DNA of 64,000 nucleotides from contig NZ_JAIQYY010000010.1 of assembly GCF_020181035.1 (NCBI RefSeq), positions 291,149-355,148 on the forward strand. The letters are read 5' to 3'. The notes beneath the pieces are model-generated. The model saw only the letters and a list, made by a program, of their open reading frames with translations. It was not told the origin of the DNA and searched no databases. Origin of the DNA: Streptomyces sp. CoH27. GTDB lineage: Bacteria > Actinomycetota > Actinomycetes > Streptomycetales > Streptomycetaceae. Within the stretch, counting starts at the first letter, position 1, and every line of letters begins with the position of its first letter. Shown here in pieces: positions 1 through 64,000 of this stretch. The translations under genes and the position numbers were made by a program.

Positions 1-17
1 GGGTCCCCACAGCGGCC

Positions 18-107
18 GTGTCCCGATATGCGGCTCCGCCGCGTGTGGGCGCGACCAGCCACGACGGTGCCGCAGACGGCCGACAGCGCATCGCGGCACT
101 TCGAGCG
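18..107. repeat. Dispersed Streptomyces intergenic repeat, probable
   Basis: This non-coding stretch beyond the 3' end of the HelD gene contains a phrase (GCGCGACCAGCCACGACG and following bases) that I recall as recurring in intergenic spaces of many Streptomyces chromosomes. No gene is visible in bases 1-122. The assignment rests on memory of the motif, not on a second copy in this window. Confidence 0.4.
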
Positions 108-122
108 GAGCGCTGAGCGCCG

Positions 123-2168
123 TCAGAACGGCAGCGGGCGGGAGTGGATCACGTCCAGCCGGGACACCGCCCGGGTCAGGACGACGTACAGCCGGTGCGC
201 GCCCCGCTCCTCCGCCTCCGCGACCGCCGCCGGTTCCACGGCCACCACATGGTCGTACTCCAGGCCCTTGACCATGCTCGCCGGTACGACGGTCACCCGG
301 GCGCGCAGTGTGTCCGGGCCGGACACGGCGATCCCGGCCGCGGTCAGGGCCGCCGCCACGCCCGCCGTGTCCGCGTCCGCCGCCACGACGCCCACCGAGC
401 CCTCGCGGGCCAGCGCCTCGCGGACCGCCGTCACCGTCGTGCCCGGCACGTCCGTCGTCGGCCGGAGCCTCAACTCCCCGTCACCGCGCAGGGACCGGGC
501 CGCCGGGACCGACACGTCCAGGCCCGCCAGCAGCCGGTTGGCCAGGGCCACGACGGCCGCCGGTACCCGGAAGCCGGTCGTCAGCGGCACCACCGTCGCG
601 TCCGGTTTGCCGAGGTGGCGCAGCTGGGCCGGCCAGTCGCGGGCGGCCCACGGGGTGGTGCCCTGGGCGAGGTCGCCGAGGACGGTCAGCGAGCCGAAGG
701 CGGCCCGGCGGGCGATCGCCCGGCACTCCATGGGCGACAGGTCCTGCGCCTCGTCCACCACGATGTGCCCGTAGCCCTCGGGGTGCTCGATCAGTCCCGA
801 CAACTCGTCCAGGAGCACCAGATCCGCCGCCGACCAGCGGGCCGACTTGTCCGAGCGCGGCGGGCGGGGCCACACCAGTGCCGCCTGCTCGTCCGGGTCC
901 AGGAGGCCGTCCGCCGCCCGCGCCAACGCCCGTGTGTCCGTGAGGAGTTCGGCGAGTATCTCCTCCGGGCGGGCCTTCGGCCACACCGCGTCCAGGTGTG
1001 CGGTCAGCGGCCGGGCCCGTTCGATGCGGCGCACCCAGGCGGCCGGCAGCACCCCGGAGCGCCGCTCGGCGCGCTCCCGCAGCCGCCGTACCACCCGGGT
1101 GCGCACCCGCTCACGCCCGACGGCGTACGGCGGCTCCTCGGCGCGCACCTCCGCGACGATCCCGGCCAGCTCGGCGGCGGAGACCCGCCAGCGGTAGGAG
1201 CCGTCCGGTACGGCGAGGTCGGCGATCCCCTCGGTGCTCACGCGCGCGTACAGCGCCCGGCGCAGCACCTCGGCCATGCGGGCGTCGTGCTTGATCCTGG
1301 CGGCTTCCGGGGAGTCGGTGCCCTTGACCGGGTGGCGGGCGATCTCCCCGGGCAGGGTCGTCTGGCGGACGCCGCTTTCCCCCAGGGACGGCAGCACCTC
1401 GGCGATGTAGTGCAGGAAGGTGCGGTTGGGGCCGAGGATCAGCAGGCCGGCGCGCTGGAGCCGTTTGGGGTGGGTGTAGAGGAGGTAGGCGGCGCGGTGC
1501 AGGCCCACGGCGGTCTTGCCGGTGCCGGGGGCGCCCTGGACGCACACCGAGTCGGTGAGGGCGGCGCGGACCAGGTCGTCCTGTTCGGGCTGGATGGTGG
1601 CGGCGATGTCCCGCATGGGGCCGACCCGGGGCCGCTCGATCTCGCGGGCGACGATGTCGCTGGTCCGGAACTCGCCCCGGCCCAGGTACTCGTCCTCCAG
1701 CCCGGTGAGGTCGGCGGAGTCGCCGCTGCCGCCGGGCGCCCAGCCGAACCGGCGCCGTATCTCCACACCCTGGGGATCGCGGGCGCTCGCCTGGTAGAAG
1801 GCGCGGGAGACGGGGGCCCGCCAGTCGATCACGAGGGGCGGGGCGGCCGGGTCCTCGGTGATGCGGAGGCGGCCCACGTGGTAGTCCATGCCGCCGTGCC
1901 CGGGGTCGTCGTCGGCGAAGTCCAGGCGGCCGAAGAACAGCGGGCCGGGCGGGAGTTCGCGCAGCTGCTTGGCCTGGCTGCGCAGCCGGCGTCCGAGCAC
2001 CTCGGCGTCGGCCCCGGAGGCGGAGACGTCCTCGCCGATGACGACCTGCTCGGCGGCGCCCTCGATCATCGCGGTGAGGGCGGCACGACAGCGGTCGTGG
2101 TGGGCGCGCTCGGCGTGGAGGGTGTCGGTGAGGGCGGGGTCGGTGAGGGCGGGGTCGAGTGACGTCAT
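123..2168 (-). CDS. HelD/HelR-type RNA polymerase-associated helicase
   Basis: This 681-residue superfamily I ATPase resembles HelD/HelR proteins, which bind RNA polymerase, clear it from nucleic acid and in some actinobacteria protect it from rifamycins. The N-terminal 70 residues are charged and helical, as expected for the HelD arm. Walker A GAPGTGKT lies near residue 211, Walker B DEAQD near 471, and the C-terminal motif VLTRA is present. It lacks the nuclease and DNA-repair partners of UvrD/RecB. The first residues repeat DPALT, encoded by two 15-bp direct repeats (2126-2155). It lies 50 bp downstream of a TetR gene on the same strand. I see no clear rifamycin-associated element upstream, so drug inducibility is not supported. 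Confidence 0.82.
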   Translation of the reverse strand: MTSLDPALTDPALTDTLHAERAHHDRCRAALTAMIEGAAEQVVIGEDVSASGADAEVLGRRLRSQAKQLRELPPGPLFFGRLDFADDDPGHGGMDYHVGRLRITEDPAAPPLVIDWRAPVSRAFYQASARDPQGVEIRRRFGWAPGGSGDSADLTGLEDEYLGRGEFRTSDIVAREIERPRVGPMRDIAATIQPEQDDLVRAALTDSVCVQGAPGTGKTAVGLHRAAYLLYTHPKRLQRAGLLILGPNRTFLHYIAEVLPSLGESGVRQTTLPGEIARHPVKGTDSPEAARIKHDARMAEVLRRALYARVSTEGIADLAVPDGSYRWRVSAAELAGIVAEVRAEEPPYAVGRERVRTRVVRRLRERAERRSGVLPAAWVRRIERARPLTAHLDAVWPKARPEEILAELLTDTRALARAADGLLDPDEQAALVWPRPPRSDKSARWSAADLVLLDELSGLIEHPEGYGHIVVDEAQDLSPMECRAIARRAAFGSLTVLGDLAQGTTPWAARDWPAQLRHLGKPDATVVPLTTGFRVPAAVVALANRLLAGLDVSVPAARSLRGDGELRLRPTTDVPGTTVTAVREALAREGSVGVVAADADTAGVAAALTAAGIAVSGPDTLRARVTVVPASMVKGLEYDHVVAVEPAAVAEAEERGAHRLYVVLTRAVSRLDVIHSRPLPF

Positions 2169-2218
2169 GACGCCAGCGTACCGCCATAGCGTTACCGAGT
2201 TACATTTTTAACCAAGTC

Positions 2219-2833
2219 TCATTCGCTGGCATCCAGGCGCGGAAGACACTTCGCCAGCCGCGCGAACGCCCGCTCGGCGGCCCGTACGGCGTCCGGCGCC
2301 ACCTCCTCGACCGGCTCCCCCGCCGCGATCCGCCGGAAGTTCTCCAGCGCGAGGATCCGCTGCACGGCGATGATCTGCCCGGCGGCGAGCCGGGCCTCCA
2401 GGTCCCCGCCGAGCACCTCGGCGAGGGCCGCCTCCGACCGCTCCTGGTGCCGGTACGCCCGTGCGACCAGGGACGGGGTGCCGTAGAGCAGGGTGTGGAA
2501 GGCGAGGACGGCCGGGTGGTCGTTCAGGCCGGTGACCGGGTCGCGGCGCTCCAGCCCGGCGAGGAAGTGCCGGCGCAGCGCGTCCACCGGGTCGGCCGCA
2601 CCGTCGACCACCCGCGCGGCCTCCGTCTCGTGGTCGGCGATCCGGTGCAGGACCAGGTCCTCCTTGGCCGGGAAGTACCGGAAGAGCGTCGGCTTGGAGA
2701 TCCCGGCCGCGGCGGCGACCTCCGCCACGGACACCGCGTCGAAGCCCCGCTCCAGGAACAGCCGTACGGCGATGTCCGACACGTCCTGGTACATCCGCTG
2801 CTTCTTGCGCTCACGCAGGCCCATCTCACCCAT
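2219..2833 (-). CDS. TetR/AcrR-family transcriptional regulator
   Basis: This 204-residue protein begins with a standard TetR DNA-binding domain: a helix near residues 12-30, then AAAGISKPTLFRYFPAKEDL at about 41-60, which is the recognition helix signature. The rest is an all-helical ligand domain with no specific relative I can name. TetR proteins act as dimeric repressors released by a small ligand. It lies just upstream of the HelD-like gene on the same strand and could control it or itself. An ATG three codons downstream is an alternative start, and neither has a strong ribosome-binding site. Confidence 0.85.
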   Translation of the reverse strand: MGEMGLRERKKQRMYQDVSDIAVRLFLERGFDAVSVAEVAAAAGISKPTLFRYFPAKEDLVLHRIADHETEAARVVDGAADPVDALRRHFLAGLERRDPVTGLNDHPAVLAFHTLLYGTPSLVARAYRHQERSEAALAEVLGGDLEARLAAGQIIAVQRILALENFRRIAAGEPVEEVAPDAVRAAERAFARLAKCLPRLDASE

Positions 2834-2853
2834 GAGGCCGAGCCTATGCCGGG

Positions 2854-3846
2854 TCAGTCACCGCTCTGGGGAGCCGGGACCGGGGTTGCCGGGGCAGCCG
2901 GGGGCGCCGGAGTCGCCGAGGCGGATGTGGTCAGGGCACGGGCCTGGTCCCAGAGGGTGTCGAAGTACTCCCGTTTGCGGCTGATGGTGTCCCGCGCCCG
3001 CTGCCCGTCCTCCCAGCGCCAGCCGGTCAGCATCACCTCGTTCCCGAGGAGGTCGAGCACCTGCCTGCCGTTCTCGTCGGGCCACAGCACGGCCTTGTCG
3101 TACGCGCCCTCGGCCATGAAGCTGTCGTCGATCAGATACAGCTTCTCGCCCGGCGTGAAGTGCAGCACCTGGAACTCGACCGACAGGTTCCCCTGTCCGC
3201 GGTCGCGCATCCGCACCTTGGCCTGCTTCAGGTCCCGCTCGTAGCGGCGGACCTGGTCGTCCAGGCGTGCGCGGAACTCGGGCGAGTCACACGCCTGGCC
3301 GTCGACCACCTGCCCCGGCACGTCCATCTCCCGCAGGAAGTCCGGGACGAGGAACCGCACGGTCACCTCGCGCCCCGCGTGGGCGGGCAGGGCCTGGAGG
3401 GACTCCTTGAGGCTGGTGACGACGGTCTCCCCGGTGAAGCACATGACGCGGAACTCGATCCGCTCCTTGTCCCGCAGCGCGTTGTGGAACTCCGCCAGCA
3501 CCTGGTTCTGGGTGATCGGCGCCCCGGCCGCCGCCCGCTGGGCCTCGCCGAGCAGGGCCACCTGCCCGCTCAGGACCCGGATGGTGTCCCGCAGCTCCGC
3601 CGTGGTCTCCCGCTGGGTCTCGTGGGCCGAGTTCAGCCGCTGCACCTCGCTGTAGAGCAGGAAGCCCACCAGGCTGAGCAGCGCCCCGCCGATGTAGACA
3701 TTGCCCTGCAGGGCGTCGCCCAGCGGCTTCACGAACTGGGCCACCAGGTTCAGGCCGAACACGGCCAGCAGCACGACCTTCGACACCGTGCCCTCGGCCC
3801 GCGCCCAGCCGGCCGCCACCCTGCTCCTCAACGTGCTCTCCGCCAC
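2854..3846 (-). CDS. Membrane-anchored protein with cluster-shared domain
   Basis: This is a 330-residue protein of unknown function. Two hydrophobic segments (about residues 22-42 and 52-66) are followed by a predicted coiled coil (about 68-110) and a cytoplasmic domain, then a Pro/Ala tail. The domain carries FTPGEKLYLIDDS and REYFDTLWDQA, which align with FTPPVKLYLLNG and QKWFDALWETI in the proteins encoded at 5479-6354 and 6351-7043, so the three share a fold. The alternating beta/alpha pattern (IEFRVMCFTG, VTVRFLVPDF) recalls HKD-less phospholipase D-like sensor domains, but no HKD motif is present. GTG at 3846 is preceded by AGGGGGA and is preferred to TTG at 3849. It is the last member of a leftward cluster with two HAD genes. 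Confidence 0.75.
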   Translation of the reverse strand: MAESTLRSRVAAGWARAEGTVSKVVLLAVFGLNLVAQFVKPLGDALQGNVYIGGALLSLVGFLLYSEVQRLNSAHETQRETTAELRDTIRVLSGQVALLGEAQRAAAGAPITQNQVLAEFHNALRDKERIEFRVMCFTGETVVTSLKESLQALPAHAGREVTVRFLVPDFLREMDVPGQVVDGQACDSPEFRARLDDQVRRYERDLKQAKVRMRDRGQGNLSVEFQVLHFTPGEKLYLIDDSFMAEGAYDKAVLWPDENGRQVLDLLGNEVMLTGWRWEDGQRARDTISRKREYFDTLWDQARALTTSASATPAPPAAPATPVPAPQSGD

Positions 3847-3937
3847 CAAATCCCCCTACTGGCAGGCGCGTTGGAATCGTGCCGTTCATGGTGCCCGGTG
3901 CCGGGTCCGCTCAGGAAGAGGGTCGCACCGGTCCGGT

Positions 3938-4666
3938 TCAGCGCGGGATCCGGGCGAGCAGGGGCGCGTACGACGCCAGCACGATCTTGGCCCCGGCATC
4001 GCGCATCAGCTGCCGCTTCCCGGCGTTGCGTCCGATGCCGAGGAACCGGACGCCCGCCTGCTCGGCCGCCATGAAGTCCGTCGGGGTGTCACCGATCATC
4101 ACCGCCTCGTCCGGCGACAGGAGCAGGTCCTTCAGGGCGCGGTCGAGCACGTCGGGGTGCGGCTTCATCAGGTCGGGGTCGGCTTTGCGGCCGTGCACGA
4201 CCGCGAAACTCTCCCACAGCCCTTTCGCGCGCAGGTAGTCCTCCGCCGCGGCCGCCGCGTTGTTCGTGACGACGGCCAGCCGGGTGCCTCGCCCGGTCAG
4301 CCACTTGATGAGCTCGGCCGCGCCAGGAGTGGGCAGCGCGGTCCGGGCGGCTCTCCGCTCGCCGTCGGTGACCTGCAGCTCCAGTCGCGCCACCAGGTCG
4401 CCCACGTCCCGCTGCCGCCGCTCGCGGTGGACGGCGCGCAGCACCACGTGCGGGTCCTTGTCTCTGAGCTCGGCCGGGGAGAGCACGTCCAGCAGGCCCG
4501 CGCCGGCCACGGTCTCCCGCAGGGTGTCGGCGAGCGACTGCGAGCTGTTGTACGGCGGGAACAGCCGGCACAGCGGCCCGTCGAAGTCGAACAGCACGCA
4601 GGCCGGGCCGGTCCCGTCGGTCAGGAGCTGCCACGCCTCCTCGGCGTCCTCGTACGTACCAGCCAT
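3938..4666 (-). CDS. HAD-superfamily hydrolase, intact active site
   Basis: This 242-residue HAD phosphatase has all four motifs: nucleophile motif LFDFDGPLCRLF, motif II VVTNN, motif III Lys in MKPHPD, and motif IV MIGDTPTD. The insertion between motifs I and II is helical, as in phosphoglycolate phosphatase-like type I caps. HAD enzymes dephosphorylate small metabolites through an aspartyl-phosphate intermediate; the substrate here is unknown. It is a diverged paralogue of the next gene upstream (4745-5479), sharing FDGP(L/I)CRLF. ATG 4666 is chosen over GTG 4696, although the GAGGAG sequence is somewhat far (13 nt). Confidence 0.85.
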   Translation of the reverse strand: MAGTYEDAEEAWQLLTDGTGPACVLFDFDGPLCRLFPPYNSSQSLADTLRETVAGAGLLDVLSPAELRDKDPHVVLRAVHRERRQRDVGDLVARLELQVTDGERRAARTALPTPGAAELIKWLTGRGTRLAVVTNNAAAAAEDYLRAKGLWESFAVVHGRKADPDLMKPHPDVLDRALKDLLLSPDEAVMIGDTPTDFMAAEQAGVRFLGIGRNAGKRQLMRDAGAKIVLASYAPLLARIPR

Positions 4667-4744
4667 GCCGTTCCACCCGCTCCTCGAACCGGTCACCCGC
4701 CGTACCCTGCCAGCCTGCCCCAGAACCGGCCGCGAACACCCGGC

Positions 4745-5479
4745 CTATGTCCTGAGGAGCATCAGGACATGTTCCAGCGACTGTACGACCAGTCCGGCGC
4801 CCGCGGCCCGCAGGAGCCGCTCGTTGTGCGCGTTGCGCGCGTAGCCGAGAAACGGCACACCGGCGTCGTTCGCGGCGGCGAGATCGGCGGGTGAGCCGCC
4901 GATCGTCAGGGCCGCCTCGGGGGCTGAACCCATCGCGGACAGGGCCCGGTTCAGGCAGTGCGGGTCGGGCTTGAGGAGGTGCAGGTCGGTCGTGCGGCCG
5001 TAGATATGAGGGGCGAAGCAGGACGTCAGGCCACGGTCGTTCAGATAGGCGCGGACCACCTTGGGCGAGTTGTCGGTGGTGATGGCCAGCCGGGATCCGA
5101 CCGCGGTCCAGGTGCGTATCAGGGGGTCGGCGTAGGCGGTGGGCATCGCGGAACCGGCGGCGCGCAGTTCCTCCTGGGTGAGGCGTTCCTCCAGCTCGGC
5201 CACGAGGTCACTGCCGGGGTACCGGCGGTCCACGGCACGCAGCACCCCATGCGGGTCCAGTGAGTCGCGCTCGACGTCGCTGAGCAGATCGTGCAGCCCG
5301 CGCCCGGCCAGCCAGTCCACCAGCTCGGCTGCCACGCGTTCCGCCGTGCGCCGCGCGAACAGCCGGCAGATCGGTCCGTCGAAGGCCCACAACACACAGC
5401 GGGCCGGTGTGATCAGTTCCCGAAGCTTTTCGATCTCGCTCACATCAGAGGTCACATCAGAATGCGCATCAGAAGTCAC
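4745..5479 (-). CDS. HAD-fold protein with degenerate catalytic site
   Basis: This 244-residue protein is a paralogue of the HAD hydrolase at 3938-4666 but probably cannot use the HAD mechanism. Motif I reads VLWAFDGPICRLF, so the nucleophilic Asp is Ala (codon GCC). Motif IV reads TIGGSPAD, so the conserved Asp of GDxxxD is Gly (codon GGC). Motif II (ITTDN) and the motif III Lys (LKPDPH) remain. Each loss is a single base change from an Asp codon. The GTG start at 5479 overlaps the TAG stop of the GntR-type gene by one base, indicating translational coupling. A ligand-binding or regulatory role is an inference; sequencing error at two separate sites is less likely. Confidence 0.8.
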   Translation of the reverse strand: MTSDAHSDVTSDVSEIEKLRELITPARCVLWAFDGPICRLFARRTAERVAAELVDWLAGRGLHDLLSDVERDSLDPHGVLRAVDRRYPGSDLVAELEERLTQEELRAAGSAMPTAYADPLIRTWTAVGSRLAITTDNSPKVVRAYLNDRGLTSCFAPHIYGRTTDLHLLKPDPHCLNRALSAMGSAPEAALTIGGSPADLAAANDAGVPFLGYARNAHNERLLRAAGAGLVVQSLEHVLMLLRT

Positions 5480-6354
5480 TAGGAGAGTGTCAGGTCCGTC
5501 GTGATGGTTTCCCAGAGGGCGTCGAACCACTTCTGCGACTGCTCCACGAACGCCGCGTCCCGCTGTCCGGCCCGCTGCTCGAAGGAGAACAGCAGGGACT
5601 CCAAGCCGAGGGTGTCGTACATCTCCAGCGTGCCGCTGTCGGTGGGCTCCTCGCGCCGCGTGATCATGTAGTGCGCGAACAGCGCCTCCACCCCGTTGAG
5701 CAGGTACAGCTTGACCGGCGGGGTGAACGGCAGCTCCCGGAAGGTGACCTGGACGTCGATGTCGTGGGTGCCGCGCAGCGACTGGAGGTTGTACCGGAGC
5801 ACCTGGCCCACGGCGTTGCGCATGGCCAGCCACCGCTGGTGCACGGTGTCGTCCTCCGCGCTCCCGGCGTCGACCGAGACCGGGAAGGCGAGGTTGATGT
5901 CCCGGCTGGGCAGCATGATCCGGGCGTCGATCCGGTCCGGCCGCAGCCGTCCCTCGTGGATCAGCCGCAGCGGCTCGCCGAGCGCCGGGATCAGGCTCTG
6001 AGCGGTCAGGCAGACGGCCTCGATGCGCACGTGCGGCGCCGCGAACGCCTCGATCAGCCGGGGCGCGAGCGCCACCATGGTCGGCTGCGGGACCTCACTG
6101 GCCGGCCGCAGGACCTCACTGGCCGGCCGCGGCTCGGCGGCCCGTGGCGGGCTCCCCTTGCCGACGTTGCTGAGCAGGCCCTCCTGCTGGAGGATGCGCA
6201 GCGCCTGGCGCACGGCACCCCGCACGACCCCGAACTCCTCGGCCAGCTCGGTCTGCGTCGGCAGCCGCTCGCCGGGGCGCAGGGCACCCGTGCGGATACG
6301 TTCGCGCAGAGTGTCGGCGACCCCCTGGGCCGTGTGTCTTCCGCTACCGGTCAC
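5479..6354 (-). CDS. GntR winged-helix regulator with cluster-shared effector domain
   Basis: This 291-residue protein has an N-terminal GntR winged helix (RIRTGALRPGERLPTQTELA, then AVRQALRILQQEGLL, about residues 12-68). A short Pro-rich linker with a duplicated heptad follows, then a domain of about 200 residues carrying FTPPVKLYLLNG and QKWFDALWETI. That domain is not a recognised FCD, UTRA or aminotransferase effector. It is shared with the adjacent gene, which lacks the winged helix, and with the membrane protein at 2854-3846. GTG 6354 overlaps the stop of the upstream gene (GTGA), and its own TAG overlaps the HAD-like start. A DNA-binding regulator sensing a phosphorylated metabolite handled by the HAD proteins would fit, but this is inference. 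Confidence 0.8.
   Translation of the reverse strand: MTGSGRHTAQGVADTLRERIRTGALRPGERLPTQTELAEEFGVVRGAVRQALRILQQEGLLSNVGKGSPPRAAEPRPASEVLRPASEVPQPTMVALAPRLIEAFAAPHVRIEAVCLTAQSLIPALGEPLRLIHEGRLRPDRIDARIMLPSRDINLAFPVSVDAGSAEDDTVHQRWLAMRNAVGQVLRYNLQSLRGTHDIDVQVTFRELPFTPPVKLYLLNGVEALFAHYMITRREEPTDSGTLEMYDTLGLESLLFSFEQRAGQRDAAFVEQSQKWFDALWETITTDLTLS
6090..6131. repeat. Two-copy 21-bp tandem repeat in regulator linker
   Basis: Two adjacent copies of a 21-bp unit, differing only at the last base, encode a duplicated ASEV(L/P)RP heptad in the linker between the winged helix and effector domain of the GntR-type protein. The change keeps the frame and alters only linker length. Confidence 0.9.
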
Positions 6355-7043
6355 GGCCGTCCGCCTCCCAGGGGCAGGTCCGAACTGATCGTCTCCCACA
6401 GCGCGTCGAACCACTTCTGCGACCGCTCCACGAACACCGCGTCCCGGACCCCGGCCCGCGCCTCGAAGGCGAACAGCATCGAGCGGGTGCCGTCGGCGTC
6501 GTACAGCTCCAGAAGCTCGTGCTCGATCTCCCGCTCGCGCCGCAGGAGCGTGTAGTACGCGAACAGCGCCTCGGAGCCGTTCAGCAGATACAGCTTGACC
6601 GGCGGGGTGAACGGCAGGGCGCGGAAGGAGACGTGCACGTCGATGCCGTGCGTGCTCCGCAGGGCCCACAGGTTCTGCGCCAGCACCATGCCCTGGGCGT
6701 TGCGCTGGGCCAGCCAGCGCCGGTGCAGCAGCCCGCCGTCCTCGGTGACCGGCGCCGGGAAGGCGAGGTCGATGTCATGGCTGGGCAGCAGCACCCTGAC
6801 GTCGATCCTGGCCGGTTTGAGCCCTCCGGCGTGGATCAGGCGGAGCGGCTCGCCGATCGCGAGGATCAGCGAGACCGAGGTCAGACACAGGGCGTCGAGC
6901 GTCACGTGCGGTGCCTGGAACGCCTCCGTCAGGCGGGGGGCCAAACCGACGAGCGTGGGCTGCGGCAGGGCGGCCGGCCCCGGCACGAACGAACCTTCCG
7001 ACGTCACACTCGAACGGTACAACTTGGCGCAACTCGGCACCAT
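6351..7043 (-). CDS. Free-standing cluster-shared effector domain protein
   Basis: This protein of about 230 residues aligns over nearly its whole length with the C-terminal domain of the GntR-type regulator encoded next. Both share PTxVxLAPRL near the start, APHV, GEPLRLIH, DLAFP, FTPPVKLYLLNG and QKWFDALWETI. It has no DNA-binding domain, so it may heterodimerise with, or compete with, the regulator. Its stop overlaps the next start (GTGA). The N-terminus is uncertain: ATG 7043 has no obvious ribosome-binding site, and an internal GTG near 7005 is possible. It begins 53 bp after the Eis-like gene ends on the same strand. No function is known to me. Confidence 0.7.
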   Translation of the reverse strand: MVPSCAKLYRSSVTSEGSFVPGPAALPQPTLVGLAPRLTEAFQAPHVTLDALCLTSVSLILAIGEPLRLIHAGGLKPARIDVRVLLPSHDIDLAFPAPVTEDGGLLHRRWLAQRNAQGMVLAQNLWALRSTHGIDVHVSFRALPFTPPVKLYLLNGSEALFAYYTLLRREREIEHELLELYDADGTRSMLFAFEARAGVRDAVFVERSQKWFDALWETISSDLPLGGGRP

Positions 7044-7096
7044 CTTCGAGCAGTTGGCCGGGTTGGTCGGCAGCAGCCACAACGGCACAGCCGGCC

Positions 7097-8344
7097 TCAG
7101 AAGAGGTCCGGGCACCACGGGAGTCTGGGCGAGCGGAACAGGGCGTCGGCCTTGCGGGCGGCGCCCTCTCGTTCTTCCTGCACCCGGCCCAGCGCCACGA
7201 GCCGCGTCAGCGACTCCCCGCCGAGCCATGCGGACCCCAACTCCCCGACACCGAGGGTGAGATCGGCGCTCGCGGACGTGCCCGTACAGGACGCGCCCTC
7301 CGCCGAGGCCTCCAGCCGGAACCGCCCCCCGCCGTATCCGTCCTTGTCGACGACCTCAAGAACCACCGCACCGGCCGTCTCGTACGTCCGCGCCTCCAGG
7401 GCCCGTACGACGTCCAGGATCCGCACCCACAGCCAGTCCGTGTGCTCGGTGACGCGGGCCGCGCGGGGGTCGGGCAGGAGGTGGGGCAGCAGGTCGTCCG
7501 GGGCGCGCCGGCCGCTGGTCACCCTGGCCACCCAGTCGATCGAGCACAGGTAGTGCCACAGGGCGCGCTCGGCCGCCGGGGTGGTGGCGAGCAGCCAGTT
7601 CACGGTGAGGGCGTCCTCCGGCTGGTTGCCCTGCCAGACGTGCTCGGCCTTGTACGACACCAGGCCCTCGACCTCGCCGGAGGCCGCGCGGTAGACGGCG
7701 TGGAAGGGCTCCTTCCAGTCCGGGCCGGGGCTCAGGACGCCGGTGGCCGTATCCCACCACACCGGAAGACGGCTGACCGCGCCGGGCTGCCCGGCCCGGA
7801 ACCGCTCATGCAGCTCGGGGCCGAGCTTGCGTACCTCGGCGCCGTCGACCAGATCGATCCGGCCTCCGTCCGCAGGACCGGCCCAGCGCGCGTCGAGACC
7901 GGCCCGGGGCACCTCGACGGCCCACTGGACGGCCCAGCTCGCCGGGCCGAAGCCGTAGCGGCCGTAGATCGGGTACTCGGCGGCGATCAGCGTGGCGACG
8001 ACGTCACCACGCTCCTTCGCCGCCGCGAGGTCCCGGCCCAGCATGCGGGTGAGCAGGCCCCGGCGCCGGTGGGTGGGGCTGACGGTGACGCCGGAGACGG
8101 CGTCAGCGGGGACGAACGCACCGCCGACCGCGGTGAGTTGCTGCGGGAAGGAGCGCAGCGTCCCCACACACCGGTCGCCGTCGAAGGCGCCGAGCCGCCG
8201 GGACGAGCCCTCGGCGTCCGTCCGGCGGCTGAGCTCCAGCTGGTCCTCGCCCGGGGTGGGCGGGCTCAGGAAGCCGGTGTTCACGGCCCGCAGCCAGTTC
8301 TCGCGCTCGTCCTCGCCCATGGTGCGTACGTCCAGGTCGCTCAT
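7097..8344 (-). CDS. Eis-family GNAT N-acetyltransferase
   Basis: This 415-residue protein has the Eis architecture: an N-terminal GNAT domain with acetyl-CoA loop [15 protein letters not shown] (about residues 86-100), a second GNAT-like domain, and an SCP2-like C-terminal domain. Eis proteins transfer acetyl groups from acetyl-CoA to amines and, in mycobacteria, acetylate aminoglycosides at several positions. [16 protein letters not shown] is typical of the family. Its C-terminus ends in PDLF; Eis enzymes usually use the terminal carboxylate as catalytic base. The natural substrate in this organism is unknown. It is preceded by rsiG on the same strand at 43 bp spacing. Confidence 0.88.
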
Positions 8345-8387
8345 CGCCTCACGATAAGCACACAGCCTTCCGGCCGTCGCCCCCTTT

Positions 8388-9014
8388 TCAGCTCAGCAGA
8401 TCGTCCACCTGGGCCTCGCCGACCCGGTACCGGCGGGCGATCTCCGCGCTGCACTCGTCGGTGGTCCCCTGGAGCCGCTGCCGGCGCCGGGAGACCTCCT
8501 GCTCGTACCGCACCAACCGGCCCATCGCGCTGGCCAGTTCGAGATCGGTCCGGGCCACGAGATCGCTCAGCTCGACCTCGCCGAGCATCTCGGCGGCCAG
8601 CTGCCGGAACTCCTCGTTGTGCGGGGTGCCGAGCGTGACATGGCGGGCGGAGGAGCGGTACTGGGCCGGGGCGTCCTGCAGGATCTCCGGCAGCCGGTCC
8701 ACCACGGAGCCGTCCGCCGGCGCCGGCACGGCGGCCCGGCCGCGCCGGGTGAGCTCCGCGCGCAGGATGTCGATCCGGCCCTGGAGCAGCCGCCGCACAT
8801 AGCTGAGGTCGGCCTCGTCGCGCTGGGCGTCCCGGCGCAGGGTGCGCAGCTCGGGCAGACTGAGCCGGGCCAGATCGTGCTCACAGGGCTCCCCGGGCAG
8901 CGCGGGGCCCTGGGGGCCGTCGGCACGCTGGGCGGGCGGCCGGTACGCCGTCTCCGGCGGCTGTGCCTGGACCCCTTGGGTCCCCAGCCGCCCGCTGGTA
9001 CTCGGTGTGCTCAT
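8388..9014 (-). CDS. rsiG: RsiG, c-di-GMP-dependent anti-sigma factor
   Basis: RsiG sequesters the sporulation sigma factor WhiG when loaded with cyclic di-GMP. The protein (208 residues) contains both copies of the diagnostic c-di-GMP signature E(X)3S(X)2R(X)3Q(X)3D. One lies in a predicted helix in the first half ([16 protein letters not shown]), the other in the second half ([16 protein letters not shown]). These helices form the antiparallel coiled coil that binds a c-di-GMP dimer. ATG 9014 is preceded by AGGAG at good spacing, so the longer open frame upstream is ignored. The N-terminal 60 residues are Pro/Gln-rich and probably disordered. It places part of the developmental switch in this window. 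Confidence 0.93.
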
Positions 9015-9174
9015 GGTGCTCCTGACCGTCCCCTCGACCGGCGCCTGGAAGCATCGTGCCACCCCGAGCGACCGCTATGTGACCGAGTGCCCCCGAACGG
9101 CCGCACATGGGCGGTAAGGGATTGATAATGGGCCCGCTGTGAGCGGGCGCCGGGCACCCGGCATGATGGTCCGC

Positions 9175-9600
9175 ATGCGAGCGGTGGTACAGCGGGTGGA
9201 CGGCGCCAGTGTCGTCGTGGACGGCGAGACGGTGGGCGCGATCGAGGGCGAGGGGCTGTGCGTCCTCGTCGGGGTGACCCATGAGGACACCAAGGAGAAG
9301 GCGGCCCAGCTCGCCCGCAAGCTGTGGTCGATCCGGATGCTCCAGGACGAGAGGTCCTGCAGCGACATCGACGCCCCGCTGCTGGTCATCAGCCAGTTCA
9401 CGCTCTACGGCGACGCCCGCAAGGGCCGCCGCCCCACCTGGAACGCGGCGGCCCCCGGCGATGTCGCCGAGCCCCTGGTGGACGAGGTGGTCTCCCAGCT
9501 GCGCGCCCTCGGCGCGACGGTGGCGACGGGCCGGTTCGGCGCACAGATGAGCGTGTCCCTGACGAACGACGGCCCGTTCACGGTGCTGCTGGAGATGTGA
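9175..9600 (+). CDS. dtd: D-aminoacyl-tRNA deacylase
   Basis: This 141-residue Dtd protein hydrolyses D-amino acids, and glycine mischarged on tRNA-Ala, from tRNA. It starts with the canonical MRAVVQRV, so ATG 9175 is chosen over upstream codons. It carries the two active-site motifs [15 protein letters not shown] and NDGPFT, the latter containing the Gly-cisPro chirality filter. Length matches the family. It is convergent with ygfZ, whose stop lies 23 bp away. Confidence 0.96.
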
Positions 9601-9623
9601 TTCCTCCCCTTCCCGACGGCGTC

Positions 9624-10589
9624 CTAAGGCTCGACCACGACCTCCTGCGCGGCGGCGGTGTCCCCGGCGACCAGCCGCGCGTCGAGGGGCACATTCCGCT
9701 TGACCAGCGCCAGCGCCACCGGCCCCAGCTCATGGTGCCGGACGGACGTGGTCACGAACCCGATCCTGCGTCCGTCGGGCCCCTCGTCCGCGAGCCGGAT
9801 CTCGGTCCCCGGCACCGGCAGATGGACCTCACTCCCGTCCAGGTGGAGGAACACCAGCCGACGCGGCGGCTTGCCCAGGTTCTGCACCCGGGCCACGGTC
9901 TCCTGCCCCCGGTAGCAGCCCTTCTGCAGATGCACGGCCGTACCGATCCAGCCCAGCTCGTGCGGAATGGTCCGGTGGTCGGTCTCGAAGCCGAGCCGGG
10001 GCCGGTGGTGCTCGACGCGCAGCGCCTCGTAGGCGAGGATCCCGGCGGCAGGCCCGTGCGACTCGGCGAAGGACTCCAGGTCGGCGCGGGGCAGGAACAG
10101 ATCACGCCCGTACGGGGTCTCCCGTACGACGACCCCGTCCGGCACCTCCCCGATGGACCCGGCGGGAAGGTGGACGACGGCGAAGTCGTCCGTCCGGTCG
10201 GCGACCTCGACCCGGTAGAAGAACTTCATCGACTCCAGGTAGGCGACGAGCGCCTCCCGCGTCCCCGGCTCCACGTGCGCCCACACGGTCGTACCGTCAT
10301 CGACCAGGTACAACGCGTGCTCGATGTGCCCGTGTGCGGAGAGGATCAGCGCCTCGGTGGCCTCGCCGACCGGCAGCTCGCTGACGTGCTGGGTGAGGAG
10401 CAGATGCAGCCAGCTCAGCCGGTCGTCGCCGGTGACGGTGATGACACCGCGATGGGACAGGTCGACGAATCCGGTGCCGTCGGCGAGGGCGCGCTGCTCC
10501 CGGAACAGATCGCCGTAGTGCGCGGCGACACCTTCGTCCACACCCTCGGCGGGAACGGCGCCGGGCAGGGACAGCAGAGGGCTCTTCAT
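9624..10589 (-). CDS. ygfZ: YgfZ/CAF17-like Fe-S cluster assembly protein
   Basis: This 321-residue protein belongs to the folate-dependent YgfZ/GcvT-like family that helps assemble or repair iron-sulfur clusters. The family signature KGCYRGQETVARV is present near residue 220 with its conserved Cys. The fold is the tripartite GcvT-type barrel. It lies 9 bp downstream of the nur-type gene and is probably co-transcribed with it. Confidence 0.93.
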   Translation of the reverse strand: MKSPLLSLPGAVPAEGVDEGVAAHYGDLFREQRALADGTGFVDLSHRGVITVTGDDRLSWLHLLLTQHVSELPVGEATEALILSAHGHIEHALYLVDDGTTVWAHVEPGTREALVAYLESMKFFYRVEVADRTDDFAVVHLPAGSIGEVPDGVVVRETPYGRDLFLPRADLESFAESHGPAAGILAYEALRVEHHRPRLGFETDHRTIPHELGWIGTAVHLQKGCYRGQETVARVQNLGKPPRRLVFLHLDGSEVHLPVPGTEIRLADEGPDGRRIGFVTTSVRHHELGPVALALVKRNVPLDARLVAGDTAAAQEVVVEP

Positions 10590-10598
10590 ACGGCCACC

Positions 10599-11048
10599 CT
10601 ACGACGCGGTGGTCGAACTCTCCGATGATCCTTTCAGCGAACAGTCCTTGCACCGGCCGAAGATCGCGAAGTGCTTCATGTCGGTGTCGAACCCGAACTG
10701 CGCCCGCAGCTTGGCGGTGAACTCCGCGGCCACGTCCACATCGGCCTCGATCACCCTCTCGCAGTCCCGGCACACCAGGTGCAGATGATGATGCCGGTCG
10801 GCGAGGTGGTAGGTGGGCGCACCGTGCCCCAGATGGGCGTGGCTGACCAGGCCCAGCTCCTCCAGGAGCTCCAGCGTCCGGTAGACCGTGGAAATGTTGA
10901 CCCCCGACGCCGTCTTCTTCACTTCCGTGAGGATGGCGTCGGGGGTCGCGTGCACAAGGTTGTCCACGGCTTCGAGCACAAGCTGCCGCTGCGGCGTCAG
11001 CCGGTAGCCGCGCTGCCTGAGGTCACTCTTCCAGTCGGTGCTCACCAC
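10599..11048 (-). CDS. nur: Fur-family regulator, Nur type
   Basis: This 149-residue Fur-family metalloregulator has a winged helix (TPQRQLVLEAV, then NISTVYRTLELLEELGLV) followed by the metal-binding dimerisation domain with HHHLHLVCRDC and a C-terminal CKDC. The start MVSTDWKSDLRQRGYRLTPQ and the block SHAHLGHGAPTYHLADRHHH match my memory of Streptomyces Nur, which represses nickel uptake and the Fe-superoxide dismutase gene when nickel is bound. FurA or Zur is a less likely alternative. I found no obvious operator by eye upstream. Confidence 0.85.
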   Translation of the reverse strand: MVSTDWKSDLRQRGYRLTPQRQLVLEAVDNLVHATPDAILTEVKKTASGVNISTVYRTLELLEELGLVSHAHLGHGAPTYHLADRHHHLHLVCRDCERVIEADVDVAAEFTAKLRAQFGFDTDMKHFAIFGRCKDCSLKGSSESSTTAS

Positions 11049-11064
11049 ACCGACGAGTCTAGGA

Positions 11065-11640
11065 CTACTTAAAGAACGCGATGCCGTCGTCGGGCATGTC
11101 CTGCGGGAGGGCCTTGGCCCAGCGCTCGACTTCCTCCGGGGTGACGACCTTCTTCAGGTGGGCCGACATGTAGGGGCGCAGCTCGACCTCGGGGGTCTGC
11201 TTCTCGCCGACCCACATCAGGTCGCTCTTGACGTAGCCGTAGAGCCGCTTGCCACCGCTGTACGGCCGGGCGGCGGCCGTGCGGGCGACGGCGTCCGTGA
11301 CGAGATCGATCTGCGGCTTCTTGTCCGCCAGCTCGCCATACCAGATCTCGATGACACCGTCGTCGCGGGTCATCGTCACCTCGACCTTGCGGTCGGCGTC
11401 GATCCGCCAGAAGCCGTGCTCCGACTCCAGGGGGCGGACCTTGTTGCCGTCGTTGTCCAGCACCCAGGTGTGGGAGCGGTACTCCAGGAAGTCCCGGCCG
11501 TCGTGGCTGAAGGTGACCTCCTGCCCGAAGTTGCACTTCTCCGAGCCGGGGAAGTCGTGCACGCCCGCGCCGGCCCAGTTGCCGAGCAGGAAGGCGAGCG
11601 GGACGAGGCCCTTGTGCAGGTCGGACGGGATCTCGATCAT
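11065..11640 (-). CDS. Nitrobindin-like heme beta-barrel protein
   Basis: This 191-residue protein is of the nitrobindin/FABP-like (UPF0678) family, ten-stranded barrels that bind heme and isomerise peroxynitrite to nitrate in characterised members. The family motif GNWAGAGVHDFPG is at about residues 20-32. A His near the C-terminal part, in MSAHLKKV, is the probable heme ligand; this is inference from the family. ATG 11640 with AGGAAAG upstream is preferred to TTG 11649. It lies just downstream of a tiny membrane peptide gene on the same strand. Confidence 0.85.
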   Translation of the reverse strand: MIEIPSDLHKGLVPLAFLLGNWAGAGVHDFPGSEKCNFGQEVTFSHDGRDFLEYRSHTWVLDNDGNKVRPLESEHGFWRIDADRKVEVTMTRDDGVIEIWYGELADKKPQIDLVTDAVARTAAARPYSGGKRLYGYVKSDLMWVGEKQTPEVELRPYMSAHLKKVVTPEEVERWAKALPQDMPDDGIAFFK

Positions 11641-11666
11641 GATCGGCAAGCTTTCCTAGACGAGGT

Positions 11667-11765
11667 TCAGCGCTGGCCCTGGTACAGCTTCTTCACGGCC
11701 AGACCGGCGAAGGCGAGCACGCCGACGCAGACCAGGACCAGCAGGGTTTCGAAGAAGATCTCCAC
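11667..11765 (-). CDS. 32-residue single-span membrane peptide
   Basis: This short gene encodes VEIFFETLLVLVCVGVLAFA followed by GLAVKKLYQGQR, a single hydrophobic helix with a positive C-terminal tail. GTG 11765 is preceded by AAGGAG with ideal spacing (GCACCC), strong evidence for translation. It ends 26 bp before the nitrobindin-like start and may form a small operon with it. Function is unknown; single-span micropeptides usually modulate a membrane partner. Confidence 0.65.
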   Translation of the reverse strand: MEIFFETLLVLVCVGVLAFAGLAVKKLYQGQR

Positions 11766-11862
11766 GGGTGCTCCTTGAGCGAGGGTGGGCATACGACAGA
11801 GCCGGGCCCCAGCTTACGCGGCCGGGACCTGGCTCTCCGTATGAGGTGCGCTGTCCGGGCGC

Positions 11863-12141
11863 TCAGCCCTTGACGCCGTCGACGAAGGCCTTCCAGGCGG
11901 GGGCGCCGAAGAGGAGGGGGGTGCGGGTGGTGTCCTTGCTGTCGCGGACGGGGACGAGGCCCTTGGCGGGGAGGTTGTGGGCGACCTCCAGGCAGGCGCC
12001 GCCGTCCGAGTTGCTGTACGAGCTCTTGCGCCAGTCGGCTGCGGTCAGGAGATCGTCGGAGACCTCGACGCAGTTGCCGCCGTCCTGGTTGCTGTAGCTG
12101 CTCTTGCGCCACGTCACGTTGCTCAGGTCGATGGCTCGCAT
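11863..12141 (-). CDS. Tandem DUF397 protein, XRE partner
   Basis: This 92-residue protein contains two copies of the DUF397 motif: TWRKSSYSNQDGGNCVEV near the start and WRKSSYSNSDGGACLEVA about 30 residues later. It ends with the usual VRDSKD...FVDGVKG tail. DUF397 proteins are the small partners of WhiJ-type XRE regulators in Streptomyces. Its start lies inside the upstream XRE gene (19-bp overlap), so the pair is translationally coupled. The internal duplication of the motif is less common than the single-copy form. Confidence 0.9.
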   Translation of the reverse strand: MRAIDLSNVTWRKSSYSNQDGGNCVEVSDDLLTAADWRKSSYSNSDGGACLEVAHNLPAKGLVPVRDSKDTTRTPLLFGAPAWKAFVDGVKG

Positions 12142-12962
12142 GGCGCTTCCTCCAGCATCCGCTTGATGAACTCCCGCGATTCGTCCGGAGTTAGGGACAA
12201 ATCGCGTACTCGATCGTATCGAAGCTGGAGCCACTGGACAGCCGTACTTTCTTGGACCAGTTCGCCTGAGTAGCCCGTTTCCACCCAGGCAACGGTCCCA
12301 GCGGGGCCTTGCAGGAACATGGTGTCGGTGTCTGTCAGCCCATGCAGCCCCTTCGTCGAAGGCAGCACCTGGACGATGACATTGGGGCGCTCCCCCATCT
12401 CCAGAAGATGGCGCAATTGCGCCCGCCACGCCTCCGGATCACGGAGCGGGGTGCGCAATACCGCCTCGGAGAGGATCGCACGGAACTGCGGCCCGCCCTC
12501 CGCCAGCAGCAGTTCCCGGCGCCCCATACGGGCTGCCACCTGCTTCTCCAGCTCAGCACCCGTCAGCCCGCCCTGCTGGAGCAACTCGGTGGCGTACTCG
12601 GGAGTTTGCAGCAGGCCAGGCATGATGCCCGGCGAGTACTGCCACATGCTCACCGCCTCAGCCTCCAGCAGCATGTACCGCCGGTACCGCTCCCTGAACT
12701 GCGTCTGGTCGGCCATCGCCAACTCCCACAGCGTGAGCAACTTGTCGCCCGTGCCGTAGTACAGATCCAGCGCCTCTACGACCTCCGGCCCGCCCAGCGT
12801 CTGCCCCTTCTCCATCTTCCCGAAGAGCGACGCGTCCCAGCCCACCGCGTCGGCCAGCGCCCGCAAGCTCACGCCCTTCATCGCGCGCAGTAACCGCACC
12901 TCCTCGGCGAAACGAGCCCTCGGCTCCTGACTGCGACCCGTGATGGCCCTGCGCTGCGGCAC
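12123..12962 (-). CDS. XRE-family regulator with DUF5753 domain
   Basis: This 279-residue WhiJ-like regulator has an N-terminal helix-turn-helix (LRALADAVGWDASLFGKMEK, about residues 32-51) followed by the DUF5753 domain (WQYSPGIMPGLLQTPEYATE and YDRVRDLSLTPDESREFIKR). Such proteins pair with DUF397 partners and modulate development and antibiotic production. The DUF397 gene overlaps its 3' end. It is divergent from the small-gene operon at 13135-14008, and the 172-bp gap probably holds both promoters. GTG 12962 follows GGGGAGG. Confidence 0.9.
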   Translation of the reverse strand: MPQRRAITGRSQEPRARFAEEVRLLRAMKGVSLRALADAVGWDASLFGKMEKGQTLGGPEVVEALDLYYGTGDKLLTLWELAMADQTQFRERYRRYMLLEAEAVSMWQYSPGIMPGLLQTPEYATELLQQGGLTGAELEKQVAARMGRRELLLAEGGPQFRAILSEAVLRTPLRDPEAWRAQLRHLLEMGERPNVIVQVLPSTKGLHGLTDTDTMFLQGPAGTVAWVETGYSGELVQESTAVQWLQLRYDRVRDLSLTPDESREFIKRMLEEAPCEPST

Positions 12963-13134
12963 CGCACCCTCCCCGACTGTCGAACTTGTGGAATTTAGAC
13001 GGCCGATCCGGCACTAACGGCCATTCCGCTCGATTCCGCCTCCGTACTGGGCCATCCTCAATACCAGCCCAGGTGCACGCAGAGTAGTGCAACTGTCGCA
13101 TTCCGTATAGATGTTGAGGAAAGGAGCAAAGCCC

Positions 13135-13392
13135 ATGGGAACGGATCCGGCCACCCCGCTGTACGACCCCGTACGCCTGCGTGCCGACGTCCGGGCCGCC
13201 AACGAGCGCGCGCAGGCGCTGCCGCCGGACCCCGAGGACCTGAGCCGGCCGCCCCGCCCCGTCCCGGGATGCGCGGCGTGCCTGACGCTCGCCGAGCGGC
13301 GGGAGTCGGCGCGGGCGGCGTACGACCGGAGCGCGGAGACGGATGCCAACGTGTTGCTGCGGCAGCACCAGCGACAGGAGCACAGGGCATGA
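13135..13392 (+). CDS. Small soluble protein of unknown function
   Basis: This 85-residue protein is rich in Asp, Arg and Pro, with a CAAC motif (GCAACLTLAERRE) near the middle and a charged helical C-terminus. ATG 13135 follows AGGAAAGGAG. I do not recognise the family. It is translationally coupled (ATGA) to the next gene and stands opposite the XRE regulator, an arrangement that suggests control by that regulator. Confidence 0.7.
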   Translation: MGTDPATPLYDPVRLRADVRAANERAQALPPDPEDLSRPPRPVPGCAACLTLAERRESARAAYDRSAETDANVLLRQHQRQEHRA

Positions 13393-13649
13393 GCGGACTG
13401 CCGTACGAGGAATGCAAGCGGTGGCGGGACGAGGGGCGGACCTTACGGACAGCCGAGGCGACCGAGTACGACACCCCGCCCGCCTACGCCCTGCCGCCCT
13501 TCCACCCCGACCACCCGCCCCACCGCAAGCAGAACCGGCACCGGCGTACCCGCTCCGTCGACGGAGCTCTCGTCAGCGGCGCGCTCTCCCTCCTCTGCGT
13601 GGTCACCCTGGTCGTCACCGTCGTCGTCGCGGCTACGCTTCCCTCATGA
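13389..13649 (+). CDS. Small C-terminally anchored membrane protein
   Basis: This 86-residue protein has a hydrophilic N-terminal two thirds (GLPYEECKRWRDEGR motif, then Pro/His-rich) and one C-terminal membrane helix (GALSLLCVVTLVVTVVVAAT). Start and stop each overlap neighbours by the ATGA arrangement, so it is the middle member of a three-gene coupled operon. Function is unknown. Confidence 0.7.
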   Translation: MSGLPYEECKRWRDEGRTLRTAEATEYDTPPAYALPPFHPDHPPHRKQNRHRRTRSVDGALVSGALSLLCVVTLVVTVVVAATLPS

Positions 13650-14008
13650 CCAAGAAGCTCGTGATCAAGGTGACGGCCGGGGCCGACGCGCCCGAGCGCT
13701 GTTCGCAGGCGTTCACCGTGGCGGCGGTGGCCGTGGCCAGCGGCGTCGAGGTCTCGCTGTGGCTGACCGGGGAGTCGTCCTGGTTCGCGCTGCCGGGGCG
13801 GGCGGCGGAGTTCGAGCTGCCGCACGCCGCTCCGCTGCCGGATCTGATCGAGTCGATCCTGGCCGCCGGGCGCATCACGCTGTGCACGCAGTGCGCGGCC
13901 CGCCGGGAGATCACCGAGAAGGACGTCATCGAGGGCGTACGGATCGCGGGCGCGCAGGTCTTCGTCCAGGAGGCGCTGGCGGACGGCGCGCAGGCCCTCG
14001 TCTACTGA
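13646..14008 (+). CDS. DsrE-family protein
   Basis: This 120-residue protein has the DsrE/DsrF-like alpha/beta fold: an initial strand KLVIKVTAGADAPERCSQAF, then VEVSLWLTGESSWF and a conserved LCTQCAARREI with a CxxC that could take part in sulfur or thiol chemistry. The family contains sulfur carriers and peroxiredoxin-like proteins. It overlaps the preceding membrane-protein gene by ATGA and ends 4 bp from the convergent DUF3099 gene. Confidence 0.85.
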   Translation: MTKKLVIKVTAGADAPERCSQAFTVAAVAVASGVEVSLWLTGESSWFALPGRAAEFELPHAAPLPDLIESILAAGRITLCTQCAARREITEKDVIEGVRIAGAQVFVQEALADGAQALVY

Positions 14009-14012
14009 CGTC

Positions 14013-14285
14013 TCACTGTCTGTCGCTGCCCGGACGCTTCTTGCCGTCCAGCTCGTCCCACCACTCGTCCGACTGCGGGTCGCCGGACGGATCGTCCCAC
14101 CAGCGGTCCTCCGGCCCCCGCCGGTTGGCGATCATCGCCGCGACCGGCGGGATCAGCATGGCCACGATGCACAGGGCGACGGCCGCGGGGATCGACCAGA
14201 TGCGCACGACCGCCCAGGCCAGGACGAAGAGCCCGATGCAGGTCCCCATCATGGCGAAGTAGATGTGGCGCCGCCGCGCGTACAT
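14013..14285 (-). CDS. DUF3099 membrane protein
   Basis: This 90-residue protein has two membrane helices (about residues 8-28 and 33-52) and an acidic, Trp-rich C-terminus (RWWDDPSGDPQSDEWWDELD). That layout fits DUF3099, a family common in actinobacteria and of unknown function. The start MYARRRHIYFAMMG is typical, so ATG 14285 is chosen over an upstream codon. Confidence 0.8.
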   Translation of the reverse strand: MYARRRHIYFAMMGTCIGLFVLAWAVVRIWSIPAAVALCIVAMLIPPVAAMIANRRGPEDRWWDDPSGDPQSDEWWDELDGKKRPGSDRQ

Positions 14286-14412
14286 ACGTCCAGGGTAGGC
14301 CGGGAGGGGCCGGGAGGCCCCTGTCACAACTGATCGACAATCGCCGCTCGGCCGTCCCCCGCAGGGTTACCGTGACGTAGCCGTACACCGCCGACCCCGG
14401 GGGAACCACCAC

Positions 14413-15156
14413 ATGCGCGCCCTGCGAATAATCCTGATCCTCGTCGTCATCCTGGGCGGGCTGTTCGTGATCGCGGACCGGGTCGCCGTGCACTTCGCCG
14501 AGGGGCAGGCCGCCGACAAGCTGAAGTCGAGGGAGAACCTGGCCTCGACGCCCGACGTCAGCATCAAGGGGTTCCCGTTCCTCACGCAGGTCGCGGGCGG
14601 GTCGCTGGACGATGTCGAGGTGGGGATCAAGGACTACGACGCCGCGACCGGGACCGCCGGCAAGACGATCCGGATCGACGATCTGAAGGCCGACATGAAG
14701 GGCGTCTCCTTCTCCGGCGACTACAGCTCCGCCACCGCCGACAGCGCCACCGGCACCGCGACCATCTCCTACGCCGAGCTGCTGAAGACCGCCAAGTCCG
14801 AGCCGACCGAGGTCGCCCCGGGGCTCCAGGCCCGGGTCGTGGGCCTGTCCGACGGCGGCAACGGCAAGATCAAGGTCGCGGTCCATGTGACGGGCTCGTT
14901 CCTGTCCATTCCGGTCGACCAGACGACGTCCGTGCTGAGCTCCGTGACCGTCGTGGACAACAAGGTCGAGGTCCACGCCGACTCCCTGCCCGACCTGGCC
15001 GCCATCTCCGTCGCCGAGAACCGCGTCCGCCAGATCACCGACTTCCAGCAGGCCATCAACCAGCTGCCCGGCGGCATCAAGCTGGACAAGGTGCAGGCCG
15101 CGCCGAACGGTGTGGAGATCCTGGTGAAGGGTTCGGACGTCAAGCTGGCGGGGTAG
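14413..15156 (+). CDS. DUF2993 (LmeA-like) lipid-binding exported protein
   Basis: This 247-residue protein has an N-terminal signal anchor (LRIILILVVILGGLFVIADR) followed by a DUF2993 domain. The domain starts with KGFPFLTQVAGGSLDDVEV, the family signature. In mycobacteria the related LmeA binds phosphoinositides and assists lipomannan maturation. The protein probably faces the outside of the membrane. It is transcribed away from DUF3099. Confidence 0.85.
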   Translation: MRALRIILILVVILGGLFVIADRVAVHFAEGQAADKLKSRENLASTPDVSIKGFPFLTQVAGGSLDDVEVGIKDYDAATGTAGKTIRIDDLKADMKGVSFSGDYSSATADSATGTATISYAELLKTAKSEPTEVAPGLQARVVGLSDGGNGKIKVAVHVTGSFLSIPVDQTTSVLSSVTVVDNKVEVHADSLPDLAAISVAENRVRQITDFQQAINQLPGGIKLDKVQAAPNGVEILVKGSDVKLAG

Positions 15157-15376
15157 GGACACTCGCGGTGGATGCCCCCTCGTCCGCCCCCTCGTCCGCC
15201 CCGTCCGACTGGCGAGACGGTGACGTCCGTACCGTAGATGCCATCACCCACACGGGCGCCCGGAGGCCGCGCGAGCCTGCCCCGGGCGGGATACACGTCC
15301 CACCATTCGGACGATCGCGTCTCGTCATATGACACACCGGTGACACGCCCGGCCGTACGTCCCTACGATCGGGGCC

Positions 15377-15457
15377 ATGAGGCGACAGGCGGATCTCACC
15401 AAGCGGCGGGCAGTGGACCTGTGCCGCGTTGCCGCCATGCTCTGTCGCCCCTTCTGA
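15377..15457 (+). CDS. Cys/Arg-containing leader peptide for sulfurtransferase operon
   Basis: A 26-codon reading frame lies 132 bp upstream of the sulfurtransferase gene. It starts at ATG 15377, and its second half reads RRAVDLCRVAAMLCRPF, with two Cys codons both followed by Arg. Streptomyces sulfur-assimilation genes are often preceded by such Cys-containing leader peptides, thought to sense cysteinyl-tRNA by ribosome stalling. A hairpin begins three bases after the stop codon. The leader role is inferred from composition and position. Confidence 0.7.
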   Translation: MRRQADLTKRRAVDLCRVAAMLCRPF

Positions 15458-15459
15458 GT

Positions 15460-15476
15460 GGAAGCCGAGCGCTTCC
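15460..15476 (+). promoter_or_regulatory. Hairpin after leader peptide, possible attenuator
   Basis: A perfect 6-bp inverted repeat (GGAAGC and GCTTCC with a 5-base loop) begins three bases after the leader-peptide stop codon. A ribosome stalled on the Cys codons would change its folding. It lacks a U-tract, so it might act on translation or as part of a larger structure. Confidence 0.4.
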
Positions 15477-15589
15477 GCATCCCTCAGCCGCCCTGCTGGT
15501 AAGGGCACCCGTGCGCCGCCCGCACCGTCGAGCGCGCACCCCCGCCACTTCTGCACGCCCCGCCGCGACTGCCCCGGAGGAGAAAGAGC

Positions 15590-16435
15590 ATGAGCCGCAG
15601 CGACGTCCTCGTAGACGCCGACTGGGTCCAGGCGAACCTGGACAACCCGAACATCGCCCTCGTGGAGGTGGACGAGGACACGTCCGCCTACGAGAAGAAC
15701 CACATCAAGAACGCGATCCGCATCGACTGGACCAAGGACCTCCAGGACCCGGTCCGCCGCGACTTCGTCGACCAGGCCGGCTTCGAGAAGCTGCTGTCGG
15801 AGAAGGGCATCGCCAACGACACGCTGGTGATCCTCTACGGCGGCAACAACAACTGGTTCGCGTCGTACGCCTACTGGTACTTCAAGCTGTACGGCCACGA
15901 GAACGTCAAGCTGCTCGACGGCGGCCGCAAGAAGTGGGAGCTGGACGCCCGCGAGCTGGTCCCCGGCGACGAGGTCCCCGAGCGCGCCAAGACGGAGTAC
16001 AAGGCCAAGCCGCAGGACGCCTCGATCCGCGCCTTCCGTGACGACGTCGTCGCCGCGATCGGCAGCCACAACCTGGTCGACGTGCGCTCCCCCGACGAGT
16101 TCAGCGGCAAGCTGCTCGCCCCGGCCCACCTGCCGCAGGAGCAGTCGCAGCGCCCCGGCCACGTGCCCAGCGCCAAGAACATCCCGTGGTCCAAGAACGC
16201 CAACGACGACGGCACCTTCAAGTCGGACGAGGAGCTCAAGGAGCTCTACGCCGAGGAGAACGTCGACCTCGCCAAGGACACGATCGCCTACTGCCGCATC
16301 GGTGAGCGCTCGGCCCTGACCTGGTTCGTGCTGCACGAGCTGCTCGGCGTCCAGAACGTCAAGAACTACGACGGCTCCTGGACCGAGTACGGCTCCCTCG
16401 TCGGCGTGCCGATCGAGCTCGGCTCCGGCAAGTAA
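15590..16435 (+). CDS. cysA: Thiosulfate sulfurtransferase (rhodanese)
   Basis: This 281-residue protein has two rhodanese domains, as in mycobacterial CysA2/SseA. It transfers sulfane sulfur from thiosulfate to cyanide or another thiophile through a persulfide. The C-terminal domain holds the active-site loop AYCRIGERS with the catalytic Cys near residue 236. LVDVRSPDEFSGK is the typical rhodanese strand. GGAGGAGAAAGAGC precedes ATG 15590. The symbol follows actinobacterial usage and does not mean the sulfate ABC ATPase. It is followed 27 bp later by a DUF1416 gene. Confidence 0.93.
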   Translation: MSRSDVLVDADWVQANLDNPNIALVEVDEDTSAYEKNHIKNAIRIDWTKDLQDPVRRDFVDQAGFEKLLSEKGIANDTLVILYGGNNNWFASYAYWYFKLYGHENVKLLDGGRKKWELDARELVPGDEVPERAKTEYKAKPQDASIRAFRDDVVAAIGSHNLVDVRSPDEFSGKLLAPAHLPQEQSQRPGHVPSAKNIPWSKNANDDGTFKSDEELKELYAEENVDLAKDTIAYCRIGERSALTWFVLHELLGVQNVKNYDGSWTEYGSLVGVPIELGSGK

Positions 16436-16462
16436 GACATCCCACTTCTCAGGAGAAACAGC

Positions 16463-16753
16463 ATGTGCGGAGCGAAGGCCGGCGGCCCGGACGCCTCGAC
16501 GATCAAGCCCGGTGAGACCACGATCCAGGGTCAGGTGACCCGCGACGGCGAGCCGGTGACGGGCTACGTCCGTCTGCTGGACTCGACCGGCGAGTTCACG
16601 GCCGAGGTCCCGACCTCGGCGACCGGCCAGTTCCGGTTCTACGCGGCCGAGGGCACGTGGACCGTGCGCGCGCTGGTGCCGGGCGGCTCCGCCGACCGCA
16701 CGGTTGTCGTGGCGGAGAAGGGCGGGCTGGCTGAGGTCGCCATCGCGGTCTGA
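16463..16753 (+). CDS. DUF1416 protein, sulfurtransferase partner
   Basis: This 96-residue protein starts MCGAKAGGPD and is predicted to be an all-beta, transthyretin-like fold (GYVRLLDSTGEFTAEV, FRFYAAEGTWTVRALVPGG). That fits DUF1416, which regularly follows the sulfurtransferase gene in actinobacteria. Function is unknown, though its context points to sulfur metabolism. GGAGAAACAGC precedes the ATG. A strong terminator follows. Confidence 0.88.
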   Translation: MCGAKAGGPDASTIKPGETTIQGQVTRDGEPVTGYVRLLDSTGEFTAEVPTSATGQFRFYAAEGTWTVRALVPGGSADRTVVVAEKGGLAEVAIAV

Positions 16754-16786
16754 GCGAGCCGAGGGCTCAGTGACGGCTGAGTGACG

Positions 16787-16842
16787 AGCCGAAGGGCCGC
16801 ACCCCCGGGGTTGGACGCCATGGGGGGTGCGGCCCTTCGGCT
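16787..16842 (+). terminator. Strong hairpin terminator after sulfurtransferase operon
   Basis: Two 20-bp perfectly complementary arms (16787-16806 and 16823-16842) separated by 16 bases lie 33 bp after the DUF1416 stop. They are followed by no U-tract, as is common in Streptomyces. The hairpin may also stop transcripts from the opposite membrane-protein gene. Confidence 0.85.
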
Positions 16843-16893
16843 ATGCGCCGTGGGCGGCTTGCGGCCCTTCGGCTATGCGCCGTGGGCGGCTTG
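16830..16893. repeat. Two-copy 32-bp tandem repeat including a terminator arm
   Basis: A 32-bp unit is repeated exactly twice (16830-16861 and 16862-16893). It contains most of the right arm of the terminator, so a second potential pairing partner for the left arm exists. Confidence 0.85.
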
Positions 16894-16937
16894 TCGCCGT
16901 TGCCGCGTGCGGGTCGTTCGTGGCTTGTCCATGGCGC

Positions 16938-18149
16938 CTAGCCCAGCGCCCGCCCCAGTACCCACACCACCGGTGCCGCCGCCGACAGCGGCAGCGCCAC
17001 GCCCGCTGTGAAGTGGACGAAGCGGGACGGGTAGTCGTAGCTCGCGACCCGGTGGCCGATCAGGGCGCAGGCTCCCGCTGCCGCGCCCAGCAACGCGCCC
17101 TTGCTGCCGAAGCCCGTCATGCCGCCCATCGCGATGCCCGCGCCGGCCGCGGCCAGCAGGGCGACGACGACCGAGGCCGGGGTCGGCAGGGGCAGGGCGC
17201 GGGCCAGGACGGCCACCGCGACCGCTGCCGCGCCGACCGTCACCGCGTGTCCGCTCGCGCCCAGATACCCCGTGGCCAGGACCGACAGGGACGCCGAGAC
17301 GACCGTGGCCATCAGGCCGTACATCCGCTCGTCCGGCGAGGCGTGCGAGCGGAGCAGGAGGACCAGGGAGAGAAGGACCCAGACGCCGAGCGGGCCGAGG
17401 ATCGCGGCGGGGGCGTTGTCGCGGCCCGCGGCCAGGACCGCGACGTCTGCCGTCAGGCCGCCCGCGAAGGCCAGCGCGATGCCCTGCCGGGCCGGCCACA
17501 TGCCGTTCAGCCGGAACCAGCCCGCCGCCGTCACCGCCTGGAGCAGCACCAGCGGGACGACCAGCGCGTACGAGCCGATCGGCGCCGTCGCGGCCAGCAG
17601 CAGACCGAGCACCGCGGTCAGCAGCGCCGGCTGCATCCCGGGCTCGATGACCGGTGAACGGCCCTCCAGCCGCGCCCGCTGGGCATCGGTGATCCGGGCG
17701 TTCCCGGCGAGCGTCGCGGGGCCGTACTCCGGCGCGGCTTCGGCCACCGCCTCCGGTCCCGGCGCCGGTGTCGGCTCCGGCGCGGCTTCCGGTGCCTGCG
17801 CGGGCTGCGGGTACGGCTCGGCGGCGTACGGCTGGGCGGCGTACGGCTCAGCGGCGTACGGCTGGGCGTAGGGCTCCGCGTACTGCTGCTGATACGGCTG
17901 CTGCTGATAGGTCTGCTGCTGGTACTGCTGATGGGGCTGCTGCTGATGGGGCTGCTGCTGATAGGCCTGCTGCTGCGCCTCATACGTCTGCGGCGGCGTC
18001 TGCACCGGCGCGTGCGTCTGGGTTTCCCAGGTCTGGCCCTGCCACTGCTGGGTCAGCTGGGGGTCGTAGCCGGGCCACTGCTGTTGCTGTTGTTGCTGCT
18101 GGTACGGGTCCTGGCCGTCGTGGGGACCCTGATACGGCTGGTTGCTCAT
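16938..18149 (-). CDS. Integral membrane protein with Gln/Pro/Tyr-rich cytoplasmic tail
   Basis: This 403-residue protein starts with about 165 residues of low-complexity Gln, Pro, Tyr and Ala repeats (QQQPHQQQPHQQYQQQ, then AAEPY repeats). The remainder has about nine hydrophobic helices with short loops. I do not recognise a transport or enzyme motif; such tails are common in actinobacterial envelope proteins. ATG 18149 follows AGGAGGGTGAG. The upstream MoaD-like gene ends 1 bp before this start, so the two are coupled. Confidence 0.8.
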   Translation of the reverse strand: MSNQPYQGPHDGQDPYQQQQQQQQWPGYDPQLTQQWQGQTWETQTHAPVQTPPQTYEAQQQAYQQQPHQQQPHQQYQQQTYQQQPYQQQYAEPYAQPYAAEPYAAQPYAAEPYPQPAQAPEAAPEPTPAPGPEAVAEAAPEYGPATLAGNARITDAQRARLEGRSPVIEPGMQPALLTAVLGLLLAATAPIGSYALVVPLVLLQAVTAAGWFRLNGMWPARQGIALAFAGGLTADVAVLAAGRDNAPAAILGPLGVWVLLSLVLLLRSHASPDERMYGLMATVVSASLSVLATGYLGASGHAVTVGAAAVAVAVLARALPLPTPASVVVALLAAAGAGIAMGGMTGFGSKGALLGAAAGACALIGHRVASYDYPSRFVHFTAGVALPLSAAAPVVWVLGRALG

Positions 18150-18150
18150 C

Positions 18151-18405
18151 TCACCCTCCTGCGAACGGCGGGAGCACCTCGACCGTGCCGCCCTCGGCCA
18201 GCCGTACCGTCTCATGTGCGCGGGTCCCGACGGGGTCACCGTCGATGAGGAAGGAGCATCGCTGGAGCACGCGCGTGAGCTCACCGGGGTGTCGCGCGCG
18301 CACGGCGGCCAGCGCGTCGGCCAGCGTGTCCGCGTCGTACGGCTCCTCGGCGACGCCGGACGCGGCCTTGGCGGCGGCCCAGTAGCGCACCGTGACCTTG
18401 GGCAT
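18151..18405 (-). CDS. MoaD/ThiS-family ubiquitin-like sulfur carrier
   Basis: This 84-residue beta-grasp protein ends in VEVLPPFAGG. The C-terminal Gly-Gly is adenylated and thiocarboxylated in MoaD/ThiS proteins, which donate sulfur to molybdopterin or thiamine synthesis. The start MPKVTVRYWAAAK and the length fit the family. It is not next to other moa or thi genes, so the pathway is unclear; the sulfurtransferase 2 kb away could be a sulfur source, which is only a guess. Confidence 0.88.
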   Translation of the reverse strand: MPKVTVRYWAAAKAASGVAEEPYDADTLADALAAVRARHPGELTRVLQRCSFLIDGDPVGTRAHETVRLAEGGTVEVLPPFAGG

Positions 18406-18464
18406 CTCGTTCCTCAATCGACGGCAAGGGAAATACAAAGACGACAGATACAGATGGTGTCAGG

Positions 18465-19316
18465 CTAGCCCGCAGCGCCGACAGCCCAGTCCGCGATCCG
18501 GGTCAGCAGGGCGTCGTCCGCCGCGTGTTCGGCGTGGCCCATGCCGGGCTCGATCCAGAGTTCCGCGTGGTCACCGGCCGCCTCGGCGAGCATCCGGGGG
18601 TGGTCGAGGGGGAAATAGCCGTCCCGGTCGCCGTGCACGATGAGGAGGGGGGTCGGGGTGATCCTCGGGACCGATTCCACCGGGGACAAGGGCACCGGGT
18701 CCCAGTCGCGGTGGTGGATGCGGGTGCGCAGGCCGTAGCGGCCGACCAGGCGGCCCTCGGGGCGGGTGACCAGCCAGTGCAGTCGGCGCATGGGGGCCGT
18801 GCCCCGGTAGTACCAGCGGGCGGGGGCGCTGACCGCGACCACCGCGTCGGCCGTGCCCGGGTGCAGGGCCGCGTGCCGCAGGACGACCGAGCCACCCATG
18901 GAGAAGCCGACGGTCACCACGCGCGCGTGCCCGAGGCGGCGGGCCCAGTCGACGGCGGCGGCGAGGTCCAGCACCTCCTTGTCGCCGACCGTGGAGCGGC
19001 CGCCGGAGCGTCCGTGGCCCCGGAAGGAGAAGGTGACGACCGCGCCGTAACCACGCAGAACACCCGCCACCCTTCGTACGTGCGGCCGGTCCACGTCCCC
19101 GGTGAAGCCGTGGGCGATCACGAACACCGGGGAACGGGAGGCCGAACGGTGGATGTCCGGCAGGGTTTCGTATACGGCGGGGCCCGGATCGTATACGGAA
19201 TCGACCGGAATTCCGTCGGCGGTGTGCAGAAACGTCCGGATAGGGCCCTGTCTGCCTGTCTCGGGATTCGGACGAACGGTGGAATGCGCCACTTGACCTG
19301 CCGAACGATTCCTCAT
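18465..19316 (-). CDS. Alpha/beta hydrolase
   Basis: This 283-residue protein has a complete alpha/beta-hydrolase triad: nucleophile elbow GFSMGG (Ser near residue 140), Asp in HGDRDGYF, and His in GMGHAEH. The oxyanion-hole motif HGFTGD is near residue 63. It may be an esterase or lipase-like enzyme; the substrate is unknown. ATG 19316 has a weak ribosome-binding site, and a GTG a few codons downstream is possible. It is divergent from glnR, with 184 bp between them. Confidence 0.85.
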
Positions 19317-19500
19317 GTGGGCTATTCTGCTGGGCAGAGGACTCGGGCAGCGTAGCCCCCGGGTCCTTTTGTGCTTTCGGAAGCGTTGTATACGAAACGG
19401 GAAACCCCAGGTGACCGTGGCTGTATGCGGGGCCTTCGGGATCGCAGAGCAGTGCCCGTCCGCACGACGTCCTCGCAGGGACCGAGGAGGAACCAGACGT

Positions 19501-20304
19501 ATGAGTTCTCTGCTGCTGCTGACCAACGCCCTCCAGCCGTCGACGGAGGTGCTGCCCGCCCTCGGCCTGCTTCTGCACAACGTGCGGGTGGCCCCCGCCG
19601 AGGGGCCCGCCCTGGTCGACACCCCGGGCGCCGACGTCATCCTCGTCGACGGCCGCCGCGACCTTCCTCAGGTGCGCAGCCTGTGCCAGCTGCTGCGGTC
19701 CACCGGACCCGGCTGTCCGCTGCTCCTCGTCGTCACCGAGGGGGGTCTCGCCGCCGTCACCGCCGACTGGGGGATCGACGACGTGCTCCTCGACACCGCC
19801 GGCCCCGCGGAGGTGGAGGCACGGCTGCGGCTCGCCATGGGGCGCCAGCAGATCGTCAACGACGACTCCCCGATGGAGATCCGCAACGGCGATCTGTCGG
19901 TGGACGAGGCGACCTACTCCGCCAAGCTCAAGGGGCGGGTGCTCGACCTCACCTTCAAGGAGTTCGAGCTGCTGAAGTACCTCGCCCAGCACCCGGGCCG
20001 CGTCTTCACCCGCGCCCAGCTGCTTCAGGAGGTGTGGGGCTACGACTACTTCGGCGGCACCCGCACGGTCGACGTGCACGTACGACGGCTGCGCGCCAAG
20101 CTCGGCCCGGAGCACGAGTCGCTGATCGGCACCGTGCGGAACGTCGGTTATCGATTCGTTACGCCCGAGAAGGTGGACCGGGCCGCGGAGAAGGCCGCCG
20201 AGGAGGCCAAGGCCAAGGCGGGCCGGGCAAAGGCGGAGGATGCGGACACATCCACCGCCGTATCCGCCGTCCGGGACGACGCCGAGGTCCACGCGGACGC
20301 GTAG
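19501..20304 (+). CDS. glnR: GlnR, global nitrogen response regulator
   Basis: GlnR is the OmpR-like orphan regulator controlling nitrogen assimilation genes (glnA, amtB, nirB) in actinobacteria. The 267-residue protein has an atypical receiver domain and a winged-helix output domain ([34 protein letters not shown]). It ends with a Lys/Ala/Glu-rich tail typical of Streptomyces GlnR. No cognate kinase is adjacent, consistent with its orphan status. GAGGAGG precedes ATG 19501. The start [20 protein letters not shown] agrees with the family. Confidence 0.96.
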
Positions 20305-20421
20305 CTCGTGCCGGGCAGGTGTGACCAGCGCGCGGACGGGGCATTGCTTCCGCACATCGCTTCACCGTCCACGCGCTGATACGCCCTGCCCAGAGCGGGT
20401 CCATCCGCGTAGACTCCGCGC

Positions 20422-21444
20422 GTGGCCAAGGTGACTCGTGATGATGTGGCGCGGCTGGCGGGAACGTCCACCGCCGTGGTCAGCTATGTCATCAACAACG
20501 GACCCCGGCCGGTCGCCCCGGCCACGCGCGAGCGTGTCCTCGCGGCGATCAAGGAACTGGGGTACCGGCCCGACCGGGTCGCCCAGGCCATGGCCTCGCG
20601 CCGCACCGACCTCATAGGCCTGATCATCCCGGACGCCCGTCAGCCGTTCTTCGGCGAGATGGCGCACGCGGTCGAGCAGGCCGCCTCCGAGCGCGGCAAG
20701 ATGGTCCTGGTCGGCAACACCGATTACATCGGCGAACGCGAGGTCCACTATCTGCGCGCCTTCCTGGGCATGCGCGTGTCCGGACTGATTCTGGTGAGTC
20801 ACGCCCTGAACGACCTCGCCGCCGCCGAGATCGACGCCTGGGACGCCCGGGTGGTGCTGCTGCACGAGCGGCCCGAGGCCATCGACGACGTCGCCGTCGT
20901 CACCGACGACCTCGGCGGCGCCCAGCTCGCCGTACGCCACCTGCTGGAGCACGGCTACGAGTACGTCGCCTGTATGGGCGGTACGGCGCAGACACCGGCC
21001 GTCGGCGACCCTGTCTCCGACCACGTCGAGGGCTGGAAGCGGGCCATGGCCGAGGCGGGCCTGAGCACCGAGGGCCGGCTGTTCGAGGCGCCGTACAACC
21101 GCTACGACGCCTACCGGGTCGCCCTGGAGGTGCTGTCCGGGCCGGACCGGCCGCCCGCGATCTTCTGCTCCACCGACGACCAGGCGATCGGCCTGCTGCG
21201 GGCCGCGCGCGAGCTGCGCATCGACGTGCCCGGCGAGCTGGCGGTGGCGGGCTTCGACGACATCAAGGAGGCCGCGCTCGCCGACCCGGCGCTGACCACG
21301 GTCGCCTCCGACCGCTCGGCGATGGCCCGGGCGGCGGTCGATCTGGTCCTGGACGACGGGCTGAGGGTGGCAGGGTCCCGGCGGGAGCGGCTGAAGACGT
21401 TCCCGTCCCGGCTGGTGGTGCGGAAGTCCTGCGGCTGCGACTGA
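20422..21444 (+). CDS. LacI-family transcriptional regulator
   Basis: This 340-residue protein has a LacI helix-turn-helix ([20 protein letters not shown], residues 4-23), a hinge helix, and a periplasmic-binding-protein-like sensor domain ([22 protein letters not shown]). It ends in CGC, and no sugar operon adjoins it, so its ligand is unknown. GTG 20422 gives the expected [14 protein letters not shown] start. Confidence 0.92.
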
Positions 21445-21453
21445 CCCCGGCAC

Positions 21454-21533
21454 CCGTCTTCGCCTCCGGCGCCCGTCTTCGCCTCCAGCGCCGTCTTCGC
21501 CTCCAGCGCCCGCCTTTGCCTCCGACGCCCGCC
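21454..21533. repeat. Degenerate 18-20-bp tandem repeats between LacI and protease genes
   Basis: Four to five imperfect units of the type CGTCTTCGCCTCCRGCGC lie just after the LacI-family stop and before the HtrA-like gene's promoter region. Units differ by a few bases and one is a base shorter. No terminator-like pairing is evident. Confidence 0.75.
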
Positions 21534-21616
21534 TTTATATGGGGCAAACGAGGTTCTGCCGGGCTTCTCAGCAAGCACTCAGGAAGCTCTCACGTTCGCG
21601 GGGGACTCTGTTTCAC

Positions 21617-22627
21617 ATGACCGAGAGCCTGGGCAACGACCCGCAGCAGGACCACTACTCCGCTCCTGTGAACCCCGAGTGGCCGCCCCCGCCGTCGTAC
21701 CAGCCCCCGATGGGCACGGCGGCCGGCATGGCTCCGGAGCTCGCGCCGCGCAGGAAGCGCAACCGTGGGCCGGTCACCCTGCTCGCGGCGGTCGCGATCG
21801 TCGCGGCGGCCGTCGGCGGCGGCACGGCGTACGCCTTCCAGGAGCTGACCGGCAAGACCACGGTCGCCTCCAGCGGCACGACCACCAATGTGGTGCCGTC
21901 GAGCAAGCGGGGCGATGTCGCCGCGATCGCGGCCGCCGTCAGCCCGAGCGTCGTCGAGATCAACGCGACCCTGAGCAGCGGTTCCTCCACCGGCTCCGGC
22001 GTGATCATCACGTCGAGCGGCGAGATCGTCACCAACAACCACGTCATCTCCGGCGCGCAGTCGATCAAGGTGCGCACCAGCAACGGCAAGAGCTACACCG
22101 CCCAGGTCGTCGGCACCGACAGCTCCAAGGACCTGGCGCTGATCAAGCTCCAGGGAGCCTCGGGCCTGAAGACGGCCTCGCTCGGCAACTCGTCGGGCGT
22201 CCAGGTCGGTGACACGGTCGTCGCGATCGGCTCCCCCGAGGGCCTGACCGGCACCGTCACCAGCGGCATCGTCTCCGCCCTCAACCGGGACGTGACCGTC
22301 TCCACGGACGAGAACCAGGGCCAGAACCAGAACGGCGACGGCAACTGGCCGTTCCAGTTCGGCGGCCGGCAGTTCAACGGCGACACCGGTTCGTCCACGA
22401 CGACGTACAAGGCCATCCAGACCGACGCGTCCCTCAACCCCGGCAACTCCGGCGGCGCGCTGATCGACGCGAGCGGCAACATCATCGGCATCAACTCCGC
22501 GATGTACTCGTCGAGTCAGCAGTCCTCGTCGTCCTCCGACGCGGGCAGCATCGGCCTCGGCTTCGCGATCCCGATCAACACCGTCAAGTCGGACCTGGCC
22601 AAGCTGCGGTCCGGCGCCACCGGCTAA
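21617..22627 (+). CDS. HtrA-like membrane-anchored trypsin-type serine protease
   Basis: This 336-residue protein has a Pro-rich cytoplasmic N-terminus, one membrane helix (VTLLAAVAIVAAAVGGGTAY, about residues 53-72) and an extracellular chymotrypsin-fold domain. The triad is His in TNNHVI, Asp in SKDLALI and Ser in NPGNSGGAL. There is no PDZ domain at the C-terminus, unlike full DegP/HtrA proteins. It is an envelope quality-control or sensing protease by family. The two-component system downstream could respond to envelope stress, but this is inference. Confidence 0.9.
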   Translation: MTESLGNDPQQDHYSAPVNPEWPPPPSYQPPMGTAAGMAPELAPRRKRNRGPVTLLAAVAIVAAAVGGGTAYAFQELTGKTTVASSGTTTNVVPSSKRGDVAAIAAAVSPSVVEINATLSSGSSTGSGVIITSSGEIVTNNHVISGAQSIKVRTSNGKSYTAQVVGTDSSKDLALIKLQGASGLKTASLGNSSGVQVGDTVVAIGSPEGLTGTVTSGIVSALNRDVTVSTDENQGQNQNGDGNWPFQFGGRQFNGDTGSSTTTYKAIQTDASLNPGNSGGALIDASGNIIGINSAMYSSSQQSSSSSDAGSIGLGFAIPINTVKSDLAKLRSGATG

Positions 22628-22671
22628 CCCCTCTCCAGTAAGGCGCTTCACCCGTCAGCAGGGAGTACGTC

Positions 22672-22902
22672 ATGATCACGCACATCTCGCACCAGATCAC
22701 GATGACCGGCCACGACCCCGCCGACATCACCATCGCGCTCTCGGTCGCCCGCGATCTGCACCTGCCGATCCCGAAGCCCCGCGCCCCCGAGGTCGCCACC
22801 CGGCCGGTCCCCCAGCCCCAGCTGATGGGCCTGCGCACCCCCGCGGTCCGCACCCACCGCCGCAAGGTCCCGCTGAACCGCCTGACCGCGGTGCGGGCCT
22901 GA
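22672..22902 (+). CDS. Small protein of unknown function
   Basis: This 76-residue protein starts [20 protein letters not shown] and is rich in His, Pro and Arg with a basic C-terminus. ATG 22672 follows GGGAG at proper spacing. It sits between the HtrA-like protease and the response regulator on the same strand. I recognise no family. Confidence 0.6.
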
Positions 22903-22975
22903 GCGTGGCAGGCTGAGAGACAGCCGGGAAAGTCCCGGACACCCACACACCGCACCCCCCGAGGAATCGCGAGCG

Positions 22976-23710
22976 ATGAGCCCCGCCGAAGGCGACCGTG
23001 ACCCCCAGCGCATCCTGATCGTCGACGACGAGCCGGCGGTACGCGAGGCGCTCCAGCGCAGCCTCGCGTTCGACGGGTACGACACGGAGGTGGCCGTCGA
23101 CGGCGCGGACGCGCTGGAGAAGGCCACCGCCTACAAGCCCGACCTGGTCGTCCTCGACATCCAGATGCCGCGCATGGACGGCCTGACCGCGGCCCGCCGC
23201 ATCCGGGGCGCCGGCGACACGACACCGATCCTCATGCTCACCGCCCGGGACACGGTCGGCGACCGGGTGACCGGACTGGACGCGGGTGCCGACGACTACC
23301 TGGTCAAGCCCTTCGAACTGGACGAGCTCTTCGCCCGCATCCGCGCCCTGCTGCGCCGCAGCTCCTACGCGGCCGCCGCGCTGCCCGACGTCCAGGAGGA
23401 CGAGGCGCTCACCTTCGCCGACCTGCGCATGGACCTCGCGACCCGTGAGGTCACCCGGGGCGGCCGGCAGGTGGAGCTGACCCGCACCGAGTTCACTCTC
23501 CTGGAGATGTTCATGGCGCACCCGCGCCAGGTCCTCACCCGGGAGCAGATCCTGAAGGCGGTGTGGGGCTTCGACTTCGAGCCCTCGTCCAACTCCCTCG
23601 ACGTCTACGTCATGTACCTGCGCCGCAAGACCGAGGCGGGCGGCGAGCCGCGCCTGGTGCACACGGTCCGGGGCGTGGGGTACGTGCTGCGCCAGGGCGG
23701 CGCCGAGTGA
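22976..23710 (+). CDS. OmpR/PhoB-type response regulator
   Basis: This 244-residue regulator has a receiver domain with acidic pocket DDE, the phosphoacceptor Asp in [12 protein letters not shown] (near residue 60), conserved Thr in LMLTARD and Lys in YLVKPFE. The winged helix follows ([20 protein letters not shown] and [12 protein letters not shown]). Its stop overlaps the sensor kinase start (GTGA), so the two form a cognate pair. The stimulus is unknown. Confidence 0.95.
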
Positions 23711-25167
23711 GGAAGCTGCTCCGCCGGTACCGCTCCCTGCCCATCCGCGCCCGGCTGGCCATGCTGGTCGCGGCGGCGGTGGCGTTCGCGGTGGCTGCGG
23801 TGTCGGTGACGTGCTGGTTCATCGTGCAGGGGAAGCTGTACGACCAGCTGGACGGCGATCTGCAGAAGTCGCTGCGCGGCACCTCGCAGTTCGGCCAGCT
23901 GCAGTACACGCTCGACAACTGCAGCAACGCGCCGGCGACCAACACGCTCCTTCAGGACCGGTACTCCCAGGTGGTCACCGAGGACGGCAAGGTCTGTCTC
24001 ATCGCGGGCGCCTCGGGCACGATCAAGGTCACCCAGGCCGACAAGTCCGAGATCAAGAACCTGGACACCCGCAAGATCTACTTCCGCAACGGGGTGGACG
24101 CACAGGGCAACGAGCTGCGCGTGCTCACCCGCCCGCTGCTGCCCACCTCGACGTCGAGCGGGGGACCCGGACCCAACGTCGGCGTCATGGTCGCCATCCC
24201 GCTCAGGAACACCGAGAAGACCCTCAACGACCTGGCCCTCATCCTCCTCCTCGTCTCCGGCATAGGAGTACTCGGCGCGGGCGCCGCCGGCCTGGCCGTG
24301 GCCCGTGCGGGCCTGCGCCCGGTGGACAAGCTGACCGAGGCCGTGGAGCACGTGGCCCGGACCGAGGACCTGACCATCCGGATCCCGGTGGAGGACGACA
24401 GCGAGGACGAGATCGCCCGCCTCTCCCGGTCCTTCAACTCGATGACGGCGTCCCTGGCCAGCTCCCGCGACCTCCAGCAGCAGCTGATCGCCGACGCCGG
24501 CCATGAGCTCCGTACGCCCCTGACGTCGTTGCGGACGAACATCGAGCTGCTCACCCGCAGCGAGGAGACCGGCCGCCCGCTCCCGCCGGCGGACCGCAAG
24601 GCGCTGCTGGCCTCGGTGAAGGCCCAGATGACCGAACTGGCCTCGCTGATCGGCGACTTGCAGGAACTGTCCCGCTCGGAGGGCCAGCGCGGGGAACGGC
24701 TCCAGGTGGTACCGATGCTGGACACCGTGGAGGCCGCCCTGCGCCGCGCCCGCCTGCGCGGGCCGGAGCTGACGATCACGGCGGACCTGGAGCCCTGGTA
24801 CGTCCGCGCCGAGCCCTCCGCCCTGGAGCGGGCGGTGGTCAACATCCTCGACAACGCGGTGAAGTTCAGCCCCGGGGCCGGCACGGTCGAGGTGCGGCTG
24901 ACCGGCGGGGTGCTGACCGTCCGTGATCACGGCCCCGGCATCCCCGAGGACGAACTCCCGCACGTCTTCGACCGCTTCTGGCGCTCACCGAGTGCGCGCG
25001 CGTTGCCGGGCTCGGGCCTGGGTCTGTCCATCGTGGCCCGTACGGTGAAGCAGGCGGGCGGCGAGGTCACCCTGACGCCCGCGGAGGGCGGCGGCACGGT
25101 GGCGACGGTACGGCTGCCGGGGGCGCCGACGCCACCGCCGGAGACGCCGCAGGCCGAGACTCCTTGA
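23707..25167 (+). CDS. Two-component sensor histidine kinase
   Basis: This 486-residue kinase has a membrane helix near residues 15-37, an extracellular sensor of about 140 residues containing two Cys, a second helix ([20 protein letters not shown]) and a HAMP domain. The HisKA domain has phospho-His in [12 protein letters not shown], and the ATPase domain has N box [16 protein letters not shown] and GLGLSIV. It phosphorylates the upstream regulator, with which it is translationally coupled. A Pro-rich tail follows. A pectinesterase relic begins directly downstream. Confidence 0.95.
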
Positions 25168-25224
25168 GGCCGTTCACTCCGGCGCTCCGGCACGGGGGTG
25201 ACCGGCACCCGGCGGCGGGTCTTG

Positions 25225-25765
25225 CCGGTCACCAGAACATCGCGCAGCAGGCGGTGGCCCTGCGCTCCAGCTCCGACAAGGTGTTCCTCGACTCGGTCAT
25301 CGTCACCGGCGACCAGGACACCCTGCTGGTGGACACGGCGTCGAAGGCCGCGCCGGACCGGGTCTACATGACCAACTCGTACGTCATCGGCAACGTCGAC
25401 TTCATCTTCGGCCGGGCCACGGCAGTCATCGACCACTCCGTCATCACCCTGAAGAAGCGCTGGGACGGCAGCTCGGCCGGCTTCGTCACCGCGCCCAGCA
25501 CGGCCGCCCCTGGCACGCGGGCGGCGACACCACCCTCGACCCGCGGACCACGGTCCGCAACAAGTCCCTGAGCAGCGCCATCAAGACCACCCCCTGGACC
25601 GACATGAGCGGCTTCTCCTGGAAGGACGACCGCTTCGCCGAGTACAAGAACACCGGCCCGGGGTCGGGGGCGGCAAGCTCCGACCGGCCTCAGCTGACCG
25701 AGGCCCAGGCGGCAGAGCAGGAGGTGAGCGACTGGCTGGGGGGCTGGGTGCCGGGCGCGTCCTGA
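25225..25765 (+). pseudogene. Truncated, frameshifted pectinesterase relic
   Basis: The DNA encodes a central pectin methylesterase (CE8) fragment in one frame: QQAVALRSSSDKVFLDSV, GDQDTLLVDT and GNVDFIFG with the catalytic Asp residues. Near 25497 it switches to another frame for the C-terminus (GRPWHAGGDTTLDPRTTV, then TTPWTDMSGFSW and WLGGWVPGAS) ending at the TGA at 25763. The N-terminal half and signal peptide are missing, and a few residues before GRPWH are lost. It is therefore a remnant of a secreted enzyme and not functional. It marks the border between the conserved two-component locus and an accessory island. Confidence 0.85.
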
Positions 25766-25786
25766 AGGAGGCGCCCGGCGGGGTGG

Positions 25787-26134
25787 TTAGTCTTCCCCAT
25801 CTGGTTCGGTTCCCAGCCAGATGAGCTCTTCTACGGTGATCTGGGGGTCTTCGGTGCGGTGTACGAAGGTGTACTTCAGCCAGCCATAGCCGTCATCGAA
25901 GAAGAGGACGTGGACGCCCTTCGGCTCAGTGGATCGGACGGGCAGCACCCACATTCCATCGGGAAGGTAGTCATCCGTCACGACGCCTCGAAAGTACGGA
26001 TCCTTCGCCGTGACCAGTTCGGCACGTGCGGCGTAGACCATGTCCCGAGCATGCGCGGGCAGTGCTTCGAGGGCAGCGAGAGCATTGAGTCGCCAGTCCA
26101 TCTGCCAAGGCGGCCCCATAAACCCGTCAGTCAC
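25787..26134 (-). CDS. RelE-like putative toxin partner of DUF6247 protein
   Basis: This 115-residue protein contains LEALPAHARDMVYAARAELV followed by beta-rich segments (GMWVLPV, VHVLFFDDGYGWLKYTFV). The length and order recall RelE/ParE-fold toxins, in which a helical pair precedes a beta sheet. It starts with GTGA overlap on the stop of the DUF6247 gene. The toxin label is inferred from gene order and fold-like pattern only; no catalytic residues are certain. Confidence 0.6.
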   Translation of the reverse strand: MTDGFMGPPWQMDWRLNALAALEALPAHARDMVYAARAELVTAKDPYFRGVVTDDYLPDGMWVLPVRSTEPKGVHVLFFDDGYGWLKYTFVHRTEDPQITVEELIWLGTEPDGED

Positions 26135-26481
26135 TCGCCGGGCTCCAGTTTCTGCACCCGGTGGCGAATCTTCGACGCCTCTTCGAGGAGGGCCTTGGCC
26201 TCGTTGCTGTCGGTGCACTCGTACGCGGCCCGGTGCTCAAGATCGTGCACGTGTGCGTCCAGCTCGGGGTCCCGAGCCAGGGCGTACTCGCCCCACCAGA
26301 AGGCCACGAACGCGGGGACGGGGCCTACGTCGTACGCATCAGCGACCGCCCGCTTCCAGTGCTTGTCGAAGTCAGGGAGGAGCTTGGGCGTGTGCTGGGC
26401 GATGGCCCTGCGCAGCGCCTTCGGCGTCCGCTCGGGCATGGGGGGGACGACAGAACCGGGCTCCGCAGCGTGGGCACTCAT
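26131..26481 (-). CDS. DUF6247-family protein, antitoxin-like
   Basis: This 116-residue protein carries the block MPERTPKALRRAIAQHTPKL, then FWWGEYALARDPELDAHV and a helical C-terminus, matching the DUF6247 family as I remember it from Streptomyces. ATG 26481 follows GAAGGAGG. It is the first gene of a coupled two-gene unit whose second member is RelE-like in pattern, so it may be the antitoxin. Confidence 0.75.
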   Translation of the reverse strand: MSAHAAEPGSVVPPMPERTPKALRRAIAQHTPKLLPDFDKHWKRAVADAYDVGPVPAFVAFWWGEYALARDPELDAHVHDLEHRAAYECTDSNEAKALLEEASKIRHRVQKLEPGE

Positions 26482-26629
26482 GCTCGCTGTCCTCCTTCGA
26501 CGCGTCGTGTCTACGACCATAACCGCCTGGCACCTTCCCCATGAGTCGTTCGCGCCCCGGCCGTCCGTCCGGCCGGGAGATCAACCTTGGGGGAGGCACG
26601 GCCCTCGCAGTCAGGCCTTCCGACCTGCA

Positions 26630-26851
26630 TCACCCGAACGTGTGCACGCCCGTCCCACCCTTGATCCCTTCCACGAAGACAGCCCATGGGGCGGCCGAGA
26701 GGAGCAGCGGGCGCGAGGCGGGGGTCTTGCTGTCGCGGACGGGGACTATGCCCGCGTAGCCGTCGGCGACCTCGACGCAGTTGTTGTCTCCCCCGTCGCT
26801 GTAGCTCGACTTGCGCCAAGTGGCGTTGCTGAGGTCGGGGGTGTGGTTCAT
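26630..26851 (-). CDS. DUF397 protein, partner lost
   Basis: This 73-residue single-copy DUF397 protein contains TWRKSSYSDGGDNNCVEVAD and the VRDSKTP...FVEGIKGG tail. ATG 26851 overlaps the stop of an XRE reading-frame remnant (ATGA), with GGAGGAG upstream. Its regulator is reduced to about 30 codons, so it is an orphan. Confidence 0.85.
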   Translation of the reverse strand: MNHTPDLSNATWRKSSYSDGGDNNCVEVADGYAGIVPVRDSKTPASRPLLLSAAPWAVFVEGIKGGTGVHTFG

Positions 26852-26940
26852 GATCTGTGCTCCTCCAGAGCGTCCCGGATGAACGCGAGCGAGTCCGACG
26901 GGGACAACGCCATGCCCCGGAGCCGATCGTAGGAACCTCT
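26848..26940 (-). pseudogene. 3' remnant of an XRE/DUF5753 regulator gene
   Basis: In frame up to the TGA at 26850-26848, the reverse strand reads YDRLRGMALSPSDSLAFIRD followed by ALEEHRS. This matches the C-terminus of the XRE regulator encoded at 12123-12962 (YDRVRDLSLTPDESREFIKR, then MLEEAP). Nothing further upstream encodes the rest of the family, so the body of the gene is deleted. Its ribosome-binding region for the DUF397 gene survives. Confidence 0.8.
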
Positions 26941-27014
26941 TCCCCAGCGTACGCGCGGTCAGTAACGATCGGGGCACGAACCGTAATCACCGCTCGTCGC
27001 GAGAGAGTCCCCGC

Positions 27015-27239
27015 ATGACCGAACGCATCGTCGCGCTCGTCGAGTTGCCGCTTCTCGTCGCCGAAGTGGAGGCGGCCCAGCTGCGGTCAGGGGAACAGGT
27101 GCCGGCCGGGGCGAGGGCCGGCCTCGCGGACCGGGCGGCGGGGGAACATGCGGTGCGCTTCGCGCTGACGCGGGCCGTCGAGTCGCTGGAGGAGGTGCTT
27201 CGCGTCGCGGTCAGTCGCAGGGGTCGCCCGAACGGGTGA
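27015..27239 (+). CDS. Possible small protein, uncertain
   Basis: A 74-codon frame starts at ATG 27015 and encodes an Ala/Val/Glu-rich helical sequence with a basic end. No ribosome-binding site stands out and I know no relative. It fills the gap between the DUF397 remnant and the Uma2 gene. Confidence 0.3.
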   Translation: MTERIVALVELPLLVAEVEAAQLRSGEQVPAGARAGLADRAAGEHAVRFALTRAVESLEEVLRVAVSRRGRPNG

Positions 27240-27342
27240 GTGAAGGTCATTTTCCCCGGTCATATGCACCGCCACGCCTACCGTGATCGCGTTGCTTGTG
27301 CCCAGAGCACACCCAGCCCACACTTGAAGAGGAGGTGCCACC

Positions 27343-27990
27343 TTGACCGCTCTCGCACAGGAGAGGCCGCAGGCCATGTCCCAGGCGCAGTCCGAAACAT
27401 CGAACGCAATCGACCTGGATGAGGTCCTGTGGCAGGCATGGAAGGCCATGGATCTCCCCGAGGGCTACCACGCGGAGATCATCGAGGGAGCCATCGAGGT
27501 GTCGCCCACCGGTCGCTATGCCCACAGCCAAATCGTCTTTCTCCTCAAGGAGGCGCTGGGCGACTTCCTGAAGGGCGGTGACTTCGCCGCCCGAAGCGAC
27601 ACGAACATCATCCATGAGCGAAGCGCGTGGGTGCCGGACTTGTTTGTCGTCGCCAGAGACCCTGAGCGCTACGTGACCGACGATGGTCTAGGTCTGACGG
27701 CCGCGAGCGTACGGGTGGTCTTCGAAGTCACCTCGCCCGGCCACCGGAACCTGAAGCGCGACCGCGACCGCAAATGCCGCGAGTACGCCTGTGCCGGCAT
27801 CCCCGTCTACGTACTCATCGACGACTACGACGAGCAGGGCACCGTCACCCTCTTCACCGGCCCCCGTCCCGACAAGGCCGACTGGGAGGACATCCACCGC
27901 GTCCCCTACGGCACCGAGGTCACCATCCCGGAAGGCCCCGCCAAGGGGTTCGTCATCGGTGAGGCCATCACCGGGCCCAAGCGGAGCTGA
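27343..27990 (+). CDS. Uma2-family (DUF820) putative endonuclease
   Basis: This 215-residue protein has the PD-(D/E)XK-type Uma2 core: GYHAEIIEGAIEVSPTGRYA, WVPDLFVVARD and VRVVFEVTSPG, followed by basic helix residues ending KCREYACAGIPVYVLID. Uma2 proteins are abundant in actinobacteria and of uncertain role. TTG 27343 follows AGAGGAGGTGCCACC at good spacing; ATG 27376 is the alternative. It stands alone, convergent with the ABC exporter gene, which ends 15 bp away. Confidence 0.85.
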   Translation: MTALAQERPQAMSQAQSETSNAIDLDEVLWQAWKAMDLPEGYHAEIIEGAIEVSPTGRYAHSQIVFLLKEALGDFLKGGDFAARSDTNIIHERSAWVPDLFVVARDPERYVTDDGLGLTAASVRVVFEVTSPGHRNLKRDRDRKCREYACAGIPVYVLIDDYDEQGTVTLFTGPRPDKADWEDIHRVPYGTEVTIPEGPAKGFVIGEAITGPKRS

Positions 27991-28004
27991 CGACCAGGTG
28001 GTGG

Positions 28005-29789
28005 TCACCACCTGAGGATCATCGTGTCCTCCGGTGATGACGCCCCGGTCGCCGTCTCCGGCAGCGGGGCCGCCAGGCGGGCGTACGTGCCGTCGCGGGC
28101 GATGAGTTCCGTGTGCGTTCCCGTCTCCACCAGCCGCCCCCGTTCGACAACCAGGATGCGGTCGGCGTCGGGGGCGAGGGACAGGTCGTGGGTGATCATG
28201 ATCGTCGTACGGCCGGACATCAGGCGGCGCAGGGGCTGCACCACCTGGCGGGCCGCCACCGCGTCCAGGCCGGCCGTCGGCTCGTCCAGGACCAGGACCG
28301 GGGAGGTGCGCAGCATCGCGCGGGCGATGGCAATGCGCTGGAGCTGGCCGCCGGAGAGGGCGGCGGTGCCGGGGGCGATGTGGGTGTCGTAGCCGTCGGG
28401 GAGCGCGGTGATGAAGTCGTGCGCGGCCGCGTTCCGGGCCGCCCGCTCGATCTCGTCCGCGCTCGCGCCGGGTCGGCCGCAGGCGATGTTCTCGCGGACC
28501 GTGCCGTTCAGGATCAGCGTCCGCTGGGGCAGCAGGGTGATCTGGTCGCGCAGGAAGCGCAGGGGTACGTCGGTGAGGGGCACGCCGTCCAGGGTGATCG
28601 CGCCGGCCGAGGGGTCGTAGAAGCGGGTGAGGAGAGCGGCGAGGGTGGACTTGCCGGCGCCGCTCGGGCCGGTGATCACGATCAACTCGCCTGACTGCGC
28701 GGTGAGTTCGATGTTCCGCAGGGAGGCTCGGCGGGCGCCCGGGTAGCGGAAGGAGACCCGGTGGAAGGCGAGCCTGCCGTGGACCGGCCAGGCCGGGACC
28801 GGGGTGGTGGGGTCGGTGACGGCCGGTTCCGCGTCGAGGATCTCGCCGATGCGGCGGGCGCCGGCGGTGGCCGCGGTGACCGTGAGGCCGAGCCGGCCGA
28901 GGTTGCGGACCGGCGGGTAGAGGTAACCCAGGAACGCGGCGAACGCGAGGAGTTGACCGAGGGTCATCCGGCCGGCGGAGATCTCCCACACGCCGAAGCC
29001 GATGACCGTGAGCACGCACAGCGTCTCGACGACCTCGACGCACTGCTCGTACATCTCGCTCAGCCGCGCCCCGCGCACGCTCGCGCGCAGCCAGGCGCGG
29101 GCCTCGCGGTCGAGCCGCCGCTCCTCGTCGCGCTGCCGGTTGTACGCCTGCGTCAGGACGACGTTGCCGAGCGACTCCTCCACCACCGACGTGATCGCGC
29201 CGTCCGCGACCCGGCCGTCCCGGGACGCCTCGGCGATACGGCCGGAGAAGCGGCGGGCGGCGAGCAGGAACAGGGGCGCGAGGACAAAGGTGGCCAGCGC
29301 CAGGTCCCAGCGCAGCCAGAAGGCGGCGGTGGCGTAGAAGACGGCCGAGAATCCGGCTGACACGGTTCCTACGACGCCGGAGACCACGAGCTGCTCGATG
29401 GACTCGACGTCTCCGGTGAGCCGTTCGACCAGGTCACCCTGCCGGTGCCGCTGGAAGAAGTGCGGGGGCAGGTCCTGGACGTGCCGGAAGACGGCCGCGC
29501 GCAGCCGCAGGACGAATCTCTCCGCCGTCCAGGTGGCCAGCGAGTTGCCCAGGTAGCCGACGAGCGCGGCGAGCACGGCCACGCCGAGCCAGGCACCGGC
29601 CGGCCCCCAGAAGGCGGCGAGCGAACCGGCCTTCAGGGCATGGTCGGTGAGCTGGGCGAACAGCAGGATCGCGGCGGTCTCGGCGAGCGCGGCCACGACC
29701 ACGCACGCCACGATCGCCCCGAGCCACTTACGGTCGCCGCGAGTCAGCGGCCAGAACCGGCGGAAGGCCTCGCGGGACTCCCTCAGCAT
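28005..29789 (-). CDS. ABC exporter, fused membrane and ATPase domains
   Basis: This 594-residue half-transporter has six N-terminal membrane helices (residues 20-310) and an ATPase domain: Walker A GPSGAGKST near residue 380, signature LSGGQLQRIAIARAML, Walker B VLVLDEPT, and the H-loop His in MITHD. It would homodimerise and export a substrate. It has no C39 peptidase domain that would cleave double-glycine leaders. Immediately upstream on the same strand are two paralogous Lys/Pro-rich mini-peptides, separated from it by a strong hairpin, so export of those peptides is the obvious hypothesis. AGGAAGGG precedes ATG 29789. Confidence 0.92.
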   Translation of the reverse strand: MLRESREAFRRFWPLTRGDRKWLGAIVACVVVAALAETAAILLFAQLTDHALKAGSLAAFWGPAGAWLGVAVLAALVGYLGNSLATWTAERFVLRLRAAVFRHVQDLPPHFFQRHRQGDLVERLTGDVESIEQLVVSGVVGTVSAGFSAVFYATAAFWLRWDLALATFVLAPLFLLAARRFSGRIAEASRDGRVADGAITSVVEESLGNVVLTQAYNRQRDEERRLDREARAWLRASVRGARLSEMYEQCVEVVETLCVLTVIGFGVWEISAGRMTLGQLLAFAAFLGYLYPPVRNLGRLGLTVTAATAGARRIGEILDAEPAVTDPTTPVPAWPVHGRLAFHRVSFRYPGARRASLRNIELTAQSGELIVITGPSGAGKSTLAALLTRFYDPSAGAITLDGVPLTDVPLRFLRDQITLLPQRTLILNGTVRENIACGRPGASADEIERAARNAAAHDFITALPDGYDTHIAPGTAALSGGQLQRIAIARAMLRTSPVLVLDEPTAGLDAVAARQVVQPLRRLMSGRTTIMITHDLSLAPDADRILVVERGRLVETGTHTELIARDGTYARLAAPLPETATGASSPEDTMILRW

Positions 29790-29831
29790 CGACTGCCCTT
29801 CCTTCCTTCTCCACAGCTGTGGACACAGGCC

Positions 29832-29879
29832 GAGGCGGGGCCACCGGTACGACCACGCAGTAACCGGTGACCCCGCCTC
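29832..29879 (-). terminator. Hairpin between peptide gene and ABC exporter
   Basis: Arms 29832-29848 and 29863-29879 are complementary over 17 bp with one mismatch and a 14-base loop. It starts 14 bp after the peptide stop and lies 43 bp before the exporter start. A partial terminator here would give much more peptide mRNA than transporter mRNA. Confidence 0.8.
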
Positions 29880-29892
29880 ACGACAACCTGGC

Positions 29893-30009
29893 TCAGTGCT
29901 TGTCGCCGATCGGGCGACGCCTCGGCGCGGGCTTCTTCGGCGCCGGCTTCTTGTGCTCCGGGGCGGGCTTGCGATGCTTCTTGACCGGGGCGAGCCCGCG
30001 GAAAGACAT
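29893..30009 (-). CDS. Cationic Lys/Pro-rich peptide A (38 residues)
   Basis: This 38-residue peptide starts MSFRGLAPVKKHRKPAPEHK and continues with KPAPKKPAPRRR and PIGDKH. It has 13 Lys/Arg and two acidic residues. It is clearly paralogous to peptide B: both share MSFR(x)(I/L)APVKK at the start, KPAPKKP in the middle and a P(I/V)G ending. AAGGGGAATTCC precedes ATG 30009, good evidence of translation. There is no Cys, no double-Gly leader site and no secretion signal. It lies upstream of an ABC exporter. Possible roles are an exported antimicrobial or signalling peptide, or a nucleic-acid-binding basic peptide. Confidence 0.72.
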   Translation of the reverse strand: MSFRGLAPVKKHRKPAPEHKKPAPKKPAPRRRPIGDKH

Positions 30010-30063
30010 GGAATTCCCCTTCCTGGTTCCTGTGATTCCTGTGGTTCCTATGATTTCCAGGGA
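30010..30063. repeat. 9-bp repeats between the two peptide genes
   Basis: On the reverse strand the spacer has about four units of the form AGGAAYCAY, ending in the AAGGGGA sequence that serves peptide A. Each unit resembles a ribosome-binding site, so ribosome loading ahead of peptide A could be affected by copy number. Confidence 0.6.
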
Positions 30064-30183
30064 TTACTTGTGGCCGACCGGGCGCTTGGGCTCGGGCTTC
30101 TTCGGCGCCGGCTTGCGTCCCTGACCAGGCTTGCCCGGCTTGCAGTGCTGCTTCTTGACGGGGGCGATCTTCCGGAAGCTCAT
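30064..30183 (-). CDS. Cationic Lys/Pro-rich peptide B (39 residues)
   Basis: This 39-residue peptide starts MSFRKIAPVKKQHCKPGKPG and continues with QGRKPAPKKPEPKRPVGHK. It has 13 Lys/Arg and one Glu, with a single Cys at position 14. GAAAGGAAACGCAG precedes ATG 30183. It is the first gene of the leftward unit B, A, ABC exporter. The paralogy with peptide A, with conserved ends and a variable centre, argues that both are real genes. No modification enzyme is seen nearby. Confidence 0.72.
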   Translation of the reverse strand: MSFRKIAPVKKQHCKPGKPGQGRKPAPKKPEPKRPVGHK

Positions 30184-30280
30184 CTGCGTTTCCTTTCGCG
30201 TCGTTCGCTTTCGACATGGAAAACATTACGGGATTCACGAGCCGGAAAAAGCCGATTCCGATGAGACCTCAATGAAATAC

Positions 30281-30301
30281 CCCTGTGAGCAATTCACAGG
30301 G
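30281..30301. promoter_or_regulatory. Palindrome upstream of peptide operon
   Basis: Perfect 8-bp arms CCCTGTGA and TCACAGGG are separated by five bases. The site lies in a comparatively AT-rich gap, 98 bp upstream of peptide B and 89 bp upstream of the divergent mshD gene. The symmetry fits a dimeric repressor or activator site. Confidence 0.5.
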
Positions 30302-30389
30302 ATATTGTGGAACCGCGGCGGCATTCACACAGGTTTTATCGGGGGCCGGCGCACCGCTCCGGCGCCGCCCGACCCGTACCCTCGTACGC

Positions 30390-31316
30390 ATGAGCAGCGA
30401 CGACACCGTACGGGCCTTCCCCGCCCGATCCATCGAGACCTACTCCGCGCTCAGCCCCGAGCAGGCCGAGGCCGTGGGCGAACTGCTGGGCGAGGCGGCC
30501 CGGACCGACGGGCAGCAGCCGGTGTCCGAGCAGGGGCGGCTGCAGTTGCGCGGGGGTGCCCGGGAGGGCGTCTCGCATCTGCTGCTGACCGTCGACGGCG
30601 AACTCGTGGGCTACGCCCAGCTGGAGGACACCGACCCGGTGGAGGCGCCGGCCGCCGAGCTGGTCGTCCACCCCGCGCACCGTGGACACGGGCACGGCCG
30701 GGCGCTCGGCTCCGCCCTGCTCGGCGCCTCCGGCAAGCGGCTGCGGGTGTGGGCGCACGGCGGACATCCCGCCGCCCGGCATCTCGCCCAGGTGCTCGGC
30801 CTGACCCTGTTCCGCGAACTGCGCCAGATGCGGCGAGCGTTGAGCGACCTGGAGCTGCCCGACCCGAAGCTGCCGGAGGGCGTGACCGTGCGCGCCTTCG
30901 TGCCCGGCAAGGACGACTCGGCCTGGCTCGCGGTCAACGCAGCCGCCTTCGCCCACCACCCCGAGCAGGGTTCGCTGGCCCAGCGGGACCTCGACGACCG
31001 CAAGGCCGAGCCGTGGTTCGACCCGGCCGGGTTCTTCCTCGCCGAGCGGGACGGGGAGCTGGTCGGCTTCCACTGGACGAAGGTGCACGCCGAGGAGGGG
31101 CTGGGCGAGGTGTACGTCCTCGGGGTGCGCCCCGGCGAGCAGGGCGGCGGCCTCGGCAAGGCCCTCACCACGATCGGCCTGCGCCACCTCGCCGCCCAGG
31201 GTCTGCCGACGGCGATGCTCTACGTCGACGCCGACAACCTGGCGGCGGTGTCGGTGTACGAGCGGCTGGGGTTCACCACGTACGAGACGGACCTCATGTA
31301 CCGCACGGAGACCTGA
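30390..31316 (+). CDS. mshD: Mycothiol synthase (MshD)
   Basis: MshD acetylates Cys-GlcN-inositol with acetyl-CoA, the last step of mycothiol synthesis, giving the main low-molecular-weight thiol of actinobacteria. The 308-residue protein has two tandem GNAT domains. The active C-terminal one includes VYVLGVRPGEQGGGLGKALT, and the N-terminal one includes LVVHPAHRGHGHGRALG. The C-terminal VYERLGFTTYETDLMY is typical. It is divergent from the peptide-exporter unit and its 3' end overlaps the opposite membrane-protein gene by 23 bp. Confidence 0.95.
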   Translation: MSSDDTVRAFPARSIETYSALSPEQAEAVGELLGEAARTDGQQPVSEQGRLQLRGGAREGVSHLLLTVDGELVGYAQLEDTDPVEAPAAELVVHPAHRGHGHGRALGSALLGASGKRLRVWAHGGHPAARHLAQVLGLTLFRELRQMRRALSDLELPDPKLPEGVTVRAFVPGKDDSAWLAVNAAAFAHHPEQGSLAQRDLDDRKAEPWFDPAGFFLAERDGELVGFHWTKVHAEEGLGEVYVLGVRPGEQGGGLGKALTTIGLRHLAAQGLPTAMLYVDADNLAAVSVYERLGFTTYETDLMYRTET

Positions 31317-32070
31317 GCGCCGGCCGTCCCGCCCGCCGGGGCGCCGGCTCGCCCAGCGACCCCGCCCATACGACCGCCGCGCCCGCCAGCACCCACGCCC
31401 ACCGCTCGTGTCCGCCGGCCCACCTCGGATCGGCGGACGTCACGAAGAACGCCCAGCGGGCGGGCAGCGACAGCGGCGCGAGTACGGCGACACCGAGCAG
31501 GGCGCCGGCGACGCCCCACCCGGGCTCCGGGTCGTCGCTGCGCCGTACGGCGACCGCGGCCCCGGCGAGCGCGAGCACACAAGCGGTACCGGCCTCCAGC
31601 GTGACGCCCCCGACCGGGGGCCGGACCGCCCCGGGCACGAGCAACAGCACGACCGCCCACCACACGCCCACGACGGGCCCCACGAGCCCGGACCGCAGCA
31701 GGCTGCGCACCGCCCGCCGAGCCGGGACCAGGGCGGTGGTGTGCCGCGCGGGATCGTCCAGGAGAAAGCCGAACCCCAGGGCAAGCGCAAGCCCGGCGGC
31801 CCGCACCATCCAGAGCGCCTCCACCGGCCCGGGACCGGATCCGAGCACCCGGACGAGCGCGAGCGGCAACACCCCCACCGCACCGGCGGCCCCGAGCGTC
31901 CACCAGGGCAGGGTGCGCCAGACGGGGACGACCAGCGCCACGACGACCCGCACCCGACGACGATGGTCGTACGGGTCGTACGGGTCGTACGGGTCGTACG
32001 GGTGGTGCGGGTGGTGCGGGTGGTGCGGGTCAGAACCCTGATCCGGCCGGAGGCCGGATGCCCGGCTCAC
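31294..32070 (-). CDS. Membrane protein, last gene of sigma-ABC operon
   Basis: This 258-residue protein has about six hydrophobic helices and no recognised domain. After the first residues (VSRASGLRPDQGSD) it carries (HHP)3 followed by (YDP)4, encoded by seven 9-bp tandem units. GTG 32070 overlaps the permease stop (GTGA), so it belongs to the leftward operon headed by an ECF sigma factor. It may be an extra subunit of the ABC system. Its end overlaps mshD on the opposite strand. Confidence 0.65.
   Translation of the reverse strand: MSRASGLRPDQGSDPHHPHHPHHPYDPYDPYDPYDHRRRVRVVVALVVPVWRTLPWWTLGAAGAVGVLPLALVRVLGSGPGPVEALWMVRAAGLALALGFGFLLDDPARHTTALVPARRAVRSLLRSGLVGPVVGVWWAVVLLLVPGAVRPPVGGVTLEAGTACVLALAGAAVAVRRSDDPEPGWGVAGALLGVAVLAPLSLPARWAFFVTSADPRWAGGHERWAWVLAGAAVVWAGSLGEPAPRRAGRPALRSPCGT
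31965..32027. repeat. Seven 9-bp tandem repeats at a gene start
   Basis: Four units GGTCGTACG (31965-32000) are followed by three GGTGGTGCG (32001-32027). They encode YDP and HHP tripeptides on the reverse strand, near the start of the membrane-protein gene. Slippage by whole units preserves the frame. Confidence 0.95.
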
Positions 32071-33608
32071 TCCCCACACCGGTCCGCCCCCACGGAACCA
32101 GGCACACCCAGCAGCTCAGCCACCCGAGCCGTCGTGACTCCCGGAGTCGTCAGCTCGGCCCAGTGGGCCTTCACCCGTGCGACGACGCCGTAGAACGGCC
32201 GGTGCAGGAGCGCGCGCACGACCTTGGTCTGGCCGGCCGTCATGGTCAGGGGCTCGGTGCGGGAGAGGACGACCGCGGAACCGGTGAGGCTGTCGTCGAG
32301 GCGGACGTGTCGCAGCGCGCCCTCGGGGTCCGGCCGGCGGCCGAGGGACAGCCACATCACCGTGACCATCCGGCCGTCGCACAGTTCACCCGCCGCCTTC
32401 TCATCACCGGCGACCAGCACCCCGGCCACGGCGGTGGAGAACTCCGGCACCCGGTTGCCACCCCAGGACGTGCCGACGGTCACCTGACCGGGCCGTGTGG
32501 AGGGAGCGAGCGCCGCGTCGTCGTCGAGGCCGTACCGCACCTCCACCCGCTGCCGTACGAGCAGTTCCCGGCCCTGCGCCCCGCCGCCCGCGAGGGCCCG
32601 CACCTGGTCCACGACCCGCGCCCAGTCCCCGACGCGGGGCATCCACTCGGGGAAGGCGCAGTACTGGGTCGGCCCGCGCCGGACGCACGTCTGGTCCTTC
32701 TCCGGGGTGAGCGAAGCGCGGGCACGGGCCGCCGTCGTCGCCGCCGTCACCCCGCCGGTCTGTACGACCCCGCCCAGCACGGCCAGCGTCAGCGCACCGG
32801 CGAACGCGACCTGTACGGTCCGGCTCCGGCCGCCCGCGACCAGCACCGCGAGCAGAACCACCGTCAGGGCCAGCCCGGCGAGGTAGAGCGCGTGCCAGGC
32901 GGCGGGGCGGCCCAGCAGGCCGGAGGGGACCGGGTGGACACCGGACGTGGTGACCACGGGCATCAGCCACGCCGCCCCGGTCTCCCGCCCGGCGAACGGG
33001 AACGCGCCCGCGACGAACAGCAGCAGGAACACCACGACCAGCAGCGGCGCCGCGACGGCCGAGGACGCCAGCCGGGCGAGCAGCACCCCGACCGCCCCGA
33101 ACAGCAGCACCGTCAACGGCCCGGTCAGCAGCTCGGCCGGCGAACCCCGGCCCACCGCACCGGACTTGACCGCCTCCCAGGTGAACTGGACCGTCACGGC
33201 CACGGCGGTGAACAGCGCGAGCGGCATCACGGACAGCGCGTGCGCGACCGTACGGCGCCAGGGGCTCAGCGCCAGCACGGCGAAGTGACGTTCGGTGTCC
33301 CGGCGCCGGGAGCGCAGCGCGGCCTGGTTGACGCACAGCAGCACCGCGAGACCGACGAGCAGCGGGCCGCTCTGGGTGGCGCGGTCGGCGTCCTGAAGGA
33401 CGGGGTAGTCGTCGGAGGGCCGGAGCGTTCGCCACCCGATCCAGGTGGCGTAGAGGGAGAGGGCGAGGAGCATCGGGACGCGCAGCAGCAGCCGGCGAGC
33501 CTCGAAGCCGGCGAGCGTGAACACGGCCGCCCAGGATCTCCCGGCCCCGGTGCCGGCGGGTGCGGCAGCAGGGGCCGGCTGCTCGGTGTGCGTGAGGGCC
33601 GCGGTCAC
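32067..33608 (-). CDS. ABC transporter permease with extracytoplasmic domain
   Basis: This 513-residue protein has about seven membrane helices in its first 300 residues (ending near AFAGALTLAVLGGVV). A soluble C-terminal region of about 200 residues follows with paired Cys (QTCVRRGPTQYCAF). The N-terminal part resembles ABC-2-type permeases. GTG 33608 overlaps the stop of the upstream ATPase gene, so the two form one transporter. The exported substrate is unknown. Confidence 0.78.
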   Translation of the reverse strand: MTAALTHTEQPAPAAAPAGTGAGRSWAAVFTLAGFEARRLLLRVPMLLALSLYATWIGWRTLRPSDDYPVLQDADRATQSGPLLVGLAVLLCVNQAALRSRRRDTERHFAVLALSPWRRTVAHALSVMPLALFTAVAVTVQFTWEAVKSGAVGRGSPAELLTGPLTVLLFGAVGVLLARLASSAVAAPLLVVVFLLLFVAGAFPFAGRETGAAWLMPVVTTSGVHPVPSGLLGRPAAWHALYLAGLALTVVLLAVLVAGGRSRTVQVAFAGALTLAVLGGVVQTGGVTAATTAARARASLTPEKDQTCVRRGPTQYCAFPEWMPRVGDWARVVDQVRALAGGGAQGRELLVRQRVEVRYGLDDDAALAPSTRPGQVTVGTSWGGNRVPEFSTAVAGVLVAGDEKAAGELCDGRMVTVMWLSLGRRPDPEGALRHVRLDDSLTGSAVVLSRTEPLTMTAGQTKVVRALLHRPFYGVVARVKAHWAELTTPGVTTARVAELLGVPGSVGADRCGE

Positions 33609-34474
33609 GCCGTCACCTCCGTACGGTCTTCGCGATCGGCGTCCAGGATGAGCAGATAGCCGTCCTCCAGGGTGGGTTCGAGCAGCTCGGCACCCTCGGG
33701 CGGATCGCCCACGTTGCGGAAGCCGCCGGTGCCGGTGCGCCAGCCGGCCTTCGCTCCGGGGTCGCGCGCGGTACTGCTCCACACCCGGCCGGCGGCCCGC
33801 GCGGCCAGCTCGGCGGGGGTGCCGTCGAAGCGGATACGGCCGCCGGACATGACCAGCACGCGGTGACAGAGCATCGCCACGTCCTCGGTCTGGTGGGTGG
33901 ACAGCAGCACCGTGCGGCCCTCCCCGGCCTGGGCGATCAACTCCCGGAAACGCATGCGCTGTTCGGGATCGAGGCCGACGGTCGGCTCGTCCAGCACCAC
34001 GAAGCCGGGGTCGCCGACGAGGGCTGCGGCGAGCGCGACCCGCTGCCGCATACCGCCGGACAGCTTCTTGATCCGCTTGCCGCGCACCTCGGCCAGGCCG
34101 ACCTCGTCCAGTACCCGCCGTACCTCCCGGTGCCGGGCGGCGCGGTCGGTCAGCTCCTTGAGGATCGCCACGTAGTCCACGAACTCGAAGGGGGTGAAGT
34201 CGGGATGGAAACCGGGCGTCTGCGGCAGATAGCCCAGCGCCCGCCGCACCTCCTGGCGGCCGCGCGCGGTGCCCGGGTCGTGGCCGAGCACGGTGAACGC
34301 GCCGGCGTCGGCGGGCACGGCGGTGGCGAGCACCCGCAACAGGGTCGTCTTCCCGGCGCCGTTGGGCCCGAGCAGCCCGGTCACGCCCCGGCTCAGCCGC
34401 ACCGACACGTCGTCGAGGGCACGGGTGGCCCCGTAGCGCAGGGCGAGCCCGGAGGCGGAGACGGTGACGGTCAT
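33605..34474 (-). CDS. ABC transporter ATPase subunit
   Basis: This protein of about 289 residues has Walker A GPNGAGKTT, signature LSGGMRQRVALAAALV, Walker B FVVLDEPTVGLD and H-loop STHQ. It drives the permease encoded next (GTGA overlap). Two starts look equally good: ATG 34474 (AGGAG-TGCCGT before it) and ATG 34540 (GGAGG-TGCCGT before it, ATGA overlap with the anti-sigma gene). The longer form would add 22 residues including DSQADSQADSQE. The two start regions look like copies of each other. Confidence 0.9.
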   Translation of the reverse strand: MTVTVSASGLALRYGATRALDDVSVRLSRGVTGLLGPNGAGKTTLLRVLATAVPADAGAFTVLGHDPGTARGRQEVRRALGYLPQTPGFHPDFTPFEFVDYVAILKELTDRAARHREVRRVLDEVGLAEVRGKRIKKLSGGMRQRVALAAALVGDPGFVVLDEPTVGLDPEQRMRFRELIAQAGEGRTVLLSTHQTEDVAMLCHRVLVMSGGRIRFDGTPAELAARAAGRVWSSTARDPGAKAGWRTGTGGFRNVGDPPEGAELLEPTLEDGYLLILDADREDRTEVTA

Positions 34475-34483
34475 ACGGCACTC

Positions 34484-34587
34484 CTGTGAGTCGGCCTGTG
34501 AGTCGGCTTGCGAGTCGGTCTGTGGGGCGGAGGAGGTCATACGGCACCTCCGTGGGACCGGTGGGAGCGGTGGGACCGGTCGAAGCG
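34484..34587. repeat. Two tandem-repeat tracts at anti-sigma/ABC junction
   Basis: A 12-bp tract (CTGTGAGTCGGC twice, then two diverged units, 34484-34531) lies within the optional N-terminus of the ATPase. A 9-bp tract (GTGGGACCG type, four units, 34552-34587) encodes the RSH repeats at the C-terminus of the anti-sigma protein. Confidence 0.85.
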
Positions 34588-35382
34588 GTCGCGCACGGCG
34601 AAGAGCAGCCCTGCGGCGAGCGCCGCGACCCCCGCCGCCACGCCCTGCCCGGCCGCGGTGAACGGGACGAGCACCCGGTCGCCGCCGCCCTGCTGCGCGC
34701 GGGCCAGCAGCAGCAGTACGACCCAGGCCCCGCCGACCACGGAGGGCGCCAGGACCGGTCCGAACCGGGGCGTCAGCGCGAGCCCGGTCGCGGTGAGCGC
34801 GAGAGCGGGCAGCAGCCAGCCGAGCGCGCCGAGGCCGTACCCGGGCAGCGCGAGCGTGGCGAGGCCGGACAGCCCGAGCGCTGCGGCGAGCACGGCGACC
34901 GTACGGATCATCAGCAGCCGGAAGCCGTGCACGGGTGCGACGACCGCCATCTCGTACGTCGGGTCGAGCGCGGGCCCGTACGACAGGGCGACGCCGGCGA
35001 GCGGCAGCAGCGGGGCCAGGGCCAGGAAGACCATGTCCGAGTGGGCGCCGTGGGCCGTCAGCACCGACATCACCAGCAGCAGCGTCACCGCCGTCAGCCA
35101 GGAGCGGCGCAGTACGGGCGTGGCCGCCAGCAGCCGCGCGGTGTGGTCCGCCACCCCGAGCCGCACCAGCAGCCGTTCGAAGGGGCCCGGCCGCGGCGCG
35201 TCCAGCTCGGCGTCCAGCCGCTCCCAGGCCGCGTCCAGCGCACCGGCGTCCCAGACCTCCGCGAGCCGCGCCCGGCATTCGGCGCACCCGGTCAGATGGG
35301 CATCGGCGGACCACACCAACGGCGGCACCAACTCCCCCCGCGCATAGGCCCGCAACTCGTCCTCACCGACATGCCAGCTCAT
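34537..35382 (-). CDS. Zinc-finger membrane anti-sigma factor
   Basis: This 281-residue protein starts with a zf-HC2 (ZAS) domain, with HLTGCAECR providing the His-x3-Cys-x2-Cys zinc ligands near residues 29-37. About six membrane helices follow, and a short C-terminal Arg-Ser-His repeat. ZAS proteins hold ECF sigma factors inactive at the membrane until a signal arrives. It lies 52 bp downstream of the ECF sigma gene and is coupled to the ABC genes, so the regulon probably includes this transporter. Confidence 0.85.
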   Translation of the reverse strand: MSWHVGEDELRAYARGELVPPLVWSADAHLTGCAECRARLAEVWDAGALDAAWERLDAELDAPRPGPFERLLVRLGVADHTARLLAATPVLRRSWLTAVTLLLVMSVLTAHGAHSDMVFLALAPLLPLAGVALSYGPALDPTYEMAVVAPVHGFRLLMIRTVAVLAAALGLSGLATLALPGYGLGALGWLLPALALTATGLALTPRFGPVLAPSVVGGAWVVLLLLARAQQGGGDRVLVPFTAAGQGVAAGVAALAAGLLFAVRDRFDRSHRSHRSHGGAV

Positions 35383-35434
35383 ACCGCCGCCTCCCGCCTG
35401 CCAGAGCCCCGCAGGACACCCCTCAAGACCCCGC

Positions 35435-35977
35435 TCACGCCAGTGCCTCCCGCAGTTGCTTTCGGGCTCGCAGGGCCCGGGTCTTGACCGTGCCCGGCGG
35501 GATGCCGAGCAGGACGGCCGCCTCGCGGGTGGTCAGGCCGTCGATGACCGTCGCCTGGAGCACTGCCCGCAGTTCCGGCGAGAGGCGGACCAGCGCGCCG
35601 GCGAGGTCCCCGTGTTCCACGCCCGCGAGGACGCGTTCCTCGGCGGACGCCTCGTCCCGGTGCCGCAGCCGGGCCAGTGCCTGCCGCAGCCGCCCGCGCG
35701 CCCCGTCGCCGCGCAGCGCGTCGACCAGCCGGCGCGCGCCGATCCGCCACAGCCACCCGGCGACATCGCCGTCCTCGCGGTAGCGGGCCTTGCCCCGCCA
35801 GATCGCGAGGAACGTCTCCTGCACGACGTCGTCGACGACCCCGGCGTCGGCACACCGGCCGCGCAGGCGCGCGGTCAGCCACGGCGCGTACCGCCGGTAC
35901 AGCTCCTCGAAGGCGCGCCGGTCCCCGTCCGCCGCGATGGCCCGCAGCAGCTCCCCGTCGCTTCTCTTCTCGCTCAC
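35435..35977 (-). CDS. ECF-type RNA polymerase sigma factor
   Basis: This 180-residue group IV sigma factor has region 2 (AFEELYRRYAPWLTARLRGR, then VVDDVVQETFLAIWRGKARY) and region 4 (LSPELRAVLQATVIDGLTTR, then EAAVLLGIPPGTVKTRALRA). It is followed by its zinc-finger anti-sigma and an ABC transporter, which suggests control of envelope export. The subgroup is not assigned. Confidence 0.93.
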   Translation of the reverse strand: MSEKRSDGELLRAIAADGDRRAFEELYRRYAPWLTARLRGRCADAGVVDDVVQETFLAIWRGKARYREDGDVAGWLWRIGARRLVDALRGDGARGRLRQALARLRHRDEASAEERVLAGVEHGDLAGALVRLSPELRAVLQATVIDGLTTREAAVLLGIPPGTVKTRALRARKQLREALA

Positions 35978-36044
35978 GTCTCCTCATCGGACCGGACCCC
36001 CCGATCGGTTCACGGAACCCCGCTTGACTTCCGGACCGGGCTTA

Positions 36045-36082
36045 CACCACCCTTTCACTACTCAATTAGTGAAAGGGTGGTG
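36045..36082. promoter_or_regulatory. 15-bp-arm palindrome, likely GntR operator
   Basis: Perfect arms 36045-36059 and 36068-36082 (CACCACCCTTTCACT and its complement) flank an AT-rich 8-base spacer. The right arm ends 4 bp before the GTG of the YtrA-type regulator. Such sites bind GntR/YtrA dimers and would cover the promoter and ribosome-binding region, giving autoregulation. Confidence 0.8.
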
Positions 36083-36086
36083 GGGC

Positions 36087-36550
36087 GTGGTCGAGTACCG
36101 CATCGACCGGCACAGCGGGGTCGCCACCTACGTCCAGATCGTCCAGCAGACCAAACAGGCCCTGCGCATGGGCCTGCTGGAACCGGGCGACCGGCTGCCC
36201 ACGGCCCGCGAGGTCGTGGAGGCCACCGCGATCAACCCGAACACCGTCCTGAAGGCGTACCGGGAGCTGGAACGCGAGGGACTGGTGGAGGCCCGGCGCG
36301 GACTCGGCACCTTCGTACGGCGTTCACTCGGCACCGCGACGGCCGACACCGCGCTCCGCGCCGAGCTGGAGGCCTGGGCCGGCAAGGCCCGCGAGGCGGG
36401 GCTGGACCGCGACGACGTGGCCGCGCTCTTCACCGCCGTACTCGACCAGCACTTCACCGCAGGCGCAGACACAGACGCAGACGCATCCGCAGACACAGAC
36501 GACACGCACATCGACACGCACCTCGACACGCACTTGCAGGGAGACCCGTC

Positions 36551-36554
<4 letters not shown>
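36087..36554 (+). CDS. YtrA-subfamily GntR regulator
   Basis: This 155-residue regulator has the GntR winged helix (GLLEPGDRLPTAREVVEATA, then NTVLKAYRELEREGLVEARR) and the short helical C-terminus of the YtrA type, which usually controls adjacent ABC genes. The last 30 residues are a Asp/Thr/His repeat tail (ADTDADASADTDD, then HIDTHLDTHL). It overlaps the ABC ATPase start by ATGA. A perfect palindrome lies over its start region. Confidence 0.9.
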
Positions 36555-37446
<892 letters not shown>

Positions 37447-37450
<4 letters not shown>

Positions 37451-38460
37451 CCGCCACCACCGCACCGGTCGCCCAGGCACAGGCCGCCGGAAAGCCGCGC
37501 CTGATCCGCTGGGTGCTGCGCCTGCACCGGCCCGCGCTGTACGGCTGGGCGGGCCTGGCCGTCGTCCTCGCCGCCGTGCTGATCGCGCTGGCCGGACCGC
37601 TCGCCGACGCGGCCGCCGAGGGGTGGCGGCAGTACGACGCCTGCGACTTCCGCGGCCCGTGCCACTACGACCAGGACGCGATCCTGCGCTACAAGGACTG
37701 GTACGACTACGCCACCACCGCCCTGGACGCGCTGCCCTTCCTGGTGGCCGCCTGGGCCGGTGCCGCGCTCACCGGCCGCGAGCTGGAGACCGGCACCGCC
37801 CGGCTGGCCTGGACCCAGAGCACCTCCCCGGCCCGCTGGCTCGCGGTCCGCCTCGCCGTCCCGGCGCTCGTCGTCGCCGCCGCCACGAGCCCGCTGTTCT
37901 GGCTGCACCACCGCGCCTGGGCCGCGGGCCAGGGCCGTATCGACACGGTCAAGACCTGGTACGACGTCTTCACCTTCCACGCCAACGGCCCCACCACCAC
38001 CGCGCTGGCCCTCGCCGGGCTCGCGGCCGGTGCGCTGGCGGGCCTGCTGTTCCAGCGCGCTCTGCCGGCGCTGGTCCTGGGCGTGGTGTTCCTCTCGGGC
38101 GTCTGGGGCCTGGCCCAGCAGCTGATGCCGCACCTGTGGCCGACGGTCACCTCGACCGCCTCCCTCAAGCAGGGCTACCCCGGCTCGGGCATCACCGTCG
38201 AGCAGGGCCTGGTGACCCGGACCGGCGCCCATCTGCCGGACCCCTACTGCTCCTCCGACGCGAGCTGCCACGCGGTCCTCGCGAAAGCCACCGGCTACTA
38301 CAGCACCTACCACCCCGCCTCCCACTACTGGCCGCTCCAGCTCACCACCAGCGCGCTGATCCTGGCCGTCACCGGGCTGCTCGTCCTCGCCTGCTTCCTG
38401 GTGCTGCGCCGGCTGACGGGACCCGCCACGACCGCCCTGACCGGGAAGGCCGCCGTATGA
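37447..38460 (+). CDS. ABC transporter permease
   Basis: This 337-residue protein has about six membrane helices and a large external loop with four Cys (DACDFRGPCHY and YCSSDASC). The motif GRELETGTARLAWTQSTSPA in the first cytoplasmic loop recurs almost unchanged in the next permease, showing the two are paralogues. GTG 37447 overlaps the ATPase stop. It is likely one half of a heterodimeric channel. Confidence 0.85.
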
Positions 38461-39200
38461 GCACCGCCACCGTTCCCAGACTGCACCCCGGCGTACTGCG
38501 GCTGCACCGCCCCGCGCTGCTCGTCTGGACCGCGTTCGTCGTCCTCTGCGTGGGCGCGCTGCTCCGGGTCCACTTCTCGGCGGTGCCGCGGGACCGGGTG
38601 TGTGAGCGCGCAGGCCGGTGCACGTACGCCGCCTTCGCCGACGCCAACAACGTCGTGAACTTCCTCGGCGAGGTCCTCTCCTACGCCCCCTGTGCCGTGG
38701 CCGCCTGGGCGGGAGCGGCGCTGATCGGGCGCGAGCTGGAGTCCGGTACGGCGAAACTGGCCTGGACGCAGTCCGCGTCCCCGGCACGCTGGCTGACGGC
38801 GACGCTGCTGACGGCCGCCGTACCGCTGCTCGCCGGTGCCGCCGCCCTCGCCGTGGCCTTCGGCCGGGTCTGGAGCGCCGGCCAGGACGTCCTCGTCACC
38901 GACTGGACCTGGGACCGCGTGTTCATCCCGCGCGGCCCACTGCTGCCGGCGCTGACGCTGTTCGCGCTGGCCGTGGGGGCGTTCGGCGCGCTGGCCGTGC
39001 GCCGTGTGCTGCCCGCGCTGGCCGTGGCGCTGGGGGTGACGCTGGTGGTACGGGTGTATCTGCGCGAGGTGTGGAAACCGCTGCGGAATGCCTTGCCGGG
39101 GTTCTGGGAGCTGCATCTGGCGGCGACCGGGATGGTGCTGGTGCTGAGCGCCCTTGCCGTTGCCGGTGCCTATGCGGTCCTGGGGCGGCATGTGCCGTAG
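38457..39200 (+). CDS. ABC transporter permease, shorter paralogue
   Basis: This 247-residue protein is about 90 residues shorter than the preceding permease, mainly in the external loop. It keeps RLHRPAL at the start and GRELESGTAKLAWTQSASPA. ATG 38457 overlaps the upstream stop. It is the last gene of the operon. Confidence 0.85.
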   Translation: MSTATVPRLHPGVLRLHRPALLVWTAFVVLCVGALLRVHFSAVPRDRVCERAGRCTYAAFADANNVVNFLGEVLSYAPCAVAAWAGAALIGRELESGTAKLAWTQSASPARWLTATLLTAAVPLLAGAAALAVAFGRVWSAGQDVLVTDWTWDRVFIPRGPLLPALTLFALAVGAFGALAVRRVLPALAVALGVTLVVRVYLREVWKPLRNALPGFWELHLAATGMVLVLSALAVAGAYAVLGRHVP

Positions 39201-39401
39201 CACTTGAGCCGCCCCCCGCTATCCCGCACGTCATGTCTCCGTAACCATTGATTCAGCCGGGCTTGCGACGCTCGGCCAATGAAGCCCGCCGTGCCAGAGC
39301 CTTCGCCGCCCCCCGAGGGGACCGCGCCGAACGGGGCCGTGTCGCTCCCGCCCGCACGTTCCGACGCGCCCGTGTCGCCCGTGACGCGGAAGAATGGGTT
39401 T

Positions 39402-41633
39402 ATGAGCCAGTCAGACACCCAGGCAGAGGTACAGCACAAGCAGCCCCCCGTGGGCTCCATCGCCGCGCACCGGCCGCGTACGGTCGCCGCGGTCACGTCC
39501 GACCTGGCGCCCGACCTCGACGCGGACCTGGACGCGTACGAGGAGACACCGGGTGACGGCACCCCCCTGCCCGCGGGCCGCTTCCTCGACCGGGAGCGCA
39601 GCTGGCTGGCCTTCAACGAGCGCGTCCTGGAGCTGGCCGAGGACCCGAACACGCCGCTGCTGGAGCGCGCGAACTTCCTCGCGATCTTCGCCAGCAACCT
39701 GGACGAGTTCTTCATGGTCCGGGTGGCCGGTCTGAAGCGCCGTATCGCCACCGGTGTGGCGACCCGGTCCGCCTCCGGGCTGCAACCGCGCGAGGTGCTG
39801 GAGATGATCTGGGCCCGCTCGCGCGAGCTCATGGCCCGGCACGCCGCCTGCTACCACGAGGACGTCGCCCCCGCGCTGGCGGAGGAGGGCATACATCTCG
39901 TCCGCTGGAACGAGCTGACCGAGAAGGAACAGGCCAGCCTGTTCACCCTCTTCCGGCACCGGATCTTCCCGGTACTGACCCCGCTCGCCGTCGACCCCGC
40001 GCACCCGTTCCCGTACATCTCGGGTCTCTCGCTCAACCTCGCGGTCGTCGTACGCAACCCGGTCAGCGGCCACAAGCACTTCGCGCGCGTGAAGGTGCCG
40101 CCGCTGCTGTCCCGCTTCCTGGAGAGCAGCCCCGGCCGGTACGTCCCGGTCGAGGACGTCATCGGCGCGCACCTCGAAGAGCTGTTCCCGGGCATGGAGG
40201 TGCTGGAGCACCACGCCTTCCGGCTCACCCGCAACGAGGACCTGGAAGTCGAGGAGGACGACGCCGAGAACCTGCTCCAGGCCCTGGAGAAGGAGCTCAT
40301 GCGGCGCCGCTTCGGGCCGCCGGTGCGCCTGGAGGTCGAGGAGTCCATCGACCGTGAGGTGCTCGACCTGCTGGTGCGCGAGCTGAAGATCTCCGAGGCG
40401 GAGGTCTATCCGCTCCCCGGCCCCCTGGACCTCACCGGCCTGTTCCGCATCCACGGCCTGGACCGGCCGGAGCTGAAGTACCCGAAGTACGTCGCGGGCA
40501 CCCACCGTGACCTCGCCGAGGTCGAGTCCGCGTCGGCGCCGGACATCTTCGCCGCCCTGCGCCAGCGGGACGTGCTCCTGCACCACCCGTACGACTCCTT
40601 CTCCACGTCCGTGCAGGCCTTCATCGAGCAGGCCGCCGACGACCCGGACGTCCTCGCGATCAAGCAGACCCTGTACCGGACCTCCGGCGACTCCCCGATC
40701 GTCAACGCGCTCATCGACGCCGCCGAGGCCGGCAAGCAGGTCCTCGTCCTGGTCGAGATCAAGGCCCGCTTCGACGAGCACGCCAACATCAAGTGGGCGA
40801 AGAAGCTGGAGGAGGCCGGCTGCCACGTCGTCTACGGCCTGGTCGGCCTGAAGACGCACTGCAAGCTGTCCCTGGTGGTCCGCCAGGAGGGCGACACCCT
40901 GCGCCGCTACAGCCACGTCGGCACCGGCAACTACCACCCGAAGACCGCCCGCCTGTACGAGGACCTGGGCCTGCTCACGGCCGACCCGCAGGTCGGCGCG
41001 GACCTGTCCGACCTGTTCAACCGGCTGTCCGGCTACTCCCGCCGTGAGACCTACCGGCGCCTGCTGGTCGCCCCCAAGTCGCTGCGGGACGGCCTGGTCG
41101 CGCGGATCGACAAGGAGGCCCAGCACCACCGCGCGGGCCGCCAGGCGTTCATCCGCATCAAGGTCAACTCGATGGTCGACGAGGCCGTCATCGACGCCCT
41201 CTACCGGGCCTCGCAGGCGGGCGTGCCGGTCGACATCTGGGTGCGCGGCATCTGCGCGATCCGCCCCGGCGTCCCGGGTCTGTCGGAGAACATCCGGGTC
41301 CGTTCCATACTCGGCCGGTTCCTCGAACACTCGCGGGTGTTCGCCTTCGGCAACGGCGGTGAGCCCGAGGTGTGGATCGGCAGCGCCGACATGATGCACC
41401 GCAACCTCGACCGGCGGATAGAGGCCCTGGTCCGCGTCGTCGACCCGGCCCACCGGGCGGCCCTGAACCGGCTGCTCGACACCGGCATGTCCGACACGAC
41501 GGCCTCCTGGCACCTCGGCCCCGACGGCGAGTGGACCCGGCACGCGACCGACGGGGACGGACAGCCCCTGCGCAACGTCCAGGAGATGCTCATAGACGCC
41601 CGGAGGCGCCGGCGTGGCACAGCAACACCTTGA
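39402..41633 (+). CDS. ppk: Polyphosphate kinase
   Basis: Ppk reversibly transfers the gamma-phosphate of ATP to inorganic polyphosphate. The 743-residue protein has the N, H, C1 and C2 domains of Ppk1: [16 protein letters not shown] near residue 66, [20 protein letters not shown] in C1, the catalytic His region [20 protein letters not shown], and the second His region [12 protein letters not shown] with [17 protein letters not shown] 39402 is chosen because the upstream frame is Pro-rich and unlike the family. It overlaps a CHAD-domain gene by 20 bp, reinforcing a polyphosphate theme. I did not find a convincing PHO box upstream. Confidence 0.95.
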
Positions 41634-42792
41634 CCCGACGGACCCCACGGCCGACGGCGTGGCGACGGGGGACGCCCTCGCGGGGTATCTCCGCGCCCAG
41701 GCCACGGAGTTCCTCCGCGCCCTGCGCCTGCACCGGGAGACCGGGAGCAGTAGTGGGGGTCCCCCCGCGCGAGCGCATTCGAGCGTGGGGGAGAACGGCG
41801 CGGAGGAGTCCGTCGACGCCGCACGGCTGCTGCGCCGCTCGGCCCGCCGCATCAGCGGCAGCCTGCACACCTTCCGTCCCCTCCTCGACGCCGACTGGTC
41901 CGAGGAGATGCGGCCCGAACTGGCCTGGCTGTCCGGCACGCTGGGCCTGGAACACGCCTGCGAGGCCCGCCTGGAACGGCTGCTGCTGGCACTGCACCGC
42001 CTGTCGGGGGCGGCGGTGCTCCCGGCCCAGACGGTGGACGTCATGGCTGCGGGCGCTGCGGCAGCCGCCGTAGCTGCGGGCAGTCGTGCCACTGGGGCGG
42101 CACGGGTGGGCGATGGGGGTCCTGGCAACGCCCGTGGCCCTGCCGGCGTGACGCCCACCCCAGAGCGCGGCAACCTCACAGTAGGCGCAGCCAAAGCAGG
42201 CGCCCTGCTCGACCGTCAGCTCACCCTGGCCCGGACCCGAGCGCACTCCACGGCGCTCCAAGCCCTGGGCTCCTCCCGCTTCCACGCGGTCGCCGACAAG
42301 GTCGCCCTGCTGGCCAGCGACGTCCCCCTCACCCGCACCGCCCCGAGCACCGACCTGCGCCCCCTGGCAGCCGCCGCGGAGGAGCGGCTGACAGCCGCCG
42401 TCGGCGCGCTCCCCCTGGTCACCGCGGGCCACCCGTACAACGCGGAGGCCCTGGTCCACGGCCTGTCCCCGGACCCGGCCCCGCACCCCCAGGACGGCCC
42501 CTGGCACCAGGTCCGGCTGCTGCTGCGCCTGCACCGGTACGCCCAGGAGGTGCTGAACGGCGGCAACGCCCCGGTGGACGTACGGCTGCTGGCGGCGGGG
42601 CAGGCGCTGAACCGGCACCGGGACGCCTCGGAGGCGGCGGCCGCGGCGGCGCAGGCGGCCCGCACCCCGCGCATCGCCCCGGCGACGGCGTACGCGCTCG
42701 GCGTGCTCCACGCCGACCAGCGGCACGAGGTGGAGGCGGCCAGGTTCGCGTTCCAGCAGGCCTGGCAGAAGCAGACCGTCAGCGCACCCTGA
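41614..42792 (+). CDS. CHAD-domain polyphosphate-associated protein
   Basis: CHAD proteins are helical, His- and Arg-lined, and bind polyphosphate. The 392-residue protein has the features of the family: [20 protein letters not shown] with conserved His, [20 protein letters not shown], and [14 protein letters not shown]. It is coupled to ppk by a 20-bp overlap (GTG 41614). Two Gly/Pro-rich segments, about residues 46-62 and 155-186, interrupt the helices and coincide with DNA resembling dispersed Streptomyces repeats, so the gene appears to have been expanded by insertions that kept the frame. Confidence 0.85.
41752..41792. repeat. Repeat-like insertion within CHAD gene (first)
   Basis: This GC-rich segment with opposed runs of G and C (TGGGGGTCCCCCCGCGCGAG at the start, GCGTGGGGGAG at the end) matches a palindromic repeat I remember from many Streptomyces spacers. 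It adds about 14 residues in frame. Memory-based assignment. Confidence 0.55.
42080..42175. repeat. Repeat-like insertion within CHAD gene (second)
   Basis: The segment contains GCGGGCAGTCGTGCC and GGGGCGGCACGGGTGGGCG, wording I recall from another abundant Streptomyces spacer repeat. The inverted pair GGTGGGCG and CGCCCACC brackets it. It encodes about 32 Gly/Ala/Pro-rich residues in frame. Confidence 0.5.
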
Positions 42793-42811
42793 GTTCTCCC
42801 AAGGAGGCGGT

Positions 42812-43225
42812 GTGAGCGACACGTTGGTGGTGCGGGCGGCCGGCTGTGTGCTGTGGCGGCACTCGCCGGTCGTCGGCGACCTGGAGATCTGCCTGGTCCA
42901 CCGGCCGAAGTACGACGACTGGTCCCACCCCAAGGGCAAGCTCAAACGGGGTGAGGACCCGCTCGCCGGGGCGCTGCGCGAGGTCGCGGAGGAGACGGGG
43001 TACACGGCCGAGCCCGGCGCCGAGCTGCCGACCGTGCGTTATCTGGCCAACGGCCGCCCGAAGCAGGTGCGTTACTGGGCGGCACAGGCGGTTTCCGGCC
43101 ACTTCACACCGAGCAACGAGGTGGACCGGATCCTGTGGCTCTCCCCCGACGCCGCCCGCGGCCGCCTCACCCAGCCCCGCGACCGTGACCTGGTGGCAGA
43201 CGCCCTTCACGGACTGGCCGTGTGA
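42812..43225 (+). CDS. Nudix hydrolase
   Basis: This 137-residue protein has a complete Nudix box, GKLKRGEDPLAGALREVAEE followed by TG, with the metal-binding REVAEE core. The start (VRAAGCVLWR) and HRPKYDDWSHPKGK resemble the N-terminal half of mycobacterial MutT1, but the phosphohistidine-type domain is absent. It follows the CHAD gene by 19 bp and may hydrolyse nucleoside di- or polyphosphates; diadenosine polyphosphates are a plausible substrate given the polyphosphate neighbours. Confidence 0.9.
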   Translation: MSDTLVVRAAGCVLWRHSPVVGDLEICLVHRPKYDDWSHPKGKLKRGEDPLAGALREVAEETGYTAEPGAELPTVRYLANGRPKQVRYWAAQAVSGHFTPSNEVDRILWLSPDAARGRLTQPRDRDLVADALHGLAV

Positions 43226-43398
43226 GCCTCCGCGTCCGTACGGGCCTGACTGCGCGCGCGGCGGGCCGGGCCTCTCCAGCCGCAACTGCACCGGGCCACA
43301 CAGAACCGGCCCTGCTCCGCCGTCGTCGTGAAGTGGTCCTGCCCCTGCCGGAATCGCTCCGGCCCCTCCTGCTGCGCCACGCTGACAACGTTACCCAC
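43207..43398 (-). CDS. Small Cys-containing protein, putative
   Basis: This 63-residue frame contains QGQDHFTTTAEQGRFCVARC followed by SCGWRGPARRARSQART and ends DAEAHTASP. The CxC...RxxxxxDAxxH pattern could bind zinc and recurs in small Streptomyces proteins. GTG 43398 or GTG 43383 could start it. It is convergent with the Nudix gene and overlaps it by 19 bp. The remaining 157 bp up to the next gene hold nothing I can identify. Confidence 0.55.
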   Translation of the reverse strand: MGNVVSVAQQEGPERFRQGQDHFTTTAEQGRFCVARCSCGWRGPARRARSQARTDAEAHTASP

Positions 43399-43555
43399 CT
43401 CGCGCCCGAACCGATCCCGCAGTGCGCGGCCGGTCTCCCGCGCGCCGGCCGGTGACGACCGCGCGGCCGCCGTGACGCGTGACGGCGCCCCCTACCCGTC
43501 GTTAACCGGAACGACAGGGGGCCCGTGACGGACGTACCGGCTGGGGGTACAGGCG

Positions 43556-44425
43556 ATGGATCGGCGGGAACGGCGGGACCGGCGGCAGCACGGGCACGCG
43601 GGCAGAACGGCCGTCGCGGTCGGCATCCTGCTCGGCCTCGGAGCGGCGGGTGCCACGGGCTGTTCGAACAGCCGGGCCGCCGCCGACGACGTCAAGGGGG
43701 CGGGCGATCCGGTCGCCGTGCTGCGGCGGGCCGCCGACACCCTGGACGGCGCGGGCAGTTCCAAGGCCACCACGTCCATGGAGATGGCCACCGGCGGCAC
43801 CCGGGTCACCATCCGCGGCAAGGGCGTCTACGACTACCGGCACCGGCTCGGCCGGCTCACCGTCGTCCTGCCCGAGGACCCCGCCGGCACCGCCGAGCAC
43901 CAGCCGATCACCGAACTCCTCGCCCCCGGCGCCCTGTTCATGAAGAACCGGGGCGCGGGCGTGCCCGCCGACAAGTGGGTGCGGGTGGACACCGCGACGG
44001 TGTCCGACGGCAACCTGGTCACCGGCGGCGCGACCGATCCGTACACGGCGGCCGAGGTGCTGCGCGGGACCCGTACGGCCGCCTACGTCGGCCGGACCGA
44101 GGTCGGCGGCACCCCCGTACGGCACTACCGGGGCACGGCGGACCTGGCCGACGCGGCCCGCGGTGCCTCCGCCGCGAACCGGGCGCCTCTGGAGGCGGCG
44201 GCGAAAGGGTTCGCCACGACCGAGGTCCCGTTCGATGTCTATCTCGACGACCAGGGCCGGATCCGCAAGCTCAGACAGCGCTTCAGCTTCGTCAACGGCC
44301 GGCAGAAGACCCCGGTCGCGGTCGCCTCGACCACCCTTCTGTACGGCTTCGGCGCCCCGACCGACGTGCGGCTGCCGCGTCCGCAGGACATTTACGCGGG
44401 CCGGATCGCGGAGGACGAGCACTAG
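43556..44425 (+). CDS. Lipoprotein, LppX/LprG-like pattern
   Basis: This 289-residue exported protein has a basic N-terminus, a hydrophobic segment and lipobox ATGC (Cys near residue 36). It continues with a beta-rich domain of about 230 residues (VAVLRRAADTLDGAGSSKAT, VPFDVYLDDQGRIRKLRQRF). This layout fits the LolA-like LppX/LprG group, which carries lipids across the envelope in mycobacteria. The specific role is unknown. Confidence 0.75.
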   Translation: MDRRERRDRRQHGHAGRTAVAVGILLGLGAAGATGCSNSRAAADDVKGAGDPVAVLRRAADTLDGAGSSKATTSMEMATGGTRVTIRGKGVYDYRHRLGRLTVVLPEDPAGTAEHQPITELLAPGALFMKNRGAGVPADKWVRVDTATVSDGNLVTGGATDPYTAAEVLRGTRTAAYVGRTEVGGTPVRHYRGTADLADAARGASAANRAPLEAAAKGFATTEVPFDVYLDDQGRIRKLRQRFSFVNGRQKTPVAVASTTLLYGFGAPTDVRLPRPQDIYAGRIAEDEH

Positions 44426-44535
44426 GCCGTGGCTCATGCCGGGCCACCCCGTAAGTAGCCCGTCCGTGCCATGCGCGGTGTGTAGAGCGCTGCCTACTCT
44501 AGGAAGTCGGTGACGGCAGGAAAGAGGTGAGGCGG

Positions 44536-44694
44536 GTGGCTCCGGTCGGCGGCACGGCGGTTCAGGACCACGAGGCCCTCGCCGAGATCGAGCTGTGCGG
44601 AGAGCTGATCATCGCGGCCTCGGCCGCCGAGGACCGGCTCAGCCTGGAGAGCATCGACGAGGTGCTGCGGGTCGCCGAGGAACGCGAGGGCTAG
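44536..44694 (+). CDS. Small conserved-looking protein (52 residues)
   Basis: This 52-codon frame encodes DHEALAEIELCGELIIAASA followed by AEDRLSLESIDEVLRVAEER, a helical acidic peptide that I believe is conserved next to csoR in Streptomyces. GTG 44536 follows GAGGTG; GTG 44527 is an alternative. Function unknown. Confidence 0.65.
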   Translation: MAPVGGTAVQDHEALAEIELCGELIIAASAAEDRLSLESIDEVLRVAEEREG

Positions 44695-44725
44695 TGCCGC
44701 GGCAGGCACTAGGTCCCGTCGGCGC

Positions 44726-45031
44726 CTAGGAGCGCAGGAGGCGGCCGATCGCCTTCGTCGCCTCGTCCACCTTGGTGTCGATTTCGTCACCGCCCTTGAG
44801 GGCCGCGTCGGCCACACAGTGCCGCAGATGCTCCTCCAGCAGCTGGAGCGCGAAGGACTGCAGCGCCTTGGTGGAGGCGGAGACCTGGGTGAGTATGTCG
44901 ATGCAGTACGTGTCCTCGTCGACCATCCGCTGCAGCCCGCGGATCTGCCCCTCGATGCGGCGCAGCCGCTTGAGGTGCTCGTCCTTCTGCTGGTGATAGC
45001 CGTGCGTGGCGCCGGCCTCGGTCGTCGTCAT
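44726..45031 (-). CDS. csoR: CsoR-type copper-sensing repressor
   Basis: This 101-residue helical repressor has the CsoR copper ligands in the expected positions: Cys in DTYCIDIL, then His and Cys in EEHLRHCV. Cu(I) binding releases it from DNA to derepress copper efflux genes. HLKRLRRIEGQIRGLQRMV is the signature N-terminal helix. ATG 45031 is chosen. A matching palindrome lies 32 bp upstream, so it is probably autoregulated. No copper pump is adjacent, so its main targets lie elsewhere. Confidence 0.92.
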   Translation of the reverse strand: MTTTEAGATHGYHQQKDEHLKRLRRIEGQIRGLQRMVDEDTYCIDILTQVSASTKALQSFALQLLEEHLRHCVADAALKGGDEIDTKVDEATKAIGRLLRS

Positions 45032-45062
45032 CACAGGCCTCCATCCAGGGACGAGCCGGAAC

Positions 45063-45079
45063 ATACCCCTACTGGGTAT
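45063..45079. promoter_or_regulatory. CsoR operator
   Basis: Inverted repeat ATACCC-CTACT-GGGTAT lies 32 bp upstream of csoR. It matches the G-tract pseudo-palindrome bound by CsoR tetramers as I recall it. Confidence 0.75.
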
Positions 45080-45234
45080 ATGGTAACGAATTTTGCTGGG
45101 TATGGGGCCCTTGGTACGCCCCCGTGCTGATCACTCTGCCTGATGGGCGACACTGGGATACGGCCCGATAGCCGTGGCCGGATGATGCGCCTAGCATCAG
45201 CCTGACCGAAACCGATGCACCCTGAGGACCCCTT

Positions 45235-45855
45235 GTGCGCTTTCGTCTGACCCCCCGGGAGACGAGCTTCTACGACATGTTCGCCGCATCCGCGGACAAC
45301 ATCGTCACCGGCTCGAAACTCCTGATGGAACTGCTCGGGGCGGACGCACCTGCCCGGGCCGAGATCGCAGAGCGTATGCGGGCCGCGGAACACGCGGGTG
45401 ACGACGCCACGCACGCGATCTTCCACCAGCTGAACTCCTCGTTCATCACGCCGTTCGACCGCGAGGACATCTACGCCCTCGCCGGGTCCCTCGACGACAT
45501 CATGGACTTCATGGAGGAAGCCGTCGACCTGGTGGTCCTCTACAACATCGAGGAACTGCCGAAGGGCGTCGAGCAGCAGATCGAGGTACTGGCGCGGGCG
45601 GCGGAGCTCACGGCGGAGGCCATGCCGAACCTCCGCACGATGGACAACCTGACCGAGTACTGGATCGAGGTGAACCGTCTGGAGAACCAGGCGGACCAGA
45701 TCCACCGCAAGCTGCTGGCCCAGCTCTTCAACGGCAAGTACGACGCGATCGAGGTGCTCAAGCTCAAGCAGATCGTGGACGTCCTGGAAGAGGCGGCGGA
45801 CGCGTTCGAGCACGTGGCGAACACGGTGGAGACCATCGCCGTCAAGGAGTCCTGA
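45235..45855 (+). CDS. DUF47/PhoU-like Pit accessory protein
   Basis: This 206-residue all-helical protein is of the Pit accessory (DUF47) family: FITPFDREDIYALAGSLDDI followed by MDFMEEAVD is the metal-binding PhoU-like core. Such proteins accompany low-affinity phosphate transporters and probably modulate them. It precedes pit by 7 bp. GTG 45235 gives the expected VRFRLTPRE start. Confidence 0.93.
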   Translation: MRFRLTPRETSFYDMFAASADNIVTGSKLLMELLGADAPARAEIAERMRAAEHAGDDATHAIFHQLNSSFITPFDREDIYALAGSLDDIMDFMEEAVDLVVLYNIEELPKGVEQQIEVLARAAELTAEAMPNLRTMDNLTEYWIEVNRLENQADQIHRKLLAQLFNGKYDAIEVLKLKQIVDVLEEAADAFEHVANTVETIAVKES

Positions 45856-45862
45856 GGCGTCG

Positions 45863-46861
45863 ATGGCCACCTTCGCCCTCATCGTGACCATCCTGGTCGC
45901 GCTCTTCTTCACGTACACGAACGGCTTCCACGACTCGGCGAACGCGATCGCCACGTCGGTGTCGACCCGCGCGCTGACGCCGCGGGCGGCGCTGGCGATG
46001 GCCGCGGTGATGAACCTGGCGGGCGCCTTCCTGGGCTCGGGCGTCGCCAAGACGGTCAGCGAAGGCCTGATCGAGACCCCGTCCGGCGCGACGGGGATGG
46101 GCATCCTCTTCGCGGCCCTCCTCGGCGCCATCACCTGGAACCTGATCACCTGGTACTACGGCCTGCCGTCCTCGTCCTCCCACGCCCTGTTCGGCGGCCT
46201 GGTGGGCGCGGCCCTGGCGGGCGGCACCGGCGTCCACTGGAACGGCGTGGTGGACAAGGTCATCATCCCGATGTTCCTGTCCCCAGTGGTCGGCCTGATC
46301 GTCGGCTACCTGGTCATGCTGGCCATCATGTGGCTGTTCCGCCGCGCCAACCCGCACAAGGCCAAGCGGGGCTTCCGCATGGCGCAGACGGTCTCGGCGG
46401 CAGGCATGGCGCTGGGCCACGGCCTCCAGGACGCCCAGAAGACCATGGGTGTGGTCGTGATGGCCCTGGTGATTTCCGGCCACGAGACGTTCGGCGATCC
46501 GATCCCGGTGTGGGTGAAGATCATCTCTGCGGTGATGCTGTCGCTGGGCACGTACGCGGGCGGCTGGCGCATCATGCGCACCCTGGGCCGCAAGATCATC
46601 GAACTGGACCCCCCGCAGGGCTTCGCCGCGGAGGCGACCGGCGCCTCGATCATGTTCGGCACCGCGTTCCTCTTCAAGGCGCCGATCTCCACGACCCACG
46701 TCATCACCTCGGCGATCATGGGCGTGGGCGCGACGAAGCGCGTGAACGCCGTGCGCTGGGGCGTGGCCAAGAACATCGTGCTGGGCTGGTTCATCACGAT
46801 GCCGGCGGCGGCGCTGGTCGCTGCGCTGGCTTTCGGCGTGGTGAAGCTGGTGGCGCTGTAG
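45863..46861 (+). CDS. pit: Low-affinity inorganic phosphate transporter Pit
   Basis: This 332-residue PiT-family protein has about ten membrane helices and the duplicated signature: TNGFHDSANAIATSVSTRAL near the N-terminus and a matching C-terminal copy (FKAPISTTHVITSAIMGVGA). It co-transports metal phosphate with protons. I recall the S. coelicolor orthologue as pitH1. It forms an operon with the DUF47 gene. Confidence 0.95.
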   Translation: MATFALIVTILVALFFTYTNGFHDSANAIATSVSTRALTPRAALAMAAVMNLAGAFLGSGVAKTVSEGLIETPSGATGMGILFAALLGAITWNLITWYYGLPSSSSHALFGGLVGAALAGGTGVHWNGVVDKVIIPMFLSPVVGLIVGYLVMLAIMWLFRRANPHKAKRGFRMAQTVSAAGMALGHGLQDAQKTMGVVVMALVISGHETFGDPIPVWVKIISAVMLSLGTYAGGWRIMRTLGRKIIELDPPQGFAAEATGASIMFGTAFLFKAPISTTHVITSAIMGVGATKRVNAVRWGVAKNIVLGWFITMPAAALVAALAFGVVKLVAL

Positions 46862-46871
46862 TCCTTTCTTT

Positions 46872-46926
46872 CCCACCCGCCCACCCGTCTCGGCCCGCTG
46901 AAAGAGCGAGGCAGGAGGCGGGTGGG
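46872..46926 (+). terminator. Terminator after pit
   Basis: Arms CCCACCCGCC (46872-46881) and GGCGGGTGGG (46917-46926) are perfectly complementary, followed by a T-rich TTGTCTTA. It starts 11 bp after the pit stop. Confidence 0.7.
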
Positions 46927-47086
46927 TTGTCTTATCGGCCGGCAGCGGGCAGGAAGCACCCAGGCCGGATCAAGGCCCGCTCTGGCCGACGCGTGCTGCT
47001 GTTGGGCCTGGGCAGGCCGTCAGTCCGCGTACTACAGCACCTCCCAGGAGCCCCCGGACACGGACGACTCCGGAACCGAACGCAAT

Positions 47087-47117
47087 GGGCCCGCCCCCGG
47101 GAGCCAGGGGCGGGCCC
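47087..47117 (-). terminator. Terminator after pstB
   Basis: Arms 47087-47097 and 47107-47117 (GGGCCCGCCCC and its complement) with a 9-base loop form a stable hairpin 57 bp after the pstB stop. The rest of the convergent pit-pstB gap (about 310 bp) shows no gene. Confidence 0.8.
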
Positions 47118-47173
47118 TCTTGCGTCCTCGCGGTGGCACCGCCATGCAGCACCGCGAGGGGTCCGGTACCGGC

Positions 47174-47950
47174 CTAGCCGAAGCGGCCGGAGATGTAGTC
47201 CTCCGTCGCCTGGACCGACGGGTTGGAGAAGATCCGCTCGGTGTCGTCGATCTCGATCAGGCGGCCCGGCTGGCCCACGGCCGCCAGGTTGAAGAACGCC
47301 GTACGGTCCGAGACACGCGCGGCCTGCTGCATGTTGTGCGTCACGATGACGATCGTGAAGCGCTCCTTCAGCTCGCCGATCAGGTCCTCGATGGCGAGGG
47401 TGGAGATCGGGTCCAGGGCGGAGCAGGGCTCGTCCATGAGCAGGACCTTCGGCTCGACCGCGATCGCCCGCGCGATGCACAGACGCTGCTGCTGGCCACC
47501 CGACAGGCCCGAGCCGGGCTTGTTCAGGCGGTCCTTGACCTCGTTCCAGAGGTTCGCGCCCTTCAGGGACTTCTCGACGATGTCGCTGAGTTCCGACTTC
47601 TTGAAGTTGCCGTTCAGACGCAGACCCGCCGCCACGTTGTCGAAGATCGACATCGTGGGGAAGGGGTTCGGGCGCTGGAAGACCATGCCGACCTCACGGC
47701 GGACGGACACGGGGTCGACGCCCGTGCCGTACAGGTCCTCGTCGTCCAGCAGCACCTTGCCCTCGACGCGGCCACCGGGGGTGACCTCGTGCATGCGGTT
47801 CAGCGTGCGCAGGAACGTCGACTTGCCGCAGCCGGAGGGGCCGATGAACGCCGTCACCGAACGCGGCTCGACGGTCATCGAGATGTCCTCGATCGCCTTG
47901 TGGGAGCCGTAGTAGGCGGTCAGTCCGCTTACGTCGATTCGCTTGGCCAT
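47174..47950 (-). CDS. pstB: Phosphate ABC transporter ATPase PstB
   Basis: This 258-residue ATPase energises high-affinity phosphate uptake. It has Walker [10 protein letters not shown], signature [16 protein letters not shown], Walker [13 protein letters not shown] and the Pst-specific [14 protein letters not shown]. It is the last gene of the leftward pstSCAB operon. Length and start [15 protein letters not shown] match the family. Confidence 0.97.
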
Positions 47951-47989
47951 TAGTACTTCACTTCCAGTCAGTCGCTGAGGGGGCCGCCG

Positions 47990-49051
47990 TCAGCGACCGG
48001 TCTTCGGGGCCTTCCAGCGGGCGATGCCGCGGGCCACCAGGTTGAGGATCATCACGAAGGCGATCAGCGTGAGCGAAGCCGCCCAGGCGCGGTCGTAGGC
48101 CGCCGGTGAACCCGAGCTGTTCGCGTACTGCTGGTAGATGTACAGCGGCAGAGCCTGCTGCGCGCCCGAGAACGGGTTGTTGTTGATGAAGGAGTTGCCC
48201 CACACCAGCAGCAGGATCGGCGCGGTCTCGCCCGCGATACGGGCGATCGCCAGCATGATGCCCGTGGTGATGCCGCCGATCGAGGTCGGCAGGACCACCT
48301 TCAGGATGGTGCGCCACTTGGGCACGCCGAGCGCCAGGGACGCCTCGCGCAGCTCGTTCGGTACGAGCTTGAGCATCTCCTCCGTGGAGCGGACGACGAC
48401 CGGCATCATCAGGATGGCCAGGGCCAGCGAGCCGGCGAAGCCGAAGGGCTGCATGTCGAACATCAGCATCAGGCTGAGGATGAACAGACCCGCGACGATG
48501 GAGGGGATGCCCGTCATCACGTCGACGAAGAAGGTGACCGCGCGGGCGAGGCTGCCACGGCCGTACTCCACCAGGTAGACGGCGGTGAGCACGCCGATCG
48601 GGGCGCCGATCAGGGTGGCCAGGCCGACCTGCTCCAGGCTGCCGATGATGGCGTGGTAGATGCCGCCGCCCGGGTCGGTGTCGGCGACGATGCCCATGGA
48701 GTGCGTCAGGAAGTAGGGGTCGAGGACCTTCACACCGCGCTTGACGGTGGTCCAGATCAGCGACACCAGCGGGACGAGCGCGATCAGGAAGGCCACCCAG
48801 ACCAGGGAGGTGGCGATGCGGTCCTTGGCCTGCCGCTTGCCCTCGACCACCGTCGAGATGACGAAGGTGGCGAGGAGGAACAGGATCGCCGCGATCAGAC
48901 CCCACTGGATCGTGCTGCTCAGTCCGGCGCCCAGGCCGATGCCCACGGCGACCGCGACGGAGCCGGCGGCGATCGCCCAGGGCGACCACTTCGGCAGACG
49001 TGCGCTGCGCAGGCTGTTGGGCAGCTTGTCGGTGACAAGTGCGGTGCTCAT
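47990..49051 (-). CDS. pstA: Phosphate ABC transporter permease PstA
   Basis: This 353-residue permease has six or more membrane helices and the inner-membrane component motif LGVPKWRTILKVVLPTSIGG, which contacts PstB. The N-terminus is about 50 residues longer than E. coli PstA, with an extra helix pair, as is usual in actinobacteria. ATG 49051 overlaps the pstC stop. Confidence 0.95.
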   Translation of the reverse strand: MSTALVTDKLPNSLRSARLPKWSPWAIAAGSVAVAVGIGLGAGLSSTIQWGLIAAILFLLATFVISTVVEGKRQAKDRIATSLVWVAFLIALVPLVSLIWTTVKRGVKVLDPYFLTHSMGIVADTDPGGGIYHAIIGSLEQVGLATLIGAPIGVLTAVYLVEYGRGSLARAVTFFVDVMTGIPSIVAGLFILSLMLMFDMQPFGFAGSLALAILMMPVVVRSTEEMLKLVPNELREASLALGVPKWRTILKVVLPTSIGGITTGIMLAIARIAGETAPILLLVWGNSFINNNPFSGAQQALPLYIYQQYANSSGSPAAYDRAWAASLTLIAFVMILNLVARGIARWKAPKTGR

Positions 49052-50058
49052 GCGTTGGCCCCCGAGTACTCCTTGCGGCGGGCGATGATCGCGCGGGCCG
49101 CGCCGTTGACCAGCAGGGTGATGACGAACAGGATCAGACCGGAGGCGATGAGCGCGTCACGGCCGTCCTGCGTCGCCTCGCCGAACTTGCTGGCGATGTT
49201 CTGGGCGAAGGTGCCGCCGCCCGGGTCGAGCAGGCTGGTCTGGATGTCGAAGGTCGGCGAGAGCACGGTGGCGACGGCCATCGTCTCGCCGAGGGCGCGG
49301 CCGAGGCCCAGCATGGAGGCCGAGATCACGCCGGAGCGGCCGAAGGGGAGGACCGCCATGCGGATCACTTCCCAGCGCGTGGCACCGAGGGCCAGCGCGG
49401 CCTCCTCGTGCATCTGCGGGACCTGGCGGAAGACCTCACGGCTCACGTTGGTGATGATCGGCAGGATCATGATCGCGAGCAGGATGCCCACGGTGAGCAG
49501 GGAGCGGGGGGCACCGCCCTGCCAGGAGAAGATCCCGGTCCAGCCGAGGTAGTCGTTCAGCCAGCCGAACAGGCCGTTCAGGTGCGGTACGAGGATCAGG
49601 GCGCCCCACAGGCCGTAGACGATGGACGGCACGGCGGCGAGCAGGTCGACCACATAGGCGACGGGACCGCTCAGCTTGCGCGGGGCGTAGTGGGTGAGGA
49701 ACAGCGCGATCGCGACCGCGACCGGCACGGCCAGCGCCATGGCGATGATCGAGGAGACCACCGTGCCGAAGGCGAGGACCGCGATGCCGAACGACGGCGG
49801 CGTGACGTTGGTGTTCCACTCGAAGGTCGTGAGGAAGTTCCCGTGGTCCTTGCTGATCGCGAGAGACGCGCGGTAGGTGAGGAAGACCGCGATCGCGGCC
49901 ATGATCACCAGCAGCAGGATGCCCGAGCCACGGGACAGGCCGAGGAAGACGCGGTCACCGGGGCGGGTCGCGCCGCGCGGGGCGCGCCTGTGCCCGGTCT
50001 CGGCGGGCCGGGGGGTGGGGGGAGATGCGTCAGTTGTCTTCTTGGTCGATATGTCCAT
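49048..50058 (-). CDS. pstC: Phosphate ABC transporter permease PstC
   Basis: This 336-residue permease has six membrane helices and coupling-loop LGATRWEVIRMAVLPFGRSG. The N-terminal 45 residues are hydrophilic. ATG 50058 follows GGAGAACCTG, so the longer upstream frame is ignored. It lies 115 bp downstream of pstS, with a gap that allows differential expression. Confidence 0.95.
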   Translation of the reverse strand: MDISTKKTTDASPPTPRPAETGHRRAPRGATRPGDRVFLGLSRGSGILLLVIMAAIAVFLTYRASLAISKDHGNFLTTFEWNTNVTPPSFGIAVLAFGTVVSSIIAMALAVPVAVAIALFLTHYAPRKLSGPVAYVVDLLAAVPSIVYGLWGALILVPHLNGLFGWLNDYLGWTGIFSWQGGAPRSLLTVGILLAIMILPIITNVSREVFRQVPQMHEEAALALGATRWEVIRMAVLPFGRSGVISASMLGLGRALGETMAVATVLSPTFDIQTSLLDPGGGTFAQNIASKFGEATQDGRDALIASGLILFVITLLVNGAARAIIARRKEYSGANA

Positions 50059-50173
50059 CAGGTTCTCCGGTCTGCGGAGCCGTTCACCGGGTGGGTGACG
50101 CGGCTCATGGCGGCGGTGCACCGGACGGTGCGGCCCGGCCCGTACAGGCACCGGACCGCACTCACGGATCAGG

Positions 50174-51310
50174 TCAGCTCAGGCCGGCGATGGTGGTGCG
50201 GACCTTGCTGATGATCTCGTCGGGCATCGGCGCGTAGCTGATGCCGCTGAGGATCTTCTGGCCGTCCTCGGACGCGATGTAGTTGAGGAAGGACTTGACG
50301 GTGGGCAGGGTGTCGGGCTTGTTGCCCTTGTCGCAGACGATCTCGTACGTCACCAGGGTGATCGGGTAGGCGCCGTCGGCCTTGGTGTTGTAGTTCAGCT
50401 TCAGGGACAGGTCCTGGCCGGTGCCGACGACCTTGGCGTCCGCGATCGCCTTGGTGGCGCTGTCGCTGCTCGGGGCGACCGGCGCGGAGGCACCGGTGTT
50501 GACGCTGGCCGCCTTGATGCCGTCACCGACGTAGGACAGCTCGAAGTAGCCGATGGCGCCGTTGGTCTGCTTGACCTGCTGGGCCACACCGGAGGACTGG
50601 GCGGCGGACTGACCGCCCTGGGCCTGCCAGGTCTTGCCACCCGAGTACTTCCAGTTCTCCGGGGTGGCGGCCTTCAGGTACTTGGTGAAGTTGTCCGTGG
50701 TGCCGGAGTCGTCCGAGCGGTGGAAGGCCTGGATCTTCAGGTCGGGGAGCTTGGCGCCCTTGTTCAGCGCGGCGATCGCCGGGTCGTTCCAGTTGGTGAT
50801 CTTGCCGTCGAAGATCTTGGCGATGGTCGGGGCGTCCAGGACCAGGTTGTCCACGCCGTTCAGGTTGTAACCGACGGCGATCGGGCCGCCGAGCATCGGC
50901 AGGTCGATGCCCTGGCCGCCGCTGGAGCAGACCTTCTTGGAGGCGGCGACGGCGTCGGGCTTCAGCGCGGAGTCGGAACCGGCCCACGGGATCTGGCCCT
51001 GCGTGAACGCGGTGACACCGGCGCCGGAACCGCCGGCCTTGTAGTTGATCTGCACGCCACAGGCCTGCGAGAAGTTCTTGACCCAGGCCTGGATCGCGTT
51101 CTTCTGCGCGGAGGAGCCGTCGGACAGCAGCTGGCCCTTGGCGCCGTCACACTTGATGGCGGAGGCGTTGGTGGACGTCGAGGGACCACCGGACGCCGTG
51201 CTCCCCGTGCTGGTGTTGTCGGAGCCGCACGCCGTCAGGGCCAGGGCGCTGGAGACGGCGATCGCACCGAGAGAGACGGCGCGCAGCCGGTTCGTGCGCT
51301 GAAGCTTCAC
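50174..51310 (-). CDS. pstS: Phosphate-binding lipoprotein PstS
   Basis: This 378-residue solute-binding protein has a signal peptide with lipobox LTAC (Cys near residue 28), a Ser/Thr/Gly linker, and a PstS-type domain whose phosphate-contacting motifs include AGGSGAGVTAFTQG, WAGSDSAL and RSDDSGTTDNF. GTG 51310 follows AAGGAA. It heads the pstSCAB operon; two GTTCAC-type PHO-box units lie about 140 bp upstream, so it should be induced by PhoP under phosphate starvation. Confidence 0.97.
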   Translation of the reverse strand: MKLQRTNRLRAVSLGAIAVSSALALTACGSDNTSTGSTASGGPSTSTNASAIKCDGAKGQLLSDGSSAQKNAIQAWVKNFSQACGVQINYKAGGSGAGVTAFTQGQIPWAGSDSALKPDAVAASKKVCSSGGQGIDLPMLGGPIAVGYNLNGVDNLVLDAPTIAKIFDGKITNWNDPAIAALNKGAKLPDLKIQAFHRSDDSGTTDNFTKYLKAATPENWKYSGGKTWQAQGGQSAAQSSGVAQQVKQTNGAIGYFELSYVGDGIKAASVNTGASAPVAPSSDSATKAIADAKVVGTGQDLSLKLNYNTKADGAYPITLVTYEIVCDKGNKPDTLPTVKSFLNYIASEDGQKILSGISYAPMPDEIISKVRTTIAGLS

Positions 51311-51449
51311 TTTCGGGAGTTCCTTCCGGGAGCCGCCGCGGTCGGCGGCGTGCGAAGTCAGTCGACAGATGCGGGAGCGGCACCCTTATGGCCGCACTCC
51401 GCACCGGGTACGGCCGAAATTAGGCAGAACAGGTGAAGCCGCCGATGGC

Positions 51450-51471
51450 CGGAAGTGAACGGGGGGTGAAC
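51450..51471 (-). promoter_or_regulatory. PHO box upstream of pstS
   Basis: On the reverse strand two adjacent 11-bp units read GTTCACCCCCC and GTTCACTTCCG, the direct-repeat arrangement bound by PhoP in Streptomyces. A -10-like TAATTT follows about 25 bp downstream. The site lies between pstS and the divergent FAD oxidase gene. Confidence 0.85.
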
Positions 51472-51687
51472 CCCTGCCGTCGGCGTGGTGAGGTCACGGA
51501 ATGCTCACGGGGAGGGCACACGAAGGTTCCGGCCGCCGGTGACGGCGGGGTTACACCCACACGTCTTCGGCGTTCGTCTCCCTGCGTGCGAACCGTCGCG
51601 AACTTTTGCGCCCGAGGAGCCGTCTCACCCCAGGAAGGCCCGAGGAGGCCTGGGGGATCCGGGGAAAGGCGACCAAGGACCATGGTC

Positions 51688-53244
51688 ATGGAACGACGTA
51701 CGTTCATCGCGGGCGGAACGGCCGCGCTCGCCACTGCCGCACTGTCGGGGTGCAGCAGCGGCGCGGGCACATCGGCCACGACGGCACACACGCGCACATC
51801 GTCCCTTATGTCCATAAAATCCGCCAGTGCCGGTGCCGCCGCCACCTGGACGGACCTCGCCCATGACCTGGACGGCACCCTGGTCCGCCCCGGCGACGTA
51901 GCCTGGCGGACGGCGCACCAGCTCTACAACACCCGCTTCGACGGTCTGAAGCCCGCAGCGGTGGCCTACGTCGCCCACGCCGACGACATACGCACCACCC
52001 TCGCCTACGCCCAGGCGCACCACCTGAAGGTGTCCATACGCAACGGCGGCCACTCCTACGCCGGCTACTCCTCCGGCGACAACCGCCTCATCCTCGACGT
52101 CTCCAGGCTGAACCGCATCCGGGTCAGCGGCGGCCAGGCGGTCGTCGGCGCCGGCTCCAAGCTGATCGACGTCTACCGGGCACTGGCGGCCAAGGGCGTG
52201 ACCATACCCGCCGGCTCCTGCCCGTCCGTCGGCGTCTCCGGCCTGGTCCTCGGCGGCGGCCACGGCGTCGCCTCCCGTGCCTACGGCCTGACCTGCGACA
52301 ACCTCACCCAGGCGACGCTGATCACGGCGGACGGCACCCAGGTGACGGCGAACGCGAAGGATCACTCCGAGCTCTTCTGGGCCCTGCGCGGCGCGGGCAA
52401 CGGCAACTTCGGCGTCGTCACCGAGCTCCAGTTCCGGACGCATGCGGCGCCGCAGGCGGTGACGGCGTACCTGACCTGGCCCTGGTCGAAGGCGGCGGCG
52501 GTGCTGAAGGCCTGGCAGGAGTGGGGCCCGGCCCAGCCCGACGAGATCTGGTCCGCCCTCCACCTGGACTGTTCCCCCGGCCGCACCCCGTCGATCTCGG
52601 TCGCCTGCTTCTCGATGGGAACGTACGGCGAACTCCAGAACGCGGTGGACCGCCTCGCCCACCAGGCCGGCGCGAACGCCACCTCGGTCACCCTGCGTCG
52701 CAAGGGCTACGAGGAGGCGATGGAGGCCTACGCGGGCTGCACCTCCTTCTCCGCCGACGCCCAGTGCCACCTGCCCGGCTCCACCCCCGGCCGCTCCCCG
52801 CAGGGCAGGCTCGGCCGGGACACGTACGCGGCCCGCTCCGACTTCTTCGACCGCTCGCTGTCGCCGGCGGGCATCCAGACGGTCCTTCGCCAGATCGCCG
52901 CGGTACGGGGCGGCGCGGGCAGCATCGCCTTCACGGCCCTCGGCGGCGCGGTGAACCGTGTGTCGCCGACGGCCACGGCCTTCGTCCACCGCCGCTCGCG
53001 CATGCTGGCCCAGTACTTCACCTCCTGGGGCGCGGGCGCCTCCGGCGCCACGGCCCAGTCGTGGCTGTCGTCGGCCCACGCGGCGATGCGGCCGTACGCC
53101 TCGGGCGCGGCGTACCAGAACTACACGGACCCGACGCTGAGCGACTGGCGCACGGCGTACTACGGGGACGCGGTGACGAGGCTGGGCAAGGTGAAGAAGC
53201 AGTACGACCCGCAGCGCTTCTTCTCGTACGCGCAGGGGTTGTAG
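51688..53244 (+). CDS. Secreted FAD-linked oxidase, BBE-like
   Basis: This 518-residue protein has a twin-arginine-like signal (MERRTFIAGGTAALATAALS) ending at a lipobox GC. A PCMH-type FAD-binding domain follows (SIRNGGHSYAGYSSGDNRLI, with the His that links FAD in the family) and a berberine-bridge-type C-terminus (YQNYTDPTLSDWRTAYYGDA). Such enzymes oxidise sugars or secondary metabolites with oxygen. AAGGA is 8 bp before ATG 51688 and only 2 bp before ATG 51682, so the former is preferred. Its substrate is unknown; divergence from pstS may place it near PhoP control. Confidence 0.88.
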   Translation: MERRTFIAGGTAALATAALSGCSSGAGTSATTAHTRTSSLMSIKSASAGAAATWTDLAHDLDGTLVRPGDVAWRTAHQLYNTRFDGLKPAAVAYVAHADDIRTTLAYAQAHHLKVSIRNGGHSYAGYSSGDNRLILDVSRLNRIRVSGGQAVVGAGSKLIDVYRALAAKGVTIPAGSCPSVGVSGLVLGGGHGVASRAYGLTCDNLTQATLITADGTQVTANAKDHSELFWALRGAGNGNFGVVTELQFRTHAAPQAVTAYLTWPWSKAAAVLKAWQEWGPAQPDEIWSALHLDCSPGRTPSISVACFSMGTYGELQNAVDRLAHQAGANATSVTLRRKGYEEAMEAYAGCTSFSADAQCHLPGSTPGRSPQGRLGRDTYAARSDFFDRSLSPAGIQTVLRQIAAVRGGAGSIAFTALGGAVNRVSPTATAFVHRRSRMLAQYFTSWGAGASGATAQSWLSSAHAAMRPYASGAAYQNYTDPTLSDWRTAYYGDAVTRLGKVKKQYDPQRFFSYAQGL

Positions 53245-53280
53245 GCCGATTTCTCGTACGCGCAGGGGTTGTAGGTCGAT
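53221..53280. repeat. 30-bp tandem duplication of oxidase gene 3' end
   Basis: Two adjacent 30-bp copies (53221-53250, 53251-53280) differ at one base. The first includes the last codons and stop of the FAD oxidase gene, and the second is a non-coding copy containing another TAG. Confidence 0.95.
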
Positions 53281-53281
53281 C

Positions 53282-53318
53282 GAGCGGGACTTGGCTGCTA
53301 CGCCGCCAGGTCCCGCTC
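53282..53318. terminator. Bidirectional terminator between oxidase and PAP2 genes
   Basis: Arms 53282-53295 and 53305-53318 are complementary over 14 bp with one G-U-type mismatch. The hairpin overlaps the last codons of the PAP2 gene on the opposite strand. Confidence 0.65.
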
Positions 53319-54002
53319 CTCGTTCTCCACGGCCGTACGGGCGCCGGGCAGCAAGGCGTCCTGCTGCCCGCCCACCGCGGACCGGCGCCGCACGATCCAC
53401 CCGGCCCGGCGGGACCGCTCCACCGCGCGCATCAGCGGGGTGAGCAGGGCCATGGCCGCCGGGGAGAGCAGCAGGGCGACCGCTGTGCCGAGGGCGAAGC
53501 CGCCGATGACGTCGGTCGGGTAGTGCACGCCCATGTAGACCCGGCAGAACCCCTCGAACAACGCGAGCCCGATCCCGGCGATGCCGAAGCGGCGATGGGC
53601 GACGAACAAACCCACCCCGAGGGCCATGGTGATGGTGGCGTGGTCGCTGACGAAGGAGAAGTCGGTCTTGCCGGAGACGAGGACGTCGAGCCCCTGGTGA
53701 TCGACGAAGGGCCGAGGCCGCTGTACGAACCCCCGGATGGGGATGTTGACGAGTACGGCGATCGCAGCGGCCAGCGGGGCCCAGACCAGCGCGGCGACGG
53801 AGGACGCGGCGTTCTCGCCGCCGCGCCGCCGCACGGACCACCAGCACCACACCACCAGCAGCACCATCGCGACGAGCAGCCCGTACTCACCGACGGACTC
53901 CATGATCCGGTCGAACCAGTGCGGAGCGTCCTTGGCGAGGCCGTTGATGTCGTAGAGCAGGCCGACGTCGGGGTTCGATCCGGATTCGGCGAGTACAGCC
54001 AT
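53298..54002 (-). CDS. PAP2-family membrane phosphatase
   Basis: This 234-residue protein has five or six membrane helices and the PAP2 motifs: RGFVQRPRPF (motif 1), SFVSDHAT (motif 2, SDH instead of the usual SGH) and CRVYMGVHYPTDV (motif 3, with catalytic His). Family members dephosphorylate undecaprenyl pyrophosphate or other lipid phosphates. The Gly-to-Asp change in motif 2 occurs in BcrC-like members. The gap to the next gene (246 bp) shows nothing recognisable. Confidence 0.88.
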   Translation of the reverse strand: MAVLAESGSNPDVGLLYDINGLAKDAPHWFDRIMESVGEYGLLVAMVLLVVWCWWSVRRRGGENAASSVAALVWAPLAAAIAVLVNIPIRGFVQRPRPFVDHQGLDVLVSGKTDFSFVSDHATITMALGVGLFVAHRRFGIAGIGLALFEGFCRVYMGVHYPTDVIGGFALGTAVALLLSPAAMALLTPLMRAVERSRRAGWIVRRRSAVGGQQDALLPGARTAVENEERDLAA

Positions 54003-54248
54003 GGTGCTGTGGCCCCTTCGTCGTCTACCGGACGCACCTCATGTGCGCCGCTTCCACCCCCGTGGTCGTAGATCCGCTTCCGCTCCACTGCCGTACTGCC
54101 CGCATCGACGTCCGCTCGGCTACGTCAAAAGGAACGCACACCCCTCATCAATACGTTCCACTCTCCACTGAATGATCACTCAGACGTTATCGAAGAGAGA
54201 CTCATCACCGCAGCTCAGGGGGGTGGTTCACGCTCAGTTGACACCGTC

Positions 54249-55250
54249 TCACACCGCCGTGGGGAGCGCTTTTGCGCCATCTTCGGTGACGCGGGTGGCG
54301 CCGAAGTAATCAGGGCTGTCGATGGGATCGAACCGGATCACGGCCCCGGTCCTCGGCGCGTCGATCATGTACCCGCCCCCCACATAGATCCCCACGTGGT
54401 GGATGGCCCGAGAGTCGCTGAGGTCGGTCGAGAAGAACACGAGGTCACCGGGGAGCAGCTGGTCCCGGGACGGATGCGGCCCGGCGTTGTACTGATCGTT
54501 GGCCACCCGCGGCAACGTGATCCCGACAGTCGCGTACGCGGCCTGCGTCAACCCCGAACAGTCGAACCGCCCACCCTGCTCAGCGGTCCCCTCCCCACCC
54601 CACAGATAGGGCGTCCCCAGCTTCTTCTGCGCGAAGTCGATGGCACCGGCAGCTTGTTGAGTGGGATCGATCCGGCCGACGGGGGCGGCGAAGCTCTTGG
54701 CCAGGCTGTTGATCCGCTGGACGTAGTTCTGGGTCTCGCTGATACCCGGCACCCCGCCGGCCTTTATCACCCGGTAGGCACCGGCGTTGTAGGCGGCGAG
54801 CATGTTGTCGGAGACGTTGCCCGGCACGTTCTTCACGTCCTTCGCCAGCTGGCAGTCGTACGAAGCCGCCGACGGAATCGCGTCGTTGGGGTCCCAGACG
54901 TCACGCTTGCCGTCCCCGTTGGCGTCGATGCCGTAGATGGCCCACGTGCCGGGAATGAACTGCGCGATGCCCTGCGCGTTGGCCGAGCTGACGATTTTCG
55001 GGTTCCAGCCGCTCTCCTGGTACAGCTGCGCGGCGAGCAGCGCCGGGGTCAGCTGCGGGCACAGGTTCCCCCACTTCTGCACGAGCCCCTGGTAAGCAGC
55101 CGGTACAGCCCCCTTGGACAGCCCCCGGCCCGCCGAGGCGACCCCGCCCATGAGGTTCCCGCCGACGACGTAGACCCCCACGACGAGCAGCGTGACGAAG
55201 CCCATGCAGAGCCCGACGGCCGCCCCACCGATCACCCATACCTTCCGCAC
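54249..55250 (-). CDS. Cell-wall hydrolase, SLT plus NlpC/P60 domains
   Basis: This 333-residue protein has an N-terminal membrane anchor (residues 6-33), a lytic transglycosylase domain with catalytic Glu in LYQESGWNPKIVSSANAQG (near residue 79) and AAYNAGAYRV. An NlpC/P60 peptidase domain follows with Cys in RFDCSGLTQ (near 230) and His in HHVGIYVGG. The combination cleaves both glycan strands and stem peptides of peptidoglycan. The layout resembles conjugation-related or ICE hydrolases but also chromosomal Streptomyces SwlA-type enzymes; no conjugation genes are near. Confidence 0.9.
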   Translation of the reverse strand: MRKVWVIGGAAVGLCMGFVTLLVVGVYVVGGNLMGGVASAGRGLSKGAVPAAYQGLVQKWGNLCPQLTPALLAAQLYQESGWNPKIVSSANAQGIAQFIPGTWAIYGIDANGDGKRDVWDPNDAIPSAASYDCQLAKDVKNVPGNVSDNMLAAYNAGAYRVIKAGGVPGISETQNYVQRINSLAKSFAAPVGRIDPTQQAAGAIDFAQKKLGTPYLWGGEGTAEQGGRFDCSGLTQAAYATVGITLPRVANDQYNAGPHPSRDQLLPGDLVFFSTDLSDSRAIHHVGIYVGGGYMIDAPRTGAVIRFDPIDSPDYFGATRVTEDGAKALPTAV

Positions 55251-55306
55251 GGTTCAACTTTCCCCCATGCACGAGCGGTTCAAGGCTCTTTTTGCGTGAT
55301 GTGGCG

Positions 55307-57028
55307 TCATTTCACAGTGAAGCCCTGGCACATGATGGCGGTGTAGTCGCTGGGCGTGCGGATGTGGAACCACTGCACCGTCCAGTCGCCGGGATCGTTG
55401 CCGACCGGGATGGCGGGCAAGGACTTCTTCCCGTCCATCCAGGAACGGAAGTCGTCCGGGTAGGTGAGGTACGTCCAGGCGGACCCGTCACCGCCGTAGA
55501 GGTCGATGGGCTTGCTGGTGTAGCCCAGCGTCACGCTCTGCGAGAGCACTCCGGCGACAGGCTTTCCGGTGCTCGGATCGATGCCGTGCGGCGGTTTCAC
55601 GCTGACGGTCACGTAGTACGGGCCGTGGATCCCGGGGTGCCCCGAGTAGCTGTTGTGCCAGAACCCGATCCGCACCTTGTGCTCGAAGACCGGGCGCTCC
55701 GCGCGATTGCCGGGGTCGTCGGGGTCGGACATGGAGGACAGGAAATCCTTGGGCGCCAGCTCCGCGTCCGGCAGCTGGCACTGTCCCGTCGACGACTTCC
55801 AGTACTGGCGGTCGATGTTGTCAAGCGCGTAGGCGGGCGCGCCGCCCGTGCCGGTGGCCGTCTTGGACGCCGTCGCCTGCGGGCTGGACGCCTTGCCCGA
55901 CGCGCTCGCGGAAGCCCGGCCCCCAGCGATGTCCTTGCCGTCACCCCGCTGGGCGAGCACCACCGCGGTGGCCGCTCCGATCCCCACCACGAGTCCCACC
56001 GCCACGGCGACCATCCACCGCTTGCTCCGACGGCGGGCGGGCCGGCCCAGCTGGGTGGGCGTGTAGCCGTGACCGCCGTACGCGGGCCCCACCGTGGGCA
56101 GGTCGTGCGGCCCTGCGGGCGACGCCACCGGCTGCGGAATCGGCATCGGCGTCGGCGGGGTCTGCGGTGCGGCCTCGCCCAGCGCGGCGAGGCCGGCGTA
56201 GAACGGGTCCTCCACGAGTGCGGACCGCACCCCACACCGGGCGATCACCTCCCCGAGTCCCGGCCGGGCGGCGGGGTCCTTGGCCGCGCACGCCTCGATC
56301 AGGGCGGCCAGGTCCGGTTCGACGCCCGCGAGGTCGATGGGCTCGTGGACGGCGCGGTAGCTGACGCCGTTCGGGTCGCCGGAGCCGAAGGGCGGTCGGC
56401 CGGTCACCGCGTAGGCGAGGGTGGCGCCGAGGGCGAACACGTCGGCAGCCGGGCCGACCTGGTTGCGCATCAGCACCTCGGGCGCCGTGAAGCCGGGCGT
56501 GCCGGGCGCGAACCCGGCGTCGGTGAGGGCGGCCTGGTCCGCCGTGCGGGCGATGCCGAAGTCGATGAGCTGGGGTCCCTGAGCTGCGAGGATGACGTTC
56601 TGCGGCTTCAGATCCCGGTGCGTCACCCCGTACTCGTGGACGGCCGCGAGGCCCTCGGCGAGGGCGGCGAAGAGGCTGCGGCAGGTCTCCACCGGCAGCG
56701 GCCCCCGTTCGGCGACCGCCTGGGCGAGGGTCGGGCCGGTGACGTACTCCGTCGCCAGCCAGTACGGTGCGCTGTCCAACGAGGCGTCGATCAGGTTGGC
56801 CGTATAGGCACTCCGCACCGCCCGCGCCGTCTCCACCTCACGCCGGAAACGCGCCAGCGCCTCGGGATGCTCGGTGATCTCGTCCCGGATCACCTTGATG
56901 GCGACCAGCCGGCCGCCGGGCGAGCGCCCGAGATACACCTGCCCCATCCCACCCGCCCCGAGCCGGGCGAGCAGGGTGTGGGTGCCTATGTGCGACGGGT
57001 CCTGAGGCTTGAGTGCGTCCACGGACAC
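55307..57028 (-). CDS. Membrane-anchored Ser/Thr protein kinase
   Basis: This 573-residue PknB-type kinase has a Gly-rich loop LGAGGMGQVYLG, Lys in VAIKVIRDE, catalytic loop THRDLKPQN (near 139), IDFGIA (near 160) and APE motif TAPEVL. A Pro-rich linker, one membrane helix (MVAVAVGLVVGIGAATAVVL near 340) and an extracellular domain of about 190 residues with two Cys follow. No PASTA repeats are present, so its signal is not obviously peptidoglycan. GTG 57028 gives a normal start. Confidence 0.93.
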   Translation of the reverse strand: MSVDALKPQDPSHIGTHTLLARLGAGGMGQVYLGRSPGGRLVAIKVIRDEITEHPEALARFRREVETARAVRSAYTANLIDASLDSAPYWLATEYVTGPTLAQAVAERGPLPVETCRSLFAALAEGLAAVHEYGVTHRDLKPQNVILAAQGPQLIDFGIARTADQAALTDAGFAPGTPGFTAPEVLMRNQVGPAADVFALGATLAYAVTGRPPFGSGDPNGVSYRAVHEPIDLAGVEPDLAALIEACAAKDPAARPGLGEVIARCGVRSALVEDPFYAGLAALGEAAPQTPPTPMPIPQPVASPAGPHDLPTVGPAYGGHGYTPTQLGRPARRRSKRWMVAVAVGLVVGIGAATAVVLAQRGDGKDIAGGRASASASGKASSPQATASKTATGTGGAPAYALDNIDRQYWKSSTGQCQLPDAELAPKDFLSSMSDPDDPGNRAERPVFEHKVRIGFWHNSYSGHPGIHGPYYVTVSVKPPHGIDPSTGKPVAGVLSQSVTLGYTSKPIDLYGGDGSAWTYLTYPDDFRSWMDGKKSLPAIPVGNDPGDWTVQWFHIRTPSDYTAIMCQGFTVK

Positions 57029-57077
57029 ACCCTGCCATGAAGATCAGTTTTCGGTCAGCGGTTGGCCGTACGGAGGT

Positions 57078-57851
57078 TCACCGACCGCTCGTCGCATCCT
57101 TGTACAGCTCCGCCGCCCCGCTCCCCAGCACCACGCTGTACGACACGTCGTCCGTGTCGCCGCCCTCCTCATGCCCGCCGATCACACCGACGACCTGGCC
57201 GTCGCCGTTGATCCAGGGACTGCCGCTGGTGCCGGTGCTGAAGGCCGGGCAGTCGATGCGCTGCTGGGTGCGGCTGTGCACGGTCGGCTTGTTGATGCAG
57301 CGGATCGGCACCTCACGGGAGGACGGGTAGCCGACGACGGTCACGGCGGTGGCACCGGTCTCCGTACCGGCAGTGAAGCGGTTGCCCCCGACCACGTCCT
57401 CCAGCTTCCGCCCCTTCAGGTCCTGGACGACGGCGAGGGCCACGTCGCTGTCCTCGTCCTGGTCCTTGGCCCACCCGTCGGGCAGGTACCGCTTGCCCAC
57501 CTTCCACACCCCGTACGGCGCCTTCCCGTCCCGGTAGCCCGGCACGAAGAGCAGACCGCCGTCGTCGGCGCCGGCCACGCAGTGCGCCGCCGTGACGATG
57601 AGATCGCGCCCGGGACTGTGCACGACCGAGGCGGTGCAGTAGTGACCGCCCTTGAGATCGTTGGCCCGGTCCGCGCCGAAGAGCGCACCGACCCGCTCCG
57701 TGTGCCGGTCCGCCTGGGCCTCGGCGGTCACCCCGAGGGGGCCCGACGGCTCATCTGCGACCGCCACGGACGCCGAGGTCAGCGCAAGCATCACCACCAC
57801 CCCGAGCAAGGCGGGGCGTGTGTGGACCCAGATGCGTGTGGTGCGCTTCAT
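57078..57851 (-). CDS. Secreted trypsin-like serine protease
   Basis: This 257-residue protein has a signal peptide (RPALLGVVVMLALTSASVAV) and an S1 domain with triad His in TAAHC, Asp in DSDVALAV and Ser in GTSGSPW. Cys pairs support an extracellular location. The substrate is unknown. ATG 57851 is chosen over an upstream codon because the signal peptide then starts properly (MKRTTRIW). Confidence 0.9.
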   Translation of the reverse strand: MKRTTRIWVHTRPALLGVVVMLALTSASVAVADEPSGPLGVTAEAQADRHTERVGALFGADRANDLKGGHYCTASVVHSPGRDLIVTAAHCVAGADDGGLLFVPGYRDGKAPYGVWKVGKRYLPDGWAKDQDEDSDVALAVVQDLKGRKLEDVVGGNRFTAGTETGATAVTVVGYPSSREVPIRCINKPTVHSRTQQRIDCPAFSTGTSGSPWINGDGQVVGVIGGHEEGGDTDDVSYSVVLGSGAAELYKDATSGR

Positions 57852-57895
57852 CAGCCACCACTCTGCCCCGCGAACGTGAAAAAGAGACTGCGACT

Positions 57896-58525
57896 TCACT
57901 GAGAATTTCCTGTGAAACCTCCGCTTGGCCGCTGGGGATCGCCGTATACGGGGAAGTCGCCGGTCGCGACATCCCCTCGCAGCGGCTCGGGCAGCGGCAC
58001 CGACTCCCCGAACTTACCCGTCAGTACATCCTGGTAGGCGCCGTTGTCGGGCCGGGTGTGCAGGGCCCAGGTGGCCTTGCGCGGGTCGATGACGAGCAGC
58101 GCGGGGACGCGGGCCACGGCGTACCAGTCGGCCTTGTCGCGGATGTCCCGGGACTTCTCCGACTGGCAGATGACCTCGACGGCGAGCGCGGCGTCCTCGG
58201 CATCGGCAAGCCAGTCGTCGTCCTCCTCCCACTCCAGGGGCAGAACGACCAGATCCGGCGTCACATAGTCGTCCGGGTCGTCGGGGAGGGCGATGGACGA
58301 CACCTCGTACACGTCCAGACCATCGGGGAGGGACGCGCCTTCCAGCTGCCGCCGCAACCGCTTCACCACGCCCGCGTGCTTGCCACGGGGAGTCGGGGAC
58401 ATCACGAGCTTCCCTCCCACGATCTGCACCCGCAGACCCGTCGCTTCCTCGATCTTCTCCGCGACCTGGCGCAGGTTCCCCGGCCGGGGAGGCGGGCCGT
58501 TCCAAGTGCCGGACGACACGGACAT
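57896..58525 (-). CDS. Uma2-family putative endonuclease
   Basis: This 209-residue protein is of the DUF820/Uma2 family: GGKLVMSPTPRGKHAGVV, TPDLVVLPLEW and ALAVEVICQSEKSRDIRDKA followed by DWYA. GGAGG lies nine bases before ATG 58525. The frame is open to 58690 and an ATG at 58675 has GGGGAGG very close, so a form extended by 50 residues cannot be excluded. It is the second Uma2 gene in the window and quite diverged from the first. Confidence 0.85.
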   Translation of the reverse strand: MSVSSGTWNGPPPRPGNLRQVAEKIEEATGLRVQIVGGKLVMSPTPRGKHAGVVKRLRRQLEGASLPDGLDVYEVSSIALPDDPDDYVTPDLVVLPLEWEEDDDWLADAEDAALAVEVICQSEKSRDIRDKADWYAVARVPALLVIDPRKATWALHTRPDNGAYQDVLTGKFGESVPLPEPLRGDVATGDFPVYGDPQRPSGGFTGNSQ

Positions 58526-58707
58526 GGCTCGCTGCCTCCGTCCTTCCGCCTCGATGGCATCACCGGCCGAATGAGCGGGTTCGGTGGGAGGTCCGACATC
58601 CCGCTCGGCTTCGTACATACGGTACTGGTCGGCCCCCTGTAAAGCGCCCGCGTGACGCACACGCACCGTCGCCATGACCCTCCCCTTCACGCTTCGGTCA
58701 GACGCGA

Positions 58708-59163
58708 CTACGGTACGTCACCGCTCTGACAGTCCGCCCACAACAGCTTCCCGCCCCAGGACGCCCCGAGATGGCGCAGCACGGACACGCCCCAGGAGTC
58801 GGCACAGGCCCGCACGAGATGCAGGCCACGCCCGCTTTCGGCGTCACCCTGCGGTACGGGCAGGGGTACGGCGCCGGCGTCGGTGTCAGGGGCGAAGCCG
58901 GGCGGGACGCGGGGGTCGGTGTCCCAGACGGCCACGGTCACCTTCCCCGACCCCCTGCCGAGGAGCCGGAGGGCGTAGGGACCGGCGGTGTGCAGATGCG
59001 CGTTGGCGAGCAGCTCGGCGGCCACGAGTTCGGCGGTGGGGGTGAGCGGGGAGAGGTCGTGCGCGGCGAGGACGGTGCGGAGGGTTGCGCGAGCGATCCC
59101 CGGTGCGCGTGGATCGTGCGGGAGGTGGAGGGTGTAGGCCCAGGGCTTGGATACGGTGGGCAT
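58708..59163 (-). CDS. RsbW-like ATP-binding protein
   Basis: This 151-residue protein has a GHKL ATPase fold: VAAELLANAHLHTAGPYALR (N box), VAVWDTDP (G1) and ESGRGLHLVRACADSWGV (G2). Many such short ATPases accompany WhiJ-type XRE/DUF397 pairs in Streptomyces, as here, where it is divergent from the XRE gene at 59360. It may act as an anti-sigma kinase or as part of that regulatory trio. Confidence 0.9.
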   Translation of the reverse strand: MPTVSKPWAYTLHLPHDPRAPGIARATLRTVLAAHDLSPLTPTAELVAAELLANAHLHTAGPYALRLLGRGSGKVTVAVWDTDPRVPPGFAPDTDAGAVPLPVPQGDAESGRGLHLVRACADSWGVSVLRHLGASWGGKLLWADCQSGDVP

Positions 59164-59282
59164 CGAAGTCTCCGTTCGGGATGGGGGGTTGAGGTGCGGT
59201 TGTTTCGAATGCCCAGTGACCACGCCGCTCCGTCGAGCGGGGCACTTCTGGGCGGGGGCCCAGTTGTAAGGTAGCGACACGG

Positions 59283-59298
59283 AGTGAAGGTCTTCACT
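59283..59298. promoter_or_regulatory. Palindrome between ATPase and XRE genes
   Basis: Perfect 7-bp arms AGTGAAG and CTTCACT with a 2-base spacer lie in the divergent gap, 62 bp upstream of the XRE start. It is a candidate operator for the XRE protein. Confidence 0.55.
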
Positions 59299-59359
59299 GA
59301 AAACCGGATATCTCCTTCACCTACCACCCGTGTGAGTGACAGCAAGGAGGTGGCAATCC

Positions 59360-60205
59360 GTGAGGAACCCAACGGGTCGCCAGCTGCGCTTTGGCGCGGA
59401 GCTGCGGAAACTGCGCGAGCGAGCGGGCTTGAGTTCCACCGAGGCCGGTCAACTCCTGGGCATCAAGCAGGCGCAGGTCAGCAACATGGAGGCCGGTCGC
59501 GTCGGCGTGAGCCCCGACCGGATGCACACCATCGCCTGCCACTACGACTGCTCCGACAAGCCCCTCGTCGAAGCACTCGCGGCCATGACTTCCGAACGCA
59601 AACGCGGCTGGTGGGAGCAGTACCGCGAAGTGCTTCCGAACGCGCTCCTCGACCTGGCCGAACTGGAGCACCACGCTCAGTCGTTGCGCGCCAGCACCAC
59701 GGCCCGTATCCCCGGGCTGCTCCAGACACGTGAGTACGCACTCGAAATCTTCCGCCAGGCGGTCACCGAACTCTCGCCGCCCGACATCGAGCACCGCCTC
59801 TCGTTCCGCATCAAGCGGCAGGCGATCCTCTACGACGAGGACGACCCCACCCCGTACGAGGCGATCGTCCACGAGGCGGCCCTCCGTATGCAGGTCGGCG
59901 GCCCGACGGTTACCCGGCACCAGCTGCAGCACCTGCTCGACATGAGCGACCGTGACCACATCACACTGCGGGCCATCACCTTCGAGGCCGGCGCCTACCC
60001 GGGATCCGGGCAGTCGATCTTTTACGCATACGGCGCAGTGCCGCAGCTGGACACCGTCCACCTGGACCAAGCACACGGTCTCGCGTTCCTCGACGCCGAG
60101 GCCCAGTTGCAGAAGTACCGGACCCTCTTCGAGCGGATCGATGCCGTAGCCCTCGCCCCAGAGAAGACCCGAGACCTTGTCCACAACCTGATGCGAGAGC
60201 TGTGA
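59360..60205 (+). CDS. XRE-family regulator with DUF5753 domain
   Basis: This 281-residue WhiJ-like regulator has a helix-turn-helix (STEAGQLLGIKQAQVSNMEA, about residues 27-46), followed by RIPGLLQTREYALEIFRQAV and the DUF5753 body. AAGGAGG precedes GTG 59360 with nine-base spacing. The DUF397-like partner follows 10 bp later and an RsbW-like ATPase is divergent, completing the usual trio. Confidence 0.92.
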   Translation: MRNPTGRQLRFGAELRKLRERAGLSSTEAGQLLGIKQAQVSNMEAGRVGVSPDRMHTIACHYDCSDKPLVEALAAMTSERKRGWWEQYREVLPNALLDLAELEHHAQSLRASTTARIPGLLQTREYALEIFRQAVTELSPPDIEHRLSFRIKRQAILYDEDDPTPYEAIVHEAALRMQVGGPTVTRHQLQHLLDMSDRDHITLRAITFEAGAYPGSGQSIFYAYGAVPQLDTVHLDQAHGLAFLDAEAQLQKYRTLFERIDAVALAPEKTRDLVHNLMREL

Positions 60206-60215
60206 AGGAAGACTT

Positions 60216-60539
60216 ATGAACCCACAGAACTGGCAGAAGTCGTCCTACTGCTCCGAGGGCGACTCCTGCATACACGTCGCCGCCACCCCCCGCACCATCC
60301 ACCTCACCGAATCCGCCGACCTCACCGGCGCGATCCTCACCACCACCCCCGAGGCCTTCAGCGCCCTCCTCGCCACCCTCAAGAAGGAACCGGCCCCCAC
60401 CAGCCAAGGCGACAACGACGACATCCCCCTCCGCCTCCGCTCCGCGGACACCGTCGTCACGACCACCCGCCACAAGTGGAACGCCTTCGTACTCGGCGTA
60501 CAGGCAGGCGAGTTCGACCACTTCGTAGCCACCCACTGA
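60216..60539 (+). CDS. DUF397-type partner protein, extended form
   Basis: This 107-residue protein starts with the DUF397 motif WQKSSYCSEGDSCIHVA and continues for about 70 residues (TPEAFSALLATLKKEP, then RHKWNAFVLGVQAGEFDHF). It is longer than the usual 60-90 residues. Its 3' 92 bp recur exactly at 63306-63397. GAAGGAAG precedes the ATG. Confidence 0.85.
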   Translation: MNPQNWQKSSYCSEGDSCIHVAATPRTIHLTESADLTGAILTTTPEAFSALLATLKKEPAPTSQGDNDDIPLRLRSADTVVTTTRHKWNAFVLGVQAGEFDHFVATH

Positions 60540-60561
60540 GGAAAGGGCACACCGGCTTCTG

Positions 60562-61437
60562 TCACCAAGGCAGAGGCTCAGGGCGGCGGTTCCACCACCA
60601 CCCGTGTGCCGAGGCCACGTCCTCCCCGACCAACTCCTTGCGGAAGAGGCCCTCGGAGTCATCGACTGTCAGCTGGGCGAACAAGGCGTCCAGGGACTCA
60701 AGAGCGTTCTGCAGCAGGGCGGCTACATCCTGAGAAAGTTGACTGCGCACCTGCTCCAGCTTGTCTCGGGTTTCGAGGCGCTCGCGATAGAGATCGGGTG
60801 GACACCAGCCGGAGGGGGCCCAGGCGGATTCCATGTGCCGGACGAGTTTCTCCCAGGCACCCAGGGAGCTCCTTGCCTCCCAGAATGGTGTTCCCGCGGT
60901 GCTGGTCTCCTCCGGGTACGTGCGGTGCAGCTGCGCGGCGAAAACATCCTCGACCGGGGTGGCGATCTTCAGTTCGCGGACCACTTCGGGGATGCGGGCG
61001 ACGGTGACATGCGGAAGTCGGTCGACGGGAGCTTCAACCCTGTCAATCGTGTAGCGGGGTTCTTCGTCGTCGGAGTCGTACAGGCGTGCTCGTGTGACCC
61101 GCCCGTCCTCCGTGGCCAGCCAGTACGCGCTCGGCGGCATTTCCTCGGCGGGAAAGAGCACCACGGCCTCGGCGGCCCGGGCGAAGGCTGAGGCCAGCTC
61201 GCGCTCGCTCGGCTGCGGTTGCATCGCTTCCTGGATGTAGATGTCCAGGGAAGTGGACACATCTCCTCGGAGCATTGCCGTGTCGCACAGCACCAGAGCA
61301 TCCCAGTTGCGCTGATCCTGGTCGCTGGCCTCGTCCGCCACGTCCAATTCCTGCACAGGCACCTGCAGGCACTGGGCAAGCGCGGACGTGACGGTCTCGG
61401 GGGTCAAGGACTCCACGGTGAGGAGGTTGTACGTCAT
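60562..61437 (-). CDS. Unknown protein coupled to CdiI-like immunity gene
   Basis: This 291-residue soluble, acidic protein has no domain I can name. It starts MTYNLLTVESLTPETVTSAL; its C-terminal third is helical (ETRDKLEQVRSQLSQDVAAL), ending WWWNRRPEPLPW. ATG 61437 overlaps the stop of the immunity-like gene (ATGA). A second immunity protein is a reasonable guess from the coupling; a toxin is less likely, since no N-terminal trafficking domain is present. Confidence 0.7.
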   Translation of the reverse strand: MTYNLLTVESLTPETVTSALAQCLQVPVQELDVADEASDQDQRNWDALVLCDTAMLRGDVSTSLDIYIQEAMQPQPSERELASAFARAAEAVVLFPAEEMPPSAYWLATEDGRVTRARLYDSDDEEPRYTIDRVEAPVDRLPHVTVARIPEVVRELKIATPVEDVFAAQLHRTYPEETSTAGTPFWEARSSLGAWEKLVRHMESAWAPSGWCPPDLYRERLETRDKLEQVRSQLSQDVAALLQNALESLDALFAQLTVDDSEGLFRKELVGEDVASAHGWWWNRRPEPLPW

Positions 61438-61829
61438 GGATGCGTTCGCAAGTGGTGGGTGATGATGCCCTGAATGTCGGTGAGCCACTGGCGTAGCGAG
61501 ACCTCATCCGGCGGCTCGATGCACAGACCCAGCACATCGGTCGCCTCTTCCAGATCGTCGTCTGATCGGTTCAGGCTGAGGAAGTCGCTGATCTCAGAGG
61601 CCGCAGCCAAGACTTCGTCGCGCGGTTCACCGGAGAGGTAGTCGTCCACCGCTTCAGCGTGCGATTGATACTCCAGGCCGAAGTCCTGGTGGAAGTACGC
61701 CCCCAGAAAGTGCGCGAGGGCAGGGAAACGTTCGCGCCACTCCCAGTCAGCCACCTTGAACGCTTCCTTGGGCGACTGCTTCGGGCCGGTCAGCCAGTCG
61801 TGAATCTCCTTTTGACGCTTCAGCATCAC
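61434..61829 (-). CDS. CdiI_2-like contact-inhibition immunity protein
   Basis: This 131-residue protein contains FPALAHFLGAYFHQDFGLEY followed by QSHAEAVDDYL, the hallmark of the CdiI_2 immunity family. A helical C-terminus has acidic patches. Immunity proteins block a cognate toxin delivered by neighbours; none is encoded nearby, so it may guard against foreign toxins. The start (GTG 61829 or ATG 61826) has no clear ribosome-binding site. Confidence 0.75.
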   Translation of the reverse strand: MMLKRQKEIHDWLTGPKQSPKEAFKVADWEWRERFPALAHFLGAYFHQDFGLEYQSHAEAVDDYLSGEPRDEVLAAASEISDFLSLNRSDDDLEEATDVLGLCIEPPDEVSLRQWLTDIQGIITHHLRTHP

Positions 61830-62034
61830 GGCGTCGGTGAACTTCTGGGCAGACTCCTCATATCGAGTATCTTGCCGCTGTCGCCCATGACTTGACGTCT
61901 TCCCCCTCTACCGATCGCCTGGATGTTCGACCTTAGCCACGGTCCACGCTTCACGATTGCAAGCCGCACCAAGGCCGAGTAAAGATCTGACGGGTGGTCG
62001 TGAGTCACCCCACTTTCGCGTGATCAGGACGACC

Positions 62035-62661
62035 TCACCTGCGCAGCTGAACCGGCGCCACCTGAGGCGGCAGCACCGGCTCGCCGAGTTCGTTCACCTG
62101 TGTACCTGAGGGATATCGGGCGCATTCGGCATACGCGGCGACCTGGAGGCGGTCGCCGGGGTACGCCTCCACGGACACGGTGTCCTCGCCGTTCACGGGC
62201 TTCAAGCTCAGCCGGAGCCAAGAGCGGGAGTTCTCATAACCGGCGACCTTCCAGCCCTGCCGCGTCAGTTCCGCACGCGCCCGTTGCATCGCGGAAACCG
62301 CCTCCGCGCGGGAGACCCTCTTCAGCGCCCACCCGCTGCTCACATCGACCACGCCCGGAGGGCTCCCGGGAGAGTCACTCAACTCCTCGTCGAGGTGACG
62401 CAGCCCCCGGTAGGAGCAGCCGTAACCATCGGCCTCCGGGCTGCCGCCGGGCTCCAGTTCTGCGTCAGGCAGATCCAGAGCGTCGTACACGGCCTGTGTG
62501 TATCCGTCCAATCGCGTCGCCGTGGCCACCGGATCTGCGACGCGGTACGGCTCCCCGTTCCACAGCCGCGTGCAGCCGGCAACCCCGGCCACGGCCAGCA
62601 GGACGGCCGACACGGCGGCGATCTTCCGGTGCGGGCTGGTGCGGCGACATTCCTGTGTCAT
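62035..62661 (-). CDS. Lipoprotein of unknown function
   Basis: This 208-residue exported protein has signal segment KIAAVSAVLLAVAGVAGC with the lipobox Cys near residue 30. The mature part is beta/alpha mixed and ends in Pro/Gln-rich residues (LPPQVAPVQLRR). No family is recognised. The preceding 200 bp gap (61830-62034) shows no gene. Confidence 0.75.
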   Translation of the reverse strand: MTQECRRTSPHRKIAAVSAVLLAVAGVAGCTRLWNGEPYRVADPVATATRLDGYTQAVYDALDLPDAELEPGGSPEADGYGCSYRGLRHLDEELSDSPGSPPGVVDVSSGWALKRVSRAEAVSAMQRARAELTRQGWKVAGYENSRSWLRLSLKPVNGEDTVSVEAYPGDRLQVAAYAECARYPSGTQVNELGEPVLPPQVAPVQLRR

Positions 62662-62773
62662 GCACAGAATCGTGCGGCGGGGGATCGCACAGTGGCATGA
62701 GTCGTCGTACTCATCCCTACTGGGCTTGCGGACTGACCTGCCTGCATTGGTATGACTCGGGTAGGATCGCGGT

Positions 62774-62962
62774 ATGACCACGAAGATGACCGTCTCACTC
62801 TCGGATGAATCCGCTGGTTACGTTCGCACTCACGCCCCTGAGGGCAATGTCTCCGCGTTCATAGACCGTCTCATCCGGCGGCAGATCACACTGGACGCGG
62901 CCAAGCAGTTGGTCGCAGCCGGTTACCGTCCTGAGCTGGACGGCGAGGGTGACGCGTGGTGA
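62774..62962 (+). CDS. Ribbon-helix-helix antitoxin, MazE-like role
   Basis: This 62-residue protein begins KMTVSLSDESAGYVRTHAPE and continues NVSAFIDRLIRRQITLDAAK, the beta strand and two helices of a ribbon-helix-helix domain. It is coupled (GTGA) to a MazF/PemK-type toxin gene, so it is the antitoxin and probable autorepressor. Confidence 0.88.
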   Translation: MTTKMTVSLSDESAGYVRTHAPEGNVSAFIDRLIRRQITLDAAKQLVAAGYRPELDGEGDAW

Positions 62963-63264
62963 ACAAGGGCGACATCTGGCAGATCAAGGGTGCCCAAGGT
63001 GAACGCACCGTGTGCGTCGTCAGCCTCGACAGCCTCGACGAGACGTTCGGCGCCTGCCTCGCCATCGTGCTGCACCCGCCCGGCGCTTACCCCGACACCA
63101 TCATGTCCGTGCACCTGAGCGCCCCTGTCGAAGCAGTCGCCGTGGCGCTCAATCTCACCCAGCTCAAGACGACCCGCTTCGACGACGGCACCTACCTGGG
63201 AAACATCGGACCGGACGCGGTCGCCCGGGTCGACCAGGCCCTTCGCGCGGTGCTCGACCTCTGA
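62959..63264 (+). CDS. MazF/PemK-type mRNA endoribonuclease toxin
   Basis: This 101-residue protein begins VNKGDIWQIKGAQGERTVCV, fitting the SH3-like barrel start of the MazF family, with LAIVLHPPGAYPDTIMSVHL further on. Such toxins cut mRNA at short sequences. A copy of its first codons recurs at the right edge of the window. GTG 62959 overlaps the antitoxin stop; GTG 62956 is also possible. Confidence 0.82.
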   Translation: MNKGDIWQIKGAQGERTVCVVSLDSLDETFGACLAIVLHPPGAYPDTIMSVHLSAPVEAVAVALNLTQLKTTRFDDGTYLGNIGPDAVARVDQALRAVLDL

Positions 63265-63432
63265 ACGGCACTGCGCGACGCGCTGAACGACGACGCGCCC
63301 CTCCTCCTCCGCTCCGCGGACACCGTCGTCACGACCACCCGCCACAAGTGGAACGCCTTCGTACTCGGCGTACAGGCAGGCGAGTTCGACCACTTCGCAC
63401 GGCCTCTGTCGAAGTCTTCACCGACCTTGTGA
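63265..63432 (+). pseudogene. 3' fragment of DUF397-type gene, duplicate
   Basis: Directly after the toxin stop, the same frame reads TALRDALNDDAPLLLRSADT and continues with WNAFVLGVQAGEFDHF before ending at the TGA at 63430. Bases 63306-63397 are identical to 60434-60525 in the extended DUF397 gene. There is no start codon, so it is a remnant produced by duplication. Confidence 0.85.
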
Positions 63433-63520
63433 GCTGCGCGTAGTTGGCGAACGGCGAGTAGATGCGGGTGGGTTAGATTCGTGGACGCCTTCGCACGTCC
63501 CACTGCCTGAGGAACTGCCC

Positions 63521-63916
63521 GTGTCCCACATACAGCCCCACGGCGGCATGAACGCCTCGTACACCCCGGAGCAGATACGACGCAACCGCCTGATCTTCCT
63601 CGGTGTGCTCCTTGTCATCGCGGGCCTGGTGGCGTTCGTGACCTTGGGCCCGCACGACACGAAGGACCAGTCCGCGACGCTCAAGGCCGGTGACTGCTTC
63701 CAGAACATCGGGACGGACAAGGAAGCGAAGGCCAAGAAGCTCGACTGCACTGACCCGCACGCCGACTACAAGGTCCTGAAGATGGACAAGAACGGAGTCG
63801 TCGATACCTTCTCGTGCTCCGACGTCCCAGGCACAACCGGATCGCTCACCCAGATGGGCCCAGGAGGGTCGTTCGTCGTCTGCTTCAAGGGGAACGACGA
63901 GAAGGGCAAGAAATAG
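63521..63916 (+). CDS. Membrane-anchored LppU-like protein
   Basis: This 131-residue protein has a membrane helix (LIFLGVLLVIAGLVAFVTLG, about residues 26-45) and an external domain with four Cys in the pattern LKAGDCFQNIG, KLDCTDPHADYKV, FSCSDV and VVCFKG. That resembles the LppU/SCO3897-type family. GTG 63521 follows GAGGAA; ATG 63548 is an alternative. Confidence 0.78.
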   Translation: MSHIQPHGGMNASYTPEQIRRNRLIFLGVLLVIAGLVAFVTLGPHDTKDQSATLKAGDCFQNIGTDKEAKAKKLDCTDPHADYKVLKMDKNGVVDTFSCSDVPGTTGSLTQMGPGGSFVVCFKGNDEKGKK

Positions 63917-63969
63917 CCGGGCGCAGCCGGGCCCTCTCTCCAGCCACCGATGCGTCCTGCAGAACTGCG

Positions 63970-64000
63970 ATGGTGAACAAGGGCGATGTCTGGCAGATCA
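63970..64000 (+). CDS. Start of a second MazF/PemK-type gene (partial)
   Basis: The last 31 bases read MVNKGDVWQI, nearly the same as the toxin at 62959 (VNKGDIWQI). Just before it, a frame reads RPAELRW-stop, which resembles the antitoxin ending (YRPELDGEGDAW-stop) and keeps the same TGGTGA overlap. The gene continues beyond the window. A full antitoxin is not present upstream. Confidence 0.7.
   Translation, partial: MVNKGDVWQI

What the first reader, a model, noticed from the sequence alone, without database searches (positions are those of the whole stretch)
28005..30301. Two tiny cationic paralogous peptides with a dedicated-looking ABC exporter
Two 38-39-residue Lys/Pro-rich peptides with conserved ends (MSFRxxAPVKK, KPAPKKP, P(I/V)G), each with a good ribosome-binding site, are followed on the same strand by a partial-terminator hairpin and an ABC exporter lacking a peptidase domain. 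A palindrome sits upstream. No maturation enzyme, Cys pattern or double-glycine leader is visible, so this is not a standard bacteriocin or RiPP cassette. An exported unmodified cationic peptide pair is a plausible and, to my knowledge, undescribed arrangement.
Basis: partly seen in the sequence, partly recalled or inferred. Interest (0 to 1): 0.85.

Follow-up and report, generated by a model that had tools for sequence, protein, structure and literature searches.

The report
Short charged peptides with own exporter
Streptomyces and some related soil bacteria carry tiny, highly charged, repetitive peptides placed just before one particular kind of export pump, which suggests an undescribed peptide secretion system whose cargo could be antimicrobial or structural.

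Summary
On the minus strand, two 38-39 aa Lys/Pro/Ala-rich peptides (30064-30183, 29893-30009) precede a GC hairpin (29832-29879) and an ABC half-exporter (28005-29789) without a peptidase domain. Comparison shows a real operon: 54 of 392 Streptomyces genomes searched carry the peptide, 53 of them beside the exporter or its remnant; all 55 full-length exporters of at least 72% identity listed in those genomes have the peptide upstream. Exporters down to about 37% identity, some in other actinobacterial families, are preceded by short low-complexity ORFs of different make-up (K/P-rich, poly-Arg, H/D/G/R-rich, GYGR, HHKK, R/W-rich), most sharing a short N-terminal motif. A motif-free test finds such an ORF at 112 of 117 family exporters and 1 of 16 other ABC exporters. 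Peptide type follows the exporter tree. No credible Pfam or NCBIfam match for the 12 peptides scanned. Best reading: the N-terminal tag directs unmodified, disordered peptides into a dedicated exporter. Secretion and role (antimicrobial, or surface/metal-binding) are inferred, not shown.

The parts
30218..30339 (-). conserved promoter/regulatory region: ATAAAACCTGTGTGAA..GGTTCC..palindrome..GAGGTCTCATCGGAATCGGC..
   Evidence: alignment of 67 distinct upstream regions; core element found once in the own genome at up to 3 mismatches
30281..30301 (.). palindrome CCCTGTGA-gcaat-TCACAGGG, operator- or hairpin-like; arms differ in a matched way in some relatives
   Evidence: sequence; relatives such as L105 CCCTGAGA../TCTCAGGG
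30223..30228 (-). -10-like TAATGT, 5 nt before ATGTCG (30217), the likely transcript start or a leaderless mini-ORF
   Evidence: near-invariant columns TARTGTTTTCCRTGTCGAAAGC; similar geometry in exporter clade B (by eye); transcript start is inference
30064..30183 (-). peptide A, 39 aa, MSFRKIAPVKK...KPAPKKPEPKRPVGHK, with RBS
29893..30009 (-). peptide B, 38 aa, MSFRGLAPVKK...KPAPKKPAPRRRPIGDKH, paralogue of A, with RBS
29832..29879 (-). GC-rich hairpin (17-nt arms) 13 nt after the stop of peptide B, no U-tract; probable partial terminator or mRNA stabiliser
28005..29789 (-). 594-aa ABC half-exporter (TMD+NBD), no C39 peptidase domain
   Evidence: Pfam and NCBIfam; PDB sequence relatives

Best explanation
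The unit is a peptide-secretion operon. A regulated promoter drives one to five short peptide genes. A conserved hairpin after the last one probably keeps exporter expression below peptide expression. The ABC half-exporter, presumably a homodimer, recognises the conserved first 8-11 residues (MSFHK-I-x-PVKK here; M-x(1-2)-hydrophobic-x-x-hydrophobic-x-P in most of the family) and moves the unmodified, disordered, mostly polybasic peptide out of the cell. Outside, composition rather than exact sequence matters, most likely for binding anionic surfaces. Most likely use: antimicrobial or competitive peptide. Shown here: the operon layout, the pairing, the shared N-terminus and the tracking of peptide type with exporter phylogeny. 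Inferred: translation, transport, tag recognition, hairpin function, disorder, extracellular role.
For: Pairing: 54 of 392 genomes have the window-type peptide, 53 with exporter or remnant downstream; 55 of 55 full-length exporters of at least 72% identity listed have a peptide gene upstream. Wider family: motif ORF upstream in 60 of 62 (>=72% id), 17 of 20 (64-72%), 22 of 29 (42-64%), against 1 of 18 exporters below 42%; motif-free low-entropy ORF in 112 of 117 against 1 of 16 (same after stricter removal of duplicates). Eleven labels need only the minimum 10 changes on the exporter tree, shuffled mean 53.7, 0 of 200 as low. Constraint on the peptide: P8 is coded CCC 48, CCG 52, CCT 1; N-terminal pS 0.25, pN 0.09. 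Hairpin after the last peptide (51 distinct by pattern, 14 more by eye) and in 0 of 28 multi-peptide loci between peptides. Exporters of this clade keep acidic TMD residues (E37 acidic in 67 of 68 rows, E255 in 68 of 68) that 0 of 18 other exporters have, consistent with basic cargo; 127 of 138 peptides have positive net charge.
Against: No expression, translation or secretion data. Six of 68 window-type loci keep the peptide while the exporter is broken or absent, so the peptide is tolerated without it; these may be decaying loci (in L102 a deletion also cuts the transcript-start region and an earlier copy, by eye). Eleven peptides of the MAIF type have net charge of 0 or below, so one anionic target cannot explain all. 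Two of 117 family exporters (L190, L260) have no convincing peptide. No immunity gene or modifying enzyme was recognised among the neighbours scanned (7 proteins). PDB sequence searches with two peptides found nothing, so no antimicrobial resemblance is shown. The controls are few (16-18 exporters from nine genomes). The conserved TMD also keeps clade-specific basic residues, so the charge argument is weak.
Confidence: 0.72

Rival explanations
1. Same export system, but the peptides are not antimicrobial: they are surface or matrix polyelectrolytes, or metal-binding (His-rich) or coacervating peptides of the aerial hypha or cell wall.
For: Low-complexity bodies change freely while composition persists; His/Asp/Gly-rich and GYGR-rich types are unlike a single killing mechanism; no immunity gene recognised among the neighbours scanned; one genome holds four different pairs.
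Against: The window type is present in a minority of species (54 of 392), with losses, so not a core developmental function; no link to a developmental regulator shown.
Confidence: 0.35
2. The short ORFs are regulatory leader peptides: ribosome stalling or attenuation on Lys/Pro-rich codons, with the hairpin, controls exporter expression; the exporter moves something else.
For: Position before the exporter, Pro/Lys-rich bodies, conserved hairpin between peptide and exporter.
Against: Tandem copies in at least 28 of 68 loci, with the hairpin pattern after the last one and between copies in 0 of 28; conservation is stronger at the N-terminus than near the C-terminus; bodies as different as GYGRGG and HHKKHHH fill the same slot.
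Confidence: 0.1
3. The peptides act inside or at the membrane as accessory partners of the exporter (as small regulators of pumps do), or bind nucleic acid, and the true substrate is a lipid or drug.
For: Co-inheritance with the exporter; exporter is MsbA/ABCB-like by sequence.
Against: Median hydrophobic fraction of bodies 0.22, so no membrane segment is expected; extreme body divergence against a more slowly changing exporter is more like cargo than like a subunit.
Confidence: 0.12
4. Spurious ORFs in GC-rich intergenic DNA.
For: Short, low-complexity, no credible database family.
Against: 101 distinct peptides, conserved ends, synonymous codon turnover at an invariant Pro; 1 of 16 control exporters shows anything similar.
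Confidence: 0.02

Closest known systems
Leaderless class II bacteriocins (aureocin A53, lacticin Q type)
   Same: Short, unmodified, often strongly cationic peptides, single or multi-peptide operons, no cleavable leader, transport genes beside them
   Different: Nearly no Trp (1 of 101 window-type peptides), no PH-domain or Yip1 protein recognised, transporter is a lone fused TMD-NBD half-exporter; cargo looks disordered and low-complexity. The 2024 survey of Actinomycetota (PMC11580447, passages seen) mined aureocin A53-like peptides
Bacteriocin/RiPP exporters with C39 peptidase (PCAT; TIGR01193, TIGR03796)
   Same: ABC exporter next to a short peptide gene
   Different: No peptidase domain, no double-glycine site; scores 269 and 283 bits against cut-offs 524 and 853
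Leader-peptidase-free ABC exporters of class I/III lanthipeptides, lasso peptides and SapB (recalled, no call)
   Same: Half-exporter without peptidase next to a small peptide gene; intergenic hairpin damping downstream expression (recalled)
   Different: No synthetase, cyclase or radical enzyme gene recognised among the neighbours scanned
MsbA / ABCB-type lipid and drug exporters
   Same: Domain order and best sequence matches
   Different: 426 bits against the MsbA cut-off of 602; clade-specific N-terminus FRRFWP and acidic TMD residues

Membership tests
Leaderless class II bacteriocin operon | unmodified short peptide without cleavable leader | tested here: inconclusive
   no leader site or modifying gene seen, but the mature peptide is unknown and residues 1-9 could be removed
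Leaderless class II bacteriocin operon | Trp-containing cationic core (as in aureocin A53) | tested here: not met
   Trp in 1 of 101 distinct window-type peptides; K/P/A/R make up 66% of residues
Leaderless class II bacteriocin operon | antimicrobial activity | not testable with these tools
   needs synthetic peptide
Double-glycine bacteriocin / PCAT system | C39 peptidase domain in exporter | tested here: not met
   Pfam domains start at residue 24 with ABC_membrane; no peptidase family among 25 matches
Double-glycine bacteriocin / PCAT system | GG/GA leader cleavage site | tested here: not met
   no such site in either window peptide, by inspection
RiPP cluster | modifying enzyme gene beside the precursor | tested here: inconclusive
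   window neighbours: MshD, Uma2, DUF397. Of the gene clusters recurring within about 6 kb in 68 loci, seven representatives were run on Pfam (response regulator, kinase, 5'-nucleotidase, LmeA, pectinesterase, two without a match); the other clusters were not named
MsbA lipid A exporter | passes curated NCBIfam cut-off TIGR02203 | tested here: not met
   426.4 bits against 602
Family proposed here | exporter of this clade with upstream low-complexity ORF | tested here: met
   112 of 117 against 1 of 16 controls

The most novel reading that the evidence does not exclude
Actinobacteria have a modular 'one tag, many bodies' secretion system: a single ABC exporter family carries unmodified disordered peptides whose bodies have diverged into several low-complexity chemistries (Lys/Pro, poly-Arg, His/Lys, His/Gly/Asp, Gly/Tyr/Arg, Arg/Trp), a bacterial counterpart of the linear antimicrobial peptides of animals and plants (proline-rich, histatin-like, His/Gly-rich, Arg/Trp-rich; these likenesses are recalled and of composition only). 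One genome can hold four such pairs.
Probability: 0.3. Interest if true: 0.9.

Novelty: new variant of a known kind. Interest (0 to 1): 0.74.

Why it matters
If true, Streptomyces and relatives secrete a class of small peptides that genome annotation and RiPP or bacteriocin mining are likely to overlook, because the genes are short, low-complexity and lack marker enzymes. The fixed short N-terminus with freely changing bodies would be a natural export tag, perhaps usable for secreting other unstructured peptides, and the clean exporter clade gives a handle for mining. It also makes testable how an ABC half-exporter recognises disordered polybasic cargo.

Tried and rejected
Rfam at E up to 1 on the locus: nothing. 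Pfam, NCBIfam and PHROGs for peptides: nothing credible (weak hits 0.19, 0.77 and 0.32); PADLOC: only general ATPase likeness of the exporter, nothing for the peptides. Sigma-70 and terminator scans: none. Idea that exporters of 66-71% identity lack peptides: rejected on looking (one, in G199, seen only with a longer stretch). Idea that the 42-64% exporters without a motif hit lack peptides: mostly rejected by eye (K/H-, R/W- and poly-Arg-rich ORFs); L190 and L260 stayed without a convincing one. Of the five misses, L104, L120 and L141/L221 do have the window-type peptide but failed the RBS pattern, the start choice or the distance. Idea that ATGTCGAAAGC opens a conserved leader peptide: the frame is not kept beyond a few codons. 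Plasmid search gave one record, Nonomuraea gerenzanensis, with no annotated gene at that place. A structure prediction of the exporter was planned and left out after two failed alignment calls; I expected no coordinates for a cavity test.

Errors of mine: L155 and L156 were labelled window-type because of an unrelated ORF in an upstream gene and L244 by chance; one search corrects these and relabels L200, L234, L185, L189 and L221 after I had seen their ORFs, so its count leans on labels set by eye. Before thinning, 22 of the 149 tree sequences share a block with another one and are in part pieces of the same gene, which raises row numbers and shuffled means but not the changes. The peptide set was selected by a pattern that fixes M1, S/A2, F3, P8 and V9, so invariance there is partly circular (101 of 104 distinct DNA sequences used); codon counts at P8 are not.
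Full report
What is in the window. Reading the minus strand downwards: a conserved regulatory region (30339-30218), peptide A (30183-30064), peptide B (30009-29893), a GC hairpin (29879-29832), the exporter (29789-28005). Divergently upstream lies a mycothiol synthase gene (30390-31316, TIGR03448 at 397 bits against a cut-off of 163), downstream a Uma2-type gene (27343-27990).

Exporter. Pfam gives ABC_membrane at 24-291 and ABC_tran at 357-506, no peptidase. None of the 25 NCBIfam models shown (of 211 matching) reaches its cut-off; MsbA is nearest (426 against 602 bits). By sequence the nearest solved structures are ABCB-type and MsbA exporters.

Peptides. A seven-row alignment found the peptide in 55 of 392 genomes of the genus. 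I dropped one, G214, whose match lies inside a 392-aa frame with no exporter near it. Of the remaining 54, 51 have an exporter aligned over nearly its full length downstream (counting G347, where one search matched only residues 2-352), G279 and G165 have broken ones, and G193 has none within about 6 kb. In the other direction, the 55 full-length exporters of at least 72% identity listed (two, G332 and G185, with one stop inside the match) all have a peptide gene upstream: 49 by profile and pattern, G384 by profile and by eye, five that the profile missed (G079, G189, G396, G408, G093) and G088 in part, shown - some of these overlap with the profile hits, but no exporter of the 55 is left over. 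Two partial exporters remain: G032 is cut by a contig end, and G174 is broken and keeps only what looks like the peptide's C-terminal end. Of the eighteen named loci, seven were set aside in later counts as the same as G-handle loci, leaving 68 window-type loci in all.

Constraint. In 101 distinct peptides the first eleven residues read M-[SA]-F-[HRK]-K-[IVL]-[AVT]-P-V-K-K with few exceptions, and the end is commonly R-R-P-[VI]-G-H-K/Q-G, around a K/P/A-rich middle of changing length. Pro8 is coded CCC 48, CCG 52 and CCT 1 time; N-terminal pS is 0.25 and pN 0.09; around the C-terminal RP[VI] (99 peptides) pS is 0.39 and pN 0.24. Selection of the set by a pattern makes part of this circular. 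Copies per locus by the same pattern: one in 40, two in 21, three in 6, four in 1 of 68 loci; the profile search lists five in G092, and the pattern misses some copies.

Flanking signals. With up to three mismatches its core occurs once in the own genome. After the last recognised peptide 51 distinct hairpins fit a strict pattern and the 14 loci that do not fit show variants by eye, with a fixed lower stem and changing upper stem; most start 9-23 nt after the stop, a few farther off, in part because a further copy was not recognised. The pattern lies between tandem peptides in 0 of 28 multi-peptide loci. Folding z-scores of the peptide-exporter gap have a median of -3.5, and 55 of 61 are below -1.5 (mononucleotide shuffles only); none of 61 has a U-tract in that test. 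A partial terminator or stabiliser is the natural reading, but is inference.

The wider family. Exporters of 66-71% identity first seemed peptide-free. They are not: each examined has a short ORF with RBS and a like N-terminus but another body, such as MSFKKLAPLPPKPKSKQLPPPPKPK.., MSFRKVFPRRRRRDHDD..RRRRRRRFRRGRGRG.., MTFKAFFPRNRS..GYGRGYGRGYGR... Most exporters of 44-48% identity examined in Streptomyces have MAIFSxLFPAxHRDH-like starts with His/Asp/Gly/Arg-rich bodies. A third group has MSFAKIMLAKKAKKK..HHKKHHHKKHKK, and relatives outside the genus have MPLKKILPPPPKPK....GWGCRRRRRRRWC.. (also Nonomuraea gerenzanensis) and MARSxIFSALQPAR..RRRRRRRRRR. In a class-wide sample 7 of the 13 positive genomes of 296 are not of the window's genus, and with a second query 10 of the 18 of 394. 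The window's own genome holds four such pairs, at C2:319156, C2:140724, C8:98630 and C16:24941, with its next ABC exporter at 36% identity.

Tests against controls. Motif ORF within 900 nt upstream: 60 of 62, 17 of 20 and 22 of 29 family exporters in three identity tiers, against 1 of 18 others. Three of the five misses do have the window-type peptide. In an exporter tree of 86 rows (window type thinned to one in four) eleven labels need 10 changes, the least possible, against 53.7 on average when shuffled; before relabelling, eight labels needed 9 with a minimum of 7. In the first tree the family is a fully supported group apart from 18 other exporters; both are quick trees, and some long rows are placed unsurely.

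Cargo chemistry. Of 138 distinct family peptides chosen by motif and entropy 127 have positive net charge, 123 at least +5, median +12; 25 have five or more His; lengths 31-70. The 11 of zero or negative charge are all of the His/Asp/Gly/Arg type. Exporters of the family keep acidic TMD positions (E37 acidic in 67 of 68 rows, E132 and E255 in 68 of 68) that are absent or nearly so in 18 others (0, 1 and 0), and their TMD is less positive (mean +3.9 against +8.0); basic positions are conserved too. This fits basic cargo without proving it.

Place in the chromosome. In 48 of 68 loci a gene cluster like the window's mycothiol synthase and in 48 a 5'-nucleotidase cluster lie within about 6 kb, in 30 and 27 a sensor kinase and response regulator (domains of representatives). 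So the window-type cassette sits mostly at a stable chromosomal place, not on an evident mobile element. The kinase/regulator pair resembles in position the CssRS secretion-stress system SCO4156-SCO4155 of S. lividans (PMC3498368, abstract and outline seen); that it is the same pair is inference.

Literature. Eight full-text searches of the open PMC library gave no description of these peptides. The nearest paper, on leaderless bacteriocins of Actinomycetota (PMC11580447), was seen as passages; it mined aureocin A53-like peptides. The others were seen as listings only.

Verdict. What is new is the extent: one exporter clade, one short N-terminal tag in most members, many low-complexity bodies. 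Export is the best explanation (0.72); antimicrobial against structural or metal-binding use is open.

Noticed in passing
window 30218-30339 (-): Unusually long conserved promoter region; the inferred transcript start RTGTCG with TARTGT/TAGGTT five bases before it recurs in the separate exporter clade B (by eye), hinting at one regulator or a leaderless mini-ORF.
   Followed up: partly
window 22976-25167 (+): Response regulator and sensor kinase near the cassette, in a gene order like the CssRS secretion-stress pair of S. lividans; could link the cassette to secretion stress.
   Followed up: partly
L045, L050, L052, L100, L102, L109: Six of 68 window-type loci keep peptide genes while the exporter is truncated, frameshifted or absent.
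   Followed up: partly
G000:C2:140724, C8:98630, C16:24941: Three further peptide-exporter pairs in the same genome with K/P-, H/D/R- and K/H-rich peptides.
   Followed up: partly
L091, L095, L052: Tandem copies of the peptide within one locus are nearly identical in some genomes (gene conversion or recent duplication) and diverged in others.
   Followed up: no
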